Of a stretch of 64,000 bases of DNA, positions 1-64,000 are shown piece by piece. A program made the translations under genes and the position numbers. The DNA comes from Planctomycetia bacterium. Its GTDB lineage: Bacteria; Planctomycetota; Planctomycetia; Pirellulales; PNKZ01. Numbering within the stretch: the first letter of the stretch is position 1; every line of letters starts with the position of its first letter. The stretch lies in NCBI GenBank assembly GCA_021413845.1, contig JAIOPP010000006.1, forward strand, positions 186,001 through 250,000. The letters run 5' to 3'. The notes beneath the pieces are model-generated. The model ran no database searches. It worked only from the letters and a program-made list of their open reading frames with translations, and was not told the DNA's origin.

Positions 1-953
1 GGAGCCGCGTACACGACGTTGCGCGGCAATTGCAAAAAGGCGAGGAAGCGCTCCTTATCGTAGCTGCCGCGCTTCCGATCCAGCACCAGCCGCTGATAAA
101 GCAAATGCGCTTTCAACGAGTTGTGTACCGGAGCCAAGCGCTGCGCAAATTCCCACATCCGGTCTAAGTACGCTTCCGTGATCTTCGGATCGTGCCGCCA
201 GTCGTCGTCCGGGGCGGGCTGCAACTTCGTGAGATACGTTTGCACGAAGTTGGTCTGATTCAGTAAGTCCGGCTTGAGCTTGAGGCATTCGTCCAATTGG
301 CTGCGCAACAGTTGTCGATGAATCCCGAACGAGCCGAAGCCCGACGAGTCGCGATAGTTCAAATCGTCGACGACAAGCTGCACCAAGTTCGGATAGTCGG
401 GACGAGCGAGACGTTGCAAGAGCTGTCGACGTTGGTCCGGCGAAAGCTTTTCGGCGACGAGCCAGCCGAGTGCCGTATCCTCAAAGCCGTTCAAATGGCT
501 ATTGTTCGCCGTGGCTTGCGCATACAGTCGGGCACGCGAAATCGATGACTCATCGAACGCCGTCGGCAAGTTCGGTTCTTGACCTAAAATTTCTTTCTGA
601 TGATTGAACTGCAAGCCGAGTCGAGTGCGGAGATATGTCAACGATTCGGTCGGATTGCGGTCGTACGTTAAGAGCGCCATTCGCATCCGAATCTCTCGGA
701 CTCGTTCGGTCTCGCCGTTGCGTTTGGCCCAGGCGGTTAATAGCTCGCCGACTTGCGCGAACTGCTCGGTATTCAAATAGTGGAGAGCGTGGTAGTAGTA
801 ATAGTCTTCCGTGCCCGGAATGAGTTGCTTGAGCGGCACGGCTCGATCCGGCGCGAGCGCGAAATCTTCAATGAACCCGATCTCTCCGGCGTAAGACGGG
901 TGATACGACGCACAGGCGAGGAGAGTTGCTAAGGCTGCTACAAACCGACGCAT
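1..953 (-). CDS. Secreted planctomycete protein of unknown function, C-terminus cut by window edge
   Basis: Reading the minus strand from an ATG at 953, the frame stays open for 317 codons to the window edge, so the gene is partial at its 3' end. The first about 22 residues form a typical signal peptide (MRR followed by a hydrophobic stretch ending near SYA), so the product is exported. The mature part is rich in Tyr, Leu and Gln and has a segment IPGTEDYYYYHALHYLNT near residue 45 followed by helical, TPR-like sequence. I associate such sequence with very long planctomycete secreted proteins, but I do not recognise a domain with a known activity. The next gene upstream on the same strand ends 190 bases away. 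Confidence 0.75.
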   Translation of the reverse strand, partial: MRRFVAALATLLACASYHPSYAGEIGFIEDFALAPDRAVPLKQLIPGTEDYYYYHALHYLNTEQFAQVGELLTAWAKRNGETERVREIRMRMALLTYDRNPTESLTYLRTRLGLQFNHQKEILGQEPNLPTAFDESSISRARLYAQATANNSHLNGFEDTALGWLVAEKLSPDQRRQLLQRLARPDYPNLVQLVVDDLNYRDSSGFGSFGIHRQLLRSQLDECLKLKPDLLNQTNFVQTYLTKLQPAPDDDWRHDPKITEAYLDRMWEFAQRLAPVHNSLKAHLLYQRLVLDRKRGSYDKERFLAFLQLPRNVVYAA

Positions 954-1143
954 AGTCAGTTCCTTCAGGCGAGGGATCGACGACGACCGAATTACAGAAT
1001 AGTCAGGGATTCGGCTTGAGTAACTTCTTTAGATTCGAAAATCACGCTTCATCGGCCGATTTCCGAGGCCGCTCGGCCCAACCCGGCCGGGCCGTTCTCG
1101 TTCGTTCCGCGTATTTGGGTGTTCGAGGCTTGGGTACTCGAAG

Positions 1144-2427
1144 CTAGGGTCCTTTGAACACAACCCCGTCTTTCATGACGAACACGACGGACTTCATCAG
1201 ACCGATCTCAGCCAGTGGGTTTCCCTTCACAGCGACGAGATCGGCAAGTTTCTTTTCTTCGATCGAGCCGAGCCGGTCGTCGATCTTGAGCAGCCGCGCC
1301 GCGACGATCGTCGCCGCTTGAATGGCCTTCATCGGCGGCATGCCGCCGGCGACCATGAGCTCGAATTCATGAGCATTTTCCCCGTGCGGCGACACGCCGG
1401 AATCGGTGCCGAAGGCGATCTTCACTCCCGCGGCATAGCCCTTCGCGAACGTGGCGGCCATCTGCGGACCGATCGCGGCGGCTTTCGGGCGCACGATCTC
1501 CGGAAAGTAGCCTGCCTCTTCGGCCTTCTTCGCCACCCATTCGCCGGCCATGTTCGTCGGCACCCAATACGTGCCGCGATCTTTCATCAAGGTCATAATC
1601 TCGTCGGTCATGAACGTTCCATGTTCGATCGAGTCGACGCCGGCGAGCACCGCGCGTTTCATTCCTTCGCTGCCGTGGGCATGCACGGCGACGGTCATGC
1701 CGTAGTCGTGCGCCGTCGCAACGACGGCTCGCAGTTCTTCGTCCGTGAATTGCGGATTCAGCCCGTTCGCGGCCAAGCTGAGCACGCCCCCCGTCGCAGT
1801 CAGCTTGATCAGATCGGAGCCGTCTTTGTAGCGCTGACGAACGGCCTTGCGAGCATCGTCGGCCCCGTTCACGACCCCTTCGAGCGGACCGGGATCGCGG
1901 CGATACTCGCCGCGCACGGCATTGCTCGGGTCGGCATGTCCTCCGGTCGTGGCGAGGGACTTCCCCGCCGTGAAGATCCTCGGGCCGGGAATCCATTTCT
2001 GCTCGATCGCTTTGCGCAGCGCGATCGAGTTGACGCCGTTGTCGCCGAGGTCGCGCACCGTCGTGAACCCGGCCATCAGCGTTGCTCGCGCGTAAACCGT
2101 GGAGCGCAAGGCATAGTCGGCCTGCTCCATAAAGAAGCGCTCGGTATACGTTTCTTTCGAGTGCTGCGATTGCAGATGCGTATGCATATCCATCAGACCA
2201 GGCATTACCGTGTGGTCGGTCAGATCGATCAGCTTGTCGCTCGGCTCGGGCTTCAAGTAGCCGTCGGCCACGCGCACGATCTTTCCCTCGGCGACGACGA
2301 TCGTGACTTCGGAGCGCGGCTCGTCGTTGCGTCCGTCGATGAGTCGGCCGGCATGAATCAGCGTGGCTCCTTGCGCCGTCGAAGCCCCCAGGCAGACGAC
2401 GGCGAGTGCGATGACGATGCGGTGCAT
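1144..2427 (-). CDS. Exported amidohydrolase (imidazolonepropionase/prolidase-like metal-dependent hydrolase)
   Basis: The product belongs to the amidohydrolase superfamily: a TIM-barrel metalloenzyme that hydrolyses C-N bonds, often in peptides or cyclic amides. Visible motifs are the [11 protein letters not shown] metal site (HTH at about residues 82-84), [16 protein letters not shown] and [15 protein letters not shown] near the C-terminus, the expected set of His and Asp ligands. A signal peptide ([20 protein letters not shown]) begins at the ATG at 2427; an in-frame ATG at 2457 would add ten residues ahead of the signal and is less likely. Length (427 residues) is normal. The gene is divergent from the sigma factor gene and is probably monocistronic. 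The substrate cannot be read from sequence. Confidence 0.9.
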
Positions 2428-2587
2428 GAATTCGGATCCGTGATGGAGGTGGTTCATAGTCGTTCGTTGCCGGGCCTGCCGGTCGGCGAACGGGTAACCT
2501 ACCAGAGCGGCGAGGGACGTTCAAAAAGAGCGCCGCTCGCGCAGTTTAGAGGGAGGTTCGTGATGAATCGTTCCCGGAAAATCGGTG

Positions 2588-2605
2588 GAAAATCGAACTA
2601 TTTTC
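2588..2605. promoter_or_regulatory. AT-rich inverted repeat in divergent promoter region
   Basis: GAAAAT and ATTTTC form a 6-bp inverted repeat around a 6-base spacer, 55 bases before the sigma factor start. A very similar element, ending in the same ACTATTTTC followed by CCGAGC, lies at 12487-12505 before the giant WD40 gene. It may be an operator or part of a promoter. This is a sequence observation only. Confidence 0.4.
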
Positions 2606-2660
2606 CGAGCCGCGCGCATCGTACGCCGAGATTCGGCGCTTGATATGCTAGGAATCGCTC

Positions 2661-3230
2661 ATGAACACCCCGTCGCCCCACCCCGACCTGCCGCTCGACC
2701 GCTATCGGTCGTACCTGCTGCTTTTGGCCCGCTTGCAACTCGACGGGCGGGCTCAAAGCAAGCTCGATCCCTCGGACGTCGTGCAGCAAACGCTGCTGGA
2801 AGCGCATGCCAAGCAGGGCCAATTCCAAGGCAACGAGGACGGACTCGCCGCATGGTTGCGACGCTCGCTCGCCAACAATCTTAAGGATGCGCTGCGAGCC
2901 CTACGGCGCGGCAAGCGCGATGTGCGACGTGAAACCTCGCTCGAAGCGGCCATGGATCATTCGTCGTTGCAACTCGCGGCCATGTTGCCGGCCGAGGGAG
3001 CCTCTCCCAGTCGGCAAGCTAGCCGCAACGAAGACTTGCTGCTCTTGGCTTGCACGCTCGAGCGGCTTCCCGAGGCCCAACGTCAGGCGGTTATGCTGCA
3101 TCATTTGCATGGCTGGCCTTTGGCCGAAGTGGCCGCCACGCTCGGTCGAACCGATGCGGCGACGGCCGGTCTGCTGCATCGCGGCTTGAAGCGCTTGCGG
3201 GAACTCATGTCGTCGGAAACCCAGTCATGA
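2661..3230 (+). CDS. ECF-type RNA polymerase sigma factor, planctomycete kinase-linked type
   Basis: A 189-residue sigma-70 family protein. Residues about 30-95 match sigma region 2 (LDPSDVVQQTLLEAH, then AWLRRSLANNLKDALR, the core-binding and -10 recognition helices). Residues about 125-185 match region 4 (LERLPEAQRQAVMLHHLHGW followed by EVAATLGRTDAATAGLLHRG), a helix-turn-helix for the -35 element. An AGGA sequence sits about 8 bases before the ATG. The stop codon overlaps the next gene's start (ATGA, 3227-3230), so the sigma factor and the kinase are translationally coupled. In planctomycetes such sigma factors next to a WD40 kinase are thought to act in one signalling pathway. No separate anti-sigma factor is visible. 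Confidence 0.92.
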   Translation: MNTPSPHPDLPLDRYRSYLLLLARLQLDGRAQSKLDPSDVVQQTLLEAHAKQGQFQGNEDGLAAWLRRSLANNLKDALRALRRGKRDVRRETSLEAAMDHSSLQLAAMLPAEGASPSRQASRNEDLLLLACTLERLPEAQRQAVMLHHLHGWPLAEVAATLGRTDAATAGLLHRGLKRLRELMSSETQS

Positions 3231-6200
3231 ACGCTTTCTCATCGGACCCGACCTCGTCGCCTGAAGAGCGCTTAGAGCGCGTCTTGGCGGAGTATCTCCG
3301 TCAGGTCGAGGCCGGCATCGAGGTCGATCGCCAAGCGCTCATCGCAGCGCATCCGGAATTGGCCGACGATCTACAGTCGTTCTTCCGCAACCACGACGAG
3401 ATCGAGCGGCTCGCGAAGCCGCTCCGCAGGGGCTCGTCTTCCTCGGGCGACGATCCTACGGTCGGGCTCGTCGAGACTCCGAACGTCGAAGACCATCGCG
3501 TGCGCTACTTCGGCGACTATGAACTGCTGGCCGAAATCGCTCGCGGCGGCATGGGGGTCGTCTATAAGGCTCGGCAGTTGTCGTTGAATCGGCTCGTCGC
3601 TTTGAAGATGATCCTCGCCGGACAATTTGCTTCGAAAGCCGACGTCGATCGCTTTCAGCAAGAGGCCGAGCATGCGGCCAACCTCGATCATCCGAATATC
3701 GTGCCGATCTATGAAATCGGCGTCCATGAAGGCCGACATTATTTCAGCATGAAGCTGATCGAGGGGAGCAATCTCCGCAGCGAACTTCCGCGCTTGCAAA
3801 AAGATCTGACGGTCGGCATTCGCTTGATGTCCGAAGCGGCTCGTGCCGTGCATCATGCACATCAGCGGGGCGTGCTGCATCGCGATCTCAAGCCGAACAA
3901 CATCTTGATCGATCGCGACGGCGAACCCCATATCACCGATTTCGGTCTTGCCAGGCGCGTCGAAGGAGACAGCGACCTCACGCAATCGGGCGCGATCGTC
4001 GGCACGCCGAGCTACATGGCCCCGGAACAAGCCCGAGGGGAAAAACAGCTTTCGACGGCGGCCGATGTCTATAGTTTAGGTGCGATCCTTTATGAGTTGC
4101 TCGCCGGTCGGCCGCCGTTCAAAGCGGCGACCCCGATGGAAACGATCGTGCAGGTTGTTTCGCAAGATCCCGAACGCCCAAGCACGACGTTGCATCGGAT
4201 CGATCGCGACTTGGAGACGACCGCGCTGAAGTGCCTCGAGAAAGATCCGCGACGCCGCTACGACTCAGCGGCGGCGCTCGCCGACGATTTGGATCGCTGG
4301 CTCCGCGGTGAACCGATTCTCGCGCGACCCGTCGGCCGCTGGGAACGGACGGCGCGCTGGTGCCGCCGCAATCCGCTCATCGCCGGGCTCACGGCGACGG
4401 TCGCCGTGTCGCTGGTGCTGGGCATGCTCGTGTCGTCATACTTCGCTGCCGCGGCCCGGCGTAGCGCCGAGGAAGCTCGACATGAGCAGTTGCGGGCCGA
4501 GGCGAATGCCGACTTGGCACAGCAACAAAAACTTCGGGCCGATCTCAAAGCGGACGCTGCACTGCAGGCGTCGAATATGCTGTTGGCGGAAAAAGTACTC
4601 GGCGATCGGAGCCTCTATGCGGCGCGGATGAACCTCGTGCAGCGGAATTGGGAAGCGCATCGAATGCGCGAAGTGCTGGAAGGATTAGGGCGGCCGTCGC
4701 GCATCGATCCGCTGGAATGGAGCACGGAGCAATTGCGAGCCGGCCTGCTGCCCCCTCCGCGCCGCGATTTGCGCGGCTTCGAATGGTTTTATTGGGAGCG
4801 ACGCTTTCACTCGGAGCGATTGAATCTCAAAGAGCCTCTCGCTCCGAGTGCTCATCCCTCCGGCGCGCGGGCCGTGGCCTTCAGTCCCAACGGTTTGAAG
4901 ATCGCCACCGGGGGCGACGACCGCTTGCTCAAGCTTTGGAATGCGAGCGATGGGCGGTTATTGCATTCCCTACGCGGCCATAAAGACTCGCTCAACCACG
5001 TCGCTTTTAGTGCCGACGGAACGCGCGTGGTTTCGGCCGGCGGCGCGGCCGATGGTGTTAAAGTTTGGGACGTTGCCACCGGCAAGCTCTTGAACACCTT
5101 CGTCGTAAGCAGCGGCGAAATCAAGCTTGTCCCTTGGCAGGTTGCCTTTCATCCCGACGGCTCGCGCTTGGCCGTCGCATCGTACGACGAATCGATCCGT
5201 GTTTGGGATCTCGCGACCGGTAAGGAACTACCGTCGCTGAATGCCCATGCCGGCGGCTTCTCGTCGCTGGCTTATAGCCCTGAAGGGAAACATCTCGCGG
5301 CGGGGAGCTTCGAGCGTGGGACGATCACCCTCTGGGACGCAACCGACGGCAAACTACTTCAAACACTCGAAGGGCATCAAGGCAAAGTCGCCGATGTCGA
5401 GTTCAGCTCCGACGGCACCCGACTTGCCTCGGCCGGTTGGGACAAGACCGTACGCTTATGGAATGTCGCCGACGGAAAACAATTGAACGTATTCAAGCGG
5501 CATACGGACTTTGTTCACGGCGTGGCGTTCAGTCCCAACGGTAAGCGGCTTGCTTCCGGTGGGCAAGATGCGACCGCGTGCATCTGGGATCTCCCGAACG
5601 GCGGTAACGAACTGCTTATTCAAGGTGGGATCTACGCCGTCTCCGGGATCTCCTTTTCGCCCGACGGAGCGCATCTGGCGACGGCGCACCTCGACGGCGA
5701 TGTGAAGATTTGGGACGCCGCTCTAGGCCAAGAGTCGCGCGTATTGGCCGAGGAACCGAACGCGCCACTCTCATGCGTGGCGTGTAGCCCGAACTCTCAA
5801 TGGATCGCCACGGCCGGCAGCGGTTCGATCGTGAACGTGTGGAACCGCAAGCAAGAACGGGTGCATCGCTTCACAGGGCATGTCGGTCGCATTACGTCGG
5901 TCGTGTTTAGCCCCGACGACCGCTATGTCGTCTCCGCCGGAAATGATCGCACGATTCGGGTATGGGATCTCGCGTCGGGTAAACAGAAGGCCGTTTGGAA
6001 CGGACACAAGCTTCCGATCAACAGCATCGCGCTGAGCGCCGACGGCCGCTGGCTGGCCTCGGCGGCCGGCGACCCCTTTCGTCGCGGTGAGCCTAGCGAA
6101 TCGCAAGCCGAGCTGAAGCTTTGGGATTTCGCCACCGGTAACGAAGTCCGAAACTTGATCGGTCACAAACAGGCGGTGGTCTCGGTTGCTTTTCGTTCCG

Positions 6201-6646
6201 ACGGCAAGCAACTCGCGTCCATCGGTGCCGACGAGAGCGGCGTTATGCTTTGGGACACGATCAACGGGAGCGGAATGAAGACGCCGGCGGTTCCGAACAA
6301 AGCGCTGCACAGCGTCACCTATAGTCCCGATGGTCGGCAGCTCGCCGTGTCGTCGCAAGACGGCACGGCGCAAATTTTCGACATCGAAAGCGGCCGACTG
6401 CTGTGGACGCTCGACGGACATGCCGCTTCCGTTCTTTCCGTCGCGTATAGTCCCGACGGCCGCCGACTGGCGACTGCCGGCCGCGATAAGACCGTTCGAC
6501 TTTGGGACGTCGACTCCGGTCAAGAGGTGCTGACCCTCTCAGGACATACGGGTCCGGTCAGCGCCGTGGTTTTCAGCGCGGATGGCAATCGCCTGATCTC
6601 GGCCGGCCACGACGGCGCGGCAAGAATCTGGGAGGCGACGCGCTAA
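3227..6646 (+). CDS. Membrane Ser/Thr protein kinase with C-terminal WD40 repeats
   Basis: The start at 3227 overlaps the sigma factor stop and gives 1139 residues; the frame is open further upstream, but that part lies inside the sigma gene. Order of parts: N-terminal helical segment (about 1-60); Hanks-type kinase domain with glycine loop AEIARGGMGVVYKA (about 102-115), VALKM lysine (about 127), HRDLKPNNIL (218-227), DFGLA (238-242) and GTPSYMAPEQARG; one transmembrane helix at about 384-406; a coiled-coil-like linker; then WD40 repeats from about 530 to the end (repeated PDGxxLA and xxWD signatures). The catalytic residues are intact. The kinase would sit in the cytoplasm with the propellers across the membrane. 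Immediately upstream is its probable partner sigma factor. Confidence 0.93.
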   Translation: MNAFSSDPTSSPEERLERVLAEYLRQVEAGIEVDRQALIAAHPELADDLQSFFRNHDEIERLAKPLRRGSSSSGDDPTVGLVETPNVEDHRVRYFGDYELLAEIARGGMGVVYKARQLSLNRLVALKMILAGQFASKADVDRFQQEAEHAANLDHPNIVPIYEIGVHEGRHYFSMKLIEGSNLRSELPRLQKDLTVGIRLMSEAARAVHHAHQRGVLHRDLKPNNILIDRDGEPHITDFGLARRVEGDSDLTQSGAIVGTPSYMAPEQARGEKQLSTAADVYSLGAILYELLAGRPPFKAATPMETIVQVVSQDPERPSTTLHRIDRDLETTALKCLEKDPRRRYDSAAALADDLDRWLRGEPILARPVGRWERTARWCRRNPLIAGLTATVAVSLVLGMLVSSYFAAAARRSAEEARHEQLRAEANADLAQQQKLRADLKADAALQASNMLLAEKVLGDRSLYAARMNLVQRNWEAHRMREVLEGLGRPSRIDPLEWSTEQLRAGLLPPPRRDLRGFEWFYWERRFHSERLNLKEPLAPSAHPSGARAVAFSPNGLKIATGGDDRLLKLWNASDGRLLHSLRGHKDSLNHVAFSADGTRVVSAGGAADGVKVWDVATGKLLNTFVVSSGEIKLVPWQVAFHPDGSRLAVASYDESIRVWDLATGKELPSLNAHAGGFSSLAYSPEGKHLAAGSFERGTITLWDATDGKLLQTLEGHQGKVADVEFSSDGTRLASAGWDKTVRLWNVADGKQLNVFKRHTDFVHGVAFSPNGKRLASGGQDATACIWDLPNGGNELLIQGGIYAVSGISFSPDGAHLATAHLDGDVKIWDAALGQESRVLAEEPNAPLSCVACSPNSQWIATAGSGSIVNVWNRKQERVHRFTGHVGRITSVVFSPDDRYVVSAGNDRTIRVWDLASGKQKAVWNGHKLPINSIALSADGRWLASAAGDPFRRGEPSESQAELKLWDFATGNEVRNLIGHKQAVVSVAFRSDGKQLASIGADESGVMLWDTINGSGMKTPAVPNKALHSVTYSPDGRQLAVSSQDGTAQIFDIESGRLLWTLDGHAASVLSVAYSPDGRRLATAGRDKTVRLWDVDSGQEVLTLSGHTGPVSAVVFSADGNRLISAGHDGAARIWEATR

Positions 6647-6653
6647 ATGAAAG

Positions 6654-6677
6654 CGCCGGCGACGGCCGTCGTCGGCG
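6654..6677 (+). terminator. GC-rich stem-loop after kinase gene
   Basis: Starting 8 bases after the kinase stop, CGCCGGCGACG and CGTCGTCGGCG pair over 11 positions with one G-T wobble around GC. There is no T-tract, so it is a terminator-like structure, not a classical intrinsic terminator. A TAGAAT sequence, possibly a -10 box for the next gene, follows at about 6680. Confidence 0.4.
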
Positions 6678-6744
6678 TGTAGAATGGCGGGCATCGAATT
6701 CTCTTCACGGTTACGCAGACACCGAGCTCGGAGCCTGTAGTGTG

Positions 6745-9700
6745 ATGCCCGATCCGTTCCGCTTTTCGCTCGCGCTATTTACGGCCCTCGTCTGTTCCGC
6801 GGCGCGCGCAGACGATGCGTTCCAATCGACGATTCAACCTCTGCTGCGCGAATACTGCGTCGGTTGTCATTCGACGAAGCTACAGAAAGGGGAACTGGAT
6901 TTAGAGCAGTTCAAGTCTGCCGCAGACGTAGCCAAGCAACCGAAGATTTGGGAAGGAGTGCTCGAGCAACTTGCGAGCGGGGAAATGCCGCCGAAAGATC
7001 AGCCGCAGTTGCCGGCCGATCGGAAGACGAAGCTCGCATCGTGGACCCAAGCGAAGCTGGACGAGATCGCGTTGGCGAATGCCGGAGACCCGGGCGCGGT
7101 CGTGCTACGGCGGTTGTCCAATGTCGAATACACCTATTCGCTTCGCGATTTGACGGGCGTCGAGTCGCTCGACCCGGCGAAGGAGTTCCCGATCGACGGG
7201 GCGGCGGGCGAGGGCTTTACCAATGCAGGCGCAGCGCTCGTCATGTCGCCGGCTCTGTTGACCAAATATCTCGACTCGGCCAAGGGGATCGCGGAGCACG
7301 CCGTCTTGCTGCCGAATGGAATCCGTTTTTCCTCCACGACGAGCCCGCGCGATTGGACGGACGAGAGCTTGGCGAAGATCCGCGAGTTCTATGCGCGGTT
7401 TAGTACGACCGGCGGCGCCTCGTCGGTGAATCTTCAGGGAGTCAAATTCGATACGAACGCCGGCGGTCGGCTGCCGCTTGAGAAGTCGTTAGCCGTGCTG
7501 CTCGCCGAACGAACCGCGCTCGCCGGCGGCACTAAGAGCATCGCCGACGTAGCTCGCGAACACGGCTTGAACGCGAAGTATCTCGGCCTGTTGTGGGCCA
7601 TGCTTCACGACACCAAACCCTCGCTGCTGCTCGACTCGCTCCGCCTGAAATGGCGCGCGGGAACACTTACGGCCACGGATATCGAAGCTTGGCAGCAATC
7701 GCTGTGGCGGTTCGCCAGCGTCGGACATATCGGTAAGAAGAACGGACCCAAGGGCTGGCAAGAGCCCGTTAATCCGCTTGGTTCGCAACATGAAATCAGG
7801 TGGAAGCCGGCCGTTCCCGCCGGCGGCGGCGACCTGACTTTGTATCTCTCCGCCGGCGATGCGGGAGACGGAAACGAAAACGACTTCGCCGTTTGGGAGA
7901 ATGCCAGGCTCGTAGCGCCGGGTCGCGCAGATCTTCCCTTGCGCGACGTTCGCGCGATGGCACGCCGACTTGCCCAGCGCCGCGAAGCTGTGATTGCGAG
8001 CACCGCGAAATGCCTTGCCGCCGCCGCGGAAGCCGACGCTTCGCACACGCGCACGGATACGGCAAAACTAGCGCAGACCCACGGTGTCGAGCCCGAGCTG
8101 CTGGCGGGTTGGCTCGACTACCTCGGCATCGGCTCCTCGGGCTCCGTGAAACTCGGAGCGTTGCTTGTGAAGAAGATTCAGGCATCGCCCGAATATGCTT
8201 TCGTGCAAGGTTGGTCGGGGGCCGATGCTCTTTCCGTGACCGCAAACTCGTCGGACGTTTCCGTCCGCGTTCCCGGCACGATGAAACCGCATGGCGTGGC
8301 CGCTCATCCGTCGCCCAAGCTGGCCGTGGTCATCGCTTGGCGCAGCCCCACGGCAGCTACGCTGCGCATCGGCGGCAGCGTGCAAGACGCGCATCCGGAG
8401 TGCGGCAACGGGGTCACCTGGGCACTCGAGGTGCGTCGTGGTCATTCGCGCGAGCAATTGGCCGCCGGCGTGACCAAAGGGGCGACGTTGATCGACATGG
8501 GACGTTTCGAAAACGTTCGCGTGTTGCCCGGAGATGTCGTCGCCGTGGTCATCGGGCCGCGCGATGGGAGTCACGTCTGCGATCTCACCGCGATCGACCT
8601 CGCCTTGCACGATGGAACCCGAGAATGGAATCTTGCGAAAGACATCGCACCGAACATCCTGGCCGGCAATCCCCACGACGACGGTCATGGCAACAAGGAC
8701 GTATGGCATTTCTTCGGGGAACCGCCGACGGCCGGTTCGACTTCTACCGTGCCCGGCGGTTCGTTGCTGGCGAAATGGCGCAGATCCGAGCATGGCGCGG
8801 AACGACAACGGCTTGCGCAGCAGCTGGAGCAACTGTTGCGGCAAGGAATGCCTGCGAAAGTTCTCGGCGAAGCGGACTCGCCGGATCGCGTCCTCTACGA
8901 TCAGCTGCTCGCGTTCAACGGTCCAGTGCTCTCTGCGGCGCTTCGTGCGACGGAGGTGCATTCGGATGCCGGCCCGGACTCTCCTTACGGGCTCGATCCC
9001 GCGTTGTTCGGCAAGCAGATGAACGGCAAGCATCCCGGCGGCAGCAGCGTCGATCCGCTGAGCCTGTATGTGAAGGCCCCTGCCGTGATCGAGGTGCGAT
9101 TGCCGGCCGCGCTCGTCGAAGGGGCGGAGTTAGTCGTCAACGGCAAGCTGCATCCCGTAGACGGCAAGGAGGGGAGCGTGCAGATGCAGGTCTCGACGAC
9201 GAAGCCCGAGCGGCTGTCGGAGATCGCAGCGACCAAAGCCGAGACGAAGTCGGTCAACGGTGCGTGGTCGGACAACAACCTGCGTACCAGCTACGGGGCT
9301 CAGGTGATCGTGAACGACGGCAGCGCTGCGCGGCAGCGCTTCGAAGCGGCTTTCGAGGATTTCCGCCGCTTGTTTCCCGCCGCGCTGTGCTACACGAAGA
9401 TCGTGCCGGTGGATGAAGTGGTGACGCTCACGCTCTTCCATCGCGAAGACGAGCAATTGAAACGCCTGATGCTCGACGACGCTCAAGCGGCCGAGTTGGA
9501 TCGGCTGTGGGACGATCTCCTCTTCGTCAGCGAGGCTCCGCTGAAGCAAGTGGATGTGTTCGAGCAGCTGTACCAGTTCGCTACGCAAGATGCGAACCCG
9601 GCCGCTTTCGAGCCGCTGCGAGAACCGATCTTACGCGCAGCCGAGGCCTTTAAGAAACGGGGCGTGGAAGTCGAGCCGAAGCAATTGCAAGCGGTGCTTG

Positions 9701-10935
9701 AGTTTGCCGCGCAATCTTGGCGGCGTCCGCTGACGAGCTCGGAGCTCGGCGAGTTACGCGGGCTTTACCACAAGCTCCGCAAACAAGAACTGTCGCACGC
9801 CACGGCCCTGCGCATGTTGATCGCGCGGGTCATCGTCGCGCCGGCGTTCTTATATCGCGGCGAGAGCGCGGCGCCGGGCCTGAAGGCTGCGCCGGTGAAC
9901 GATTGGGAATTGGCGACGCGGTTGAGCTATTTTCTGTGGTCGAGCGCTCCGGATCAAGAACTTCGCTCGCTCGCGGCGGCCGGGACTCTGCACCAGCCGG
10001 ACGTTCTCCTCGCGCAAGCGCGCCGCATGCTTAAAGATCCCAAGGCACGCCGGCTGGCGACGGAGTTCGGTTGCCAGTGGCTCCATGTGCGAGATCTCGA
10101 AACGCTCGACGAAAAAAGCGAGCGCCATTTTCCGACCTTCGTAGCGCTGCGCGGCGACATGCAGGAAGAAGCCGTTCGCTTCTTTATGGACTTATTTCAA
10201 GCCGATCGTTCCGTGTTGTCGCTACTCGATGCCGACCATGGCTTCATAAACGGCGCGCTCGCAAAACACTACGGCATCGACGTCAAGTCGAACGACTGGC
10301 AACGCGTCGAGGGCTTACGCGCGCGAGGTCGCGGCGGCATCCTCGGTTTCGCCAGTACGCTGGCGAAGCAAAGCGGCGCATCGCGCACCAGCCCGATTCT
10401 GCGCGGCAATTGGCTGAGCGAAGTCGTGCTCGGCGAGAAGCTACCGCGTCCGCCGAAAGACGTGCCGCTGCTGCCCGAGGAAACGCCCGCGGGGCTCACC
10501 GAACGCCAGTTGATCGAGCGGCATAGCAGCGATGCGAAATGCGCGGTTTGCCACAAGCGGATCGACCCGTTCGGCTTTGCGCTCGAGGGCTTCGACGCGA
10601 TCGGCCGCGCCCGCGATAAGGATTCCGCCGGGTTGCCGATCGACACGGCTGCGAAGCTGGCCAATGGTACGCAATTCGACGGGCTCGAAGGGCTTCGTAA
10701 GTATCTGCTCGAGCAGCGCCGCGAGGATTTTCTCCGTCAGTTTTGCCGCAAGCTCCTCGGCTATGCGCTCGGTCGCAGCGTGCAGCTTTCCGATAAACCG
10801 CTGTTGGAAACGATGCTCGCTCGCTTGAAAGCCGATGAGTATAAAGTCGGTATCGCGATCGAGCTGGTCGTCGGGAGCCCGCAGTTTCGGGAAGTCCGCG
10901 GCCGAGAGTTCGTCGCCGATCATTCGTCTCAGTAA
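6745..10935 (+). CDS. Large planctomycete cytochrome-c-like protein, DUF1587/1592/1588/1585 (PSD type)
   Basis: A 1396-residue exported protein. The ATG at 6745 starts a clear signal peptide (about 1-22); the upstream frame overlaps the kinase end and was rejected. After the signal comes a planctomycete cytochrome-c motif, CVGCH at residues 38-42, followed by GEMPP. The C-terminal half carries the DUF1592 and DUF1588 blocks (WELATRLSYFLWSSAPD; LRGNWLSEVVLGEKLPRPP) and a second CAVCHKRIDPFGFALEGFD motif (about 1266-1284), then a DUF1585-like tail. Between them lies an extra several-hundred-residue region containing beta-rich sequence (DLTLYLSAGDAGDGNENDF) absent from the paralogue at 28747-31269. 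The DUF1552 gene follows after 25 bases; this pairing is typical of planctomycetes. Biochemical function is unknown; a redox or polysaccharide-related role is usually supposed. Confidence 0.92.
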   Translation: MPDPFRFSLALFTALVCSAARADDAFQSTIQPLLREYCVGCHSTKLQKGELDLEQFKSAADVAKQPKIWEGVLEQLASGEMPPKDQPQLPADRKTKLASWTQAKLDEIALANAGDPGAVVLRRLSNVEYTYSLRDLTGVESLDPAKEFPIDGAAGEGFTNAGAALVMSPALLTKYLDSAKGIAEHAVLLPNGIRFSSTTSPRDWTDESLAKIREFYARFSTTGGASSVNLQGVKFDTNAGGRLPLEKSLAVLLAERTALAGGTKSIADVAREHGLNAKYLGLLWAMLHDTKPSLLLDSLRLKWRAGTLTATDIEAWQQSLWRFASVGHIGKKNGPKGWQEPVNPLGSQHEIRWKPAVPAGGGDLTLYLSAGDAGDGNENDFAVWENARLVAPGRADLPLRDVRAMARRLAQRREAVIASTAKCLAAAAEADASHTRTDTAKLAQTHGVEPELLAGWLDYLGIGSSGSVKLGALLVKKIQASPEYAFVQGWSGADALSVTANSSDVSVRVPGTMKPHGVAAHPSPKLAVVIAWRSPTAATLRIGGSVQDAHPECGNGVTWALEVRRGHSREQLAAGVTKGATLIDMGRFENVRVLPGDVVAVVIGPRDGSHVCDLTAIDLALHDGTREWNLAKDIAPNILAGNPHDDGHGNKDVWHFFGEPPTAGSTSTVPGGSLLAKWRRSEHGAERQRLAQQLEQLLRQGMPAKVLGEADSPDRVLYDQLLAFNGPVLSAALRATEVHSDAGPDSPYGLDPALFGKQMNGKHPGGSSVDPLSLYVKAPAVIEVRLPAALVEGAELVVNGKLHPVDGKEGSVQMQVSTTKPERLSEIAATKAETKSVNGAWSDNNLRTSYGAQVIVNDGSAARQRFEAAFEDFRRLFPAALCYTKIVPVDEVVTLTLFHREDEQLKRLMLDDAQAAELDRLWDDLLFVSEAPLKQVDVFEQLYQFATQDANPAAFEPLREPILRAAEAFKKRGVEVEPKQLQAVLEFAAQSWRRPLTSSELGELRGLYHKLRKQELSHATALRMLIARVIVAPAFLYRGESAAPGLKAAPVNDWELATRLSYFLWSSAPDQELRSLAAAGTLHQPDVLLAQARRMLKDPKARRLATEFGCQWLHVRDLETLDEKSERHFPTFVALRGDMQEEAVRFFMDLFQADRSVLSLLDADHGFINGALAKHYGIDVKSNDWQRVEGLRARGRGGILGFASTLAKQSGASRTSPILRGNWLSEVVLGEKLPRPPKDVPLLPEETPAGLTERQLIERHSSDAKCAVCHKRIDPFGFALEGFDAIGRARDKDSAGLPIDTAAKLANGTQFDGLEGLRKYLLEQRREDFLRQFCRKLLGYALGRSVQLSDKPLLETMLARLKADEYKVGIAIELVVGSPQFREVRGREFVADHSSQ

Positions 10936-10960
10936 CGCCATTCACCTTAACGGCCTCGCT

Positions 10961-12292
10961 ATGAATATCCACCACTTCTCGCGTCGTGCGTTTCTGCGCG
11001 GAATCGGCGTCAGCATGGCTTTGCCGTGGTTGGAGTCGGTCAACGTCTGGGGCGACGAACCGCTGCGCAACAAGCCGGCGAGCGAAGCGCCCGTGCGGTT
11101 GGCGGTGTTGTTCTCCGGCAACGGCTTCCATTCCAAAGAATGGTGGGCGAAAGGAGAAGGGAAGGGGATGGAACTCGGAAAAGTGCTGACGCCGCTCGGC
11201 GACTTCCGAGAAAAGCTCTTGTTCGTGCGCGGACTCTTTCACGATGAGGCGCGGAAAGGGAACATCCATAGCTCCCAAACGGGCAACCTGCTCTCCGGTG
11301 CGCCGATCGCCTCGGGGGGCGAGATACGTTCCGGCACGAGCTTCGATCAGTTGCTCGCGCAAACCTACGGGCGTTCGACGAAAGTACCGAGCCTCGTACT
11401 CGGTTGCGAGCGCTCGAATCCGTCGGTCCACAAGAACTACTCGATGCTCTACAGTTCTCACATTTCGTGGAGCTCGCCGACGACCCCGACGCCGCTCGAG
11501 CTCTATCCCGCGCTGGCGTTCGATCGCCTCTTCAAAGATGAAGTCGCGCCGGGCGACAAGAGCGTGCTCGATGCCGTCTTGGCCGATGCGCAAGACCTGC
11601 GCCGCAACATCAGCACCGGCGACCAACGGAAGCTCGACGAGTATCTCGACTCCGTGCGCGACGTGGAAACGCGGATCGCGAATGCCGGGAAGCGCGGCGA
11701 ACTCCAAGGTTGGCGGCCGACGCTCGACAAGCCGAACATGAAACGTCCCGACGACGGCATTCCGCAAGACATCGCCGAGCACATGCGGCTGATGAGCGAT
11801 ATTCTCGTCCTCGGTTTTCAAACCGATACGACGCGCATCTCGACGCTGAAGCTCAACAACGATCATAGCGCGCTCCGGTTTCCGAATCTGCCTTCGGTGC
11901 AGCAGCCGAGCCACGGCATCGACTATATGATTCACCACCTCCTGTCCCACTCCGACGGCGAAGACTGGCTGAAGGTGAATCAGTTTTTCATCGAGCAGCT
12001 GGCTTACATCGCGCGCAAGCTCGACGGCATTCAAGAAGGTTCGCGCACGCTGTTGGACAACACCATGCTGCTGCATTGCTCCAGCATGATGGCCGGCGCG
12101 AAGCACGACAACGACCAGCTTCCCGTCATCGTGCTCGGCGGCGCGGGAGGCCGCATCCAGAGTGGCCGAGTGCTCGACTACAAAGACAAGCCCGACCGCC
12201 AGTTGTGTCGCTTGTTTATGTCGATGATGGACAAGATGGACGTCCGTCCGAAGACGTTCGGCGATGCGAAGACCATGCTGAACGAAGTTTAG
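10961..12292 (+). CDS. DUF1552 secreted protein (Tat signal), partner of the DUF1592 protein
   Basis: The chosen ATG at 10961 gives 443 residues starting with a twin-arginine-like signal (SRRAFLRG, residues about 7-14, then a hydrophobic stretch); the longer frame begins inside the upstream gene. The body matches DUF1552, an alkaline-phosphatase-like or sulfatase-like fold related to DUF1501: LAVLFSGNGFHSKEWWA, the NIHSSQTGNLLSG block, SFDQLLAQ, and a C-terminal LLHCSSMMAGAKHDNDQLPV segment. It lies 25 bases after the DUF1592 gene and is probably co-transcribed with it. Tat export would suit a protein folded with a cofactor. The reaction is unknown. Confidence 0.9.
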   Translation: MNIHHFSRRAFLRGIGVSMALPWLESVNVWGDEPLRNKPASEAPVRLAVLFSGNGFHSKEWWAKGEGKGMELGKVLTPLGDFREKLLFVRGLFHDEARKGNIHSSQTGNLLSGAPIASGGEIRSGTSFDQLLAQTYGRSTKVPSLVLGCERSNPSVHKNYSMLYSSHISWSSPTTPTPLELYPALAFDRLFKDEVAPGDKSVLDAVLADAQDLRRNISTGDQRKLDEYLDSVRDVETRIANAGKRGELQGWRPTLDKPNMKRPDDGIPQDIAEHMRLMSDILVLGFQTDTTRISTLKLNNDHSALRFPNLPSVQQPSHGIDYMIHHLLSHSDGEDWLKVNQFFIEQLAYIARKLDGIQEGSRTLLDNTMLLHCSSMMAGAKHDNDQLPVIVLGGAGGRIQSGRVLDYKDKPDRQLCRLFMSMMDKMDVRPKTFGDAKTMLNEV

Positions 12293-12330
12293 CGCAGACC
12301 AAGTCTAGCGCTCGATACCGGCGCGCTTCT

Positions 12331-12361
12331 CGTCGACGAATCTTAAGAGATTCGAGCGACG
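12331..12361 (+). terminator. Stem-loop after DUF1552 gene
   Basis: CGAATCT-TAAG-AGATTCG is a perfect 7-bp stem with a TAAG loop. It is extended by CGTCG/CGACG beyond a small internal loop and starts 39 bases after the DUF1552 stop. There is no T-tract. It probably ends the DUF1592/DUF1552 transcript. Confidence 0.5.
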
Positions 12362-12486
12362 TCGCCGCTCGCGCACGTTACGGCGAGGATCGGGCTCCCG
12401 CATCTGGGCGGGAAATGGGGGCCGCTCGCCGAAATACGCCGATCTCCGCGCCTAACGGCCGGGAAAACCTCGCTGTCGCGGCAGAC

Positions 12487-12505
12487 GAAAACTGCGACTA
12501 TTTTC
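12487..12505. promoter_or_regulatory. AT-rich inverted repeat before the giant WD40 gene
   Basis: GAAAA and TTTTC flank a 9-base spacer, and the right half reads ACTATTTTC with CCGAGC shortly after. It closely resembles the element at 2588-2605, so the sigma/kinase genes and the giant WD40 gene could share control. Confidence 0.35.
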
Positions 12506-12615
12506 TCCCGAGCTAGACGCGGCGAGCGCGGCGGGTTGTTACTATGGCGTCGTTGCGAACCTGGGTTGGTTTCAGGTTCGGCGCCGAGAAAATGCCGGAT
12601 AAGAGGATCGAGACG

Positions 12616-15600
12616 ATGCCGAAGGTTACCGTGAAGCGTTGGTCCGTACTCATGTGGCTCGTGACGTTAGGCGGAGGCGCGTCGACTTTCGGCCAAGCGC
12701 CGCCGGAACAGATTCGTTATCTCGAAGGGCACACGCAAGCGGTGTATGCCGTGCGCGCTGCGGCCGACGGCAAAACGGCCGCGAGCGCGAGCATCGACGG
12801 AACGGTCAACGTCTGGGACCTTACCAGCGGTCAACTGATTCGCTCCATCCCGGCCCACGCCGGCCCGGCGTTGAGCTTGGCGATCTCGCGCGACAGCAAG
12901 CAATTGGCAACCGGCGGCTTAGACCGCAAGGTGCATTTGTTCGAGCTGCCGACCGGAACTTCGCCTCCCGGTCTGGCAGGGGTTCCCGGTGTTCCGTTGG
13001 CGATGGATGTGTCGCCGAACGGCAACCAAGTGTTGACGGTCGATCAAGGGAAGACGTTGCGCCTATGGGACGTCACGACCAACGCCGCGGTTCGCGACTT
13101 CGGCGGCATCACCGGCGAGCCCGTCGCCGTGGCGATGGTGCCTGCGACGAAACTGATATTGGCCGCTTCGCAAGAGGGCAGCGTTCGTAGTTGGCAACTC
13201 GACACGGCTCAGCCGAGCGGGCTGGTGTCTACGGCGCCGATCAGCTCGATGGCGTTTCGGGCTCGCGACCAACTCGTTGCGGTCGGAGGCACCGATGGGC
13301 TCGTGCGGTTCCTCCGTTGGCCCGTCGTGGCGCCGGTTTCGATTCCAGGACATGGAGACCAAGTGAACGCGGTCGCCATAGCAAGTCACGGCAAGTTCAT
13401 TTTGAGCGGCAGCAACGACCAGATCGTCCAAATCGTCACGTTGGCCGACAACAAGTTGGCCCGTGCGCTGGCCGGCCAGGTCGGGCCGGTGACATCCGTA
13501 GCGCTCGACGAAACTGCAATCCTTGCCGCAGCCGGAAGCGCTACGGGAACGATCAAGTTTTGGCAAACGGCCGACGGTGCCGATCGATTCACCTTGGCAG
13601 GCCATGTGGGAGCCGTGTCGTCGCTGGCCTTTCAGCCCAAGAGTACGACCATCGCTTCGGCAGGCGCCGACGGCACCTTGCGCCTGTGGAACGCGCCGAC
13701 GGCGACCATCACGCTCGCCAGCCATGCCGGTGTGGTGCAAGCAGTCGCCGCGAGCGCTGATGGCAAGGTCTTCGCCACCGCCTCGGCCGATAAGAGCGTG
13801 AAGCTGTGGTCGCCGACCGACGGTAAACTAGTGCGAACTCAGGCGCCGCAGCTACAACCGGTGCAACGCGTGGCGCTCGGGCCCGATGGGCAACAATTCG
13901 CAACCGGCGACGCGCTCGGCGCGATCCGCGTCTTCGCAGCGAAAGATGGGGTAGAGCAAGGTTTGCTGGAAGGTCACACGCTGCCGGTCACCGGCTTGGC
14001 GTTTCGTGCGGGAGCCAAACAGCTTGTGTCGACTGCCGACGACGGCACCGTGCGGATTTGGAATCTGCCCCTGATTCCGTCGAAGACTTGGCCGTTTGCC
14101 GCAGCCACCGCTCCGAAGGTAGTGCTGAGCGCGAATCGCTTGTTCGTCGCAGGGGGCACCGACGGTGCGGCCGTGGGTCTCGATCCCGAAACCGGCGCCG
14201 AAGCGCAAAAGTACGCGGCGGCCGCCGCACCGCTTACGGGCTTGGCATTGACTACCGACGGAGCATTGCTGGCCGGAGCGACGAATCTCGGCGGCGTGAA
14301 ATTTTGGAACGCGGCCGACGGCGTCGATCGCGGAAGCCTCGCCGGCCATGAAGGGGCGGTCGCGGCCATCGCGGTGCATCCGAGCTTGCCGCAAGTCGCC
14401 ACCGGGGGCCTCGACGGAACGGTTCGCTTATGGCGACATCCGATCGCGCCGCAATCGTTCACTCACCACGCGAAGCCCATCAAAGCCGTGGCCGTCGGCG
14501 CCGACGGCAAGCTGATGGTTTCCACTGCGGAAGACATGACCGTTCAGCTCTGGACCCTCCCCGACGGCAAGCCGACGGTAACGGTACCGACGCAAACGGC
14601 CGTGGTTCACACGGTTGCCGTGCGACCCGACGGCAAGCAGGTCGTGACGGGAGATGCGACGGGGATGATTCGGGTTTGGAACTCGGCCGACGGCGCACCG
14701 TTGGCCTCGTGGGGCGCACACGATGCCGCAGTGACCAGCCTCGCGTTCGACACCGCCGGACAACAGTTCGTGTCGAGCGGTGCCGACGGCGGAGTCGCGC
14801 TGTGGAAGTTGCCGACCGTCGCGCTGCGCACTTTGCATGAACGCCCGGTAGCGGTCGCCGCCATGGCGACCACGACCGACGGCAAGCTTCTGGCCGTGGC
14901 CTCGGCAGACAAATCCTTAACGATCGTCGACGTGGCGACCGGGAAAGCGAATCATGCGAAAGAGGCCCTGCCTAACCAATCGACGGCCTTGTCGTTCGCG
15001 GTCGACGGAAGCCTGTTGGCGGTCGGAAACGATTCCGGCAGCGTGCAATTCTACAAAGCCGCCGACGGTGCCGATGCCGGTGCCGATGCCGGTGCGTTGG
15101 GCGGACATGTGGGTGCCGTCGCCGGCGTAGCGTTCCATCCCAAGGGGGGCCAACTAGCCACGGCCGGAGCCGACGGAACGCTTCGCCTCTGGAACGCGCC
15201 GCTACCATCTCGTCCGCTGTCCGGAGCCGGCAAGAAGATCAATGTCTTGGCTGCGAGCCCGAACGGCCAGCTGATCGCCACGGCAACCGAAGACGGGGTA
15301 CAACTTTGGACCGCCGCCGACGGCAAGGTGGCTCGCCCTCTGGCAGGGCACAAGGGTGCCGTGACGGCGCTCGCCTGGAAAGCGGATAGCACGCAACTCG
15401 CAACGGCCGGCGTCGACGGCACGGTTCGAGTTTGGAACGCCGCCGATGGTCGCCAGATCACGATCTACGAAGCGCATAAGACGCCGGTCTCGGCCGTGAG
15501 CTTCACGACCGATGGCGCGGCCGTCGTCAGCGCGGGAACCGACAAGCTCGCTCAAATCTGGAGCGCCACGGATGCCAAGCCGCTGCAAACTCTTACCGGT

Positions 15601-18600
15601 CATACGCAACCAGTCACGGCTCTGGCGTCCGTCTTCGGAGGTGCGTTCGTCGTCTCCGGTTCGACCGACGCCACGGTCCGAACATGGAATGCGACCGACG
15701 GCAAGCCCGGCACCACGATCAACGCCGGCGCGCCGGTGACGAGCTTGGCCGTGAGCGGCGACGGCAAGTTGCTGGTCGTCGGATGCCAAGACAAACTCGT
15801 CAAAGTGTTTCAGTTGGCCGACGGAAAACTAGTGGCGACTCATACGGGCCACGCGCAACCGGTCGGCTCGGTGGCTTGGAACTCGAAGAACACCCGAATT
15901 GCCAGCGCCTCGAACGACGGCGCGCTCCGCGTTTGGGATGCCGTCACGGGCCAACTACTGGAGACGTTGTCGCCGGGAGCGACGATTCTGCCGACGAGCG
16001 TGAGCTTCCTCGCACCCGACGAACGTACGCTCGTCGTCGGCTGGTCCGACGGCCAAGCTGCGATCGAATCGCTCCGGCTCAACTGGTCGATCCCCGCCGC
16101 CGTAGGGCCCGCCCCGACCGGCTCACTCACCAGCGTGGCGTTCACGCCCGACGGCGCGAGCCTGCTCACCGGCGGTACGGACAAAAAAGTCCAGCTCTGG
16201 AACGCGCTCGACGGAAAGCTGCTGCGTCCCTTTGCCGGGCCGACCGATGTCGTGACGAGCATCGCGATCAGCGCGGACGGCACCAAGGTCTTCGCCGGTG
16301 GAGTCGACAAGGCCGTTCGCGTCTGGAACTTCGCCGATGCTGCGCTGATCTCCACGCTGACGCATCCGGTCGCAGTGCGAGCTCTCCGTCCGAATAGCGA
16401 TGGAAGTCGGCTAGCCACGGGCGCCGACGACAACATGGTTCGCATTTGGAGTTTGCCGGCGGGACGGGTGATCGAACGCCACGCCGACGCGACCAAGCCT
16501 GTCACGGCGCTCGCGTTCTCGGCAGACAATCTCGCCGTTCACTTCGCCGCAGCCGATGGCCGAGTGCGCAGCGTGCCGCTGGCCGTGGTGTTCAACGAAC
16601 CGGCTCACGCCGTCGGTGCGACCTATGCGACGATCTCGCCGGACGGCAAAGTCGTGGCGTCGGGCGGCATCGACAAGTTGGTGAAGCTGACCGATCCGGC
16701 CGGTAAACCGATCGCACAACTCGCCGACTGCACATCCCCGGTGCGCGGAATTGCGCTGCGCGGCGACGGAGCCCAATTGGCGGCGAGCGGCGACGATGCC
16801 CAGCTCTATTTCTGGCGGCTCGACAATCGGCAGTTGGAAAAGAAGCTGCCGCTCGGAGCTCCCGTGTCGAACCTCAGCTATAGCGCCGATAAGCTCCGCT
16901 TAGTCGCGGCCGGCGCCGACAATCGCCTGCGGATCGTGCATGTCGCCGAGCTGCGCGTGTGGGAAGATGTCATCGCTCCGGCCGTGTTGCGCGGGGTCGC
17001 ATTCTTGCCCGATGGAGTTTCCGTCGTCACCGGCGGGGCCGATAACAAACTGCACCTGCAATCGCTCGCCGGAACGGCATTGTTGAGCGGGCACGTCGGA
17101 ACCGTTCAGGGACTAGCCTTCACGCCCGATGGAAAAGGCCTCGTCAGCGCCGGCGCCGATAAGACTTTGCGGCATTGGAACCCGGTAGACGGCAAGCTCG
17201 TGCGAGCGCTGGCGGGACACGCCGATATCGTCACGTCGGTGGTCGTCACCGGCGACGGTGCGAAGATCGTTTCGGCAAGCGCCGACAAAACCGTGCGCAC
17301 TTGGAACGTCAGCGACGGGGTCGCCGGTGCGACCATCACGCTTACCGTGCCGGTGCGCGGCTTGGTCGCCACGGCCGATCCGACGCGCATCGCCGGCTAT
17401 GCCGACGATCTCTTGGTACACGTGTGGGATCTGACGAGCGGAAGAGACCTACAGCGATTCACGGGCCACAAGGCGGCTGTTTCCGGCCTCGCTTCGTCTG
17501 CCGACGGCAAGCGCATCTTCTCCGTCTCGGCAGATAAAACCATCGCCCGCTGGCCGATCGCCGCCGAGCGGTTGATCGTGGCCGATCCCGCAAAGATCTA
17601 CGATCTCGCCCTGATCGGTGATGGTGCGCAGTTCGTCACTTCCGGCGAAGACAAGCTTGTGAAGTTGTGGGACGACCAAGGGAAGCTCGTCCGTCAATTC
17701 GGTGGTTCTCCGACCGGCGTGCGCAGCGTGGCCGTCTCGGCCGACGGCGCTCGGGTAGCCGCCGGCGGTGATCCGACGATGGCGCAGCCTACGGTTTGGG
17801 TTTGGAATCTGGCCGACGCCAAGCTCTTGCAGACGATCGCGACTCCGGTCGGCGTATCGCAAGTGGCTTACGACACCGATCAGAAGCTGGCCGTCGGTGG
17901 GGCCGACAAACATTTGCGTTTGTATTCGATCGCCGATGGGCGTTTGCTCGAAGACTTCACTGCTCCGGCGGTGTTGCTCGATGTGGTGTTTGCGGGCGAG
18001 AAGCAACGCCTCGTCACGGCCGGAAGCGATAACAACGGCTACCTCTTCACGCCGTCGTTGCTGCGCGCATGGTCGGCGCATGTCGGCGGCGTCGCCGGCG
18101 TAGCCTTTACGCCGGACGGCACGCAATTGGTCTCGGCCGGCGCCGATAAGCTGGTCTCCGTTTGGAACGTCGCCGACGGCAAAAAGGTGAATAGCTACGG
18201 CGGTCACACCGCCGCGGTCACCAGCGTATCCCTCTCGGCCGACGGTCAACGAATCGTCGCCGGCGGTGCCGATAAGACATTGCAAATCTGGGAGCGAACG
18301 GCTCCGAACGAATCGCAACCGGATGCCCCGATCGCAGCCAAGTCCGTGATCACGCATGCCGCCGGCATTCGCTCCGTGGCCTTCGCTGCCGATGGCAAAC
18401 AGATCGTCGCCGGTGGCGACGACAACATGGTTTGGTCGTGGGATGTCGCCACCGGCAAGGAACGCGAACATTGGATCGGCCATACGGGCCCGGTCTTGTC
18501 CGTGGCCTTGTCGCCCGATGGCAAGTCGCTGATCACAGGGAGCATCGATCGGACGCTACGTCGTTGGACACCGAGCGTGCTGGGAGTCGCCTCGGCGCTC

Positions 18601-19728
18601 GAAGGGCCGGTCGGCCAGGTCGCGATCGCACCCGAAGAAAACTTGGCATTCGCCGGCGGAGAGAAGGGGGCGACCGTCGCCGTGGCGACCGACACCTTCC
18701 AAGTCGCGCGGAAGTTTGCCGGAGCCGCAGGTTCGATCAAGGCCTTAGGTGTCAGCCGCGATGGTAAGTTCCTCGCGGCCGGCACCGACGACGCGAAGCT
18801 GCAGGTCTGGAAGTGCGCGGACGGTACTCTACTCGCTTCGACTACCGTGCCCGGCCCGATTCGCTCGCTGGCCGTGGGAGCCGAGGCGGCCAGAATCGTC
18901 GTCGCGTGCAACGACAAAATCATTCGCAACTACGCCCTTCTACAATCCGAAGGGAAAGCCGAGCTCCAACTCACGCAGCAAGGGCATGGTCATACCGACG
19001 CCGTCGTGGCCGTGAGCCTCACGGATGAAGACCGCGTGATGCTCAGCGTGAGTTTGGATCGAACGATCAAGCGTTGGCTCACCGCCTCCAACGCCGCGAA
19101 GTTTACTTTCGCGAAGGAAGGGGGCCCCGTCTACGGTCTCGACTTCTCCGCGAACGGCAAGCTGCTCGGCATCGCTTCCGGCGATAAGACGGCCCGCATC
19201 TTCAAGACCGACACGGGCGAGCAAGCCACGGCCGGTGCGGGACATCCCGGCCAAGTCGCGGCGATCGCCTTTCGCAACGCCGAGCAATTCGCCTCGGCGA
19301 CGAGCGGCGGCACGCTACGGGTTTGGGGGCTCGACGGACAACCCGTCCACGAGCGCACGGATCCGCAACTAGGCAACCTCCGCACGCTCGGCTTCTCGAA
19401 TGACGGGAACATGCTGGCGCTGGCCGGGACGGGCCGAGTCGTGCAACTTTGGGACGCCGCCAAACAAACCCTCGCGCAAACCTTGCGTGGGCACAACGCC
19501 ACGATTTGCCAAGCGGTCTACAACCCGACCGGCTCGCGCCTCACGACGCTCGACGAAACCGGACAACTCTTCGTCTGGGATCCCTCGAGCGGTGCGCTGT
19601 TGTATCACCAACAGTTGCCCTTGAGCGTAGCCTACTCGGTGGCCTACTCGGCCGACGGCAAAGAGTGGTTCGTCGCCGGTCGCGATCCGCGCGTGCTGCG
19701 CGTAAGCATTCCGGTGCCCGCGCAGTAA
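12616..19728 (+). CDS. Giant secreted WD40-repeat protein (about 2370 residues)
   Basis: From the ATG at 12616 the product has 2371 residues and starts with a signal peptide (KRWSVLMWLVTLGGGAST then FGQA), so it should be exported. Everything after that is WD40-type repeats with the recurring pattern VxSLAFxPDGKxLxSAGADGTVRLWNAADGK cut to about 41 residues per unit. By length there are some 55 repeats, enough for about seven or eight seven-bladed propellers. No enzymatic or membrane-anchor domain is visible. An alternative in-frame ATG at 12544 adds 24 residues. The gene follows the DUF1592/DUF1552 pair but is separated by a hairpin and has its own promoter-like repeat. Such proteins are taken to be scaffolds; the partners are unknown. 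Confidence 0.92.
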   Translation: MPKVTVKRWSVLMWLVTLGGGASTFGQAPPEQIRYLEGHTQAVYAVRAAADGKTAASASIDGTVNVWDLTSGQLIRSIPAHAGPALSLAISRDSKQLATGGLDRKVHLFELPTGTSPPGLAGVPGVPLAMDVSPNGNQVLTVDQGKTLRLWDVTTNAAVRDFGGITGEPVAVAMVPATKLILAASQEGSVRSWQLDTAQPSGLVSTAPISSMAFRARDQLVAVGGTDGLVRFLRWPVVAPVSIPGHGDQVNAVAIASHGKFILSGSNDQIVQIVTLADNKLARALAGQVGPVTSVALDETAILAAAGSATGTIKFWQTADGADRFTLAGHVGAVSSLAFQPKSTTIASAGADGTLRLWNAPTATITLASHAGVVQAVAASADGKVFATASADKSVKLWSPTDGKLVRTQAPQLQPVQRVALGPDGQQFATGDALGAIRVFAAKDGVEQGLLEGHTLPVTGLAFRAGAKQLVSTADDGTVRIWNLPLIPSKTWPFAAATAPKVVLSANRLFVAGGTDGAAVGLDPETGAEAQKYAAAAAPLTGLALTTDGALLAGATNLGGVKFWNAADGVDRGSLAGHEGAVAAIAVHPSLPQVATGGLDGTVRLWRHPIAPQSFTHHAKPIKAVAVGADGKLMVSTAEDMTVQLWTLPDGKPTVTVPTQTAVVHTVAVRPDGKQVVTGDATGMIRVWNSADGAPLASWGAHDAAVTSLAFDTAGQQFVSSGADGGVALWKLPTVALRTLHERPVAVAAMATTTDGKLLAVASADKSLTIVDVATGKANHAKEALPNQSTALSFAVDGSLLAVGNDSGSVQFYKAADGADAGADAGALGGHVGAVAGVAFHPKGGQLATAGADGTLRLWNAPLPSRPLSGAGKKINVLAASPNGQLIATATEDGVQLWTAADGKVARPLAGHKGAVTALAWKADSTQLATAGVDGTVRVWNAADGRQITIYEAHKTPVSAVSFTTDGAAVVSAGTDKLAQIWSATDAKPLQTLTGHTQPVTALASVFGGAFVVSGSTDATVRTWNATDGKPGTTINAGAPVTSLAVSGDGKLLVVGCQDKLVKVFQLADGKLVATHTGHAQPVGSVAWNSKNTRIASASNDGALRVWDAVTGQLLETLSPGATILPTSVSFLAPDERTLVVGWSDGQAAIESLRLNWSIPAAVGPAPTGSLTSVAFTPDGASLLTGGTDKKVQLWNALDGKLLRPFAGPTDVVTSIAISADGTKVFAGGVDKAVRVWNFADAALISTLTHPVAVRALRPNSDGSRLATGADDNMVRIWSLPAGRVIERHADATKPVTALAFSADNLAVHFAAADGRVRSVPLAVVFNEPAHAVGATYATISPDGKVVASGGIDKLVKLTDPAGKPIAQLADCTSPVRGIALRGDGAQLAASGDDAQLYFWRLDNRQLEKKLPLGAPVSNLSYSADKLRLVAAGADNRLRIVHVAELRVWEDVIAPAVLRGVAFLPDGVSVVTGGADNKLHLQSLAGTALLSGHVGTVQGLAFTPDGKGLVSAGADKTLRHWNPVDGKLVRALAGHADIVTSVVVTGDGAKIVSASADKTVRTWNVSDGVAGATITLTVPVRGLVATADPTRIAGYADDLLVHVWDLTSGRDLQRFTGHKAAVSGLASSADGKRIFSVSADKTIARWPIAAERLIVADPAKIYDLALIGDGAQFVTSGEDKLVKLWDDQGKLVRQFGGSPTGVRSVAVSADGARVAAGGDPTMAQPTVWVWNLADAKLLQTIATPVGVSQVAYDTDQKLAVGGADKHLRLYSIADGRLLEDFTAPAVLLDVVFAGEKQRLVTAGSDNNGYLFTPSLLRAWSAHVGGVAGVAFTPDGTQLVSAGADKLVSVWNVADGKKVNSYGGHTAAVTSVSLSADGQRIVAGGADKTLQIWERTAPNESQPDAPIAAKSVITHAAGIRSVAFAADGKQIVAGGDDNMVWSWDVATGKEREHWIGHTGPVLSVALSPDGKSLITGSIDRTLRRWTPSVLGVASALEGPVGQVAIAPEENLAFAGGEKGATVAVATDTFQVARKFAGAAGSIKALGVSRDGKFLAAGTDDAKLQVWKCADGTLLASTTVPGPIRSLAVGAEAARIVVACNDKIIRNYALLQSEGKAELQLTQQGHGHTDAVVAVSLTDEDRVMLSVSLDRTIKRWLTASNAAKFTFAKEGGPVYGLDFSANGKLLGIASGDKTARIFKTDTGEQATAGAGHPGQVAAIAFRNAEQFASATSGGTLRVWGLDGQPVHERTDPQLGNLRTLGFSNDGNMLALAGTGRVVQLWDAAKQTLAQTLRGHNATICQAVYNPTGSRLTTLDETGQLFVWDPSSGALLYHQQLPLSVAYSVAYSADGKEWFVAGRDPRVLRVSIPVPAQ

Positions 19729-19761
19729 AACGTCGCCGCCGGCCGCACGCTCGGGAACCGG

Positions 19762-19792
19762 GGTCGATGTCGAACCACTTTCGACATCGACC
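19762..19792. terminator. Perfect 13-bp hairpin between convergent genes
   Basis: GGTCGATGTCGAA and its exact reverse complement flank the 5-base loop CCACT. It lies between two convergent stop codons (19728 and 19805), where a two-way terminator is expected. There is no T-tract on either side. Confidence 0.6.
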
Positions 19793-19804
19793 GGCTGCCG
19801 AGCT

Positions 19805-21484
19805 TTAGAAGCCCAGGATTTGGATTTCCGCCAAGCCCGAATTTCCTTCGCCGGTCGGAGTCGTCCAAAGGCTATTGGCCGAGACCTCGACATAGCGTCC
19901 GCGTTGGAAATTGACCGGGATCGTCACGCTGTAGTCCGCCGTCGTAGCGACGCCTGGCGCGGGAGCCACGAGGCCCAACTTCGGGCTGCGTACTTCCGAC
20001 GGATCGATGCTCACGATCACGCGAACTTCCTTCCAACCGAGGGTCGCGGCGCTCGCGTTGTTCAGATTCCAAATCCTCACTCCCGTCACGGTCCGTTCGG
20101 CACCTAAATCGAGCATGATCGTACCTCGCCCGGTAACCGGATAGCACCACATGCTCGCCGGCTCGATCGTGTTCCAAACTCCGTCGACCACGGCCGCGGC
20201 CGGCGACTCAGGCAGTTCGGAACCGGCGCGCAGAACCTTCACTCCCTTAAGCGGCTCGGCCGACAACAAATGCGTGGCGATCGCCAACGTCTTGGCTTGT
20301 TGCGCCGCTTCGGGAGAAAGGCCTTCCTCGCCTCCCGCCGCCAGCTTCAGCAACCGCTGCGGCAGCGCGGCCAGTCGCTTTTCGTCTTCGGCCGACAGCG
20401 CCACGTCGAGATTCCGATAGGCCGTGAGATCGGTCTGATCCAAGGCTTGAACCGCTTGCCCGCACGCCATGAGCGCGGCGGCCAAAGCAGGACCGTTCGC
20501 TTCCAGCAGCGGCAGTAGGGCGACCACCGTTCGCGGCGGCGTATCCGTCACTTTCGAGAGGGCCGTGAGGGCCGCGATTTGTCCTTCGGGCGTCGTCGCT
20601 TCGAGAGCCAATGCCAAGAGGGGTTCGCCGGCGCCGGGCCGATTGAGCCGCTCGAGGGCTTGAATCGCATCGGGCCAACTCTCTTTCTGCTCGGGCCGCT
20701 TCAAGACGGCGACCATCGCAGGGATCGCCAAGGCCGGTCGATCGAGTTGAACCATCAGCGACAGCGCTCTTCCCACGAGCTTCGGCTTGGCGGCATCGGC
20801 ACTGGCTTCCACGAGCAGCGGCATCGAGACATCGGCTTGTCGCGGCAGTTCGATCCGTGCGGCGTCGACTTCGCGCGGGTTGTCGGAAGCGAGGAACCGC
20901 ATCGAGTTCTGCATGAGGTTGCGCGCGCGGCGAGCTTCGTCGATCGCACTATTGAGCGATTTCGCCAAGCTTTCTTGTTCGAGAGTCGGTGCTCGGTTCA
21001 GCACGAAGCTGACCGCGGCGCTCGCTTCCGTATACTTTCCTTCCTTGAGCAGGTTTTTCGCTTCCGTCAGCTTCGCGGCCCTGTCTTGCGCCAACAGCGC
21101 TTTACGCTTGTCTTGCAATTGCTTCGTCAGCGCCGCCAATTCCTTCTGCTGTGCTTCATCCGGCAACTTGGGCGCGACGTACACGGTCGCCAAGGCGTCC
21201 ATTTGCCGCTGCGCTTCGTCGACGCGATCGGCTTCGATTTCGGTTTGCGCCTGCCGAACCAGTTTCTCCCAAGCCTCCTTCGGTGAAATCCCGGCAGCGA
21301 TGACGACGGGCTTGGCGACGACCGGTGGGGCCACCACGGGGGCTTCGGTTGCGGCCGGTTTGTTACATCCCGTAGCCTGCAACATTCCGGACCCGACCAC
21401 GACGGTGCCTGCCAGCAGCTTGACGATTGCGCGAGGCTTCCGATTCAGGCCTTGGAGAATCCGATCACGATTTCGTTCGTTCAT
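19805..21484 (-). CDS. Lipoprotein-like protein with helical repeats and C-terminal discoidin-like domain
   Basis: The ATG at 21484 gives 559 residues (an alternative in-frame start at 21553 adds 23 basic residues). Residues about 18-40 are hydrophobic and end in LQATGC, an acceptable though not ideal lipobox, so the protein is probably anchored by a lipid on Cys. A Pro/Val/Ala-rich linker follows, then charged helical sequence about 70-170 (tetratricopeptide-like, WEKLVRQAQTEIEADRV), then HEAT-like alpha repeats. The last about 140 residues (TIMLDLGAERTVTGVRIWNL, ending GNSGLAEIQILGF) resemble an F5/8-type C (discoidin) beta-sandwich, which often binds carbohydrate. No catalytic motif is seen. 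It is convergent with the giant WD40 gene. Confidence 0.8.
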   Translation of the reverse strand: MNERNRDRILQGLNRKPRAIVKLLAGTVVVGSGMLQATGCNKPAATEAPVVAPPVVAKPVVIAAGISPKEAWEKLVRQAQTEIEADRVDEAQRQMDALATVYVAPKLPDEAQQKELAALTKQLQDKRKALLAQDRAAKLTEAKNLLKEGKYTEASAAVSFVLNRAPTLEQESLAKSLNSAIDEARRARNLMQNSMRFLASDNPREVDAARIELPRQADVSMPLLVEASADAAKPKLVGRALSLMVQLDRPALAIPAMVAVLKRPEQKESWPDAIQALERLNRPGAGEPLLALALEATTPEGQIAALTALSKVTDTPPRTVVALLPLLEANGPALAAALMACGQAVQALDQTDLTAYRNLDVALSAEDEKRLAALPQRLLKLAAGGEEGLSPEAAQQAKTLAIATHLLSAEPLKGVKVLRAGSELPESPAAAVVDGVWNTIEPASMWCYPVTGRGTIMLDLGAERTVTGVRIWNLNNASAATLGWKEVRVIVSIDPSEVRSPKLGLVAPAPGVATTADYSVTIPVNFQRGRYVEVSANSLWTTPTGEGNSGLAEIQILGF

Positions 21485-21927
21485 AGTTCGCAACTTATCT
21501 CGGAGAGAGTCGTAGGTAATTTGTCGGCGGCACGCGGAGCGGTAGGCAGCCAAGTCTTACACTCCGGGCCCGCGCATGAACATGGTTTTTCCGTAAAACG
21601 GGCCATCTCATGTGTCGAACTCGGGCCAGGCTCCGGTCCGTTTCCCGAATCGGGCGGTTACGATTCTAACCAGCGGAACTTCGCTCCGCGTCGTGCTACC
21701 GGCCGGCTGCTGGAAGAAAATTTCGCCCGCTCGCGCCGTAAGTCGTTCGCGAGTTTTGTTTTCCACCGCCGCCGGGAACCGCCGTTTTCTTCCTTACGTT
21801 CGACTTAATCGATCTATACCTACCGCTGGGCGATGTTCCTTCGGCTTTTTATCGCCGGCTCGCTCGATCTGCGACACCCAGGCCGAACCCGAGCTAGGTT
21901 TGAATCGGCCCATTACGCTTTCGCCGA
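21485..21927. other. Divergent intergenic region, 443 bases
   Basis: This separates the minus-strand lipoprotein gene from the plus-strand PilZ gene, so promoters for both should lie here. I see no convincing gene, RNA or strong hairpin; open frames here show no recognisable protein features. Confidence 0.55.
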
Positions 21928-22368
21928 GTGACCCTATCCGTGGACGCCGATCGTCGGACGACATTTCGCGCCTCGATTATCGACAGCCGGGAAGGTTTCC
22001 TGGTTGCCCGTCGAGGGCATCTGCGCGTCCGGATCGTCGACGAATCGGCCGGCGGGCTGTGCGTGGCGACGAACCGAGCATTCACGTTCTCGGACGGTAC
22101 CGAACTCCGGCTCCGCACCGACGACGGCGACGATCTTGCCGTGCGGATCGTCTATCACCGTGCGGAACGGAAGCGAACCCTGATCGGGCTCGAGCGGATC
22201 GCCGAGCTTCCGCTTCAAAAACGTCCGAATAGCGGAACGCGGCCGCTGATTCTGCTCGTCGGGCTCACGCTCGGCCTCTACTCGGGCTTCGCCCTGCGTA
22301 CGGAAACGATCCGTGAGCGCTTGCCGCAGATTCCGACGTTCTCGCAGTTCGTCTTTCCCGGCGAATGA
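21928..22368 (+). CDS. Small PilZ-domain protein with C-terminal membrane helix
   Basis: The frame starts with GTG at 21928 and encodes 146 residues. Residues about 13-85 resemble a PilZ domain, the c-di-GMP receptor fold: an Arg-rich start (ARRGHLRVRI), then VDESAGGLCVA in place of the usual D/NxSxxG motif, and a beta-rich stretch ending LIGLERI. A hydrophobic helix at about 107-123 (LILLVGLTLGLYSGFAL) should anchor it in the membrane. The next gene is a GGDEF protein that also has a PilZ-like tail, which supports a c-di-GMP role. The start codon is uncertain because no strong ribosome-binding site is evident. Confidence 0.65.
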   Translation: MTLSVDADRRTTFRASIIDSREGFLVARRGHLRVRIVDESAGGLCVATNRAFTFSDGTELRLRTDDGDDLAVRIVYHRAERKRTLIGLERIAELPLQKRPNSGTRPLILLVGLTLGLYSGFALRTETIRERLPQIPTFSQFVFPGE

Positions 22369-22485
22369 CTTTCCATTGCCGCGCTGCTTAAAGAGCGCCA
22401 CGCGACTACCGACGGTTACGCGCATTTGACTTTCGACCCCCTTAAGGCACTCATTCAGGAGGGGGATCATTCACGGGGATGAGCC

Positions 22486-23781
22486 ATGATTTCGTTCGCC
22501 GCCGCATTCGCCGGAGCCGCTTTGGAAGCGCTCGTCTGTTTGGTGGTCGGGCGAAAGTCGACGGTTTGGGTTCCCCCGAAGCAGTTGGATCCCCCACCTC
22601 CCTCGCCCGAGTCCGAACGAGTTCGTGAATTAAGTTCCGAACTTGCCGACGGCGTGCAAGCGCACACGCAAGAAATCGGTCGGTTGCAAGGCCGGCTGCG
22701 CGGCGCACGCAACGGCTCGACGAGCTACTTCGAGGTCGACGCTACCATCGAACAAATGATGGAGGCCAATCGTAAGCTGCAAGAGAAGCTCTCCGAAGTC
22801 GAAGGCGAATTGCAAAAGCAGTCGAAGCAATCCGACCGGCTCGCTGCCGAAGCACGAACCGATGCGCTTACGAAGGTCTTTAATCGCCGCGCATTCGATG
22901 AACATCTCGCGGAGTGTAGCACAAGCGCCGTGGGAGGATCCAAACTCGGTACGTTGATCCTCCTCGACGTCGATCGGTTCAAACAACTCAACGATAAATA
23001 CGGACATCCCGCCGGAGACTTCATTCTCAGCCGACTTGCCGGCATGATCCGCGACGCGGTCGGCTCCGAGGGTTTCACCGCCCGTTACGGCGGCGAAGAG
23101 TTCGGCGTGATCCTGTCGGGAGCTTCGCTCGATCGGACCAGGATCGTCGCCGAACGGATTCGCAAGAGTTGCGATGCCGTTCACGACTACATCGGAACGT
23201 CGATCAAGACCACGATCAGCCTCGGACTCGCGAATTGCAGCTGTTTGTCGGAGACGACGCTGGCGAATGCCGACCGAGCCCTCTACGCCGCGAAGCAAGC
23301 GGGACGCAACCGGACGTATCTTTGGGACGGCTCTCAAGTCGTGCCGGTGGAAAGCGGCGCACTCACGAACTCCGGCGGCGCCGCTCAGCCGGTCGCCGTC
23401 GTCGAAACTCGAACAGCGGAAGAGCCGAAGCCCGAGAGCCCGAAGAAGGAAGCTTGGTTCGATCGCCGCGCAGGGAACCGCAAGGGGTTCGAGACGTTGC
23501 AGTGGATCGCCCCTTACGTCCCGAATCAGATCCTTCGGAGAGAGTCGTTCGTTCAGGTCCGTTGTCGCGATATTTCGCCCGGCGGATTTTCCTTCGTGCT
23601 GCGCGAACGCCCTGAATTCGACGAGGTCGTCGTCGGCTTAGGCATCTATCCGAACATGACCTACGTTCGTGCGAAATTAGTGCATGTCGCACCGGGAACT
23701 CCGACCCCCAGCACGTTTCTGATCGGCTGCCGCTTCGCCGAGCGACTCCCTTCCGGCACCGGCCTCGTCGCTGCAACGTAA
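22486..23781 (+). CDS. Diguanylate cyclase: membrane anchor, coiled coil, GGDEF, PilZ-like C-terminus
   Basis: A 431-residue protein that should make c-di-GMP from two GTP. The first about 22 residues are hydrophobic (anchor). A coiled coil spans about 50-120. The GGDEF domain runs from DALTKVFNRRAFDEHL to the CSCLSETTLANADRALYAAK block, with the signature GGEEF at residues 202-206, so it should be active. The RxxD inhibitory site expected five residues before GGEEF is missing (GSEG stands there). The last about 110 residues (RRAGNRKGF; QVRCRDISPGGFSF; FLIGCRFAERL) look like a PilZ domain with the DxSPGG motif, which could give product feedback or self-signalling. It follows the PilZ gene after 117 bases, with a purine-rich GGGGATGAG stretch before the ATG. 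Confidence 0.9.
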   Translation: MISFAAAFAGAALEALVCLVVGRKSTVWVPPKQLDPPPPSPESERVRELSSELADGVQAHTQEIGRLQGRLRGARNGSTSYFEVDATIEQMMEANRKLQEKLSEVEGELQKQSKQSDRLAAEARTDALTKVFNRRAFDEHLAECSTSAVGGSKLGTLILLDVDRFKQLNDKYGHPAGDFILSRLAGMIRDAVGSEGFTARYGGEEFGVILSGASLDRTRIVAERIRKSCDAVHDYIGTSIKTTISLGLANCSCLSETTLANADRALYAAKQAGRNRTYLWDGSQVVPVESGALTNSGGAAQPVAVVETRTAEEPKPESPKKEAWFDRRAGNRKGFETLQWIAPYVPNQILRRESFVQVRCRDISPGGFSFVLRERPEFDEVVVGLGIYPNMTYVRAKLVHVAPGTPTPSTFLIGCRFAERLPSGTGLVAAT

Positions 23782-23924
23782 GACGAAGCGCTGCGCAGGA
23801 GCGCCGTCGCCGAGCGCGCAGCCGCGAGTCGGCGTGGCGTGAAAAAGGTGGACAAGCCCCGCGGGTGCCGTTACGTTCGCTAACGCATCCGTTGCATTCG
23901 CTCGCGCCGCCGGGGATTCACAGC

Positions 23925-25934
23925 ATGTTAGGGTATCGCTTCGCGCTTCATTGGGGCCGCTGGTCGTTCGTCGTATTATCGCTGGCAATCGCTCGCGCCC
24001 CGGCCGCAGCTCAACAAGCAGTTCAACAAGCGACTCAACAACAGACGCCGCCTGCGAAACCAAGCGTCGTAGCGCCCTACGAAGTTCGGGTCGAAATCGA
24101 CGTGCCGATCGCGATGCGCGACGGCGTTAAGCTCGCGACCGACGTTTACCTACCCGTCGCCCGTTCGGCTCCGAACGATAAACCGGACGCCGCAGCGAAA
24201 CCGCTCATCGAGCGTTTGCCCGTCTTGCTCATTCGCACTCCCTACGGCAAGGGTGGCGGCAAGTCGGGCGACGGGAAATACTTCGCCTCGCACGGCTATG
24301 CCGTCGTCGTGCAAGATACGCGGGGTCGGTATCGCTCCGAAGGAGTTTGGCGCTGGCTGAACGATGATGGGCCCGACGGCTTCGACGCCGCCGAGTGGAT
24401 CGTGAAGCAGCCGTGGTCGAACGGCCGCATCGGCATGCTCGGCGGATCCTACGTCGGCGGCACTCAGCATGCCCTGGCGATGTCGGGCTCGCCGCACTTG
24501 AAGACCGTGATCCCGGTCGATGCGGTCTCGAATATGGGACGCCAAAGCATGCGCAACGCCGGAGCGTTCGAGATGCGCTTTTGGAATTGGATTTTCCTCA
24601 ACGCCGCCGGCGGCAGCGATGCCGCGAAAAATCCGGGCACGGCGGCGGTGCTGAAGCAAATGGTCGACCAGCGGCATGAATATCTCAAGCACTTGCCGCT
24701 GCGAGCCGGAACGACGCCGCTGAAGCTCGCTCCGGAATATGAGTCGTGGCTGATCGAAGCGATGCGCCGCGGTGCCGACGACGCGTTTTGGGGCCATCTC
24801 AATATCGTCGAGCATCCGGAGCGCTATGCCGACATTCCGGTCTACTTGGTCGGCGGCTGGTACGACTCTTGGGCCGGTAACACGACGGCGAATTATGCCG
24901 CCCTGAGCAAGCAACTCAAGAGCGACGTTTATCTCATCATGGGCCCTTGGATTCATGGCAGCCAAGGTAACTTCGCGCATGGTCAGGTGACGTTCGGGCG
25001 CGAGGCGGCGATCGCCGATCCGCAGGCTTGGCGCTTGCAATGGTTCGACCGCTATCTCAAGGACGCCGAGAACGACGTCGGCCGCGCAGCACCGTTTAAG
25101 AATAAGGTTCGCATTTTCGTCATGGGCACCGGTGATGGAACGAAAGACGACAAAGGACTCTTAAACCACGGCGGTTATTGGCGCGACGAAAGCTCTTGGC
25201 CGCCGGCAAGATCGGTGCCGCGGAAATACTATCTCTCGGGCGACGGAACTCTTTCACCGCAGCCGCCGGCGGAAACCGTCGTGACCTCGTCTTCGACGAG
25301 TTTCACGTTCGCTCCGCGCGATCCCGTGCCGACCATCGGCGGCAACATTTCCTCGGGCAGCGACATCATGCAGCAGGGGGCTTGGGACCAGCGCGGCGGA
25401 CCGCACATTTGGAACTGGTTGAAACCCATTCCGTTGTCGGCGCGCAACGATGTGCTGGTGTTTCAATCGGCCCCGCTCGCGGAAGATACGGAAGTGACCG
25501 GCGAGATCGAGGTTCGGCTCTGGGCTTCCTCGACGGCCGTCGATACCGATTTCACCGCGAAGCTCGTCGATGTGTATCCGCCGAGCGCCGACTTCCCCGG
25601 CGGGTTCGATCTCAACATCGGCGACGGCATCGTGAGGGCTCGTTTTCGCGATTCGCTTAAGCAAGAAAAGCTGATGGAGCCCGGCACCGTTTATCCCTTC
25701 ACGATCAAACTCTATCCGACGGCGAACGTATTCAAGCGCGGGCACCGCATTCGGGTCGATATTTCCAGCAGCAACTTTCCGCGCTTCGACGTGAACCCGA
25801 ACACCGGCGAGCCGCTTGCGCAAAATCGTCTGATGCGTTCCTGCGTAAACACGATCTACCATGCCGAAAAGCATCCTTCTCATATCTTGCTGCCGATCGT
25901 GCCGAGCGCTGCAAAAAAGCCGGTCGGTGAATAG
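23925..25934 (+). CDS. Exported CocE/NonD-family hydrolase (X-Pro dipeptidyl-peptidase S15 type)
   Basis: The ATG at 23925 starts a signal peptide (WSFVVLSLAIARAPAAAQ) and gives 669 residues. The frame extends 20 codons upstream, but without a signal-like start. The alpha/beta-hydrolase domain has the nucleophile motif GGSYVGGTQ (Ser175), GGWYDSW carrying a likely catalytic Asp, and GPWIHGSQG carrying the catalytic His. The C-terminal third is the jelly-roll domain of the family (VTGEIEVRLWASSTAVDTDF; GHRIRVDISSSNFPRFD). Known members cleave amides or esters such as acylated amino acids or cocaine; the substrate here is open. The ceramidase-like gene follows after 53 bases, so the two may be co-transcribed. 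Confidence 0.93.
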   Translation: MLGYRFALHWGRWSFVVLSLAIARAPAAAQQAVQQATQQQTPPAKPSVVAPYEVRVEIDVPIAMRDGVKLATDVYLPVARSAPNDKPDAAAKPLIERLPVLLIRTPYGKGGGKSGDGKYFASHGYAVVVQDTRGRYRSEGVWRWLNDDGPDGFDAAEWIVKQPWSNGRIGMLGGSYVGGTQHALAMSGSPHLKTVIPVDAVSNMGRQSMRNAGAFEMRFWNWIFLNAAGGSDAAKNPGTAAVLKQMVDQRHEYLKHLPLRAGTTPLKLAPEYESWLIEAMRRGADDAFWGHLNIVEHPERYADIPVYLVGGWYDSWAGNTTANYAALSKQLKSDVYLIMGPWIHGSQGNFAHGQVTFGREAAIADPQAWRLQWFDRYLKDAENDVGRAAPFKNKVRIFVMGTGDGTKDDKGLLNHGGYWRDESSWPPARSVPRKYYLSGDGTLSPQPPAETVVTSSSTSFTFAPRDPVPTIGGNISSGSDIMQQGAWDQRGGPHIWNWLKPIPLSARNDVLVFQSAPLAEDTEVTGEIEVRLWASSTAVDTDFTAKLVDVYPPSADFPGGFDLNIGDGIVRARFRDSLKQEKLMEPGTVYPFTIKLYPTANVFKRGHRIRVDISSSNFPRFDVNPNTGEPLAQNRLMRSCVNTIYHAEKHPSHILLPIVPSAAKKPVGE

Positions 25935-25987
25935 TTGCCGCTGAGTGGTCGTCGTTCCGTCGCCGTTATGAAGTTGGGAGAGATTTT

Positions 25988-27439
25988 ATGTTTTCGTTCA
26001 TTCGTTTAGCGCTCGTTGCCATTTCGGTTTGGGTGTCGTTCGCCGGATCGAACGGCAACGCTGCCGCTCCGGCAGCGCCGGTGTTTCGGGCCGGGGCTTA
26101 TGCGATCAACGTCAATCCGACGACGTTTCCCATGTCGTCGAACGGCAACATGAGCGATCGTCAGGCGACGAAGATCACCGACGATCTGCATGCCCGTTGC
26201 CTCGTGCTCGACGACGGTCGGACGAGGCTCGCGATCGTCGTCGTCGATAGTTGCATGATCTTGCGGCGCGAGCTGGACGAAGCGAAGCGCTTGGCTGAGA
26301 AAGCGACGGGGATTCCGAGCGACAAGATTCTCATCTCCGCGACGCACACCCATTCGGCAGTCACCGCGGCCGGCGTGTTTCAAAGCGAGCCGGTGCCGGA
26401 ATACTTGCAATATCTAAGCAGTCAAATCGCGAAGGGGATCAAGCAAGCGTTCGACAATCTCGCGCCCGCCGAGATCGGCTGGGGGGTCGGAGCGAACGAC
26501 ACGCAGGTCTTCAATCGCCGCTGGTATCTCCAGCCCGGCACGATGCCGGTCAACCCTTTCGGCAAGACCGACGACCGAGTGAAGATGAATCCGGGCGCGA
26601 TGAATCCGAACCTCCTAAAGCCGGCCGGACCGATCGATCCGGATGTGTCGATCGTCTCCATTCGCACGTCGACGGGACGACCGATCGCGCTGCTGGCGAA
26701 TTACTCGCTGCATTACGTCGGCGGGCTCGATGCTTTTTCGGCCGACTACTTCGGCGCATTTGCGAACCGGATCGGCCGGTTGCTGGAAGTCGACAAGAAT
26801 GCAACGAACGAAGTGCCTCCGTTTGTCGGTGTGATGTCGAACGGAACGAGCGCCGATATCAACAACGTGAACGTGAAGCAACCGGCCGCGCGTCGTGCCG
26901 CGGGGGAGCAGATCGAGCGCGTTGCCGACAGCGTCGCACAGACGGCGCTGGAAACGTATCGGAAGATCGAGCATCGAAAATGGGTGCCGCTGGCGATGGC
27001 CGAGCGCGAGATCGAGCTCGGCGTTCGCATTCCGTCGGCCGAAGACTTGGCGCAGGCGAAGGACCGCTTGGCGCAGGCCGGACCGGGACCGTATAAGGCG
27101 ATCGCGGACATCTACGCACGCGAGACCGTGCTGCTCGCCGAATATCCTGCGACGGTAAAGGCGAAGCTTCAGGCGATTCGCATCGGCGAATTGAGCATCG
27201 TCTCGACGCCGTGCGAGACGTTCGTCGAGATCGGCCTGGCGCTGAAACAAGCGAGCCCGACGAAGCCGCTGTTCACGATCGAGCTCGCCAACGGCTACAA
27301 CGGCTATCTGCCGACTCCCGAGCAATTCGATCTCGGCGGCTACGAAACATGGCGTGCCCGTTCCAGCTATTTGGAACGGAATGCGGCGACGAAGATCACG
27401 ACGACGCTCGTGGAACTGTTGAAGCAATTGGCTGAATAA
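25988..27439 (+). CDS. Exported neutral/alkaline ceramidase-like protein
   Basis: A 483-residue protein with a signal peptide (MFSFIRLALVAISVWVSFAG) and a GGGAGA-like ribosome-binding site before the ATG. The body matches the planctomycete branch of the neutral/alkaline non-lysosomal ceramidase family: VFRAGAYAINVNPTTFP, DDLHARCLVLDDG, KILISATHTHSA (metal-binding His pair), the TQVFNRRWYLQPG segment, ANYSLHYVGG and NGTSADINN. It lacks the long C-terminal domain of true ceramidases, so amide hydrolysis is likely but the substrate (ceramide or another lipid amide) is not certain. It is convergent with the DUF1552 gene, with only 10 bases between the stops. Confidence 0.9.
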   Translation: MFSFIRLALVAISVWVSFAGSNGNAAAPAAPVFRAGAYAINVNPTTFPMSSNGNMSDRQATKITDDLHARCLVLDDGRTRLAIVVVDSCMILRRELDEAKRLAEKATGIPSDKILISATHTHSAVTAAGVFQSEPVPEYLQYLSSQIAKGIKQAFDNLAPAEIGWGVGANDTQVFNRRWYLQPGTMPVNPFGKTDDRVKMNPGAMNPNLLKPAGPIDPDVSIVSIRTSTGRPIALLANYSLHYVGGLDAFSADYFGAFANRIGRLLEVDKNATNEVPPFVGVMSNGTSADINNVNVKQPAARRAAGEQIERVADSVAQTALETYRKIEHRKWVPLAMAEREIELGVRIPSAEDLAQAKDRLAQAGPGPYKAIADIYARETVLLAEYPATVKAKLQAIRIGELSIVSTPCETFVEIGLALKQASPTKPLFTIELANGYNGYLPTPEQFDLGGYETWRARSSYLERNAATKITTTLVELLKQLAE

Positions 27440-27449
27440 GCACTTGCGG

Positions 27450-28718
27450 CTAAACTTCGCTCAGCACGCCCGTGCTGCTGCCGAACCGGTCGGATTCGAC
27501 GCCGATTTGTTGCAGCATCCGGACGAACAGATTCGACATCGGTATATTCTCTTTCCGGTCGAACGCGACATGGCCGGCATGCTTGAAGCCGCCGCCGGCG
27601 AGCAAAACCGGCAGATTGTCGTTCGAGTGCGACGAGGCATTGCCGAGGTTGCTCGCATGGAGAACGATCGTCCGATCGAGCACCGTATCGCCGGCTTCGG
27701 TCGTCGTCTTCATCTTCGTCAAGAAGTCGGCAAGGAGCTTCATCTCGGCCGCTTCGATCAGCGCGAGTTGCTCGATCTTGGCATCGTCGCGACCGTGGTG
27801 CGACGCGTCGTGATGCGAGAGCGAAAGGCCCGGCAGGTCGAGGCGTTCGGTGTGCGACCACAGGTACAAAGAGATCACGCGGGTCGTATCGGTTTGCAAC
27901 GCCAAGTGCGCAAGATCGTACCACTGTCGCTCGCGCTCGAGCATTTTTTGGTCCGTCGAGTGGTCGTCGGTAAACGGCTTCGTCGCCACCTTCACTTTCG
28001 GCTTCGTGACCCAAAGTTGGTCCTGCTGTAAGCGTTGCTCGGCTTCGCGAATCGAGGTCAACAATAAATCGAGTCTACTTCGATCGGTAGGGCCGAGCGT
28101 AGCGGCGAGCGATCGCGACTGCTCGCGCACACCGTCGAGAATGCTTTGGCCGATCCGGATTTTCTCGATCTCACTTGCGACTTCGGCAGGAGTGCCGTCG
28201 ACGAAGAGTTGCTTGAAGGCCCTAACCGCGCTCGATTCCGAAGGAACTTGCACTCCCTTCCGATTCCACGACAGCGTGCCGCCTCCCAACGTGAGCGAAG
28301 CGAAGCGCGTATCGCTTCCGAGTCGCGAAGCGACCTCTTGATCGAGCGAAATCGTGTTGCGCACATCGCCCGGCCGCATTCCCTCGGGGGCAACACCCGT
28401 CATGAGCGCCACTTCCGAGCCGTGGCCGGCGTTGTAGCCGCGATGCGACATGCCGGAGAAAACGGTGAAGTCGCGACGATGCGCTTCGAGCAACTTGAGA
28501 TAACGGGACGGCTCGTAGTTCGCTCCGGCATTCTCCGGGAAAAAATAAGGGGTATGCAAACCGAGCGGGCGACCGATCAGCAGCATTCGCTTTGCGCGCA
28601 GCGCTTCGGCTTTTTGCTCCGCGTGCAGCCCGATCGGCAACATCGCATCGAGCAACGGCAAGCCGATCGAGACGGCCGCGGCGCGTAACATCGTTCGTCG
28701 GTTCAAGGGAAGTCGCAT
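27450..28718 (-). CDS. DUF1552 secreted protein (second copy)
   Basis: A 422-residue paralogue of the protein at 10961-12292. It starts MRLPLNRRTMLRAAAVS, a twin-arginine-like signal, and shows the same family blocks: MLLIGRPLGLHTPYFFPENAG, SGMSHRGYNAGHGSEV, SLDQEVASRLG and VLHASNLGNASSHSNDNLPV. It lies 28 bases downstream of a DUF1592 gene on the same strand and is almost certainly in the same operon. The repeated pairing suggests the two proteins act together outside the cytoplasm. The reaction is unknown. Confidence 0.92.
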   Translation of the reverse strand: MRLPLNRRTMLRAAAVSIGLPLLDAMLPIGLHAEQKAEALRAKRMLLIGRPLGLHTPYFFPENAGANYEPSRYLKLLEAHRRDFTVFSGMSHRGYNAGHGSEVALMTGVAPEGMRPGDVRNTISLDQEVASRLGSDTRFASLTLGGGTLSWNRKGVQVPSESSAVRAFKQLFVDGTPAEVASEIEKIRIGQSILDGVREQSRSLAATLGPTDRSRLDLLLTSIREAEQRLQQDQLWVTKPKVKVATKPFTDDHSTDQKMLERERQWYDLAHLALQTDTTRVISLYLWSHTERLDLPGLSLSHHDASHHGRDDAKIEQLALIEAAEMKLLADFLTKMKTTTEAGDTVLDRTIVLHASNLGNASSHSNDNLPVLLAGGGFKHAGHVAFDRKENIPMSNLFVRMLQQIGVESDRFGSSTGVLSEV

Positions 28719-28746
28719 GTTCGATTCGTACCTGGATACGCGTAGG

Positions 28747-31269
28747 CTATTTACTGAGAAAGATGCGCGATTGAATCACGCCGTGGATCAGCGAACGAAA
28801 ACCGTAGTTCTTCTTTTCCGAGTCGGCGACGAGTTGCTCGACGACTTCGCGATCGGCGAATTGCGTATCGGCACCCGTCGAGTAGACGATGAGCTTATGC
28901 GCCAGATTCCGCACGAGTTGCGGCTTATCCATCAGCAGCAGTCGCTTGTATTCATCGACATCCTCGAACTTTCGTCCGTCGGATGTTTCATAACCTTTCT
29001 CGACGTCAAGGCCGCGAATGATTTTACGATCGGGATAGTTGGCGAGTTCGACGCGCATCGCACCGTTACTCTGCGTGCCGCGATAGAAATCGCGCCAACC
29101 GCCGATGACGTCGAAGTTTTCCAAGGCGAATCCCGGTGGATCGATGTGGCGATGGCACGACGCGCAAGCCGGAGTGTTGCGGTGTTTGTCGAGCTGCTGA
29201 CGGATCGTCGTCGCGCCGCGAATGTCGGGCTCGACGCTCGGGATGTCCGGAGGGGGCGGGGCAGGGGGTTGTCCGAGAATTCGATCGAGTACCCATTTGC
29301 CCCGGAGAATCGGCGATGTGCGCGTGCCGTCGGCCGTGATCTTCAAGATCGAGGCCTGCGTCATCACGCCTCCGCGATGACAACCGACCGGTAACTCGAC
29401 TCGACGTAGCTCGCCGCCGATGATGCCCGGAATGCCGTAGTGCCGTGCGAGCCGTTCGTTGAGAAACGTCCAATCGGAATGCACGAAATCGGTGAGGCTG
29501 AGATCGCGGCGGAGGATTTCCTCGAAGAACGCTTCCGTCTCTTGCGGCATCGACCAAAACAGAAAGTCGTCGAACTCGCCGTAGTTTTGCGGGTCGGGCG
29601 AGGTGGCGTTGATGTTGCGTAGTTCCAACCATTGGCCGGCGAAGTTCTTCGTGAACCGTCGCCCCTTGGGATCGCCGAGCAACCGCTCGACCTGGGCGCG
29701 TAGCACCTCGGGCTTCGAGAGCTCTCCCTGTTTCGCGAGGGACAGCAATTCTTGATCCGGCGTAGAAGACCAAAAGCAATACGACAGCCGCGCCGCGATG
29801 GCGTAGTCGTCGAGTCCGACGCGCGTAGCGGATTCGGCCTGCTTCGGTTCTGCGAGATATAAGAAGTGAGGCGAGCAGAAGGCGGCTTTGTAGCCGAGCA
29901 ACATGGCATCTGCGAACGGTTGGCCGGCGTCGAGCGCGTCGGTCACGATCTTCACGTAATACTGTCGGAGCTTCTCATCGACGGGGCGACGGAAAAGCTC
30001 GGGCAGAAACGTGCCCATCAGCCGCGCAGCATCCTCGCGCGGCGTGGCCGTCGCGGGAGTGAGCATGTCGTAGCTCCAAGCGGAGTCTGCGCGCTTCGGG
30101 TCGGGCGCGGGACGAGGCTTGCCGGCGGCGATGACCTTGGCGACCGATCTCGGCTCCAGCGGCACATCGCCGAACAGCCGGCGATAGCCGGGCGCAGGGA
30201 ACGGATCGAGCGGACCTTCGACTTCGACCCATTCGACGACAAGGCCCGGCCCTTGGAAACCTACGAGCGATTTATCTTTATTGCGCGACGTGAAGTCGCG
30301 CACGGTCGGAAGCGTCCAGCCGGAGTAGACGATGACTTGCCGCGGCTTGAGGTCGAATTCCCCTTCGACGACGACTGATCTACCCGGCGGAATGTCATGC
30401 ACCGCGCGCACGTCGTCGTCCGAGCGGCCATACGAATCGCGGCAAGTGCAGAGCATCGGCAGCGCTTTGCCGCCGGCGTTGACGGTATGCACGGAAGCCT
30501 TCACGCGATACCGACCGCGCTGCACGACGGGAGGGGTGGCGCAAGGGATGTGTCCCCACGGGCGAACGTACATCACGAGATCGTCGCCGTCGACCCGCAC
30601 CGATTTATCGAGAATGTCTTTGAACTGTTTTTGTTGCTCGACGATTTCTCGGCCCGTGCGACGTTCGTGGAACTTGATCGGCGGACGATTCGGAATGACC
30701 GTTCGCAGCGCACGTTCGGCCGCTTCCTGATAGCGCAGCAAATGGACCGAGGAGACATCGAGCACGGCGCTCACGTTGTCGAACCCGGCCGCGATGTTGT
30801 CTTCCGGCAATAGATCTTTTACCTCGACGGCATCGCCGAGCAGGTCGCGAAGCGTGGTTTCGTATTCCGTTCGATTCAGTCGTCGCAGCACCACGCGACC
30901 GTCGCGCTGCTGCGCGGCGAAGGAAGCGTCGTGCAAGGTTCGTTGCAAGTCTGCGACAAGCGAACGAAGCTCTTTCTCGGCCGGACGTGGTTCACCGGCC
31001 GGCGGCATCTCGCCGCGCGAAAGCTTATCGAGCACCTTCGCCCAGACGGCGGCATGTTCCTTGTCGTCGAACCTCGTCGGTAGCCGGTCCAAGCGCAAGC
31101 CGCGCTCATGCACGTCGGGCCCGTGACACGCTACGCAATGCGCGGCGACGAAAGTTCGCAAGCGACCGTCGATGAGATCGTTTTCTTTGGCGCGGGCATG
31201 CGCGGCGCTCATCGCCGCGAGAGCGAGCAAGACGATGGAAACGGAACGAAGAGAAAGTTGCGACGGCAC
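28747..31269 (-). CDS. Planctomycete cytochrome-c-like DUF1587/1592/1588/1585 protein (second copy)
   Basis: An 840-residue exported protein, the normal length for the family. A signal peptide (about 1-27) is followed by the planctomycete cytochrome-c motif CVACHG (residues 45-50) and GEMPPAGEP. Then come a DUF1587 block (VVLRRLNRTEYETTLRDLLG), a carbohydrate-binding-like beta region, and DUF1592/1588 blocks (YAIAARLSYCFWSSTPDQEL; LRGKWVLDRILGQPPAPPPP). A CASCHRHIDPPGFALENFD motif and the DUF1585 tail close the protein. It is first in an operon with the DUF1552 gene. Compared with the 1396-residue copy it lacks the large central insertion. Confidence 0.93.
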   Translation of the reverse strand: MPSQLSLRSVSIVLLALAAMSAAHARAKENDLIDGRLRTFVAAHCVACHGPDVHERGLRLDRLPTRFDDKEHAAVWAKVLDKLSRGEMPPAGEPRPAEKELRSLVADLQRTLHDASFAAQQRDGRVVLRRLNRTEYETTLRDLLGDAVEVKDLLPEDNIAAGFDNVSAVLDVSSVHLLRYQEAAERALRTVIPNRPPIKFHERRTGREIVEQQKQFKDILDKSVRVDGDDLVMYVRPWGHIPCATPPVVQRGRYRVKASVHTVNAGGKALPMLCTCRDSYGRSDDDVRAVHDIPPGRSVVVEGEFDLKPRQVIVYSGWTLPTVRDFTSRNKDKSLVGFQGPGLVVEWVEVEGPLDPFPAPGYRRLFGDVPLEPRSVAKVIAAGKPRPAPDPKRADSAWSYDMLTPATATPREDAARLMGTFLPELFRRPVDEKLRQYYVKIVTDALDAGQPFADAMLLGYKAAFCSPHFLYLAEPKQAESATRVGLDDYAIAARLSYCFWSSTPDQELLSLAKQGELSKPEVLRAQVERLLGDPKGRRFTKNFAGQWLELRNINATSPDPQNYGEFDDFLFWSMPQETEAFFEEILRRDLSLTDFVHSDWTFLNERLARHYGIPGIIGGELRRVELPVGCHRGGVMTQASILKITADGTRTSPILRGKWVLDRILGQPPAPPPPDIPSVEPDIRGATTIRQQLDKHRNTPACASCHRHIDPPGFALENFDVIGGWRDFYRGTQSNGAMRVELANYPDRKIIRGLDVEKGYETSDGRKFEDVDEYKRLLLMDKPQLVRNLAHKLIVYSTGADTQFADREVVEQLVADSEKKNYGFRSLIHGVIQSRIFLSK

Positions 31270-31520
31270 GATAACGTCTCACCGTTTCAAAGCTTGAACG
31301 AGCTTTTCCAGAGAAATATCTTTTGATGGTAACGCACCTCGACCGCCGAGTGTTAGCGCATCGTGCATGGTTTCTTTATTATCCTGTGAACCGGGGCGGC
31401 ATCGAATAAGCTATCGTCGGGCCGCAAAAGCCTGGTATTCTTCGGCCTTTCGTTGTTGAATAGCACGGTTCAACGAACAGACTGAGATTAACACGACGCG
31501 AACCAGGGAGGACGATCGTA
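31270..31520. other. Divergent promoter region, 251 bases
   Basis: This lies between the start of the minus-strand DUF1592 operon and the plus-strand small membrane protein. It is less GC-rich than the flanks. No gene or RNA is recognised. Confidence 0.5.
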
Positions 31521-31931
31521 GTGCAACAGCCCGAAGACGTGCCGAAATGGCTGGGTTGGCTCTGTGCCTGCGTCGGGCTCGCTATTTGCGCCATGTCCGT
31601 GGGGCTTATTCCGATCGACGAGAACGCTCTGCATGCGCCCCGCGCAATACTCTTCCTCTGCGGCTTCATGTTTGTCGCCGCGGGCTTTCGGCCGCTCGCT
31701 CACGGCAAGCCTCGGCTCTCGCGTTGGGCACCGGTTGCGATCGTCGGGTGCTTCGGCACGATCGGGCTTTGGATCGGCCTGAAAGGAGAAGCGGCCGCGT
31801 TTTCCGGCGGCCTGCCGTTCGTATCGCCGGAGACGAATGTTCTCGTTGCTCGCTCGATCTTCGCAAGCATGGGAGCCGGCTGCTTCGTGCTGCTCGCCGC
31901 CATGCTTTATCGTTGGAGATCGCTTCGTTAA
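31521..31931 (+). CDS. Small integral membrane protein, unknown function
   Basis: A GTG at 31521 with an AGGGAGG ribosome-binding site about 11 bases upstream starts a 136-residue protein. It has four hydrophobic segments (about 10-28, 43-60, 72-88 and 110-128), so it is an integral membrane protein. I recognise no family motif. The reverse strand is also open here (31488-31943), but only the plus frame has a ribosome-binding site and membrane-protein composition. It stands alone between divergent and convergent neighbours. Confidence 0.7.
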   Translation: MQQPEDVPKWLGWLCACVGLAICAMSVGLIPIDENALHAPRAILFLCGFMFVAAGFRPLAHGKPRLSRWAPVAIVGCFGTIGLWIGLKGEAAAFSGGLPFVSPETNVLVARSIFASMGAGCFVLLAAMLYRWRSLR

Positions 31932-31976
31932 TACGAGCACCAATCGCGCAACCCTAGTCGCGCAATAACGACGACA

Positions 31977-33284
31977 TCAGCGGGCTCCCATGCCGGCTTT
32001 CTCTGCAATCAAGCTTTCGACAAGATCGGTCGTGCGACGGGCCGGCTCTTCGCGAGGTCCGAACCGGCCGGCGATTTCGCGACATCGCTTCTCGACGGCG
32101 GGATCGTCGAGCAATTGCCGTAGCGCTCTCGCAAGAGTATCGGCGGAGACTCGCGATTCATGAACTGTGCGGCCGACTCCCAAACGTTCGGCGCGCGCGG
32201 CCGCATCGGGTTGATTGAAATTCGAGGGAATCGAGACTTGCGGCACACCGGCCCGGAGCGCCGCGGCGATCGAGCCGACCCCTGCGTGATGGACGACCGC
32301 ACTCGCCTGCGGCAAGAGCGCTTGGAAGGGAGCGTAGTTAAGATGCAGAATGTCGTCGGACAACGACGACGCAATCTCTTCTCGACGCTTCGTAATGAGA
32401 ATTCCGCGGCGGCCGAGTCGGCGACAAGCTTCGATCGCCGCTTGAAAATAAGCTTTCGTATGCAGATGCGAATTGCCGGGCGAGAACACGATCGGCTTCG
32501 TACCGGCATCTAAGAACTGCAAAGTTTCAGCCGACAGGCCCTGCCCAGGGGCTGCGTCGTAGACCGGAAAGCCGACGACATGCGTTTGTTTCGGCCATTC
32601 CGGTTGCGGTGCGCCCCACCAATCGGGAAACGCTGCGAGGACCATATCCGGCGAGTTCCACCACTGGTGCATCACGCGCCGCATCGGCGCGAGCCCGAAC
32701 TCGGCGCGAAATCGGTTCAATTCCGTGCGACACAGCGGATCGATGTAGAATCGATCGGCCACGTAGAACTGCAGCCGCATAAACCAACGAAACACCCAAT
32801 CGCCGACGATCATCGGACGAGGCATCCGATAGATGCCCCGCGCACTGCGCAGCGTATGCGGATCGGTATGCAGCGTGACGGTCGGAATGCCGAGCGACTC
32901 TTGAGCGATGCGCGCCCCGAATGACCAATTGGCCGCCACGATCACGGTTCGTCCCGGCTCGTTGCGAGCGGCCAAAGCGTCGTACGTGCTCTTCAGCGGT
33001 TCCAAACACTGAACCGGTAGATGCCGGCGGTATCCGTCTTGATAGCTCAAGCACTCCGGCCGCTTAAGATACTCCAAGCGATCGGCGGTATGCACGCCGA
33101 CGAACTCCGCCCCGACATTGACGGCGGCTTGCGAAAAAGCGTCGTTGCCGATCATCGTCACACGATGGCCGCGCTCGACCATCTCCGTCGCCAAGGCGAG
33201 CATCGGGTTCCAATCGCCGATCGTGCCGACAGGGCATAGCAGCAAATTCAACGGTCGTTTCACAGTGGGATTTTCCGAAGGCAT
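31977..33284 (-). CDS. GT1-family glycosyltransferase (UGT/MGT-like, GT-B fold)
   Basis: A 435-residue cytoplasmic protein. The N-terminal domain begins with the GT-B pattern LLLCPVGTIGDWNPMLALA, the acceptor-side Rossmann fold. The C-terminal domain has the nucleotide-sugar site of the GT1/GT28 type: IVFSPGNSHLHT, YAPFQALLPQASAVVHHAG, and GVGSIAAALRAGVPQVSIP with a following FNQPDAAARAERLGVG. It would transfer a sugar from an NDP-sugar to a lipid or small-molecule acceptor. It lies 129 bases downstream of the WecE-like aminotransferase on the same strand, so it might use an amino-sugar made with that enzyme's help; this link is inference only. Confidence 0.9.
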   Translation of the reverse strand: MPSENPTVKRPLNLLLCPVGTIGDWNPMLALATEMVERGHRVTMIGNDAFSQAAVNVGAEFVGVHTADRLEYLKRPECLSYQDGYRRHLPVQCLEPLKSTYDALAARNEPGRTVIVAANWSFGARIAQESLGIPTVTLHTDPHTLRSARGIYRMPRPMIVGDWVFRWFMRLQFYVADRFYIDPLCRTELNRFRAEFGLAPMRRVMHQWWNSPDMVLAAFPDWWGAPQPEWPKQTHVVGFPVYDAAPGQGLSAETLQFLDAGTKPIVFSPGNSHLHTKAYFQAAIEACRRLGRRGILITKRREEIASSLSDDILHLNYAPFQALLPQASAVVHHAGVGSIAAALRAGVPQVSIPSNFNQPDAAARAERLGVGRTVHESRVSADTLARALRQLLDDPAVEKRCREIAGRFGPREEPARRTTDLVESLIAEKAGMGAR

Positions 33285-33413
33285 AGAAGATCAAATTCCG
33301 CTAGAATCAAGCTCGAATAGCGTTTATCGACTGCTGTCACCGCGCGGCGACAATTGCGATATCTCGGTCAAGAACGTGCGCAATAACTTGCTTTCGGATC
33401 GCCGGTTGTCGAA

Positions 33414-34535
33414 CTAAAAAAAATCTCGGATTTCTTCGACGATTACAGCGAGTTCGCTCGCCGTTAGACTGGGATAAAGCGGAAGTCGCAAGATTCGTTC
33501 GTGAATCGATTCCGTAATCGGCAGCGTTCCCGGGCGATACCCGAGTCGTCGACCCATCGGCGATGTATGTAAGGGGACGTAATGGCTTGCCGTTCCGATT
33601 CCGCGCGCCGCCATGTGCCCTCGTAAGCGATCACGCGTCGCCGCGTCCGACAGCATAAGATAAAATAAGTGGCAATTCGATTCGCAATGGTCGGGCACAT
33701 GGGGCAATCCGAAATGCTCTGTGTCGGCAAGTGGCTGCAAGGCTCGGTAATAGAAGTCGTAGATCTCTCGACGTCGGGTTTGAATAGCATCGAGCTTTTG
33801 GAGTTGCGCATACAGGAATGCGCATGTTAACTCACTCGGTAAGTGTGAGCCGCCGAAGTCGACCCATTCGTATTTTTGCGTTTCACCGCGCATGAACTGA
33901 GTGCGATTGGTTCCCTTTTCGCGAATTATTTCAGAGCGCGCAATGAAGCGCTCGTCGTTAATGCAGAGCGCCCCTCCTTCGCCGCTCACGTAATTCTTCG
34001 TGGCGTGAAAACTGTAAGTTCCCAGTTGTCCGATCGAACCCAGAGAACGCCCGCGATAACTCGCGTTGACGGCTTGAGCCGCATCTTCTACGACGATCAA
34101 GTTGTGTCGATCGGCGACGCGGCAGACGACATCCATTTCGCAAGCGACTCCGGCATAGTGGACGACGAAGATCGCTTTGGTTCGCACTGTGACGGCCGCT
34201 TCCAGCAATCGTTCGTCGAGATTAAGCGTGTCGGAACGAACGTCGACGAAGATGGGTTTCGCCCCTCGAAGCACGACCGCATTCGCCGTGGAAGTGAATG
34301 TAAACGAGGGCATAATGACTTCATCATCGACCGTCAAATTACAGAGAATCGCCGCGATCTCCAAAGCCGCGGTACAAGACGGCGTCGGCAAGACCCGTTG
34401 AATTCGATATCGCTGTTCAAGTAGTCTTGCGCAAGCGATCGTGAATCGTCCGTCGCTTTCCAAGCCGCTTTCCAAAGCGTCCGCAAGACAGCGAAGCTCT
34501 TCACTCGTCTGACCGATCCGATGGAAAGGAATCAT
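33414..34535 (-). CDS. wecE: dTDP-4-amino-4,6-dideoxygalactose transaminase (WecE/RffA-like)
   Basis: A PLP-dependent DegT/DnrJ/EryC1/StrS aminotransferase. The closest family I know is E. coli WecE: MIPFHRIG start, LPTPSCTAALEIAA, DEVIMPSFTFTSTANAVVLR, VHYAGVACEMD, VEDAAQAV, SFHATKNY with the PLP lysine, and IIREKGTNRTQFMRGE. These match WecE block by block. WecE makes dTDP-fucosamine precursor (TDP-4-amino-4,6-dideoxy-D-galactose) from TDP-4-keto-6-deoxyglucose and glutamate. The start at 34535 matches the family N-terminus and gives 373 residues; an upstream in-frame ATG at 34574 adds 13. No other genes of that sugar pathway are in the window; only the glycosyltransferase downstream is related in kind. 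Confidence 0.88.
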   Translation of the reverse strand: MIPFHRIGQTSEELRCLADALESGLESDGRFTIACARLLEQRYRIQRVLPTPSCTAALEIAAILCNLTVDDEVIMPSFTFTSTANAVVLRGAKPIFVDVRSDTLNLDERLLEAAVTVRTKAIFVVHYAGVACEMDVVCRVADRHNLIVVEDAAQAVNASYRGRSLGSIGQLGTYSFHATKNYVSGEGGALCINDERFIARSEIIREKGTNRTQFMRGETQKYEWVDFGGSHLPSELTCAFLYAQLQKLDAIQTRRREIYDFYYRALQPLADTEHFGLPHVPDHCESNCHLFYLMLSDAATRDRLRGHMAARGIGTASHYVPLHTSPMGRRLGYRPGTLPITESIHERILRLPLYPSLTASELAVIVEEIRDFF

Positions 34536-34574
34536 CGTGGAAGGTTTGAGCGCAGAAAGATTTCCACTTCGCAT

Positions 34575-34964
34575 CGGAAGGCGTTCTCTTATTTATCGGT
34601 GCGCCGGTCGTGCTTTATCGGCGGCTACGAAGATCGATTGAAAGTCCCGCCTACGATAATCCACATTGTTCGCCAATGCGATAGTTTCTAGGAAATCATG
34701 CGTTCGAACGATGTTCATCATACATGGATCGATGCGTGTATTCTTGCGTCCGATTCATGCTTCATCATCAAGAATTCAGCGGCTGCATCGGTAAATTCGT
34801 GAGCCGTACCGTAATGATTCGACAGCGGCATTACTTGCCGTTAAGAATTACGAATCGCATCGTAAAAAACCGGCGGTTAGACTGAGTCGGCATTAAGTCC
34901 AACGATGTGATCGACGGAATTTTCCAAACCCGCTGCAAAGTCCTACTCAAGGTCCAGGTGAGTC
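34575..34964. other. Divergent intergenic region, about 390 bases, AT-richer than its surroundings
   Basis: This lies between the aminotransferase (minus) and the frameshifted hydrolase (plus). Apart from the promoter-like element at 34866-34900 I see no gene, RNA or repeat. The lower GC content fits a regulatory region. Confidence 0.5.
34866..34900 (+). promoter_or_regulatory. Promoter-like element shared with 36121-36160
   Basis: The sequence around CGGTTAGACTGAGTCGGCA, followed by AAGTCC, recurs 1.25 kb downstream as CGGCTAGACTGAAGCGGCA with AAGTCC at nearly the same distance. TAGACT may act as a -10 box. It lies about 65-100 bases before the hydrolase start. Confidence 0.45.
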
Positions 34965-36108
34965 ATGCAACGATACCTCCGATGCGTCCATTGGGCTGTC
35001 GCCTTGTCACTGCTTTGTCTTTCGACAACTCCCGGCGAAGGACAAGAGCGGGTCACGCCGAAGGCTTCGAAAGGGGGTATCAAGTGGGGTGAGCCGTGGG
35101 CCGATATTCCTGAATCTTTTCGCAGCGCGCGACCGCCCGAGTGGCCGTTGCCGACCGATTTGCAACAGTGGGAGCAGACCGGCCGCTCGACGGTAAGAAA
35201 GACGTTGTTGGATTGCTTAGGCGAGATGCCTGCGCGACCCGATCCGAGCGGCGTGAAGATCCTTTCCGTAGAAGACCGCGGAGAGTTCGCGCTCGAACGT
35301 TTCGAGTTTTTCAACGGCGTCGATATGACTGTGCCCGGCATCTTAGCGATCCCCAAGAAACGTTCGGGCCGCGTACCGGTCGTCGTCGGGATGCACGGTC
35401 ATAGCGGCTCGAAGGATGAGTATCTCCCGAATCTCGAGAAGGAGCTTTCGCTCGGCGGGATGCTCATTCGTCGCGGGATCGCCGTGGCGGCCATCGACGG
35501 CTATTTCAACGGCGAGCGTGTGAAGAAAGGGCCTCGCGGCACGGTGGAACGTGACGCCGCCGGGCAAGAGCTTTCGTTATTCAAACTGCATCTGTGGCAA
35601 GGGCGCTCGCTGTGGGGAATGATGCTCCGCGACGAGCAATGCTTGATCGACTATTTGCAAACGCGCAGAGTTGGACGGCGATCGGATCGGCGGCACCGGC
35701 ATGAGCATGGGCTGCACCCGCGCCTGGTGGCTCGCGGCGATCGACGAACGAGTTAAGGCGATCGTCGGGGTCGCCTGCTTCACGCGCTACACGGAAATGC
35801 TGGCCCATGCGAAAGGACACGGCATCTACTACTTCGTGCCGGGCCTGATCAAACACTTCGATAGCGAGGCGATCATGGCGCTCGTCGCACCCCGGCCGAT
35901 GTTGCAGCTTTCGGGCGATCAAGATTACAACGCGCCGCCCGACGGGGTCGAGGTGCTCGAACGAAAGCTCGGCGCAGTGTATGCCTTATATCAAAAGCCC
36001 GAGGCGTTTCGCAGCGTGATGTACCGCAACACGGGCCATGAGTATCTGCCGGAGATGCGTCATGAGATGGCCGATTGGTTCGCGAAGCATTTGAAACCAT
36101 CGCCGTGA
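34965..36108 (+). pseudogene. Exported alpha/beta hydrolase (dienelactone-hydrolase-like), split by a frameshift
   Basis: Frame 1 starts at 34965 with a signal peptide (RCVHWAVALSLLCLSTTPGEG) and carries the oxyanion-hole region VVVGMHGHSGSKDEY. It leaves the homologous register near 35665, then reads through to a stop at 35756. A second frame, open from before 35671 to 36108, continues the same protein with the nucleophile GMSMG, SGDQDYNAPPDG (acid) and GHEYLPEM (His). The junction lies in a short GC repeat (ACGCGCAGAG); adding one GC dinucleotide would restore TRAELDGDRIGG. It is therefore either a recent two-base deletion or a sequence error. Repaired, the protein would have about 381 residues with an intact catalytic triad. 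Confidence 0.82.
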
Positions 36109-36120
36109 CGTAGTTTCGAG

Positions 36121-36160
36121 GAAATCCGACGGCTAGACTGAAGCGGCACGCCGAAAGTCC
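36121..36160 (+). promoter_or_regulatory. Promoter-like element, second copy
   Basis: CGGCTAGACTGAAGCGGCA followed by AAGTCC repeats the element upstream of the hydrolase (34866-34900). It lies about 50-85 bases before the next start codon, a suitable promoter position. Confidence 0.45.
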
Positions 36161-36205
36161 GAACGTCGCGCCGGCGACGAACTCACTCCGAGGGGAACGT
36201 TCCCG

Positions 36206-39200
36206 ATGAAAATCGAATGCCCGACCCGGTTTCGTAAGCACTACTCTTGGGCCTCGCTGGCCTTGGCGATGGCATGCCTAGCGAGTCCGCTTGCGGCGGA
36301 AGACACGCGCGTGCCGAAGTGGGACGCGCGCGGCCTCGGGCTATTACCGCCGCAAGGAATCGCTTGTCTCGACGTCAGCGACGACGGCTCGCGGATCGTC
36401 GTGGGAACGATCGCGCCGGCCGCCGAGCCGAGCGTGCATGTGCTCGATGCCGCCGGAAAGATCTTGAAGTCGTATCGTGTCGGGCAGCGTTGGATCGGAC
36501 AAGTTGCGGCCGCATCCGGTGACCAAGCGTTTGCAATGTGCATGATGCCCAACGGCTCCGCGTTCGACGAACCGACCACGTATGCTTGCGGCGAGTCGAC
36601 CTTGCCGATCGTCGGAGGGACCGGCGGGATCTCGTTGTTCCATTACGGAGACCATAGCAACCACGTCGGCAAGCAATTGCGTTCCTATTCCGGCGGCGCC
36701 GTAACGCTCAATGAGAATCAAATTCTTTGGCTCGATGTCGCGAAAGCCGAACCGGCTCCGACGGCGGATGCGGCGCGCGGATCCGTGCGGAATCTTTCAA
36801 ACCCGACGGCGAAGTCGTACTTTCGGAATCTCAAACCTACGGTACTCTCCGTGCATCGCAGCGGCGTCGCGCTCGTCGGCGGACATGCCGACGGCGACAC
36901 GAAGGAGACTAAGTCGAACAACTTGTTCCTGTTCCGCCCGGGCACGCAAACGCCGATCTGGTCGCGACCGATCGTCGCCGAGGTTGCGGAATCGACCGCG
37001 CCAGAGCTCGGAGAATATGGCCGGCCGCTGTTGGCCGACGGAAGCCGCGGCCTGTTGCCTCAGCGCGACGAGCCGATCTCCGCACCGCTCTCGATCGGCG
37101 TGACGCGCGATTCGGAATTCTCCGAAAGCACGTCGCGCGTCGCCACGGCCGACTATCGCGGTTGGCAGCGCTGGGTTCGATCGTCGGCCACCGGGGTCGA
37201 CACTCCGTACGGCGTGCGTTTCATGCCCGCCAAACCGACGATTACGGTTTACGACGGCGGAGGCAAGGTCGTTCGTCGGTTCGATGCCGCGAAGTTTTCG
37301 CAGGCCTGTTGGGTCGACCTCGAGTTCTTGCCCGGCGGTCGAAAGCTGCTGGCCTATCCGCACCACTGGACCTGTCGCGGCCTAGCGGGCCAATCGATTC
37401 TCCCGGCCGACGATCGAGCGCAGACGATGTGGCTCTTAGACATCGAGACCGGCGAGATCCGCACGCGCGAATTTCCCGACGCGATCGCAAGCCTCGCCGT
37501 AGCCGACGACGGAACGACCGCCATCGCGTGTTGGAACGGTCGTGTTTACCGGCTCGCCGAAGCTGCGCTCGTCGAGGGGGCGTTGCCTGCCGGCATCGAG
37601 GTCGGTAAACCAGCGCTCGTCAAGTTCGATCGTTCCGGCAAGCGACTGATCGCCGCTACTACCTCGGGTGAGATTCTGAATCTCTCCGCGAACGCTAAGG
37701 CGGAACGACTCGTCGATCTCGCGGTCGCCGTGCCGACGACTGAGAAGTCGTGGATCAAGAATGCAAACGGCGTGAAGCTCGCCCAAGGTCTGTGGGAGTT
37801 GCCGGGAGGCCGCGTCGAAAGCGATCTAGGTGGGCAGCGGATCATCGAAGCGCCGGACGGCTTGATCCTGCTCGAAGGGCATGCGGGTCTCTCCTTCGAG
37901 CGTGAATGGAAAGCGATCGAGTCCGTCGGGCTTGATCCGCGGCGAATCAAATACGTGCTCGCCACGCACGAACACGGCGATCATGCTCCCGGCGCTTATC
38001 TCTGGCGCGTCGCTACCGGTGCGCAGTTCATTTGTAGTCGCGAGATGGCCTACACGTTGCAGCACCAGCTTCCCGACGGCACGGGCTACGGGCTGCATCC
38101 ACCGGTGCCGACGGATATCAAGATCGACGAAGAACGGGTACTCGATCTCGCGGGCTTGCGCGTCGTTGCTCTCAGATTGCCGGGGCACACTTTCGGATCG
38201 ATGGGTTGGCTCTTCGAGCGCGACGGTAAGAGGTTCGTCGCGATCGGCGATTTGATTATGCCCGAGGGGCGGCTAGGTTATGCGGGGAGCATCAATTTCA
38301 GTCCGCAGCAAGTGTTGGAAAGCCTGCGCAAGCTCGACTCGCTACGCGTCGACACCGTCTTGCCGGGGCATGGTCCGGTCGTCGGGCCCGATAAATACGT
38401 GGCGGCCGGCATCGCATTCGGCATGCACGTCGGGTGGGGGAAGATGACTCCCGAAAAGCCCGATCCTCGTTTCCGCATCCACCAATCGAACGTACTCGTT
38501 ACGGGGTTTCTTTCCGGTGCCGTTTCGGCCGACTTCGGAGACATCGACGGAGATGGCTTGCCCGACGTCGCGGTCGTTTCGCCCGACGGAGAGCGGAGCA
38601 TCGTGAAAGTGTTTCTCAATCGGAGCGAGCGCGAGGGACTTTTCGATCCGATGAAGGCAGACTTCGAAATTCCGGTTCCGGATATCGGCCTGCCGCAAAA
38701 GATTCGGCTACGGACGTTGAACGGCGATCGAAGGGGCGACTTCTTCGTTGTCGGTCGAGCGGCGTCGGCGTTGCTCTCTTCGCGCGACCAAGTCGGCGCA
38801 TACGACATCAAGACGTTTAGCGTACAAGAACCGTATCAGCTGCGCGTCGTCGACCGGAAGGAGTCGGGCGCCGGCAGAGTCGTCGCGTTCGGTCAATTCA
38901 GCGGAGCTCAGGTCGTCACGTCGGATCCAGCGGGCCGTTTACGCGCCGAACCGTTAACGCCGACGCTCAAGGTTCCTTACGCCGACATTCGCGAACTCGA
39001 CCTCAACGGGGACGGCCGCTTGGATTGGGTCTCCAACGACGGAAGCGTTCGCTTGCGCGATGCCAGCGACGTTATTCCCGAGGCGGCGACGTTGCGACTT
39101 CAGGTACCCAGCTCCGGTGAATGGTTGCACCTAGGGGTCGGCGATGTGAACGGCGATCGGAAGCCCGACGTCATCATCACGGAACGAGAAGGAAAGATAT

Positions 39201-39583
39201 TGGCGTTTCATAATACGGGCGATGCACGAGTGCCGTTCGCCGCGCAGCCGAGCACCACGCTCGAACTGAAGCCGGAGGGAACACTGCAAGTCGTACATGC
39301 GCGCGACGCCGCGACCGTCGCCGATTGGAACGGCGACGGCTTCGACGATCTGCTCTTCGGCCTTAGCCAGCGCGACGAAGTGCGAGTGTTTCTCGGCAGT
39401 GCGGCCGGCCTCGGAGTAGATCGGACGGAGAAGATCGTGCTCGACTATCTGCTGCACTTCGAGCACTCCGTGACCGTGGCCGACTTCAACGCCGACGGCC
39501 GCCCGGACTTGGCTTGCTTCGCCATCGTGCAAGGAGGCCCCGCCACGCCGTTCATCTGGTTGCAACCCAGCCGCGCGAAGTAG
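36206..39583 (+). CDS. Exported three-part protein: beta-propeller, metallo-beta-lactamase fold, VCBS/FG-GAP repeats
   Basis: A 1125-residue protein with a signal peptide (about 15-31) and a GAGGGG ribosome-binding site. Residues about 40-510 are propeller-like (DVSDDGSRIVVGTI; LAVADDGTTAIACWNGRVY). Residues about 515-745 form a metallo-beta-lactamase domain with THEHGDH (His588, His590, Asp592, His593), GHTFGS (His661), IGDL (Asp682) and PGHGP (His722), a complete dinuclear metal site. Residues about 765-1125 carry VCBS/FG-GAP repeats with Ca-binding loops (GDIDGDGLPD, DLNGDGRLDW, GDVNGDRKPD, DWNGDGFDD, DFNADGRPD). It should be a secreted metallohydrolase tied to two propeller modules. The substrate is unknown. 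It is convergent with the ArsI-like gene, with five bases between the stops. Confidence 0.9.
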   Translation: MKIECPTRFRKHYSWASLALAMACLASPLAAEDTRVPKWDARGLGLLPPQGIACLDVSDDGSRIVVGTIAPAAEPSVHVLDAAGKILKSYRVGQRWIGQVAAASGDQAFAMCMMPNGSAFDEPTTYACGESTLPIVGGTGGISLFHYGDHSNHVGKQLRSYSGGAVTLNENQILWLDVAKAEPAPTADAARGSVRNLSNPTAKSYFRNLKPTVLSVHRSGVALVGGHADGDTKETKSNNLFLFRPGTQTPIWSRPIVAEVAESTAPELGEYGRPLLADGSRGLLPQRDEPISAPLSIGVTRDSEFSESTSRVATADYRGWQRWVRSSATGVDTPYGVRFMPAKPTITVYDGGGKVVRRFDAAKFSQACWVDLEFLPGGRKLLAYPHHWTCRGLAGQSILPADDRAQTMWLLDIETGEIRTREFPDAIASLAVADDGTTAIACWNGRVYRLAEAALVEGALPAGIEVGKPALVKFDRSGKRLIAATTSGEILNLSANAKAERLVDLAVAVPTTEKSWIKNANGVKLAQGLWELPGGRVESDLGGQRIIEAPDGLILLEGHAGLSFEREWKAIESVGLDPRRIKYVLATHEHGDHAPGAYLWRVATGAQFICSREMAYTLQHQLPDGTGYGLHPPVPTDIKIDEERVLDLAGLRVVALRLPGHTFGSMGWLFERDGKRFVAIGDLIMPEGRLGYAGSINFSPQQVLESLRKLDSLRVDTVLPGHGPVVGPDKYVAAGIAFGMHVGWGKMTPEKPDPRFRIHQSNVLVTGFLSGAVSADFGDIDGDGLPDVAVVSPDGERSIVKVFLNRSEREGLFDPMKADFEIPVPDIGLPQKIRLRTLNGDRRGDFFVVGRAASALLSSRDQVGAYDIKTFSVQEPYQLRVVDRKESGAGRVVAFGQFSGAQVVTSDPAGRLRAEPLTPTLKVPYADIRELDLNGDGRLDWVSNDGSVRLRDASDVIPEAATLRLQVPSSGEWLHLGVGDVNGDRKPDVIITEREGKILAFHNTGDARVPFAAQPSTTLELKPEGTLQVVHARDAATVADWNGDGFDDLLFGLSQRDEVRVFLGSAAGLGVDRTEKIVLDYLLHFEHSVTVADFNADGRPDLACFAIVQGGPATPFIWLQPSRAK

Positions 39584-39588
39584 GATGC

Positions 39589-40710
39589 CTACGAGCAGCA
39601 ACCACCGCTCGGGGCGGCACCGCCGAACGAGAGGAACTCGCCGGCATGCGGCATCGCCGCGAGCGCCGCGGCCTGCGCGGCCGTGACGCGAACGCGTCGG
39701 CCGCGAGGAAAGATGTTGCCGTAGTCGTCATGCAGTTCGCGCCAAGGGCCGCGATAAAGAACGTCGACCGTCTTCTCGGCGCAAGGTTCGGCTGCGGGCG
39801 CCGAAGCCGCGAGCCTCGTTTCGCGAAGTTGAGCTTCGCCGACGGTGAAGCAAGGTTTTTCGCCGAGTTTTACGAACCGAACTCCGACGAATCCCGCCTC
39901 GGCAAAGAACTCGCTCGCTTCCGTTTCCGTCCATACGTGCTCAACCAAAGACGCCGGGCCGGGCAAGACCGGCTTCTCCGGCAGCGGTCGATCGGACGTC
40001 AAGGCATGCGCTCCGATCGTTCCCCCGGGACGCAACACGCGACGCACCTCTTGCATGAAGGTGCTCACTCGTGCCCGCTCCAGCTTCATGTTCAGCGTCC
40101 CTAGCAGCTGAACATCGTCGACCGAACCGTCGGCAAGGTCGATGCGCTCGGGCAATGGTTGCGTGAGTAGATGTTGCCAAACGACGGCAGTCGCTTGCGG
40201 CGTCGACGATGGAAGCGCCGCGGACGTGGTCGGCTGCAAGACATTGAGCCGGCCGCGGAAAGTCGAGTTGCCGGTGAGCCCTTGCGTACGGCTTGGGTTA
40301 TGCTCGTCGTGCTCGTCGGCGTCGCCATGCAGAACATAGAGTTCCCACAACGCACCGTCGGGATCTTGAACCCAGAACTTCGTCTGCTTCGAGTAGCAAC
40401 ACTCGACTCCCTCTTCGCGCTGCGTGGCGAAGCCTGCTTGTTCGAGCCGAAGCTGGACGGCGACCAGCGCTGCCGAATCAAGTAAGCGGAGTCCGACGTG
40501 GTTCATATGTCCGCCGCTGCTGGGCGGAATCGGAATGAGCGACAACACGACCGGCGGTTCGGCCAGCTCGAACTTCGCGTAGTCGCCGCGCACCTTCGCC
40601 GGCTCGACTCCGAACAATACGCGGTAGAACGCGAGGGAGCGAAAGAGGTTGCCGGTGTTGAGCGAGATGTGAAACTTGACGACATCCGCGGCGGTTTCGA
40701 GCGTAGACAT
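39589..40710 (-). CDS. ArsI/CadI-type VOC metalloenzyme fused to an ArsM-like methyltransferase tail
   Basis: A 373-residue protein. Residues about 10-130 match the ArsI/CadI vicinal-oxygen-chelate family: KFHISLNTGNLFRSLAFY with His14, YAKFELAEPPVVLSL, MNHVGLR with His71, GVECCYSKQTKFW with the vicinal Cys104-Cys105, and ALWELY with Glu123. ArsI cleaves the C-As bond of methylarsenite; CadI is metal-induced. After a linker, residues about 190-355 resemble the second half of an ArsM-type methyltransferase (LPERIDLADGSVDDV, EVRRVLRPGG, LYRGPWRELHDDYG), but the SAM-binding motif I is absent. The extreme C-terminus GGCCS recalls the CadI Cys-Cys tail. It is the third gene of an operon with PhyH and MFS genes. 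Activity on arsenicals is likely from the VOC motifs; the role of the tail is unknown. Confidence 0.88.
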   Translation of the reverse strand: MSTLETAADVVKFHISLNTGNLFRSLAFYRVLFGVEPAKVRGDYAKFELAEPPVVLSLIPIPPSSGGHMNHVGLRLLDSAALVAVQLRLEQAGFATQREEGVECCYSKQTKFWVQDPDGALWELYVLHGDADEHDEHNPSRTQGLTGNSTFRGRLNVLQPTTSAALPSSTPQATAVVWQHLLTQPLPERIDLADGSVDDVQLLGTLNMKLERARVSTFMQEVRRVLRPGGTIGAHALTSDRPLPEKPVLPGPASLVEHVWTETEASEFFAEAGFVGVRFVKLGEKPCFTVGEAQLRETRLAASAPAAEPCAEKTVDVLYRGPWRELHDDYGNIFPRGRRVRVTAAQAAALAAMPHAGEFLSFGGAAPSGGCCS

Positions 40711-40743
40711 ACTAAGTCGCCGGCAAGGGGAAGTAGTTCGAAG

Positions 40744-42012
40744 CTAGACCGAGGCATTCTCTTCGCTCAGCTTCGGCGAGGCAACGAAAACCGCTGCCCA
40801 ACCGACGAGAAGCACGATGAACGCCATTCCGATAATCGCGGGCCGATAGGAACCGGTAAATTCGATCGACGCTCCGAAGAGGATCGGACCTAGCGCCGAG
40901 GCGAAGACCGTCAGCATTTGAGCGGCCCCTTGAATGCGCCCGAGTTCGCGACGGCCGAACAGTCGAGGGAACACGGCGAAGAAGATGACCGTGATCATGC
41001 CGCCGGAGAAACTCGTCAGGGTCGACACGGCGATCAACTGCTGCTTCGTGTCGATCCAGGTCAGGCCCAGGAGCGATACGGCGTACAACGTCATCCCAAG
41101 GGTCGTGAGCCGTTGGTAGGTCCAGCGTCGCGCCAGCCCGCCGCAGGCCGCTTGCCCCAGCAAGCCGAACGGCGCAGCGATCACGGCCGTCTGATAGTAG
41201 GTCGCATAGTCGAAGCCGCGCTCGGCGAGAATTTTTCCGTTGAAAAGCGTAATGCCCGCCGCTACGAGCCCGAAGAGCGAAGTGGCCGAAGCGAAGAGCC
41301 AGAAGGCGGGGGTCGCGAGTGCTTGGCGGAGGGTAAAGCCGCGACCGACCGTCGCTTCGGAACTCTCGTCGGCGAACATCGGCAATGTTTTCGGCAACAG
41401 CCAAGCGGCCGGAGCCAGGCACAGCACGGCAATGCCGATGCCCGACCAAGCGTAACGCCAGCCGGCTTCTTTTACACTTGAGCCGACCATTCCGACCGAG
41501 GCCATGAACCCGATCGTCATCCATAAGCTGAAGGCGGCCATCGGCCACGTCTGGCGGCGATCGAACGACTTGCCGACGATCGCAATGCTCACCACCGACA
41601 TCGCGCTCTGGCCGAACGCGCGGGTCAGCGTAATCAAGATCAGCAGCATCGAGGTCGTCGTCACGCCGGCCATGCCGCGCGTCACGACGCCAAGCGCCAA
41701 CGCCGTGCCGAACAACACGACGCGCAGTCCGTATCGGTCGATCAAACGCCCGGTCGGAAAGCAAGCCAAGGCGCCGATCAGCGTGGCCCAGAGGTTGATA
41801 TGGCTGAACTCAAGTTCGCTGAGTTGCAGATCGCGGGTCAGTTGAGCCTCGACGAACCCGAGGCCGAACGTGCGACCGGGAAACGTCGCAACCATCGCCG
41901 CAGCCGCCACGACGAGCGTCACGACGTTGCGAGCCGTACGCTGTTCGTCGACGGGTTGCCCGATCTCTTCCGGCGATGTTGCCGGTAGTGCGCGATCTTC
42001 CGCGGTACTCAT
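40744..42012 (-). CDS. Major facilitator superfamily transporter
   Basis: About 422 residues from the ATG at 42012 (an upstream in-frame extension to 42063 overlaps the PhyH gene). About twelve hydrophobic segments are visible, with the MFS loop signature GRLIDRYGLRVVLFG between helices 2 and 3. The sequence is of the general OFA/monocarboxylate-like type; I cannot name the substrate. The gene starts 13 bases after the PhyH gene and ends 33 bases before the ArsI-like gene, so all three are probably one transcript. In that setting export or import of a metal(loid) compound or of the PhyH product is a reasonable guess, not more. Confidence 0.88.
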   Translation of the reverse strand: MSTAEDRALPATSPEEIGQPVDEQRTARNVVTLVVAAAAMVATFPGRTFGLGFVEAQLTRDLQLSELEFSHINLWATLIGALACFPTGRLIDRYGLRVVLFGTALALGVVTRGMAGVTTTSMLLILITLTRAFGQSAMSVVSIAIVGKSFDRRQTWPMAAFSLWMTIGFMASVGMVGSSVKEAGWRYAWSGIGIAVLCLAPAAWLLPKTLPMFADESSEATVGRGFTLRQALATPAFWLFASATSLFGLVAAGITLFNGKILAERGFDYATYYQTAVIAAPFGLLGQAACGGLARRWTYQRLTTLGMTLYAVSLLGLTWIDTKQQLIAVSTLTSFSGGMITVIFFAVFPRLFGRRELGRIQGAAQMLTVFASALGPILFGASIEFTGSYRPAIIGMAFIVLLVGWAAVFVASPKLSEENASV

Positions 42013-42025
42013 TGGAAAGCGATGC

Positions 42026-42814
42026 TCATTGGAAATACGTTTCCGTCTTGCCGTATTCCGCATAGCGAGCGACGAGCCACTCGTGAAAGTAGGCGTAGTG
42101 CCCGGCGCGTTGCTCGCCCCCGTCGCTCAGGGCGTTGTAGCTTAGGTAGAGTTGGCGGCGGTAACGATCGGTCCGGTTCGGGCCGGAGCGATGCGGAGTA
42201 AAGCCGTCGAAGATCGCGACGTCGCCGGGCTGAAGATCGAGCTTCACACCGCGGGAGAGGTCGATCTTGTCGAGCGGAATCTCGTGATACATGCCGTCTT
42301 CGGGCATGATCGAGCCTTGCTTGTGATAGCCGGGAAACAACTCCGTGGCTCCGTTTTCTTCGTCGGCCGGGTCGATCGCGATCAAGACCGTGACGAACGA
42401 ACGCGGAAACGTCTTCCAAGCGATGTAGTCTTGATGCATCCCATAGCCGACGGCTCCCGGCGGCTTGTAGATCAGCTTGTCTTTGAAGAGGCAGCCCGGC
42501 TCGCCGTAGATTTCGGCCAAAGGATCGAGAATGCGGCGGTCCTCGGCCACTTGCCCGATGAGCGGGCTGATGTCGATCACGGGATCGAAGCACTCGAACG
42601 TGCATTCGCCGGTTTCAACGTGATTTTGCCAGCGGCAGCGAATGTTCTTGATGTCGATCAGGTCTTTGCGCCACCAGAGCTTGCTCGCTTCAGCTTCGAG
42701 CGCGGCCGTTTCTTGCGGCGAGAACGCACCGCGAAGCACGACGAAGCCATCGGCGGCGTATTGCTGCGATTGCTCATCGGAGAGGGAATAGGTGGAACCG
42801 GCGGTCGTCGACAT
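42026..42814 (-). CDS. Phytanoyl-CoA dioxygenase (PhyH) family Fe(II)/2-oxoglutarate oxygenase
   Basis: From the chosen ATG near 42814 the product has 262 residues (a TTG at 42847 would add 11). PhyH-family features: YAADGFVVLRGAFSPQE at the start, GAVGYGMHQDYIAW carrying the HxD iron ligands, TELFPGYHKQGS, and GDVAIFDGFTPHRSGPN carrying the distal His and the Arg that binds 2-oxoglutarate. These enzymes hydroxylate small molecules, often in secondary metabolism or in phosphonate and lipid breakdown. It is the first gene of the PhyH-MFS-ArsI operon and is divergent from the G3E GTPase gene, with about 150 bases between the starts for both promoters. Confidence 0.9.
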   Translation of the reverse strand: MSTTAGSTYSLSDEQSQQYAADGFVVLRGAFSPQETAALEAEASKLWWRKDLIDIKNIRCRWQNHVETGECTFECFDPVIDISPLIGQVAEDRRILDPLAEIYGEPGCLFKDKLIYKPPGAVGYGMHQDYIAWKTFPRSFVTVLIAIDPADEENGATELFPGYHKQGSIMPEDGMYHEIPLDKIDLSRGVKLDLQPGDVAIFDGFTPHRSGPNRTDRYRRQLYLSYNALSDGGEQRAGHYAYFHEWLVARYAEYGKTETYFQ

Positions 42815-42965
42815 AGATCGCTCCGAGCAGTTTCGACGAATCTGCAAATTACATGCGACACTCTTAAGAACGTGATAAGTTTAATCCTCCGTCGAACTCA
42901 GGGAAAGCGGCCCAGTCGGAAGCGCTCCCGCCCACCGCCCGTCCCGCCCCCGTATATTAGCCCCC

Positions 42966-44114
42966 ATGTCCGTCGTCGCTCCCGCCGTCGAACCCGCCAT
43001 TAAATCTGTCGTCGAGCGCGTCATCGAACCACGCCGACCGATTCGCTTCCTCATGTTGGGAGGCTTTCTGGGCGCCGGGAAGACGACCGCGATCGCACGC
43101 CTGGCGCGGCATTTTCAAACGCAGGGTAAAAGCGTTGCGTTGATCACCAACGATAAGGCTTCCGACCTGGTCGATACGTTGAACCTCCGCGCTCAAGGGT
43201 TCCACGTCGGTGAGTTGCCGGGGATCTGCTTTTGCGGCAACGTCGGCGAGTTGATCGAGATGATCCGAGTGCTCGGTGTAGCGGGTCGTCCCGACGTGGT
43301 GATCGCCGAGCCGGTCGGGAGTTGCCTCGATATGGTCGCGACCGTGCTCCAACCGCTGCGCGCAGCGTATGGTCGAGAGTTCGAAGTAGCGCCCTTCGGG
43401 GTGTTGGTCAAGCCGACGCACGCCGTCAAGATTTTGCGGAACGAAGACAACGCCGGCTTCTCCCCGAAAGCGGCTTACATCTTTCGCAAGCAACTCGAAG
43501 AAGCCGACTTCGTCGTCGTGAATCGGATCGACCAACTCACGCCGCTGCAAGTCGCGGAGATTACGAGCTTGCTCCATGAGCAGTATCCGCAACTCGCCGT
43601 CTTAGCGATGTCGGCCACGACAGGCGCCGGCTTCGAGCACGTCGCCACGATGTTCGAGCAGAGCGACCGAAACGACAAGCCGGCGGTGCCGCTCGACTAC
43701 ACAGTCTATGGAGCCGGCGAAGCCGAGCTCGGTTGGCTCAACGGAAGCATACTCGTCACGGCCGAGCGAGCGGTTCCGATCGACGACTTATTGCTCGATG
43801 TCGTCCGTGCGATTCGGGAGCGGCTGCGGCAACTCCAGGCCGAGGTCAGCCACTTGAAAGTGATCGGCATTCAAGGAGGGAAGTTCGCCGTCGCGAATCT
43901 CATCAGCACCGCCGCCGAACCGGAGTTGTCGCAGCCGGGCGCATGTGAGTTGGCCGCGCTGCAGCTGATCATCAACGCGCGTGTCGGCTGCGCGCCCGAA
44001 GAACTGCGACAAGCCGTCGAGCTGGGCTTACGCGCAGCGGCCGACGCGCACCGCTGCTCACTCGAAGAGATCGAGATGCAATGCTTCCGACCGGGCGTTG
44101 CGACGCCCGGCTAG
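42966..44114 (+). CDS. CobW-like G3E-family GTPase (metal-chaperone type)
   Basis: A 382-residue P-loop GTPase of the CobW/P47K group, thought to deliver metal ions to target enzymes. Visible: Walker A GGFLGAGKTT (residues 32-41), switch region ITNDKASDLVDT, EPVGSC, and VVNRID in place of the usual NKxD. The metal-binding CxCC motif is altered: it reads GICFCGN, with Cys88 and Cys90 but Gly91. The C-terminal region keeps scattered Cys (GCAPEEL, HRCSLEE, MQCFRPG) that could compensate. It is divergent from the PhyH-MFS-ArsI operon and is followed by a TonB-dependent receptor on the same strand, a context suggesting metal uptake or insertion. Confidence 0.88.
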   Translation: MSVVAPAVEPAIKSVVERVIEPRRPIRFLMLGGFLGAGKTTAIARLARHFQTQGKSVALITNDKASDLVDTLNLRAQGFHVGELPGICFCGNVGELIEMIRVLGVAGRPDVVIAEPVGSCLDMVATVLQPLRAAYGREFEVAPFGVLVKPTHAVKILRNEDNAGFSPKAAYIFRKQLEEADFVVVNRIDQLTPLQVAEITSLLHEQYPQLAVLAMSATTGAGFEHVATMFEQSDRNDKPAVPLDYTVYGAGEAELGWLNGSILVTAERAVPIDDLLLDVVRAIRERLRQLQAEVSHLKVIGIQGGKFAVANLISTAAEPELSQPGACELAALQLIINARVGCAPEELRQAVELGLRAAADAHRCSLEEIEMQCFRPGVATPG

Positions 44115-44123
44115 CATTGCATC
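44075..44123 (+). terminator. Nested hairpin overlapping the G3E GTPase stop codon
   Basis: An outer 10-bp stem (GATGCAATGC / GCATTGCATC) encloses a perfect 8-bp stem (CCGGGCGT-TGCG-ACGCCCGG). The stop codon TAG (44112-44114) lies within the outer stem's right arm. There is no T-tract after it. Probably a transcript end or a 3'-protecting structure that also encodes the last residues. Confidence 0.6.
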
Positions 44124-44316
44124 GCCCCTGTATTCCGCCGGATCCACGGTCGGACGGCCATGAGAATATTGCAAGCATCAGTAGTTACGACTGCGTAACC
44201 TACGAAGTTCTTACCACGATCAGATTCTAGTTTTGAGACGTAAGCCGAGGGTGACGATAGTCCCAGGTAACGCAAGGTGTTTATGCGCCCCTAGAGATAC
44301 TACAAGGGTTACAAGG

Positions 44317-46668
44317 ATGTCACTCCGCTCCTGGCTCGGACTTTTCGTTACCTCCGGAGCGCTCGCCTGGAGCGTCCTTGATGGTGGTATCGCCGCTGCT
44401 CAGCAGCCGACCCCGCCCGTAGCGACACCGACCCAGCCGGGAAATACGGTCCCGCGACTCCCGGAAACGGAAGTGGTGGCCGAGCCGCCGGCTCCGAACC
44501 TGACGCCCAACTTCCAGCCGTTTCAGCCGACCCCCTCGATCCTCACGGCCAACGCGTTTCAACCAGGCGGCGTCGCCGGTTATCAAGCGACCTCGTCGAC
44601 GACCGGTTCGCTGATCGACATGCCGAAGATTCTCTATCCGGGCTCGGTCGACACGATCACGCAACAGATGCGCCATGATCAACAGATCATCAACGTCGAC
44701 GACGTCATCCGCGACATCGCCGGTGCGGTGAAGGCCAACGGCAACGGCGGCGACGGCGTTCGTCGTCCCGACCAGTTCATCGTGCGCGGCTTTGAATTGA
44801 CTTCGGAAAACTTCCGCAAAAACGGCTTCCTCGACCCGACGAACACGCCGCGCGATTTCGCGAATATCGAGCGGATCGACATCTTGAAGGGCCCCGCTTC
44901 CATCGTTTACGGCTCGGCGCTTCCTTCCGGTACGTTCAACGTGATCACGAAGCGCGCTCAACAAGATCGCTTCGTCGTCGGCACGGCGCAGGTCGGCAGC
45001 TTCGACTTCCAGCGCTTCACCGTCGACGCGAACAACATGAACCAAGCGGGAGACATTCTCTTCCGCGTCAACGCCGCGCATCAGCAAGGAAACAGTTTCC
45101 GCGGCTACGGCTCGAACGAACGGACGTTCGTCGCGCCGACGTTCACGGTCCTGCTCGACGACGACACGTTCCTCGTCTACGAAGCGGAATTCAACAACGA
45201 TCGACGGCAGTACGATACGGGCCTCACGGCGATCAACGGCAATACTCGCGCACTTCCAAGCAGCCGCTTTCTCGGAAACTCCGGCAATTTCCTGAAGTCT
45301 CACGACTATCGCAACACGCTGTCGTTGACCCACAACATCAACGACGACTGGTCGTTCTACCTCGGCGGCAGCTCGCTGTTCTACGATCAACAGCTTCAAG
45401 GGGACCAACCGGGGTTCGCCTTCGCAACCGGGTCCATCAATCCGACGACAGGATTCTACAACGCCGCCGGCGCAGGAATTTATCCGGATCTTCCCCGCCG
45501 ACAATTCACGGGTGGGCAATCGGGACAAAACCAAGCCCTGATCGCCAACCTCAACGGCAACTTCGATGGTCCGCTGTTTGAGCACAACTTGGTCGTCGGC
45601 ACGGAGCAAGATTGGCGTTTTCAGCACGCCAACTTCGGCTCGACCGATCCGCGGCTGATTGCTCTGGATCCGACCACGAACTTACTGGCCGTCGATCCGA
45701 CATTGCCCGGCCCGTTCGGAGGCTTCGTCACGAATCCACCGGTTACGTTCGCTTTCAACGGATTGTACCAGAGTCGTCACTCCGTTTACTTTCAAGATCT
45801 CGTCACTCTCAGCGAGCGTTGGAAAGTACTCTATGGGGCTCGCTACGATCATGTCGGGCAAACATCCGATTTCACTATTCCCAATGGGTTTGGAGGGACC
45901 GCTTCCTTCTTTTCGAAAAACTCGTTCGACCAAGGTACTCCGCGCGTCGGCTTGATCTTCGAAGCCGTGCCGGATGCGCTGTCGTTCTATTCCATGTACA
46001 CGTCGTCGTTCAATCCCGTCGGTGGTGCGGCCTTCGGGCTTCCGCTGCCCGGTGCGAATACGAACCCGGAGCTTGGTCAGATCTTCGAGTCGGGCTTCAA
46101 AGCAAACATCTTCGACAACCTGACTTATACCTTCAGTGCGTTCAATATCTATCGTCAGAACGTCGCCGTTCAGCCGGACAGCGGGATCATGTATGCCCAA
46201 GCGGACCAACGGAGCAAAGGCATCGAAATGACGCTCGTCGGTCAATGGACCGAGCGGATGAGCACGATCAGCAACTACTCGTATACCGACGTGAAGCAAC
46301 GAGATACGACGAACGATCCGCTCTATAACATCAACGGTCGTGTGCGAGGTGTGCCGTTTAACTTGGCGAACGTTTGGACGCGCTACAACTTCATTCAAGA
46401 GCGCGATCGAACGTTCGGGGCCGCGCTCGGCTGGGTCTACGTCGGTGATCGTCGCGGCGACTACGGAGGCGCTTTCGGCAGCCCATTGCGTCTCGACTCG
46501 TATAACCGCTGGGATATCGGTCTCTTCGCTCGCAAAGGTCGGTTCGACAGTGCCGGCTATCTTGAGAACGTGTTCAACGCCCGTTATGAAACCGGCTCGC
46601 TCGACCAGTACCAGATCTTCCCAGGGGCTCCGGTCAATTTCCGCCTGCAAGCGGGAATCACGTTCTAG
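44317..46668 (+). CDS. TonB-dependent outer-membrane receptor, siderophore type
   Basis: The ATG at 44317 (ACAAGG just upstream) gives 783 residues with a signal peptide (about 1-26, ending near AAAQQ) and a Pro-rich linker. The plug domain has DVIRDIAGAVKAN, RRPDQFIVRGFELTSENF, and NIERIDILKGPASIVYGS, the standard TonB-receptor plug motif. The remainder is the 22-stranded barrel with alternating aromatic strands, ending in FRLQAGITF with a terminal Phe as outer-membrane insertion requires. It is closest in style to FpvA/FhuA ferri-siderophore receptors. No TonB or ABC genes are adjacent. The neighbouring G3E GTPase suggests the ligand may be a metal complex. Its presence implies a Gram-negative-type outer membrane. 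Confidence 0.92.
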   Translation: MSLRSWLGLFVTSGALAWSVLDGGIAAAQQPTPPVATPTQPGNTVPRLPETEVVAEPPAPNLTPNFQPFQPTPSILTANAFQPGGVAGYQATSSTTGSLIDMPKILYPGSVDTITQQMRHDQQIINVDDVIRDIAGAVKANGNGGDGVRRPDQFIVRGFELTSENFRKNGFLDPTNTPRDFANIERIDILKGPASIVYGSALPSGTFNVITKRAQQDRFVVGTAQVGSFDFQRFTVDANNMNQAGDILFRVNAAHQQGNSFRGYGSNERTFVAPTFTVLLDDDTFLVYEAEFNNDRRQYDTGLTAINGNTRALPSSRFLGNSGNFLKSHDYRNTLSLTHNINDDWSFYLGGSSLFYDQQLQGDQPGFAFATGSINPTTGFYNAAGAGIYPDLPRRQFTGGQSGQNQALIANLNGNFDGPLFEHNLVVGTEQDWRFQHANFGSTDPRLIALDPTTNLLAVDPTLPGPFGGFVTNPPVTFAFNGLYQSRHSVYFQDLVTLSERWKVLYGARYDHVGQTSDFTIPNGFGGTASFFSKNSFDQGTPRVGLIFEAVPDALSFYSMYTSSFNPVGGAAFGLPLPGANTNPELGQIFESGFKANIFDNLTYTFSAFNIYRQNVAVQPDSGIMYAQADQRSKGIEMTLVGQWTERMSTISNYSYTDVKQRDTTNDPLYNINGRVRGVPFNLANVWTRYNFIQERDRTFGAALGWVYVGDRRGDYGGAFGSPLRLDSYNRWDIGLFARKGRFDSAGYLENVFNARYETGSLDQYQIFPGAPVNFRLQAGITF

Positions 46669-46702
46669 CCCTCACCGCTCTCCGCCCGTCCGTGGTTGCC
46701 GG

Positions 46703-46724
46703 TCCGCCGCATTCGTGCGGCGGA
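46703..46724 (+). terminator. Hairpin with TTCG tetraloop after the TonB receptor gene
   Basis: TCCGCCGCA-TTCG-TGCGGCGGA is a perfect 9-bp stem capped by the very stable UUCG tetraloop, 34 bases after the stop codon. There is no T-tract. It lies in a 184-base gap to a convergent gene that holds nothing else recognisable. Confidence 0.6.
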
Positions 46725-46852
46725 TCAACAAACCGCAGTATTCGCTCGCTAAGGGCGCAACGGAAAGCGTAAAAATTCCGCGGAACTAAGAGTTAGCTTA
46801 CGGCCGAGACGGAGGCGTGTAGAGAGGATCGTCGGGGCAAGTTCGTTCCCGA

Positions 46853-48838
46853 CTACTTTTCGTAGCTGTCGGTACGGAATAGCGCTGCCGGAAGTCCGGC
46901 GCCGTTGTAGAGCGTGGCCCGGGGGTTGTTCGACCAGGCGAAGCGCACCGCGACCGGCTTGGCGATCTCGGAGCTCGATACCGTGATGGTATCACCTTGC
47001 ACGACCGGCTTCGCCCAGACGAATTTGCCGTCCTCACCGGCGATCGCAAATACACGATCGGCGTCGCCGCGCAGCGAAAGCCCTCCCTCGGCGTGATCGA
47101 AGCGGAGAACGACGGCGCTCCCTTCGATCGCATGGCTCTTGAGCGTCGGCCCGGAATATTCCACTTGCTTGCCGTAGTCTTTGGCGAGGGCCAATAGCGC
47201 CAGTCGCAGGCCGACGTCTTGTTTGTTGGTCGGATGAATATCGCCGGCGGCGCCGATGTCGTTGATCACCGCGAGGCCGGATTTCGAGACGCGCTCGGAG
47301 ACGAGTCGCTGCGCTTCTTGGATCTGCGTCCAGCCGGTGTAACGTGGCGCTTCGTCGTGCGCTTCGAAGTTCGCGAGTTGCGTGATGTAGAACGGGAAAT
47401 CGTCGGCGGAGAAGCTCTTGCGCCAATCGGCGATCAGCTTCGGGAGTAAGACTTGATACTGGGCTCCGCGGCCGTTGTTGTTCTCGCCTTGATACCAGAT
47501 CGCTCCTTTAATCGCGGCCGGCGCGAGCGGCGCGATCATGCCGTTGTAAAGTCCCGTTACCGTGGTGTGATAGCCGCGAAACTGTAGCGGCGGCTTCGGG
47601 AGCTTCTCCATCGGCGCGCTCGCTAAACACCGCCAAGCACCGGCGAGTGATATCGGCGGTTCGCCCACCGATGTAAGTTTCATGTCGCTCTCTAATCCAC
47701 CGAGCCCACCTCCGCCGCCCCCATCCACTACGCGCAGGGCAATCAGATTCCGCCCGGCCTTCACCAAGCGACCAGGCACGGTATGTACGCGGGCGACATT
47801 GTGAACATTGGTGACTCCGATCATTTCGCCGTTCCAGAAAATCGTGCCACGATCGTCGACGGTCCCGAGCCCGAGCTTCAGGTCTTTGCCGGCCCAACTC
47901 GCCGGCACATCCACCTCGCGACGGAACCAGACGATCCCGTCGAACTGCGGATACGGTCCGTCGGGATAGTCGAAGAGTCGCGGCAGTTTCCAAGTCTTCC
48001 AGGCGGCGTCGGAGGTGGCCGGTAGGTTCCATTTGGCTTGGGTGCCGGGATCGTTCTCCGTCCACCACGCGGCCATCCGCTCGTCGTAACGATCGGTCCC
48101 CGCGGCCTGAGCCTGGATCGCTTCGACGCGCTCTTGAAAGTCGGGCATCGTGCCGAGCGCTGCGGCGCTGAGCCACGCCTCGGCATTCGTACCGCCGAAA
48201 CTAGAGTCGATCAGCCCGATCGGCACGCCGGTCTCTTGATGCAACTTGCGACCGAAGAAGTATCCGACGGCGCTGAACTCCGCCACGGTTTTCGGCGTGC
48301 AGACTTGCCACTTCCCTTGAAACGTCTCTTGTGGAGTGATCGCCGGGACGTTCGGAATCGCGAGGAGCCGGATCTGCGGAAAGTCGGCGGCGGCGATTTC
48401 GGCTTTGCCGTCTCGTGCGAGCGCGACGGTCCATTCCATGTTCGATTGGCCCGAGCAAATCCAAACGTCGCCGAACAGCAAGTTGTTCAGCGTCACACGT
48501 TCGTCGGGCCGCGTACCCGTCACGGTCAACACGTGCGGCCCGCCGGCGGGCTGCGCCGGGAGCTTGAGCATCCATTTGCCGCTTGCATCGGCTTGCGTCG
48601 AGAAGTTTGCGCTCCCAAGCGCAACGGTCACGTTGCCGCCGGGCGTCGTCCAACCCCAGATCGGCGCCACGCGATCGCGCTGCACGACGGCGTTTTCCGA
48701 GAACAAGGGAGAGAGAAACGGTCGGTTCGCCGCTTCGTCGTCGTCCGCTCGTAGAGCGGATTGCAGCGGGAAGCTAACGGCGAGCATTGCGAACGCACAG
48801 TGCAGGAAAAACGGATATCGAAGGAAAGCGTAGTACAT
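46853..48838 (-). CDS. Exported sialate O-acetylesterase-like SGNH hydrolase
   Basis: The ATG at 48838 gives 661 residues with a signal peptide (FFLHCAFAMLAVSFPLQSALRA); a TTG at 48913 would extend into the preceding gene. The family (sialate O-acetylesterase, DUF303) is clear from SPLFSENAVVQRD, DVWICSGQSNMEWTVA with nucleophile Ser132, GLIDSSFGGTNAEAW, GAIWYQGENN, PFYITQLANF and INDIGAAGDIHPTNKQDVG carrying the catalytic Asp-His. A carbohydrate-binding galactose-like insert lies between (FWNGEMIGVTNVHN). It removes acetyl esters from sugars such as sialic acid or plant polysaccharides. The SGNH hydrolase gene lies immediately upstream on the same strand, so the two likely form an acetyl-ester-removing pair. 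Confidence 0.92.
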   Translation of the reverse strand: MYYAFLRYPFFLHCAFAMLAVSFPLQSALRADDDEAANRPFLSPLFSENAVVQRDRVAPIWGWTTPGGNVTVALGSANFSTQADASGKWMLKLPAQPAGGPHVLTVTGTRPDERVTLNNLLFGDVWICSGQSNMEWTVALARDGKAEIAAADFPQIRLLAIPNVPAITPQETFQGKWQVCTPKTVAEFSAVGYFFGRKLHQETGVPIGLIDSSFGGTNAEAWLSAAALGTMPDFQERVEAIQAQAAGTDRYDERMAAWWTENDPGTQAKWNLPATSDAAWKTWKLPRLFDYPDGPYPQFDGIVWFRREVDVPASWAGKDLKLGLGTVDDRGTIFWNGEMIGVTNVHNVARVHTVPGRLVKAGRNLIALRVVDGGGGGGLGGLESDMKLTSVGEPPISLAGAWRCLASAPMEKLPKPPLQFRGYHTTVTGLYNGMIAPLAPAAIKGAIWYQGENNNGRGAQYQVLLPKLIADWRKSFSADDFPFYITQLANFEAHDEAPRYTGWTQIQEAQRLVSERVSKSGLAVINDIGAAGDIHPTNKQDVGLRLALLALAKDYGKQVEYSGPTLKSHAIEGSAVVLRFDHAEGGLSLRGDADRVFAIAGEDGKFVWAKPVVQGDTITVSSSEIAKPVAVRFAWSNNPRATLYNGAGLPAALFRTDSYEK

Positions 48839-48909
48839 AAGGTTCGATGCCGACGAAAAAGTGGTGCGAGCGAAGCGATTATGGAAAGCGTTCGACCTGC
48901 GTTGAGCGT

Positions 48910-50274
48910 TCAACCCGCTTTTCGCGAGAGGACTTGGAACACCAACTCCGCCAGCACCTTCGCACCGGCGGCGGTCGTATGCACTTCGTCTTTGTTGTAA
49001 TACGTCGTGTCTTTCTCATCCCCTGGCTCACCGATGCGTGGATCGGCGGCGAAGTCGACGAGACCGGTCGCGAACGACGAGTAGTTGTCGCGAATCTTCT
49101 GGTTCAGCGCCTGACGTTTCGCCTCGAAGTCGGGCGGGACCCTCGTCGGCGGACCCGAGCAACGTGGCAACGCGGTGCCGACGTAAACTTCCCAGCCGAG
49201 CTTTCGTCGCGCCTTGCAGTAGGCAGCCAGGTCGTCGAACGTCGCTTCGGCCGTTCTGTTTCCTGCGAGATCGTTGGTGCCGACGAAGACGACTAACTTT
49301 GCGCCAGTTGAATAGAGTTGATCGACCTTCGGCAGACTACCGACCGACGCCCCCCACTGCCCCGAGTTGACGATGAACGTCTGCGGCAGAAGCAATTGCA
49401 GTTGCGAGGGATACTCTTCGGTCGCTACGAGGCCGAAGCCGCCGTGCGTGCCGTCGGTGATGGAGTCGCCGACGCAGACGATTCGCGGCACATCGAGCCG
49501 GGTGCCCAAGTGGCGATCGATCTGCGTTCGCCGTTCGGCCGCTACGTCGGAACCGAGGATCACCGCCTCGAGGTCCATCGCCGTGAAGCCCGCCGGATAC
49601 GGGACCAACTGCGCGCCGATGCAGAGCTTGGTCGAAGTTCCGGCGAAGCAATCTCCTTCGGCGATCGGCAACCCGTCGACGGACATCTTGAAGCGCTTCG
49701 CGCGAGCGCTCACATGCACGACCTGCATGATGTTCTGCGCGGTCGAGCGTTCGTAATCCTGCGTTTGCAGTCGGAAGCCATCCGGCCCGGTGAAGTTCAA
49801 GCCCGGCGGCGACAGGCCGCTGAGGATCGCGGTGTTCGCCGCGGGAGCAGCTTTGAGAATGCGGTATCGCACCCAATAGTCGAGCGTAACGAGCGGAACT
49901 TTCGTTTCGATCAGATAATGATCGTCGATGCCGTCGAACCGCAAGACCGGTCGCCCCTCAACGAAGCGCAGCGTCGCTCGCTTAGCGAGATCGGCTTGCT
50001 TGAAGGTAAGGCCATGGCCCGTCCGTTCGTCGCGAAACGCGGCGACGAATTCCCCCTCGGCCGTAGCCGGCTCCATACAGGCCTCGTCGCGATACAGCCC
50101 GAGCGGTTGGAGCGGCACTCCCGGCGCGCTCTGCCGAGTTTCCATCGCATGCGTTTCCCAGCGCGCTAATAAACCTTCGTTCGAGATCTTTTCACCGGCT
50201 GCTGCCATGAACGGCAACAGCATACAGCCGATGCTCGACGCGACCGTACGAACTATGAACGCATGTTTCTTCAA
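48910..50274 (-). CDS. Exported GDSL/SGNH esterase with N-terminal LamG-like region
   Basis: A 454-residue protein with a signal peptide (about 1-26). Residues about 90-245 look like a concanavalin/LamG-type beta-sandwich (RFDGIDDHYLIETKVPLVTL). The catalytic domain follows: block I CVGDSITDG with nucleophile Ser271, block II NSGQWGASVG with the oxyanion Gly, block III VGTNDLAG and block V DEVHTT with the Asp-His pair. It should hydrolyse esters on polysaccharides at the cell surface. It is followed by the sialate O-acetylesterase gene, probably in one operon. The upstream region is divergent from the kdp operon. Confidence 0.9.
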   Translation of the reverse strand: MKKHAFIVRTVASSIGCMLLPFMAAAGEKISNEGLLARWETHAMETRQSAPGVPLQPLGLYRDEACMEPATAEGEFVAAFRDERTGHGLTFKQADLAKRATLRFVEGRPVLRFDGIDDHYLIETKVPLVTLDYWVRYRILKAAPAANTAILSGLSPPGLNFTGPDGFRLQTQDYERSTAQNIMQVVHVSARAKRFKMSVDGLPIAEGDCFAGTSTKLCIGAQLVPYPAGFTAMDLEAVILGSDVAAERRTQIDRHLGTRLDVPRIVCVGDSITDGTHGGFGLVATEEYPSQLQLLLPQTFIVNSGQWGASVGSLPKVDQLYSTGAKLVVFVGTNDLAGNRTAEATFDDLAAYCKARRKLGWEVYVGTALPRCSGPPTRVPPDFEAKRQALNQKIRDNYSSFATGLVDFAADPRIGEPGDEKDTTYYNKDEVHTTAAGAKVLAELVFQVLSRKAG

Positions 50275-50446
50275 GACGTAACTCTCCGACTAGGTTGAGG
50301 CTCGATAGCTAATCGCAGCCATTGTAACCGGCGGCCGGGCCGAGAACAGCAAGCGCGACGCGATTGCCGAGCTCGCCGTCTTGATGAAACCTTGACGTTT
50401 CGCGCGTCGGTCTTGACGCCTGTTTGATACCGTTCTCGGTCTAATT

Positions 50447-50472
50447 CCCTAAGAAGAATCGCTTCTTAAGGG
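50447..50472. promoter_or_regulatory. Inverted repeat just upstream of the kdp operon
   Basis: CCCT-AAGAAG ... CTTCTT-A-AGGG forms an imperfect palindrome of 10 pairs with one bulged A, ending 10 bases before the first ATG. Its right arm contains the GGGAGA-type ribosome-binding site. It may be a KdpE operator or a hairpin limiting translation. Two copies of TTGACG lie upstream (50392, 50413) as possible -35 boxes. Confidence 0.45.
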
Positions 50473-50481
50473 AGACCGGAT

Positions 50482-50574
50482 ATGGACTTCGTTTGGCTCG
50501 CGACACTGGCGGCGTTTTTCGTCGGCTCGAAGCTGCTGCTCGATCTCTCCTCGCATCTTATGGGAGAGAAATAG
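50482..50574 (+). CDS. Tiny single-helix membrane peptide at the head of the kdp operon
   Basis: A 30-codon frame starts at 50482 with a good GGGAGA ribosome-binding site and ends in TAG two bases before the kdpF start. The peptide starts MDFVWLATLAAFFVGSK and is one hydrophobic helix ending in HLMGEK. It is a different sequence from KdpF. It may be a second small subunit of the Kdp complex, but this is inferred from position and size alone. Confidence 0.6.
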   Translation: MDFVWLATLAAFFVGSKLLLDLSSHLMGEK

Positions 50575-50576
50575 TC

Positions 50577-50669
50577 ATGGACTGGACTCACTTGCTTTCC
50601 GGAGCGATCGCCGTTTCGCTCGGCATCTACTTGCTCGTAGCGCTCCTCAAACCGGAGTGGTTCGCATGA
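50577..50669 (+). CDS. kdpF: KdpF, small subunit of the K+-transporting ATPase
   Basis: The 30-residue frame encodes MDWTHLLSGAIAVSLGIYLL and ends [10 protein letters not shown], matching the KdpF pattern of one helix followed by LLKPExF. KdpF is thought to stabilise the KdpABC complex. Its stop overlaps the kdpA start (ATGA at 50666-50669), so it is translationally coupled to kdpA. Confidence 0.9.
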   Translation: MDWTHLLSGAIAVSLGIYLLVALLKPEWFA

Positions 50670-52426
50670 ACATCCACGGACTCTTCGAGCTCTCGCTGTT
50701 CGTGATCGTACTGGGCGCGTGCGTCAAGCCGCTCGGCGGTTACATGGCAGACGTTTATCTCGGCCGGCCGACGTGGTTTAACTGGATCGTCGGCCCCTGC
50801 GAAAGACTCGTGTATCGGCTCTCGGGCATCGATCCGAAGTCGGAGATGACGTGGCGGCAATACGCCGCCGCATTGCTCGCGTTCAGCTTCGTTAGCGCCG
50901 GCGCGGTCTACGCCGTGCAACGTCTGCAATCTCTGTTGCCGTTCAATCCGGAAGGGCTTGCGGCGGTGTCGCCCGATTCGTCGTTCAATACGGCGATCAG
51001 CTTTGCGACGAACACGAATTGGCAAGGCTACGCCGGCGAGACGACGATGAGTTATTTCACGCAGATCGCCGCGCTCGGCGTGCAGAATTTCGTTTCGGCC
51101 GCTGCCGGTATGGCAGTGCTCGTAGCTTTCGTGCGCGGCTTCATGCGACAAAGCATCGCGACGCTCGGCAATTTCTGGACCGATCTCGTGCGCGGAACGC
51201 TCTACATTCTCCTGCCGTTGTCGCTCTTGCTCGCGCTGGTGTTGGTGTCGCAAGGAGTTGTGCAGACCTTTTCGGCATCGTGCGAAGTCACGCTCGTCGA
51301 GCCGACCGCGAACGCGAACGGCAACACTATCGCAACACAGCGCATCGCGCTCGGCCCGGCCGCTTCGCAAGTGGCGATCAAGCAACTCGGCACCAACGGC
51401 GGCGGCTTCTTCAACGTGAACTCGGCCCATCCGCTGGAGAACCCGACGCCGCTCTCGAATTTTCTCCAGGTGTTGGCGATCCTCGTGATACCAGCTTCGC
51501 TCTGTTACACATTCGGCGAGATGATCGGCGATCGGCGGCAAGGCTGGACCGTGCTGGCGGCGATGACCGCGATCTTCGGCGCGATGTTGCTCGTTGCGGT
51601 CTGGTCGGAACAGCACGGCAATCCTGCGCTCGTCGCGCTCGGCGTCGATCAAACCTCGAGCGACGTGCAATCGGGCGGCAACATGGAAGGGAAGGAGACT
51701 CGCTTCGGTGCGATGAACTCCGCGCTCTGGGGCATCGCGACGACGGCCGCCTCGAACGGCTCCGTCAACGCGATGCACGACTCGTTCATGCCCCTCGGCG
51801 GGCTCGCCGCGATGTGGCTTATGCAACTCGGTGAAGTCGTCTTCGGCGGCGTCGGCTCCGGGCTCTACGGCATGCTTACGTTCGCGATCATTGCCGTGTT
51901 CATCGCGGGCTTGATGGTCGGGCGCACACCGGAATACCTCGGCAAGAAGATCGGCGCGTTCGAGATGAAGATGGCGTCGCTCGTGATCTTGCTCCCCTGT
52001 GCGATGGTGCTGCTCGGCACTGCGGCAGCCGTGCTCATGCCGCAAGGAAAAGCGACCGTCTTCAATCCGGGCCCACACGGCTTCAGCGAAGTCCTCTATG
52101 CGTTTTCTTCGGCGTCGAACAACAACGGCAGCGCTTTCGCGGGCCTGGGTGCGAATACGCCGTTCTACAACGGCTTGCTCGGGCTCGCGATGCTCATCGG
52201 CCGATTCTGGGTCATGGTGCCGGTCCTGGCGATCGCCGGCTCGCTCGCCGCGAAGAAGAAAGTGCCGACGGGGGCCGGCACTTTGCCGACCCATACGCCG
52301 CTGTTCGCAGGTTTGTTGATCGCGGTGGTTGTCGTGGTCGGAGCTTTGAGTTTCTTTCCGGCGTTGGCGCTGGGGCCGATCGTCGAACAGTTGATGTTGA
52401 ACACCGCCGGGATAGGAGCCCAATGA
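50666..52426 (+). CDS. kdpA: KdpA, K+-selective channel-like subunit of the Kdp ATPase
   Basis: From the coupled ATG at 50666 the product has 586 residues, a normal KdpA length. It shows about ten hydrophobic helices and the selectivity-filter-like segments expected of the superfamily of K+ transporters: [61 protein letters not shown] and [16 protein letters not shown]. These bind K+ ahead of ATP-driven transport. The gene overlaps kdpF at its start and kdpB by four bases at its end, so all subunits should be made together under low-potassium control by KdpDE, encoded downstream. Confidence 0.97.
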
Positions 52427-54498
52427 TGACTACGACCACGACGCAAACTCCGAAGCTGAACGTTGCCGATGTGCGAGATGCGATTTATTCGTCGTTACGC
52501 AAGCTGAGCCCGCGGCATCAGGTTCGCAACCCAGTGATGTTCGTCGTGTATCTCGGCAGCATCCTCACGACGTTGATTTGGCTCCGCGCGCTCGCCGGTG
52601 CAGTGGGAGTCGAATCGACCGGCTTCATCGGTGCCGTATCCGTTTGGCTCTGGTTTACGGTGCTATTCGCAAACTTTGCGGAGGCGATCGCCGAAGGGCG
52701 CGGGAAGGCACAAGCCGCGAGCCTGCGTAAGACTCGCGCCGACGTACCCGCACGGAAGCTCCTCGATCCGACGAAGCGCGACACGGTTCCTATCGCTTCG
52801 AGCGAACTGCGCATCGGCGACCTCGTGATCGTACGGGCCGGGGAAACGATTCCCGCCGACGGCGACGTCGTCGAAGGAGTCGCGTCGGTCGATGAAAGTG
52901 CGATCACCGGCGAGAGCGCGCCGGTCGTGCGCGAAAGCGGCGGCGATCGAAGCGCCGTGACCGGCGGCACGCGCGTGATCTCCGATTGGCTGATCATTCG
53001 TGTATCGACGTTGCCCGGCGAGAGCTTCCTCGATCGGATGATCGCGATGGTCGAAGGGGCGAAGCGGCAGAAGACGCCGAACGAAATCGCACTCGGCATC
53101 CTACTCGCGGCGTTGACGTTGATCTTCCTGCTCGTCACAGCGACGCTCTATCCGTTTTCGCTCTACGGCGTCGAGATGTCCGGGCAAGGTTCGCCGATCA
53201 CCGTGACCGTGCTTGTCGCGCTCTTGGTCTGCTTGGCTCCGACGACGATCGGCGCACTTCTCTCGGCCATCGGCATCGCCGGGATGAATCGCTTAAGCAA
53301 GGCGAACGTCATCGCGATGTCGGGCCGAGCCGTCGAGGCGGCGGGGGACATCGATGTGTTGCTACTCGACAAGACCGGCACGATCACGCTCGGCAACCGT
53401 CAGGCGACCCGCTTCGTTCCGGCAGGCGACGTGAGCGAGCAAGACCTGGCGGAGGCATCGCACCTGGCTTCCTTGGCCGACGAAACGGCCGAAGGGCGGA
53501 GCATCGTCGTGCTGGCGAAGAATCGCTTCGGCCTCCGCGGGCGGAACCTCGAGCAGATCAAACCGAACTTCATTCAGTTCTCGGCGAAGACGCGGATGAG
53601 CGGCGTCGATTACGAAGGGCATCGGATTCTCAAAGGGGCGACCGACAGCGTCGAAGCCCATGTCCGCACTCTCGGCGGCTTCGTGCCCGACGGCGTCCGC
53701 GTGGCGGTAAAGGAAATCGCGCAGGCCGGTGGTACGCCGCTGGTCGTCTGTCGCGATGCAAAAGTGCTCGGCACGATCGAACTCAAGGACATCGTCAAAG
53801 GAGGGATCAAAGAGCGATTCTCGGAGCTCCGTCGTATGGGAATCAAGACGATCATGATCACCGGCGACAATCCGCTCACAGCCGCCGCGATTGCGGCCGA
53901 GGCCGGCGTCGACGATTTCCTCGCCGAAGCCACACCCGAGGCGAAGCTCAAGCTTATTCGCGACTACCAAACCGGCGGACGCTTGGTCGCGATGACCGGC
54001 GACGGCACGAACGACGCCCCGGCGCTGGCTCAGGCCGATGTCGCCGTGGCGATGAACAGCGGCACGCAAGCCGCAAAGGAAGCCGGCAACATGGTCGATC
54101 TCGATTCGAACCCGACGAAGCTGATCGAGATCGTCGGCATCGGCAAAACGCTCTTGATGACGCGCGGCTCGCTCACGACGTTCAGCATCGCGAACGACGT
54201 CGCCAAATACTTCGCGATCTTGCCGGCCGCGTTTGCGTCGACCTATCCCGCCCTCAAGGCACTCGACGTCATGGGGCTCGGCTCGCCGGCGAGCGCGATC
54301 ATCTCGGCCGTGGTGTTCAATGCGCTGGTGATCGTGGCACTCGTGCCGCTCGCGCTCAAGGGAGTTTCCTATCGACCGGTCGGCGCGGCGCAGTTGCTGC
54401 GCGACAATCTCCTGATCTACGGCCTCGGCGGCCTCATCGTGCCGTTCGTCGGCATCAAAGTGATCGACCTGCTCATCACCGGCTTGGGCTTGATCTGA
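52423..54498 (+). CDS. kdpB: KdpB, P-type ATPase subunit of the Kdp complex
   Basis: A 691-residue P-type ATPase. Motifs: ITGESAPV (actuator TGES), [12 protein letters not shown] with phosphorylated Asp316, [17 protein letters not shown], and [22 protein letters not shown] (hinge), plus about seven hydrophobic segments. It hydrolyses ATP to drive K+ import through KdpA. The start codon is the first of two tandem ATGs overlapping the end of kdpA. The stop is followed after 31 bases by kdpC. Confidence 0.97.
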
Positions 54499-54529
54499 TT
54501 CGTTCATGTCCCTACCAAGGAGACTTCAC

Positions 54530-55120
54530 TTGCTTCAAAACTTTCGCATCTCGATCATCTTGCTCGGGCTCATGACCTTGCTCACCGGCGGCTTCTATCC
54601 GGCGCTGGTTACGGTCGTCGCACAGACGGTCTTCTCGCCTCAAGCCGGCGGCTCGATCATGGAAGCCGACGGCCGAGCGATCGGCTCGGAACTGATCGGG
54701 CAGCAGTTTACAAAGCCGGAATACTTCTGGGGCCGGCTCTCGGCGACGAGCCCTGTGCCCTACAATGCCGCGGCGTCGAGCGGATCGAACTTGGGTCCGC
54801 TGAACCCAACGTTGAAAGCCGCCGTCGCAGCCCGGATCGCGGCGCTTCGGCAATACGATCCGGAGTTGACCAAGTTCCCGGTCGATCTCGTCACGGCGTC
54901 CGGCAGCGGGCTCGATCCGCACATCAGCCTCGCGGCCGCCGAAGTGCAAGTACGACGAGTGGCCGCGGCGCGGCGAATCGGCGAGAATGAAGTGCGCGAG
55001 CTGGTGCGGCAACAGACGATTGGCCGGCAATTCGGCTTGCTCGGTGAGCCGCGCGTGAACGTGCTGCCGTTGAATCTTGCCCTCGACCGTTTGGCAAATG
55101 ACCGCGCCGCTCGGAACTGA
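54530..55120 (+). CDS. kdpC: KdpC, accessory subunit of the Kdp complex
   Basis: The best start is the TTG at 54530, preceded 6 bases upstream by AAGGAGA and giving [20 protein letters not shown], the usual KdpC N-terminal helix. The ATG at 54506 lies before that ribosome-binding site and would add eight residues. The 196-residue product has one membrane helix and the conserved KdpC periplasmic features: [45 protein letters not shown] and [20 protein letters not shown]. It probably assists ATP affinity and complex assembly. Its stop is adjacent to the kdpD start. Confidence 0.95.
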
Positions 55121-55121
55121 A

Positions 55122-57824
55122 ATGACCGCCGAACGTCCGAATCCCGACGCACTCCTCGCTCGCGTGCAGGCCGAAGAAGCGCATGCCGAGCGCGGCCGGC
55201 TCATGATCTTCTTCGGCTATGCCGCGGGGGTCGGCAAGACGTACTCGATGCTCGCCACGGCCCGGCGCGCCGCGGCCGCGGGGCGCGACGTCGTCGTCGG
55301 TTACGTCGAGCCGCACGGTCGGGCCGAGACCGAAGCCTTGCTCGTCGGGCTCGAAGCGATTCCCGTGCGGAACATCGAGTACCAAGGTGTAGTCCTGTCC
55401 GAGTTCGACGTCGATGCCGCGCTCGCGCGGAAGCCGAGCGTGCTGCTGGTCGACGAGCTCGCGCACTCGAATGCCGCCGGTTGCCGCCATGTGAAGCGTT
55501 GGCAAGATGTCGAAGAACTGCTCGAAGCCGGCATCGACGTCTGGTCGACGTTGAACGTGCAGCACATCGAAAGCCTGAACGACGTCGTCGGGCAGATCAC
55601 AGGCGTGGTCGTGCGGGAAACGGTGCCCGACCGCATCTTCGCCTCGGCCGACAATCTGGAGCTCGTTGATATTGCGCCGGAAGAGCTTGTCGAACGTCTG
55701 CAAGCCGGCAAAGTTTACATCCCGGCGCAAGCGCAACAGGCGATCGTCGGGTTCTTTAAGCGTGCGAATCTCGCGGCGCTACGCGAACTGTCACTCCGGC
55801 ACGTCGCGCAGCATGTCCACAGCGATGTGGAATCGGCACGGCGACAACAATCGGTCGTGAAGCCGTGGGCGACGACGGATCGGTTGCTGGTCTGTATCGG
55901 CCCGAGCCCGACTACGAGCCGCGTGATTCGGACGGCGAAACGAATGGCCGTGGCGCTCGATGCGCCGTGGTTGGCTGTCGCCGTCGAACGAGACACAGCC
56001 ACCAGTAATGCCGGGAATCCGGATCGCATCGCGGCCCATTTTCGTTTGGCCGAACGACTCGGAGCCGAAACGGTCACGCTTGCCGGGCACCAGATCGCCG
56101 CGACGATTCTCGACTATGCCCGCAGCCGCAACGTGACGAAGATCTGCATCGGCAAGTCGCATGAGCCGCGCTGGAAGCGGTTGTTGTTCGGCACCGTGGT
56201 CGATGAGTTGCTGGAGCAAAGCGGCTTGATCGACATCTACGTGATTCAAGGCGAAGAAGAGCCGGCACGCGCACCGGCGCCGGAACACCAATCGGCAGCG
56301 CCGCAGGGGGCGCGTACTGCGTGGCGGCCGTACATCGCGACCGCGCTCGTGCTCGCAATTTGCTCCGCGATTGCGCAACTCTTCTCGCGCTGGGGGCTTG
56401 CCGAAGCGAACCAAGTGATGGTGTTCCTCGCCGGAGTCGCGTGGGTGGCGTATCGCTTCGGACGTGGGCCTGCGATCGCCGCGAGCGTCGCCGGAGTGTT
56501 GCTGTTCGATTTCTTGTTCGTCGCTCCGACATGGACGTTCGCCGTCGCCGACACCGAGTATCTCGTCACGTTCGCCGTGATGCTCGGCATCGGACTGGCG
56601 ATCAGCACGATCACGGCGCGGCTCAAGTCGCAGCTCGCGCGCGGCGCCGTCCGCGAGCGACGGATCTGTTCGATGTACGAGTTCGGGCGAAAACTCAGCG
56701 CGTTGTCGGGAGAGGTGTTTCTCTTGTCGGCCGCGGGGAAGCAAATCGCCGAAGCGATGTACGGCGAGGTCGCGATCTATCGGACCCGGCGCGGCGAACC
56801 AGTGACGCTCGTGTTTGGGGAGACGACCTCGATCGGCCGGCATCCCGTCAGTGGGCCGGCTGCGCAATGGGTCGTCGATCACGATCGGATCGCCGGTGCC
56901 GGAACCGATACGTTGCCGAATGCCGCCGCACTGTTCGTGCCTTTGTCGGCCTCGCAATCGACGGTCGGCGCGCTCGGCGTACGAGTCGCCGAGATGGAGA
57001 CGCTGTTGCAGCCCGACCAGCGCCGATTACTGGAAGCGTTCGCCGGTCAGCTCGCGTTGGCGCTCGAGCGCGATGAGATGGCGCTCGAAGCGGCCGAGGC
57101 GCGGATTCAAGCGGAATCGGAACAGGTGCGCAGCAGTTTGCTAAGCAGCGTTTCGCACGATCTGAAAACGCCCCTCGCTTCGATCGCCGGTGCGAGTAGC
57201 AGCTTGCTCCGTCTGCCTAACACCGACGATGCGGAGACGCGTCGGCAGCTCACCGAGTCGATCTTCGACGAAGCGACTCGGCTTAACCGGCTGTTGGAAA
57301 ACATTCTCCAAATGTCGCGACTCGATTCCGGCACTGCGAGGCCGAACCTGCAATGGCACGTGCTGGAAGAGATCGTGGGTTCGGCGCTGCGCCGGACGCG
57401 CATGGAACTGGAGCCGCGAACCGTGACGGTCCGCCTCGACGAAGGGTTGCCGCTCGTGTTCGTCGACGGCTTGCTGCTCGAGCAACTCTTCGTGAACCTG
57501 TTAGAGAACGGAGCCCGCTACACGCCGGCGCAGGCCGAGATCACGATCACGGCGCACGTCGACGTCAAGTGGCTCTTGCTCTCGCTGGCCGACGACGGGC
57601 CGGGCCTAGTACCTGGGACGGAACAACGGATCTTCGAAAAGTTCTATCGCGCTTCGCCGACGGCCGACGCCGGGCGCGGCAGCGGGCTCGGGCTGGCGAT
57701 CTGTCGCGCGATCGCCGAACGCCACGGCGGCACGATCACCGCCGCGAACCGTGCGCAAGGAGGTGCCGAGTTCTTGCTTCGATTGCCGCTTCGCGCCGAT
57801 TCGCCGAAAGTTTCGGTAGAATGA
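55122..57824 (+). CDS. kdpD: KdpD, K+-sensing histidine kinase
   Basis: The ATG at 55122, one base after the kdpC stop, gives 900 residues; earlier in-frame starts (55077, 55098) overlap kdpC. Order: KdpD N-terminal domain with Walker A GYAAGVGKT (32-40) and LLVDELAHSN; a USP-like domain (LLVCIGPSPTTSRVIR; ICIGKSHEPRWKR); four membrane helices (about 410-510, DUF4118); a GAF-like domain; dimerisation helix SSVSHDLKTPLASIAG with phosphorylated His679; and an ATPase domain with NLLENGARYTP and GSGLGLAIC. It controls kdp expression in response to low K+ or osmotic stress through KdpE. Confidence 0.96.
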   Translation: MTAERPNPDALLARVQAEEAHAERGRLMIFFGYAAGVGKTYSMLATARRAAAAGRDVVVGYVEPHGRAETEALLVGLEAIPVRNIEYQGVVLSEFDVDAALARKPSVLLVDELAHSNAAGCRHVKRWQDVEELLEAGIDVWSTLNVQHIESLNDVVGQITGVVVRETVPDRIFASADNLELVDIAPEELVERLQAGKVYIPAQAQQAIVGFFKRANLAALRELSLRHVAQHVHSDVESARRQQSVVKPWATTDRLLVCIGPSPTTSRVIRTAKRMAVALDAPWLAVAVERDTATSNAGNPDRIAAHFRLAERLGAETVTLAGHQIAATILDYARSRNVTKICIGKSHEPRWKRLLFGTVVDELLEQSGLIDIYVIQGEEEPARAPAPEHQSAAPQGARTAWRPYIATALVLAICSAIAQLFSRWGLAEANQVMVFLAGVAWVAYRFGRGPAIAASVAGVLLFDFLFVAPTWTFAVADTEYLVTFAVMLGIGLAISTITARLKSQLARGAVRERRICSMYEFGRKLSALSGEVFLLSAAGKQIAEAMYGEVAIYRTRRGEPVTLVFGETTSIGRHPVSGPAAQWVVDHDRIAGAGTDTLPNAAALFVPLSASQSTVGALGVRVAEMETLLQPDQRRLLEAFAGQLALALERDEMALEAAEARIQAESEQVRSSLLSSVSHDLKTPLASIAGASSSLLRLPNTDDAETRRQLTESIFDEATRLNRLLENILQMSRLDSGTARPNLQWHVLEEIVGSALRRTRMELEPRTVTVRLDEGLPLVFVDGLLLEQLFVNLLENGARYTPAQAEITITAHVDVKWLLLSLADDGPGLVPGTEQRIFEKFYRASPTADAGRGSGLGLAICRAIAERHGGTITAANRAQGGAEFLLRLPLRADSPKVSVE

Positions 57825-57867
57825 CGGCAAAGCAGATGATATTCAGCCGCCGAACGGAAGCCTGACG

Positions 57868-58569
57868 ATGCCCGGTGCCGAACGACCCGCCGCGTTTCTC
57901 GTGCTCGTGATCGAAGACGAGCAACCGATTCGCCGCTTCTTGCGCGCAGCGCTGGAGAACGAAGGCTATCGAATCGTCGAAGCGACTTCGGGCGAAGAGG
58001 GTTTAAGAGCGGCGATCGCGCAGCCGCCGGATCTCGTGATCCTAGATCTCGGGCTGCCCGGCGTCGATGGTCAAGAGGTCTTGCGACGATTGCGCGAATG
58101 GCTCCAATCGCCGATCATCATCCTCTCGGCCCGCGATCAGGAGAAGCAGAAGATCGAAGCGCTCGACGGCGGTGCCGACGACTACGTGTCGAAGCCGTTC
58201 GGTGTCGGCGAGCTTTTAGCTCGGATGCGCAATGCGCTACGGCATGTGAATCGAGCCGGCGAAGCAGCCGAGGTGCAGATCGGCGATTTGCGGATCGACC
58301 TGGCGGCGCGGCTCGTACATCGAAGCGATAGACAAATTCATCTCACGCCGCTCGAGTACAAGCTTCTCACGACGCTCGTGAAGAACAGCGGACGCGTGTT
58401 GACCCATCGCGCACTGCTGCGCGACGTGTGGGGCCCGAACGACACGCAGGAGACGCACTACCTGCGCGTGTTCATCGCCACGCTCCGCCGCAAGTTGGAA
58501 GACGACCCGGCGCAACCCCGCTTCATTCTCACGGAACAAGGCATCGGTTACCGATTTGCCGCGGAGTAA
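57868..58569 (+). CDS. kdpE: KdpE, OmpR-type response regulator
   Basis: A 233-residue regulator. Receiver domain: VIEDEQPIRRFL acid pocket, LVILDLGLPGVDG with phosphorylated Asp60, ADDYVSKPFG with the conserved Lys. The C-terminal winged-helix domain (about 130-233) has LTPLEYKLLTTLVKNSGRVL and HYLRVFIATLRRKLEDDP, the OmpR/PhoB DNA-binding signature. It is 43 bases after kdpD, the usual order, and would activate the kdp promoter. Confidence 0.97.
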   Translation: MPGAERPAAFLVLVIEDEQPIRRFLRAALENEGYRIVEATSGEEGLRAAIAQPPDLVILDLGLPGVDGQEVLRRLREWLQSPIIILSARDQEKQKIEALDGGADDYVSKPFGVGELLARMRNALRHVNRAGEAAEVQIGDLRIDLAARLVHRSDRQIHLTPLEYKLLTTLVKNSGRVLTHRALLRDVWGPNDTQETHYLRVFIATLRRKLEDDPAQPRFILTEQGIGYRFAAE

Positions 58570-58765
58570 GACGAGTCGTTGCTTATCACGAAGCAGAACG
58601 ATGGGCTCGAACTCAAGGGCCGGCGTCTTGCCGTTGGGGGAAAGCCCGAGGAACCGCATGACCATCGCGACCTTGGCGTAGGTCGCCGCCGCCGGTCATC
58701 AATGAGCCGCGCTGCCCATGTGGGCAGGTTACTTAAGTCGTCATATCGACTGAACTTCCAACCAG
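58570..58765. other. Region between kdpE and the tRNA fragment
   Basis: No gene recognised. A small palindrome CTGCCCATGTGGGCAG (58712-58727) could help end the kdp transcript, 143 bases after the stop. The sequence next to the tRNA fragment should be the original chromosome flank of the tRNA gene. Confidence 0.4.
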
Positions 58766-58810
58766 AGCGGGTGATGGGGATCGAACCCACGACAGCAGCG
58801 TTGGGAACGC
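58766..58810 (-). pseudogene. 3' fragment of tRNA-Gly(CCC): probable attachment-site remnant
   Basis: On the minus strand the sequence reads as a tRNA from the middle of the anticodon stem to the discriminator base: loop TTCCCAA with anticodon CCC (58803-58805), 3' stem CGCTG, a 5-base variable loop CTGTC, T-arm GTGGG-TTCGATC-CCCAT fully paired (one G-T), acceptor strand CACCCGC, then T. The matching 5' half (GCGGGTG start, D-arm) is not found upstream on this strand. Partial tRNAs of exactly this extent are typical of the far end (attR-like) of elements that integrate into tRNA genes. A diverged complete tRNA is much less likely. Confidence 0.75.
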
Positions 58811-59289
58811 GATTTAATAATCGCTGTTCAGCTTAAGAAAACCCGTAGTTTCCCGAGTGCGGGGGAATTCTACACACATCATCGACCATTGCAAAACATT
58901 TCATTCAATTTCATTACTGCTCGGCGAAAGAGCGTACGTACAGGTTTCACCCTGTACCGTACAGGATCTGTTCGACGATGCGATTTGAAAGCGTTCGGCC
59001 CTGCGATACGAAGACTGCCCCCAACGCTCGCGGAACGTTCGGAGGCAGACCGACCTCGGCCAACGTCGTCGGACGACGTGAGCGTGGACGTGAGGCGACG
59101 AGGCGCGGGAACGAGCGACGATCGAACGACGCGGCACGGGCGACATGACGCGACGGGTAGGCCGCCGGGGTGGCCCCCAAATGAAACGCGCGTGGCCGGT
59201 GTTGTAGCTACCCTTCGCACTTTTTATCCGTTAAGAAAAGGTAAGCGCAGGATTCGCACCGCTCGACCTTCCATGCCGCGGAGATCTTC
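58811..59289. other. Non-coding stretch at the presumed island edge
   Basis: No gene with convincing features. It holds the hairpin GCGAT-TTAATA-ATCGC (58809-58824) at the edge of the tRNA fragment, the GTACAGG repeat cluster at 58938-58965, and an AT-richer stretch near 58870-58925. An open frame at 58889-59329 is low-complexity and Arg/Ser-rich, probably not a gene. Confidence 0.5.
58938..58965. repeat. Triple GTACAGG repeat (inverted plus direct)
   Basis: GTACAGG (58938-58944), CCTGTAC (58951-58957) and GTACAGG (58959-58965) lie within 28 bases, giving one 7-bp inverted repeat with a 6-base spacer and one direct copy. This arrangement suits binding of a dimeric protein such as a repressor or recombinase. 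Confidence 0.5.
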
Positions 59290-59475
59290 ATGGGCTTCGT
59301 CATCTTCGCCTTGCTCGCGTTCGGCCTGATGCTCGTGCATCACTTCTACTTCGACGCACCCGTTCACGTTCCGCCCGGGACGAAGCCTAAGCCGCATCGC
59401 GGTCGGGACCGTTCCGAACCCGTGGAGTTGCGCGGTCAGGCCGACGACTGCGATAGCGGTGGCGACGGGGGCTGA
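59290..59475 (+). CDS. Small single-pass membrane protein, unknown
   Basis: A 61-residue frame with ATG at 59290 and GGAG 8 bases upstream. It starts MGFVIFALLAFGLMLVHHFY, one membrane helix, followed by a Pro- and charge-rich tail ending in Asp/Gly. No family is recognised. The recombinase-like gene follows after 81 bases. The helix and ribosome-binding site favour a real gene. Confidence 0.5.
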   Translation: MGFVIFALLAFGLMLVHHFYFDAPVHVPPGTKPKPHRGRDRSEPVELRGQADDCDSGGDGG

Positions 59476-59556
59476 TTGCACTTAGACCGGAGTTCGGCAC
59501 GGCGCGCGACGTGTCCCGCGTCCAATCGCTTGCGGCGGCTTGCTACAATGCGGAGC

Positions 59557-60345
59557 ATGAGCCGTTCACTCTCCCGACTACTGAACCGGATGAAGCGCGG
59601 CCGCGCTGCGGCGCCACCCTTTGATCGCCGGCGGCAGACGGGCATCTGTTTCTTTTACGGGCTCGGCGACGCTGACGCATTCCGCGATCGGCTGCGCAAC
59701 GTACTGGTCGGGATTGTCCGGTCTCGGCTGGCGGTCGACGATCCGGCCTCGGCCACTCGGCCGCTGCTCAAACGCCCCGGTTGGCGACGGACCATGCGCA
59801 CGCTGGAACCGGGCGACGTCGTGTTCCTGATCGATGCAATCGCCCTGGGCCCGACGTGGCGGTTGCACGATCGAACCTTCGAGCAGATGGCGAAGCTGAA
59901 GGCCCGGGTCGTCGTCGTCTTGTCCGATCACTCGACGATCGATCTTTCGGCCGGGCCCGGTAATGACGAGCTCGAACGCATTCGGCAGGAAGCGCTCGAC
60001 GAATACCATCGACAACGGATCCGCGACGGCTTGGCCGTAGCTCGAGCAGCGGGCAAGCGTGTAGGTCGACCGCCGTTCGGTTGGCCGTGTCGCGATGGGC
60101 AAGTTGTTCCGCCGGCTGCGGACCTGGAGACGATCGGCGAAATCTGCCGCCGGGTCGAGCACCACGAGACGCTCCGAGCGATTCACGCGGACTTGCTTTG
60201 TCGCAGGATCCGGCGTGCCGACGGCGAGCGCTGGACGCTGCCCGCGGTGAGTGCGGCGTTTCGATACGGCATCGGTCTCGGCTGGGCCTCGCGCCGGCGA
60301 CGGCCGTGGGACTTCGTGAAGGGCCGCGTCGCGTGCCGGGCGTGA
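59557..60345 (+). CDS. Serine-recombinase-like protein with degenerate catalytic domain
   Basis: From the ATG at 59557 (another at 59548) the product has 262 residues. Its middle and C-terminal parts match the resolvase/invertase family: LEPGDVVFLIDAIALGP aligns with the strand before the catalytic Arg pair, DEYHRQRIRDGLAVARAAGK with the long helix, and RVGRPPFGW with the linker to the DNA-binding domain, followed by a short helical domain. The N-terminus (TGICFFYGLGDADAF) stands where YxRxSxxxQ with the nucleophile Ser should be, and DRLxR is replaced by DAIALG. It is therefore probably not a working recombinase by the known mechanism. A TGCTACAAT (-10-like) sequence is just upstream. It lies 0.75 kb from the tRNA fragment, which suggests a mobile element. 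Confidence 0.75.
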   Translation: MSRSLSRLLNRMKRGRAAAPPFDRRRQTGICFFYGLGDADAFRDRLRNVLVGIVRSRLAVDDPASATRPLLKRPGWRRTMRTLEPGDVVFLIDAIALGPTWRLHDRTFEQMAKLKARVVVVLSDHSTIDLSAGPGNDELERIRQEALDEYHRQRIRDGLAVARAAGKRVGRPPFGWPCRDGQVVPPAADLETIGEICRRVEHHETLRAIHADLLCRRIRRADGERWTLPAVSAAFRYGIGLGWASRRRRPWDFVKGRVACRA

Positions 60346-60586
60346 TCCCGGCGCCTTCGGGAATGCTGCCATTATAGAGACTGCCAACGAGTCCATGAAG
60401 AACGCCGCAGACACCAAATTGCGGCGGGCCACTTGATTCAAAATCTTCACTCGGCTCCAACGTCGGCTCCGGATACATACGGCCGATTCTTAATAAATGC
60501 GTCTCGATATATCTTGCGGTTTATCGTCGCATTACAATTTCCATCAGACCGAAGATTCGCCTGCGTCTTTGATAAGGACTGCTGCG
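60346..60586. other. Intergenic region upstream of the YD-repeat gene
   Basis: This is 241 bases, AT-richer near 60490-60545, with a TACAAT -10-like hexamer at 60533. It probably holds the promoter of the next gene. Nothing else is seen. Confidence 0.4.
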
Positions 60587-63500
60587 ATGCGACTAGTTGC
60601 CCTTCGTTTCGTCGTTCTGCTCGTCGCTTTGATTGTCGTCGGCTCGTTCACATCGGCGCTGTGCGCTCAGGAACCTCCCGCCGCTGCTTCAGGCGAAGCG
60701 GTGATCCCAGCGATCCTGGGTCGCACGGCTAAGGAGGCTCGAGCCGCTCTCACGGCGGCCGGCTTCGTGACGAAGTTTCAATTGGGAAAGCCGGCGGCTT
60801 CCGCCACGACCGCCTTAACCGTTTATGCAGTCGAGCCCGCAGTAGGACGTTCGTTGCCGCGCGGCTCGGTGGTGCTGATGACGTTGTATGCCGAGGCGAC
60901 TCCGCTCGATCGTTCGTCGCAACTCGCGAACGATGGCCGTGTGCTGCGCTCCGACGCGACGAAGGTTCCGCTACTGATCGGGAAGTCGGCGGCGGAAGCG
61001 AAGGCGGCGCTTAAGGCGGCGGGACTCACAACTAAATTTCTCTTGGGAAATGCCGCCCCTTCGCCTGCGCAAAAATGGATCGTCTACGAGCAGCATCCTC
61101 GACCCGATGCCGCGCTGAAGTTCGGCGAACCAGTGGCGATCGTCGTCTATGCATCGTCCGCGAGTGTGACTAATCCGGAGCTTACGCAGGTTCGGGCATC
61201 GCCGCTCGTCGACGACGGCGAAGCGATCGTCGATGAACGGAGCGGAAGGCTGCTCGTCGCAGCGACCGACCTGCGCATTGCGGCCGGACGTATCTCGCTC
61301 GCCTGGATTCGGACTTGGGACGGAGTCGACTTTGCCGGCTCGCTCGGAGGGGGATGGCGACACAACTGGCAACGCCGACTCGACCGTTCGACCAAGCAAG
61401 CCACGATCTTGTCGTTCACGGGAAGCGTGACGTTCGAAGCGGATGCCGAGGCCGGCGGATACCGTGCAGCATCGGGAGATCGATTGACGAGCGACGGCGA
61501 GCGCTTCGTGTGGACGATGCCTGACGGGACCATCGAACGCTTCGATGCCCAAGGTCGGCTGGTCGAGCGCGACGAGAACGGCAGAGGGAAACTCGACGGC
61601 GGACTCGTCGCGCTCGAATACGACGCCGCAGGGAGACTCGTTCGACTTAACGGACCTTGCCGAACCACGCTCCAGCTTCGATACGATGCGCGCGGTCGTG
61701 TCGTCGCCGTTGAAAGTTCCACGGGGAGCATCGTTCGCTACGGCTACGGTCCCGAAGCAGCGCAGCCGATCGACGAACAAGCTGCAGAATCACTCTCAGT
61801 CGGATATGCGTATGACGCGGCAGGAGCGTTGACTCGGATCGATCATCCGCAATTCGGTACGACCGAGTTCGCTTACGATCCGCAAGGGCGAGTCCGTAGT
61901 CGAACATTCGCGGACGGTACGACCGAGACGTATGCCCGCGACGACGCGACGAAAACACTTCGTAGAACCGACGGCGCAGGACATGATACGACGACCGTGT
62001 GGAGCGTCGATGGTCGCCGTGCCGAGGTGACGGATCCGCTCGGCAACAAGTCCACGCTCGAATACGACGCCGCGGGGCGTGTGACGGCGCTTGCCGGTGC
62101 GACGGGCGTGAGTTTGCGGAACAGCTACGATGCGCAAGGACGGTTGCGCAGCGTGACCGAGCCGGCGACGGGAACGACCCGTTTCGAGTATCTTGGCGAG
62201 TCGTCGCTGGTCGCTGCGATCGTACCGGCCGACGGTCGACGACAGACGATGGAATACGACGATCGACGCCGGCCGACGCGGATCGTCGACTCGTTCGATC
62301 CCGCCAACTCGGCCACGTTCACATACGATGCCGACGGACAAGTCGCTTCGCTCGTTTACGGCAACGGCCGCAAACAATTCTTCATGTACGATGCCTCCGG
62401 CCGGCGCGAGTCGGAGCGCGACGGCGAGGGAAGCGTCCGTCGCTTCGCATACGACGCGCGGGGCAACCCGACTCGCGAAACCGATCCCGCCGGCGGTGTC
62501 ACGCTGAGTACTTACGATGCGCAAGACCGACTGCTCAGCGTTACCGATCCCATGGGCGCCGCCGTTCGTTACCGATATGAGCAGGGAAAAGGCCGACGCG
62601 TCGTTCACGAGACCGATCCACGCGGCGGAACGACGCGAACCACTTTCGATCTGCGCGGGCGAGTGAGCGCCGTTGAGGATCCGAGCGGAGGAGTCGTACG
62701 CTATGCTTATGATCCGGCCGGCAGATTGTCGCAAGAGACCGACGCGCTTGGTCGAGTTTTCCGTTACGAGTACGATGCCGCCGGGCGTCGGACGGTCGAG
62801 ATCGATCCGCTCGGCAGGAAAACGGCGACCGCCTACGACACACAAGGGCGCCCGATTCGGATAACGGTTCCCGACGGGAGTTCGACCTCCTACGAATACT
62901 CGTCGGCCGGTCGGCTTGTGAAAAGTATCGACGCGTCGGGCATCGCGACTACATACGACTACGATGCCACCGGCCGTATGAGCAGCCGCACGGAAGGAAA
63001 GCGGAAGACGAACATCGAATACACCTTGAGCGGCAAACCGCAGCGCATCGTTACGCCGCCAAGCCCAGTCGATACCCGCGAATACGATGAGGCCGGAAAT
63101 CTCATGAGTGTGCGTCGCGGCAATCGGATCGTCGCGACCTATCGCTACGACGGCTCGGGCCGATGCGTTGAAGAGAAGCATCCGACCGGCTTGCGGATGA
63201 GTTACGGATACGATGCGGTAGGCCGCCTCGCAACCAAGAAAAACAATCTCGGCGTCGGCGAGGAGTTCACGTACGACGCCGCCGGACGATTGACGAAATC
63301 AAGCGATGCCGGCGCCTCCGGAACGACGTACGGCTACGATTCGGCGGGCAATCTGCTGAGCGTTACGAATCCTCTCGGCAAGTCGACGCAACGAACGTAC
63401 GACGCGCTGGACCGGCAGATCTCCGTCGCTACACCGGTCGGAGATCAAGCACGCTACGAATACGACGCGGCCGGACGTCTGACGACGGCCTACCATCCGG

Positions 63501-64000
63501 CCGGAGGCAAGACTCAATTCGCTTACGATCCGTTGGACAACGTCGTGAACTCGGTTCGTCCGGACGGCGGCAAAACCGTTTCGTCGTTCGATGCCGCGGG
63601 TCGACGAGCAAGCACGACCGACGCCAAAGGACAAGTTACGAAATACCATTACGACCAAGCAGGGCGGATCGTACGAAAAGAGCTAAGCGACGGAAAGGTC
63701 GTTCACTCTCGGTACGATGCAGTCGGTCGTTTGACGGAACTCGACGACGGCAGTTTTCCGATACGTTACGAATACGACCAAGCCGATCGAGTCGTGCGCA
63801 TCGAGTATCCGACGATAAAGCGCTCGCTCGGGTATGAATATGATCCGGCCGGACGCTTGATTCGCTTCACCGATCCGGCGGGCCGAGTCGTGACGTACGA
63901 ATACGATGAAGCGGATCGGATGACGAGCATTCAGCCGGCCGACGGCGGCGCGATACGATTGAGCTACGACGAAAAGAATCGACGAACGGCGGCTCATTAT
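60587..64000 (+). CDS. Secreted PASTA/YD-repeat (RHS-like) protein, C-terminus beyond the window
   Basis: The frame from the ATG at 60587 is open for 1138 codons to the window edge. A signal peptide (VVLLVALIVVGSFTSALCAQ) is followed by two PASTA-like domains (about 39-102 and 127-189), each with the VPxLIGxxAxEAxxAL...GL pattern. Then comes an RHS-type N-terminal cap (ISLAWIRTWDGVDFAGSLGG; GWRHNWQRRL) and from about residue 310 continuous YD repeats (xxYDAAGRLxxxxxPxG) to the end. RHS/YD proteins build a beta-shell that often encloses a variable C-terminal toxin; the C-terminus and any immunity gene lie outside the window. PASTA domains usually bind peptidoglycan or beta-lactams, an unusual partner here. 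The minus strand shows long but meaningless open frames in the same stretch. Confidence 0.9.
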   Translation, partial: MRLVALRFVVLLVALIVVGSFTSALCAQEPPAAASGEAVIPAILGRTAKEARAALTAAGFVTKFQLGKPAASATTALTVYAVEPAVGRSLPRGSVVLMTLYAEATPLDRSSQLANDGRVLRSDATKVPLLIGKSAAEAKAALKAAGLTTKFLLGNAAPSPAQKWIVYEQHPRPDAALKFGEPVAIVVYASSASVTNPELTQVRASPLVDDGEAIVDERSGRLLVAATDLRIAAGRISLAWIRTWDGVDFAGSLGGGWRHNWQRRLDRSTKQATILSFTGSVTFEADAEAGGYRAASGDRLTSDGERFVWTMPDGTIERFDAQGRLVERDENGRGKLDGGLVALEYDAAGRLVRLNGPCRTTLQLRYDARGRVVAVESSTGSIVRYGYGPEAAQPIDEQAAESLSVGYAYDAAGALTRIDHPQFGTTEFAYDPQGRVRSRTFADGTTETYARDDATKTLRRTDGAGHDTTTVWSVDGRRAEVTDPLGNKSTLEYDAAGRVTALAGATGVSLRNSYDAQGRLRSVTEPATGTTRFEYLGESSLVAAIVPADGRRQTMEYDDRRRPTRIVDSFDPANSATFTYDADGQVASLVYGNGRKQFFMYDASGRRESERDGEGSVRRFAYDARGNPTRETDPAGGVTLSTYDAQDRLLSVTDPMGAAVRYRYEQGKGRRVVHETDPRGGTTRTTFDLRGRVSAVEDPSGGVVRYAYDPAGRLSQETDALGRVFRYEYDAAGRRTVEIDPLGRKTATAYDTQGRPIRITVPDGSSTSYEYSSAGRLVKSIDASGIATTYDYDATGRMSSRTEGKRKTNIEYTLSGKPQRIVTPPSPVDTREYDEAGNLMSVRRGNRIVATYRYDGSGRCVEEKHPTGLRMSYGYDAVGRLATKKNNLGVGEEFTYDAAGRLTKSSDAGASGTTYGYDSAGNLLSVTNPLGKSTQRTYDALDRQISVATPVGDQARYEYDAAGRLTTAYHPAGGKTQFAYDPLDNVVNSVRPDGGKTVSSFDAAGRRASTTDAKGQVTKYHYDQAGRIVRKELSDGKVVHSRYDAVGRLTELDDGSFPIRYEYDQADRVVRIEYPTIKRSLGYEYDPAGRLIRFTDPAGRVVTYEYDEADRMTSIQPADGGAIRLSYDEKNRRTAAHY

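Follow-up and report, generated by a model that had tools for sequence, protein, structure and literature searches.

The half tRNA-Gly(CCC) gene on the minus strand at 58766–58810 of the window (the whole 64,000-nucleotide stretch of planctomycete DNA that was analysed) lies between two sets of integrase-associated sequences. Sequence comparisons support its interpretation as the integrase-proximal end of an older integrative element, displaced when a newer, related element inserted into the same tRNA. They also support the view that the stretch separating the target tRNA from the integrase gene, in a large planctomycete integrase family, is a conserved structured RNA, a three-way junction formed by the helices P1, P2 and P3. 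We consider it likely that tandem elements, the leader RNA and a putative bistable translational switch acting on the integrase together account for the locus.

Results

A displaced tRNA half with an intact counterpart

The fragment comprises the 3′ 45 nt of the gene, from the anticodon loop to the acceptor 3′ strand, and the 5′ half is absent. It is identical to the 3′ end of G000:C29:88929-89000(+), which ARAGORN calls as tRNA-Gly(CCC) and which is the one intact gene in the genome with the same 45 nt. The half tRNA recognized by the sequence-only reading is therefore real, and a second copy of its 45 bases does exist. A complete tRNA at 58766–58810 was ruled out: ARAGORN made zero tRNA calls in the window and an Rfam scan of 57000–64000 gave no match at E ≤ 1, which shows that the 5′ half is missing. 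The 24-mer at the core of the T-arm and acceptor occurs once in the window, and a chance match was rejected because none of 100 shuffles reached even a 3-mismatch match to this core. The tRNA match begins within the stem of the anticodon arm (GCGTTCCCAACGC), in keeping with the class of such islands whose crossover is centred on the anticodon (PMC4383910). The proposed 45-nt repeat holds within the tRNA; the total repeat is longer. Positions 58706–58810 match C29 (L004:8957-9062) with 92% identity over 106 bp (E = 6e-40), so that homology continues ∼60 bp beyond the tRNA 3′ end.

The newer element

The integrase-distal part of the newer element occupies 58811–64000 and would run on to the end of the window's contig, C6 (257210), and then from C29:98613 to C29:89000. 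C6 ends 12.4 kb to the right of the fragment and C29 ends 9.6 kb to the right of the tRNA. The two contig termini, GCCGCATATC for C6 and, in reverse orientation, GCCTCATATC for C29, overlap over 10 nt with a single mismatch, and the sequences read across the junction give an uninterrupted DnaC-like ORF. A dnaD-like helicase loader gene is found at the C6 end; the C29 end carries dnaC and dnaB. In G004, a 205-aa homolog that adjoins a dnaB aligns unbroken to residues 8–198 of the joined protein (44%). The overlap and the spanning gene, rather than reads, place the join of the two contigs within a single dnaC gene, and the element would accordingly measure ∼22.0 kb. Given this join, the element carries a same-orientation 3′ tDNA fragment at its other end, and the earlier expectations for the right-hand side are borne out: an element, here of ∼22 kb, lies to the right of the fragment, an intact tRNA-Gly(CCC) on the minus strand that shares its 3′ 45 nt stands beyond the window at the far end of the element, and a tyrosine integrase, of 418 aa (L004:9123-10376), adjoins that tRNA, downstream and in the same direction.

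Comparison of the main ORFs of the newer element with Pfam and PHROGs identified helicase loaders, DnaB and integrases, and further recombinases are also present. Within the window, a plus-strand serine-resolvase-like ORF at 59476–60345 has a weak match to the Resolvase N-terminal domain (E = 2.8e-4, which falls short of the Pfam threshold). It is followed on the same strand by an 1880-aa RHS/YD-repeat protein with a PASTA domain, which starts at 60497, extends past 64000 (L006:6497-12139) and precedes a Sel1/PDZ protein; both are cargo. In a 654-aa ORF (L004:11650-13614), apparently a fusion of two recombinases, two consecutive stretches match tyrosine-recombinase models; a 144-aa integrase fragment precedes this ORF. 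A 674-aa protein (L004:14142-16163) has no match in Pfam, PHROG or NCBIfam and no relative in viral contigs. Neither prophage genes (capsid, terminase, portal) nor relaxase or type IV secretion genes were found among the main ORFs of the ∼22-kb element, the small ORFs having been scanned in part. The C29-type integrase matched none of the named phage records, and a search for an empty site found no relative with matching flanks.

The remnant of the older element

On the other side of the fragment, adjoining the tRNA 3′ end with no base in between, a copy of the structured tRNA–integrase leader occupies 58703–58765 on the minus strand (covariance model R1, 57 bits, E = 9.4e-12). Beyond it, at 58570–58695 on the same strand, lies a tyrosine integrase remnant corresponding to amino acids ∼88–129 of 418 and belonging to the same family as the C29 integrase, with which it shares 80% nucleotide identity over 58595–58684. 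The remnant lacks the N-terminal ∼87 codons and the entire catalytic part, and abuts the kdpE stop codon (58569). A leader and a same-family integrase piece lying directly against kdpE indicate that the fragment is a tandem-insertion junction and contradict the earlier assignment of the kdp side to native chromosome. The P3 hairpins of the window and C29 leaders differ by compensatory changes (CTGCCGA..TCGGCAG versus CTGCCCA..TGGGCAG), so the two leaders are diverged relatives. Recent duplication of one element was rejected as their source on these differences and because the integrases are only 80% identical at the nucleotide level.

The sequences support successive insertion of two related elements targeting tRNA-Gly(CCC). 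The newer one, on the right, would have taken the 5′ half of the gene, which explains the complete tRNA, followed by leader and integrase, at the far end of this element; the older one would have been reduced to the half tRNA, leader and integrase piece beside kdpE. This inner member retains only the fragment, the leader and ∼42 aa of integrase; no tRNA fragment marking its far end to the left of kdp was found in the window within 3 mismatches. Displaced tRNA ends such as 58766–58810 look common: among 74 leader copies inspected, a whole tRNA was called at 55 and not at 19, the latter mostly having the 3′ part only or being degraded, with some cut by contig ends.

The kdpABCDE operon (50657–58569, plus strand) encodes a KdpD that is not the ortholog of its congeners' KdpD. 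In the KdpD tree it groups with G004 (64%) with full support, apart from three congeners (47–48%), and owing to this incongruence the operon is probably xenologous and horizontally acquired. It is possible that kdp was cargo of the older element. The anticipated arrangement of kdpE next to tRNA-Gly(CCC) in relatives lacking the insert was seen in none of the relatives examined, and neither was kdp as a whole. In G003 kdp lies ∼440 bp from a tRNA-Arg(TCT), and in G002 it lies near an integrase remnant and a leader copy (G002:C295:106147-106496); kdp may travel with tRNA islands.

A conserved, covarying leader RNA

The intergenic regions between tRNA and integrase in relatives (tRNA-Gly, Lys, Met, Val, Arg, Pro, Leu and Ala) share a structured stretch. 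Alignment of 24 sequences gave the three-way junction, with P1 GCCG/CGGC, P2 AAYC/GRTT and P3 CTGCCGA/TCGGCAG. A candidate UAA/UUA pseudoknot is also present, but its pairing is nearly invariant and its covariation therefore uninformative. In the seed alignment (A1) 85.9% of cells are paired and 13 of 19 pairs have changed on both sides, with far lower values for shuffled or slid versions. A wider alignment (A2) holds 71 double-change cells versus 18 when shuffled, and a phylum-wide alignment of copies found by the model (A3) holds 79 versus 24, with 96.6% of cells paired; A2 and A3 were fitted to the model and are biased towards it, but their slid controls nevertheless collapse. G-U cells outnumber A-C cells (41:13 and 31:3), which favours an RNA of the tRNA/integrase sense strand. 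Covariation of P1 on its own is weakened (Fisher p = 0.008) because its 3′ strand, P1′, is constrained by two partners, and P1 is absent from some copies (L049). A second hairpin, a near-perfect palindrome around GGTA(N2-4)TACC, precedes the Shine–Dalgarno (SD) sequence in most copies (e.g. L004:9082-9096) and also occurs in some integrase leaders of other classes.

R1 has matches in 71 of the order's 146 genomes and in 25 of 294 genomes drawn from the phylum. In the 74 copies inspected, a T-arm lies directly upstream, the leader starting at the tRNA 3′ end, in 69, and an integrase lies downstream in 56. This context is absent from R1, but the 24 seed copies had been found via their integrases. 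The distances from the leader to the tRNA end and to the start codon are near-fixed. Up to 15 copies occur in one genome of the order (G126), which suggests that it hosts many resident elements of the leader-bearing integrase family. Rfam 15 has no family for the leader: nine intact loci searched at E ≤ 10 gave only tRNA and chance matches, and a known ribozyme or riboswitch was rejected as its identity for want of an Rfam match. Two sequence patterns of the leader were found in no viral contig, and in plasmids the tRNA part alone matches.

Predicted pairing of P1′ with the Shine–Dalgarno region

P1′ is complementary to the SD region of its own locus. Across 39 loci, which are related and not fully independent, the P1′–SD duplex scores −14.74 kcal/mol with the locus's own partner versus −11.43 kcal/mol with swapped partners, a difference reached in 0 of 10 000 permutations; other leader segments, used as controls, show no own-versus-swapped effect. 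Of 39 minimum-energy folds, 37 pair P1′ with the SD; after swapping, the share is 72%. Since P1′ can pair both in the junction and with the SD, the layout is bistable, with off as the predicted default.

Five integrases of the same family (L050, L055 and L059–L061) have other leaders, which also fold over the SD; a three-way junction is thus not required for sequestration. These are probably further leader classes. They keep a comparable hairpin upstream of the SD; L059, L060 and L061 correspond to G000:C26, C36 and C90, and the tRNAs associated with other leaders are tRNA-Val(GAC), Arg(TCT), Pro(CGG) and Lys.

Discussion

The intact tRNA, integrase and fragment stand in canonical order and orientation, as they would in the single ordinary island of the sequence-only reading, where the fragment is attR against native chromosome. 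We regard a single island as very unlikely, since leader homology and the integrase remnant (58570–58695) sit on the supposedly native side, kdpE adjoins tRNA-Gly(CCC) in no relative examined and KdpD is incongruent with its congeners. That the fragment, leader and integrase piece were rearranged to kdp and do not bound the right-hand element is conceivable in a draft genome of 167 contigs with an inferred C6–C29 link. This, too, is hard to credit, slightly more so than a single island: dnaC is split exactly at both contig ends, with the dnaD-like gene on C6 and dnaB on C29, and the G004 homolog spans the split. Tandem insertion of two elements is the reading we prefer.

For the leader, a purely DNA-level role as part of attP, providing a palindromic arm or regulator sites for integrase or excisionase, would suit its location inside the attachment region and the near-perfect palindromes of P3 and the second hairpin (GGTA..TACC). 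We judge this improbable in view of the excess of G-U over A-C, the nesting of P1 around P2 and P3 with each helix covarying independently, the locus-specific SD complementarity and the near-fixed spacing to both tRNA end and start codon; DNA-level and RNA roles could exist side by side. The alternative to a translational switch that we take more seriously, though still as an unlikely one, is that the leader attenuates or terminates transcription, the role suggested in the case of ICEKp1. In ICEKp1, 5′-UTR stem-loops reduce asn-int read-through (PMC13023037), and the second hairpin of the present locus is followed by a T-rich stretch with a terminator-like score, albeit one no more frequent than in shuffles. 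Many copies, however, lack a U-run after the hairpin, and the SD complementarity is locus-specific. We therefore favour a leader RNA acting on translation.

The island itself is of an already known kind. Islander catalogued tRNA-targeting islands with a displaced 3′ tDNA fragment, including 125 tandem arrays (PMC4383910), and the present locus shares with them the intact tDNA, adjacent tyrosine integrase, same-orientation 3′ fragment downstream, anticodon-type crossover and tandem arrangement. It differs in its decayed inner array member, its planctomycete host, its dnaD/dnaC/dnaB module and RHS cargo, and in that capsid and relaxase genes were not found among the ORFs scanned. The leader RNA appears to be new to Rfam and to the open-access literature, where we found no description of it. 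A possible exception is Rhodopirellula-1, a candidate cis-regulatory RNA of Planctomycetes that Weinberg et al. (2010) tabulated without an Rfam accession and reported from Proteobacteria as well; the comparison is with its table entry alone (PMC2864571).

Transcription of the ICEKp1 int gene starts at the tRNA-Asn promoter, and stem-loops in the 5′ UTR attenuate it (PMC13023037). As in ICEKp1, ICEclc and ICEEc1, int here lies just 3′ of its target tRNA and is read in the same direction, and the structured 5′ UTR between the two would be expected to reduce integrase production while the element is integrated (PMC13023037). In those elements the loops are proposed terminators without a reported conserved fold (PMC13023037), whereas here the sequences show a phylum-wide covarying three-way junction with complementarity to the SD. 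With riboswitches that sequester the ribosome-binding site the leader shares a structured, conserved 5′ domain and, as computed here, the capacity of the 3′ strand of this domain to pair with the SD instead; it differs in that the gene is an integrase and the RNA begins directly at the tRNA 3′ end.

A sigma-70-like promoter is predicted just upstream of the tRNA. From this and the ICEKp1 precedent we infer that, while the element is integrated, read-through transcripts would start at the tRNA promoter and the leader would restrict their translation into integrase. When P1′ pairs with the SD, the predicted default, the leader appears to hide the ribosome-binding site and the integrase would be off; when the three-way junction forms, the SD would be free and integrase made. 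Such a bistable translational switch would keep the element seated. The trigger could be a metabolite or the processing of the tRNA, or else a protein, for instance the integrase. More speculatively, and with less confidence than an even chance, the leaders could constitute an undescribed riboswitch-like RNA class at planctomycete tRNA–integrase junctions that responds to a metabolite, to the integrase or to the condition of the tRNA transcript, and thereby determines whether the element remains integrated.

To the open question of how tRNA-borne elements restrain an integrase that a strong tRNA promoter precedes, the ICEKp1 work (2026) gives one answer. The covarying RNA and its locus-specific SD complementarity across Planctomycetota point to another, a dedicated translational switch, and the leader may control when these elements move. 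Model R1 also provides a marker that locates such elements together with their decayed remains.

What the first reader, a model, noticed from the sequence alone, without database searches (positions are those of the whole stretch)
60587..64000. YD-repeat (RHS-like) shell protein with two PASTA domains in a presumed island
PASTA domains usually sit on penicillin-binding proteins and PknB-type kinases. Here they precede an RHS-type shell, which could direct a toxin-bearing capsule to peptidoglycan. The position next to a probable attachment site fits a mobile defence or competition gene.
Basis: partly seen in the sequence, partly recalled or inferred. Interest (0 to 1): 0.55.

Follow-up and report, generated by a model that had tools for sequence, protein, structure and literature searches.

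The report
Wall-anchored Rhs cage with dedicated partner
A planctomycete gene encodes an exported protein that joins two wall-binding (PASTA) domains to a hollow Rhs cage with a variable tail, and the few relatives found sit beside the same kind of partner gene, which points to an unusual two-gene version of the bacterial toxin-cage systems.

Summary
The ORF at 60497/60587 runs past the window to 66139 (window numbering continued) and encodes signal peptide – 2 PASTA – Rhs plug – 23 RHS repeats – Rhs core ending in PxxxxDPxG – a 394-residue C-terminal region (CT). Among four members (the window's included) the shell is 38-47% identical while the CT is mostly unalignable, as in polymorphic Rhs toxins. 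The predicted small immunity gene is absent. Instead, 24 bp downstream lies a 670-residue exported protein (beta-barrel, PDZ, ten Sel1 repeats). All four loci have such a gene next door (one cut by a contig end, one in three tandem copies). In 246 genomes of the order, strong full-length barrel-PDZ matches occur only in the three genomes with PASTA-Rhs. The fusion is rare: 3 of 396 genomes of the order, plus one more from a scan of 84,980 species genomes. The attachment-site idea is supported: 46 nt at 58765-58810 duplicate a tRNA-Gly 3' end beside an integrase remnant. No CT toxin fold could be identified, so toxicity is inferred. Most likely: a Sec-exported, peptidoglycan-tethered Rhs cage with variable payload and a dedicated periplasmic PDZ-Sel1 partner; a new variant of the Rhs kind.

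The parts
60587..64000 (+). PASTA-Rhs protein (likelier start Met31 of the 60497 frame); continues beyond the window to 66139 in window numbering (L003:12139)
60587..60667 (+). N-terminal signal peptide (Sec type), by hydrophobicity and AxA-like end; no signal-peptide program was run
   Evidence: sequence read directly; hydropathy
60704..60886 (+). PASTA domain 1
   Evidence: 26.7 bits, cut-off 23.2
60962..61147 (+). PASTA domain 2
   Evidence: 33.8 bits
61232..61411 (+). Rhs N-terminal plug (DUF6531)
   Evidence: 31.9 bits over 24.1
61619..64000 (+). YD/RHS repeat shell, in-window part. Beyond the window: core with PxxxxDPxG at residues 1478-1486 and CT 1487-1880 (L003:10955-12136); then the partner gene PDZ-Sel1 at L003:12164-14176 (= window 66164-68176), 24 bp downstream
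58765..58810 (-). exact 46-nt copy of the 3' end of an intact tRNA-Gly(CCC) on contig C29: attachment-site scar; probable left edge of an integrated element
58595..58684 (-). remnant of a tyrosine integrase gene (90 nt, 80% identical to the int gene beside the intact tRNA-Gly; tblastn E 4e-9)
59476..60345 (+). 289-aa serine-recombinase-like ORF, weak match (21.5 bits, Pfam cut-off 23.3); probably decayed or divergent

Best explanation
A Sec-exported Rhs-type cage tethered to peptidoglycan, working as a two-gene module with a dedicated periplasmic partner. Shown: the domain order, signal-peptide-like N-termini, an intact PxxxxDPxG motif with both aspartate positions, a conserved shell with a divergent CT, and adjacency of a barrel-PDZ gene in the four loci known. 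Inferred: the PASTA domains hold the cage on the producer's own cell wall; the CT is folded in or threaded through the cage and cut free by aspartyl autoproteolysis at DPxG; the variable part of the CT is a payload (toxin-like), followed by a hydrophobic stretch and a tail; the PDZ-Sel1 protein binds the exported protein (possibly its tail) as a chaperone or immunity solenoid. How the payload leaves the envelope is unknown.
For: Domains. Best solved relatives by sequence are Rhs proteins (8h8a, E 5.2e-75; Tre23, Tse15), and the best stretches with two Rhs chains (8qja, 8qjc) and with the TcC chains end at residues 1485-1488, where the CT begins; one teneurin-like chain (9pt5) runs on to 1531. 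PxxxxDPxG in 4 of 4 at the same place, D1456 and D1483 invariant in 4 of 4. Identity to the window protein, in blocks of 100 residues, is 45-53% over 1201-1500 and 14-29% over 1501-1800. CT pairs: 24.6-29.5% identical in five of six; three of these lie within or below their five shuffled controls, two slightly above (29.5 against at most 29.2; 27.8 against at most 25.2). Partner adjacent in 4 of 4 loci, gaps of 16-24 bp in three and 86 or 104 bp in the fourth; the fourth (L098), where only barrel and PDZ are seen before the contig ends, was found through the Rhs protein alone and was not used to build A2. Barrel-PDZ profile A2 in 246 genomes of the order: E <= 4e-79 only in the 3 PASTA-Rhs genomes, next best 2e-23.
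Against: No CT homologue: 1 of 97 genomes, the window's own; no match in plasmids or viral contigs, no credible one in PDB sequences; no Pfam match; AlphaFold model useless, pLDDT 36. So toxicity is unproven. The N-terminal cleavage motif PVxxxxGE and the strict toxin-cleavage motif are absent in 4 of 4. The partner was not seen with the one non-PASTA sister examined, which fits toxin-specific immunity less well than a cage accessory. Only four loci are known. A2 was built from the module's own members, so its gap in E-values is partly by construction.
Confidence: 0.55

Rival explanations
1. Canonical toxin-immunity pair: the CT is an antibacterial toxin and the PDZ-Sel1 protein is its periplasmic immunity protein; the three tandem copies in G220 are an immunity array.
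For: Variable CT after DPxG; three tandem diverged copies in G220 (30.6-45.6% identical in the N-terminal part); repeat-solenoid immunity families (ankyrin, HEAT) are described, also for planctomycetes, in PMC3482391 (passages).
Against: Full-length partners are 670-734 aa and of one architecture while most CTs are unrelated; among the genomes searched it goes with the PASTA form rather than with Rhs in general; no toxin domain recognised.
Confidence: 0.25
2. Not a weapon: a structural or adhesive envelope protein (teneurin-like cage on the planctomycete wall) whose fast-evolving C-terminus is a surface, membrane or partner-binding region.
For: CTs of G220 and L098 share a 100-116 aa tail (44% identity, E 3e-25), with a weak trace in G017 (against L098, E 0.008), and each of the four CTs holds a hydrophobic segment; teneurin-like proteins are among the solved relatives; no toxin fold found; in the other three loci the neighbours read are not of mobile elements.
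Against: Autocleavage motif PxxxxDPxG in 4 of 4 and a sharp identity cliff exactly there, the hallmark of polymorphic toxins; a non-PASTA sister in G220 carries HEAQH in its CT (by eye).
Confidence: 0.25
3. Coincidence of repeats: PASTA-like and Rhs parts brought together in a decaying mobile island without function.
For: Attachment scar, integrase remnant and weak recombinase ORF nearby.
Against: Same architecture and partner in three other genomes, long open frames, conserved motif.
Confidence: 0.03

Closest known systems
Rhs polymorphic toxins (e.g. Rhs1/Tre23 of P. laumondii, Tse15 of A. baumannii)
   Same: YD shell, N-terminal plug, Rhs core, PxxxxDPxG before a variable C-terminal region (motifs from passages of PMC8636562 and PMC11461821)
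   Different: signal peptide plus PASTA instead of T6SS parts; no PVxxxxGE; CT of 310-486 aa with hydrophobic segment and, in two members, a shared tail; large PDZ-Sel1 neighbour instead of a small immunity gene
WapA-type Sec-exported, wall-associated Rhs toxins of Gram-positives
   Same: signal peptide, wall-binding N-terminus, YD repeats, variable C-terminus (domain details of WapA recalled; the S. suis WapA paper PMC12704120 seen only as title and start of abstract in listings)
   Different: PASTA in place of WapA's wall-binding part (recalled); planctomycete; partner is PDZ-Sel1
Polymorphic toxins with N-terminal peptidoglycan- or carbohydrate-binding domains, PMC3482391
   Same: N-terminal SH3 and laminin-G domains proposed to anchor an exported toxin on the producer's wall; LysM and PGB also listed (passages)
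   Different: PASTA is not mentioned in the held text of that paper (0 occurrences in the first 300,000 characters)
HtrA/DegP-family PDZ proteins and Sel1 solenoids
   Same: partner's PDZ resembles HtrA-family PDZ domains
   Different: no protease domain matched; barrel of F1-ATPase/FlgT type by a weak fold match (best E 1.6e-3) plus ten Sel1 repeats

Membership tests
Rhs polymorphic toxin | YD/RHS repeat shell and Rhs-associated core | tested here: met
   RHS_repeat E 5.9e-156, Rhs_assc_core E 1.2e-23; PDB Rhs matches
Rhs polymorphic toxin | PxxxxDPxG cleavage motif with two aspartates | tested here: met
   4 of 4 members; cleavage itself not testable here
Rhs polymorphic toxin | strict motif DP(I/L)GxxGGx5Yx8D(P/S)xG(L/W) | tested here: not met
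   0 of 4 (motif from PMC11461821)
Rhs polymorphic toxin | C-terminal region variable against a conserved shell | tested here: met
   exception: G220 and L098 share a tail
Rhs polymorphic toxin | recognisable or active toxin domain | tested here: inconclusive
   no Pfam match, no credible PDB sequence match, model pLDDT 36; activity not testable here
Rhs polymorphic toxin | small cognate immunity gene next to the CT | tested here: not met
   next gene is 670 aa PDZ-Sel1, 24 bp away
T6SS Rhs effector | PAAR or other T6SS N-terminal domain, PVxxxxGE | tested here: not met
   only PASTA and plug found N-terminally; PVxxxxGE 0 of 4
PASTA-domain Ser/Thr kinase (PknB/Stk1) | kinase domain | tested here: not met
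   no kinase match; NCBIfam PknB_PASTA 31.7 of 450 bits, residues 33-232, that is the PASTA region; PADLOC PD-T4-6 best stretch likewise 20-226
ADP-ribosyltransferase toxin (HYD1-like) | ART profile match | tested here: not met
   no Pfam match for the CT at E <= 10; the HHFTN resemblance is by eye from memory

The most novel reading that the evidence does not exclude
A planctomycete-specific class of envelope weapon: an Rhs cage tethered to peptidoglycan by PASTA domains, whose exported payload is handled by an obligate periplasmic PDZ-Sel1 partner that reads the C-terminal tail by its PDZ domain (G220 and L098 proteins end in -FF; the window's ends in -HH and G017's in -FR, which speaks against a universal rule) and acts as a new solenoid-type immunity or loading factor.
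Probability: 0.25. Interest if true: 0.72.

Novelty: new variant of a known kind. Interest (0 to 1): 0.5.

Why it matters
Rhs toxins are known mostly from T6SS, T7SS and Gram-positive wall export (partly recalled). A Sec-exported Rhs cage with its own peptidoglycan tether in planctomycetes would show another way to display such cages, and the PDZ-Sel1 neighbour gives a concrete, testable partner: a possible new immunity or accessory family. It also gives a handle on antagonism in a phylum where toxin systems are little studied experimentally (own judgement).

Tried and rejected
Kinase or defence reading: rejected, matches confined to the PASTA region. CT homologues: own genome only among 97; none in plasmids or viral contigs; in PDB sequences only two chance-level rows at E 0.64 and 1.6 for the window CT and none for the G017 CT. 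CT fold: one AlphaFold job without an alignment gave pLDDT 36, not used further. ADP-ribosyltransferase idea for the window CT and for G017: by eye only, no profile support. Module on phages, plasmids or viral contigs: none found. Promoters and terminators: at or below chance level. GC3 of the Rhs and partner genes (0.675, 0.671) is at the low end of the window's long frames but inside their range, so no foreign signal is claimed. The last 400 bases of contigs C6 and C29 share no exact stretch of 12 bases or more; that they belong to one element rests on gene order only. kdpE relatives were found in 6 of 6 genomes of the family but their neighbourhoods were not read, so no empty site is shown. 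Several short loci were read on the wrong strand at first; repeated on both strands. The reading of other Rhs loci had the same fault for some and is not used. Literature: searches showed no PASTA-Rhs report in their listings ('PASTA domain' + 'RHS repeat': 2 papers, neither about Rhs toxins by title, not opened; 'PASTA domain' + 'planctomycet': 2 papers, not opened; 'Sel1' + 'PDZ' + 'Rhs': 0); only open-licence papers are held.

Full report
What is there. The frame starting at 60497 continues out of the window; the window is G000:C6:186001-250000 and contig C6 ends at 257210. L003 is C6:240001-257210, so L003 position = window position - 54000. The protein has 1880 residues. Domains: two PASTA, DUF6531 plug, 23 RHS repeats, Rhs-associated core at 1407-1486. 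The closest solved sequences are Rhs proteins, then teneurin-like proteins, TcC and others.

C-terminus. The core ends in P1478-LELV-DPWG. The same PxxxxDPxG stands at the same place in all four members, and both aspartate positions (D1456, D1483) are invariant. In Rhs1 of P. laumondii the corresponding motif carries the catalytic aspartate of autocleavage (PMC8636562, passages), and two aspartates are essential in Tse15 (PMC11461821, passages). The stricter motif quoted in PMC11461821 fits 0 of 4, and the N-terminal motif PVxxxxGE 0 of 4; PASTA therefore probably stays attached to the shell (inference). Identity to the window protein, in blocks of 100 residues, is 45-53% over 1201-1500, 14-29% over 1501-1800 and 25-34% over 1801-1880. 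Shells of the four are 38-47% identical. CTs are 24.6-29.5% identical in five of six pairs: three within or below their five shuffled controls, two slightly above (G000-G220 29.5 against at most 29.2; G017-L098 27.8 against at most 25.2). G220-L098 are 40% identical and share a 100-116 aa tail at E 3e-25; G017 and L098 show a weak trace of it at E 0.008. Each of the four CTs holds a hydrophobic segment. No Pfam match, credible PDB-sequence match or usable fold says what the window's CT does; the motif HHFTN reminded me of ADP-ribosyltransferase toxins, which is recall and not a test.

Partner. 24 bp after the stop lies a 670-aa protein with signal-peptide-like start, PDZ and ten Sel1 repeats. 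An AlphaFold model on six sequences gives a six-stranded barrel, pLDDT by block of ten 65-88 for residues 1-80 of the construct, while the rest, PDZ included, is poor (mean 55). Foldseek ranks F1-ATPase chains, Deg proteases (at rmsd near 19, so not a real superposition) and FlgT, with no match at E <= 0.001, so the barrel's kinship is a hint only.

How rare and how constant. PASTA at all, own genome included: 4 of 97 relatives, 11 of 396 genomes of the order, 54 of 392 of the phylum. Of the 11 in the order, three are PASTA-Rhs: G000 (window), G017 and G220. In the other eight, the PASTA-bearing frames read (within loci of about 3 kb; whole for G006) held 0-1 YD-like motifs. With a profile of PASTA plus plug (A1), the only match covering both parts in 392 phylum genomes was the window's own; likewise 1 of 119 genomes in the family of G220 and 1 of 2 in that of G017, each the known one. 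Only a limited number of candidates per genome is scored (6, up to 20), so misses are possible. A scan of the 84,980-species collection with two peptide patterns gave three loci: the contigs of G220 (L097, Planctomycetaceae bacterium MAG) and G017 (L099, Pirellulales bacterium MAG), recognised by equal contig length, and a new one, L098 (Planctomycetales bacterium MAG). Fusions without these peptides would be missed.

All four loci have a barrel-PDZ gene directly downstream: G000 one, G017 one, G220 three in tandem, all with Sel1 repeats; L098 one, cut by the contig end after the PDZ domain. The barrel-PDZ profile A2 searched in 246 genomes of the order gives full-length matches at E <= 4e-79 only in G000, G017 and G220. 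All 246 genomes have some match, in the listed rows almost always the PDZ part only, from 2e-23 upwards; the list stops near 9e-18, so weaker full-length matches could be hidden. One listed match covers both parts weakly (G187, E 1.5e-21, a frame with PDZ and Sel1 parts of different make-up by eye) and two reach into the barrel part (G125, G192). A2 was built from the three positives, so the gap in E-values is partly by construction; the absence of other strong full-length matches and the independent L098 are the real evidence. In G220, of 22 Rhs-core matches (one below the family's cut-off), the listed full-length partners are all on the contig of the PASTA one. A sister Rhs there with signal-like start but no PASTA (C86) is followed by a 714-aa gene without a Pfam match, so without recognisable Sel1 or PDZ; the sister's CT holds HEAQH by eye and its first 250 residues match no Pfam family.

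Attachment site. Window 58765-58810 equals the last 46 of 73 nt of an intact tRNA-Gly(CCC) at C29:88929-89001. In total 106 aligned bases match at 92%, followed by 90 bp at 80% to the tyrosine integrase gene that follows the intact tRNA; the window's integrase is only a remnant. C29 ends 9.6 kb further with DnaB-like helicase and DnaC-like loader genes, and C6 ends 12.4 kb from the scar with a DnaD-like loader. Gene order and orientation fit one phage-like element with its integrase at tRNA-Gly and the PASTA-Rhs pair near the far end, but the two contig ends share no overlap and the remnant integrase on the outer side of the scar suggests more than one event. No tRNA was found in the loci of the other three; five of their neighbouring genes put to Pfam are a Gfo/Idh oxidoreductase, a 3-keto-disaccharide hydrolase, a PLD-like enzyme, a kinase-nSTAND1-FGE protein and one without match, none of a mobile element. 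So mobility is, as far as read, a feature of this genome, not of the module.

Mechanism. I commit to a Sec-exported cage held on the peptidoglycan by PASTA, with a variable payload cut at DPxG and a dedicated periplasmic partner. Export, tethering, cleavage, payload activity and binding are inferred; architecture, motif, variability and linkage are shown. PMC3482391 proposes wall anchoring of exported toxins by N-terminal binding domains (passages) but does not mention PASTA in its held text. Whether the partner is immunity or accessory stays open: tandem copies favour immunity, linkage to the PASTA form favours accessory.

Verdict. Real, rare, conserved two-gene arrangement; a new variant of the Rhs kind; function unproven.

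Noticed in passing
window 58595-58810: tRNA-Gly 3' end copy plus truncated integrase just after kdpE; the tRNA copy explains the MGIEPTT reading inside the short ORF at 58579-58836.
   Followed up: yes
L135 (G000:C29:88900-98613): Intact tRNA-Gly followed by a 418-aa integrase, further tyrosine-recombinase-like frames (by eye), DnaB-like helicase and DnaC-like loader: an integrated phage-like element.
   Followed up: partly
L003:14640-17210: 342-aa protein without family match (P0004), HTH-like small protein (weak), DnaD-like helicase loader and a further phage-type frame at the contig end.
   Followed up: partly
L138 (G220:C86) 4500-10925: Non-PASTA Rhs sister of 2141 aa with HEAQH in the CT, a hydrophobic stretch and a long tail; no Pfam match for the first 250 CT residues.
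   Followed up: partly
L098:1202-6337: The gene before the L098 PASTA-Rhs encodes a protein kinase - nSTAND1 - FGE fusion, an architecture of the kind seen in conflict systems (recalled).
   Followed up: no
L003:14323-14383: Inverted GGTGCTGTAGCG...CGCTACAGCACC after the partner gene, perhaps a terminator or small mobile repeat (seen by eye).
   Followed up: no
L017 (G230:C1): A PASTA-bearing frame with a start that looks like the partner's barrel (AGVITSVEGTKLGLEIQG...); possible distant use of that domain.
   Followed up: no
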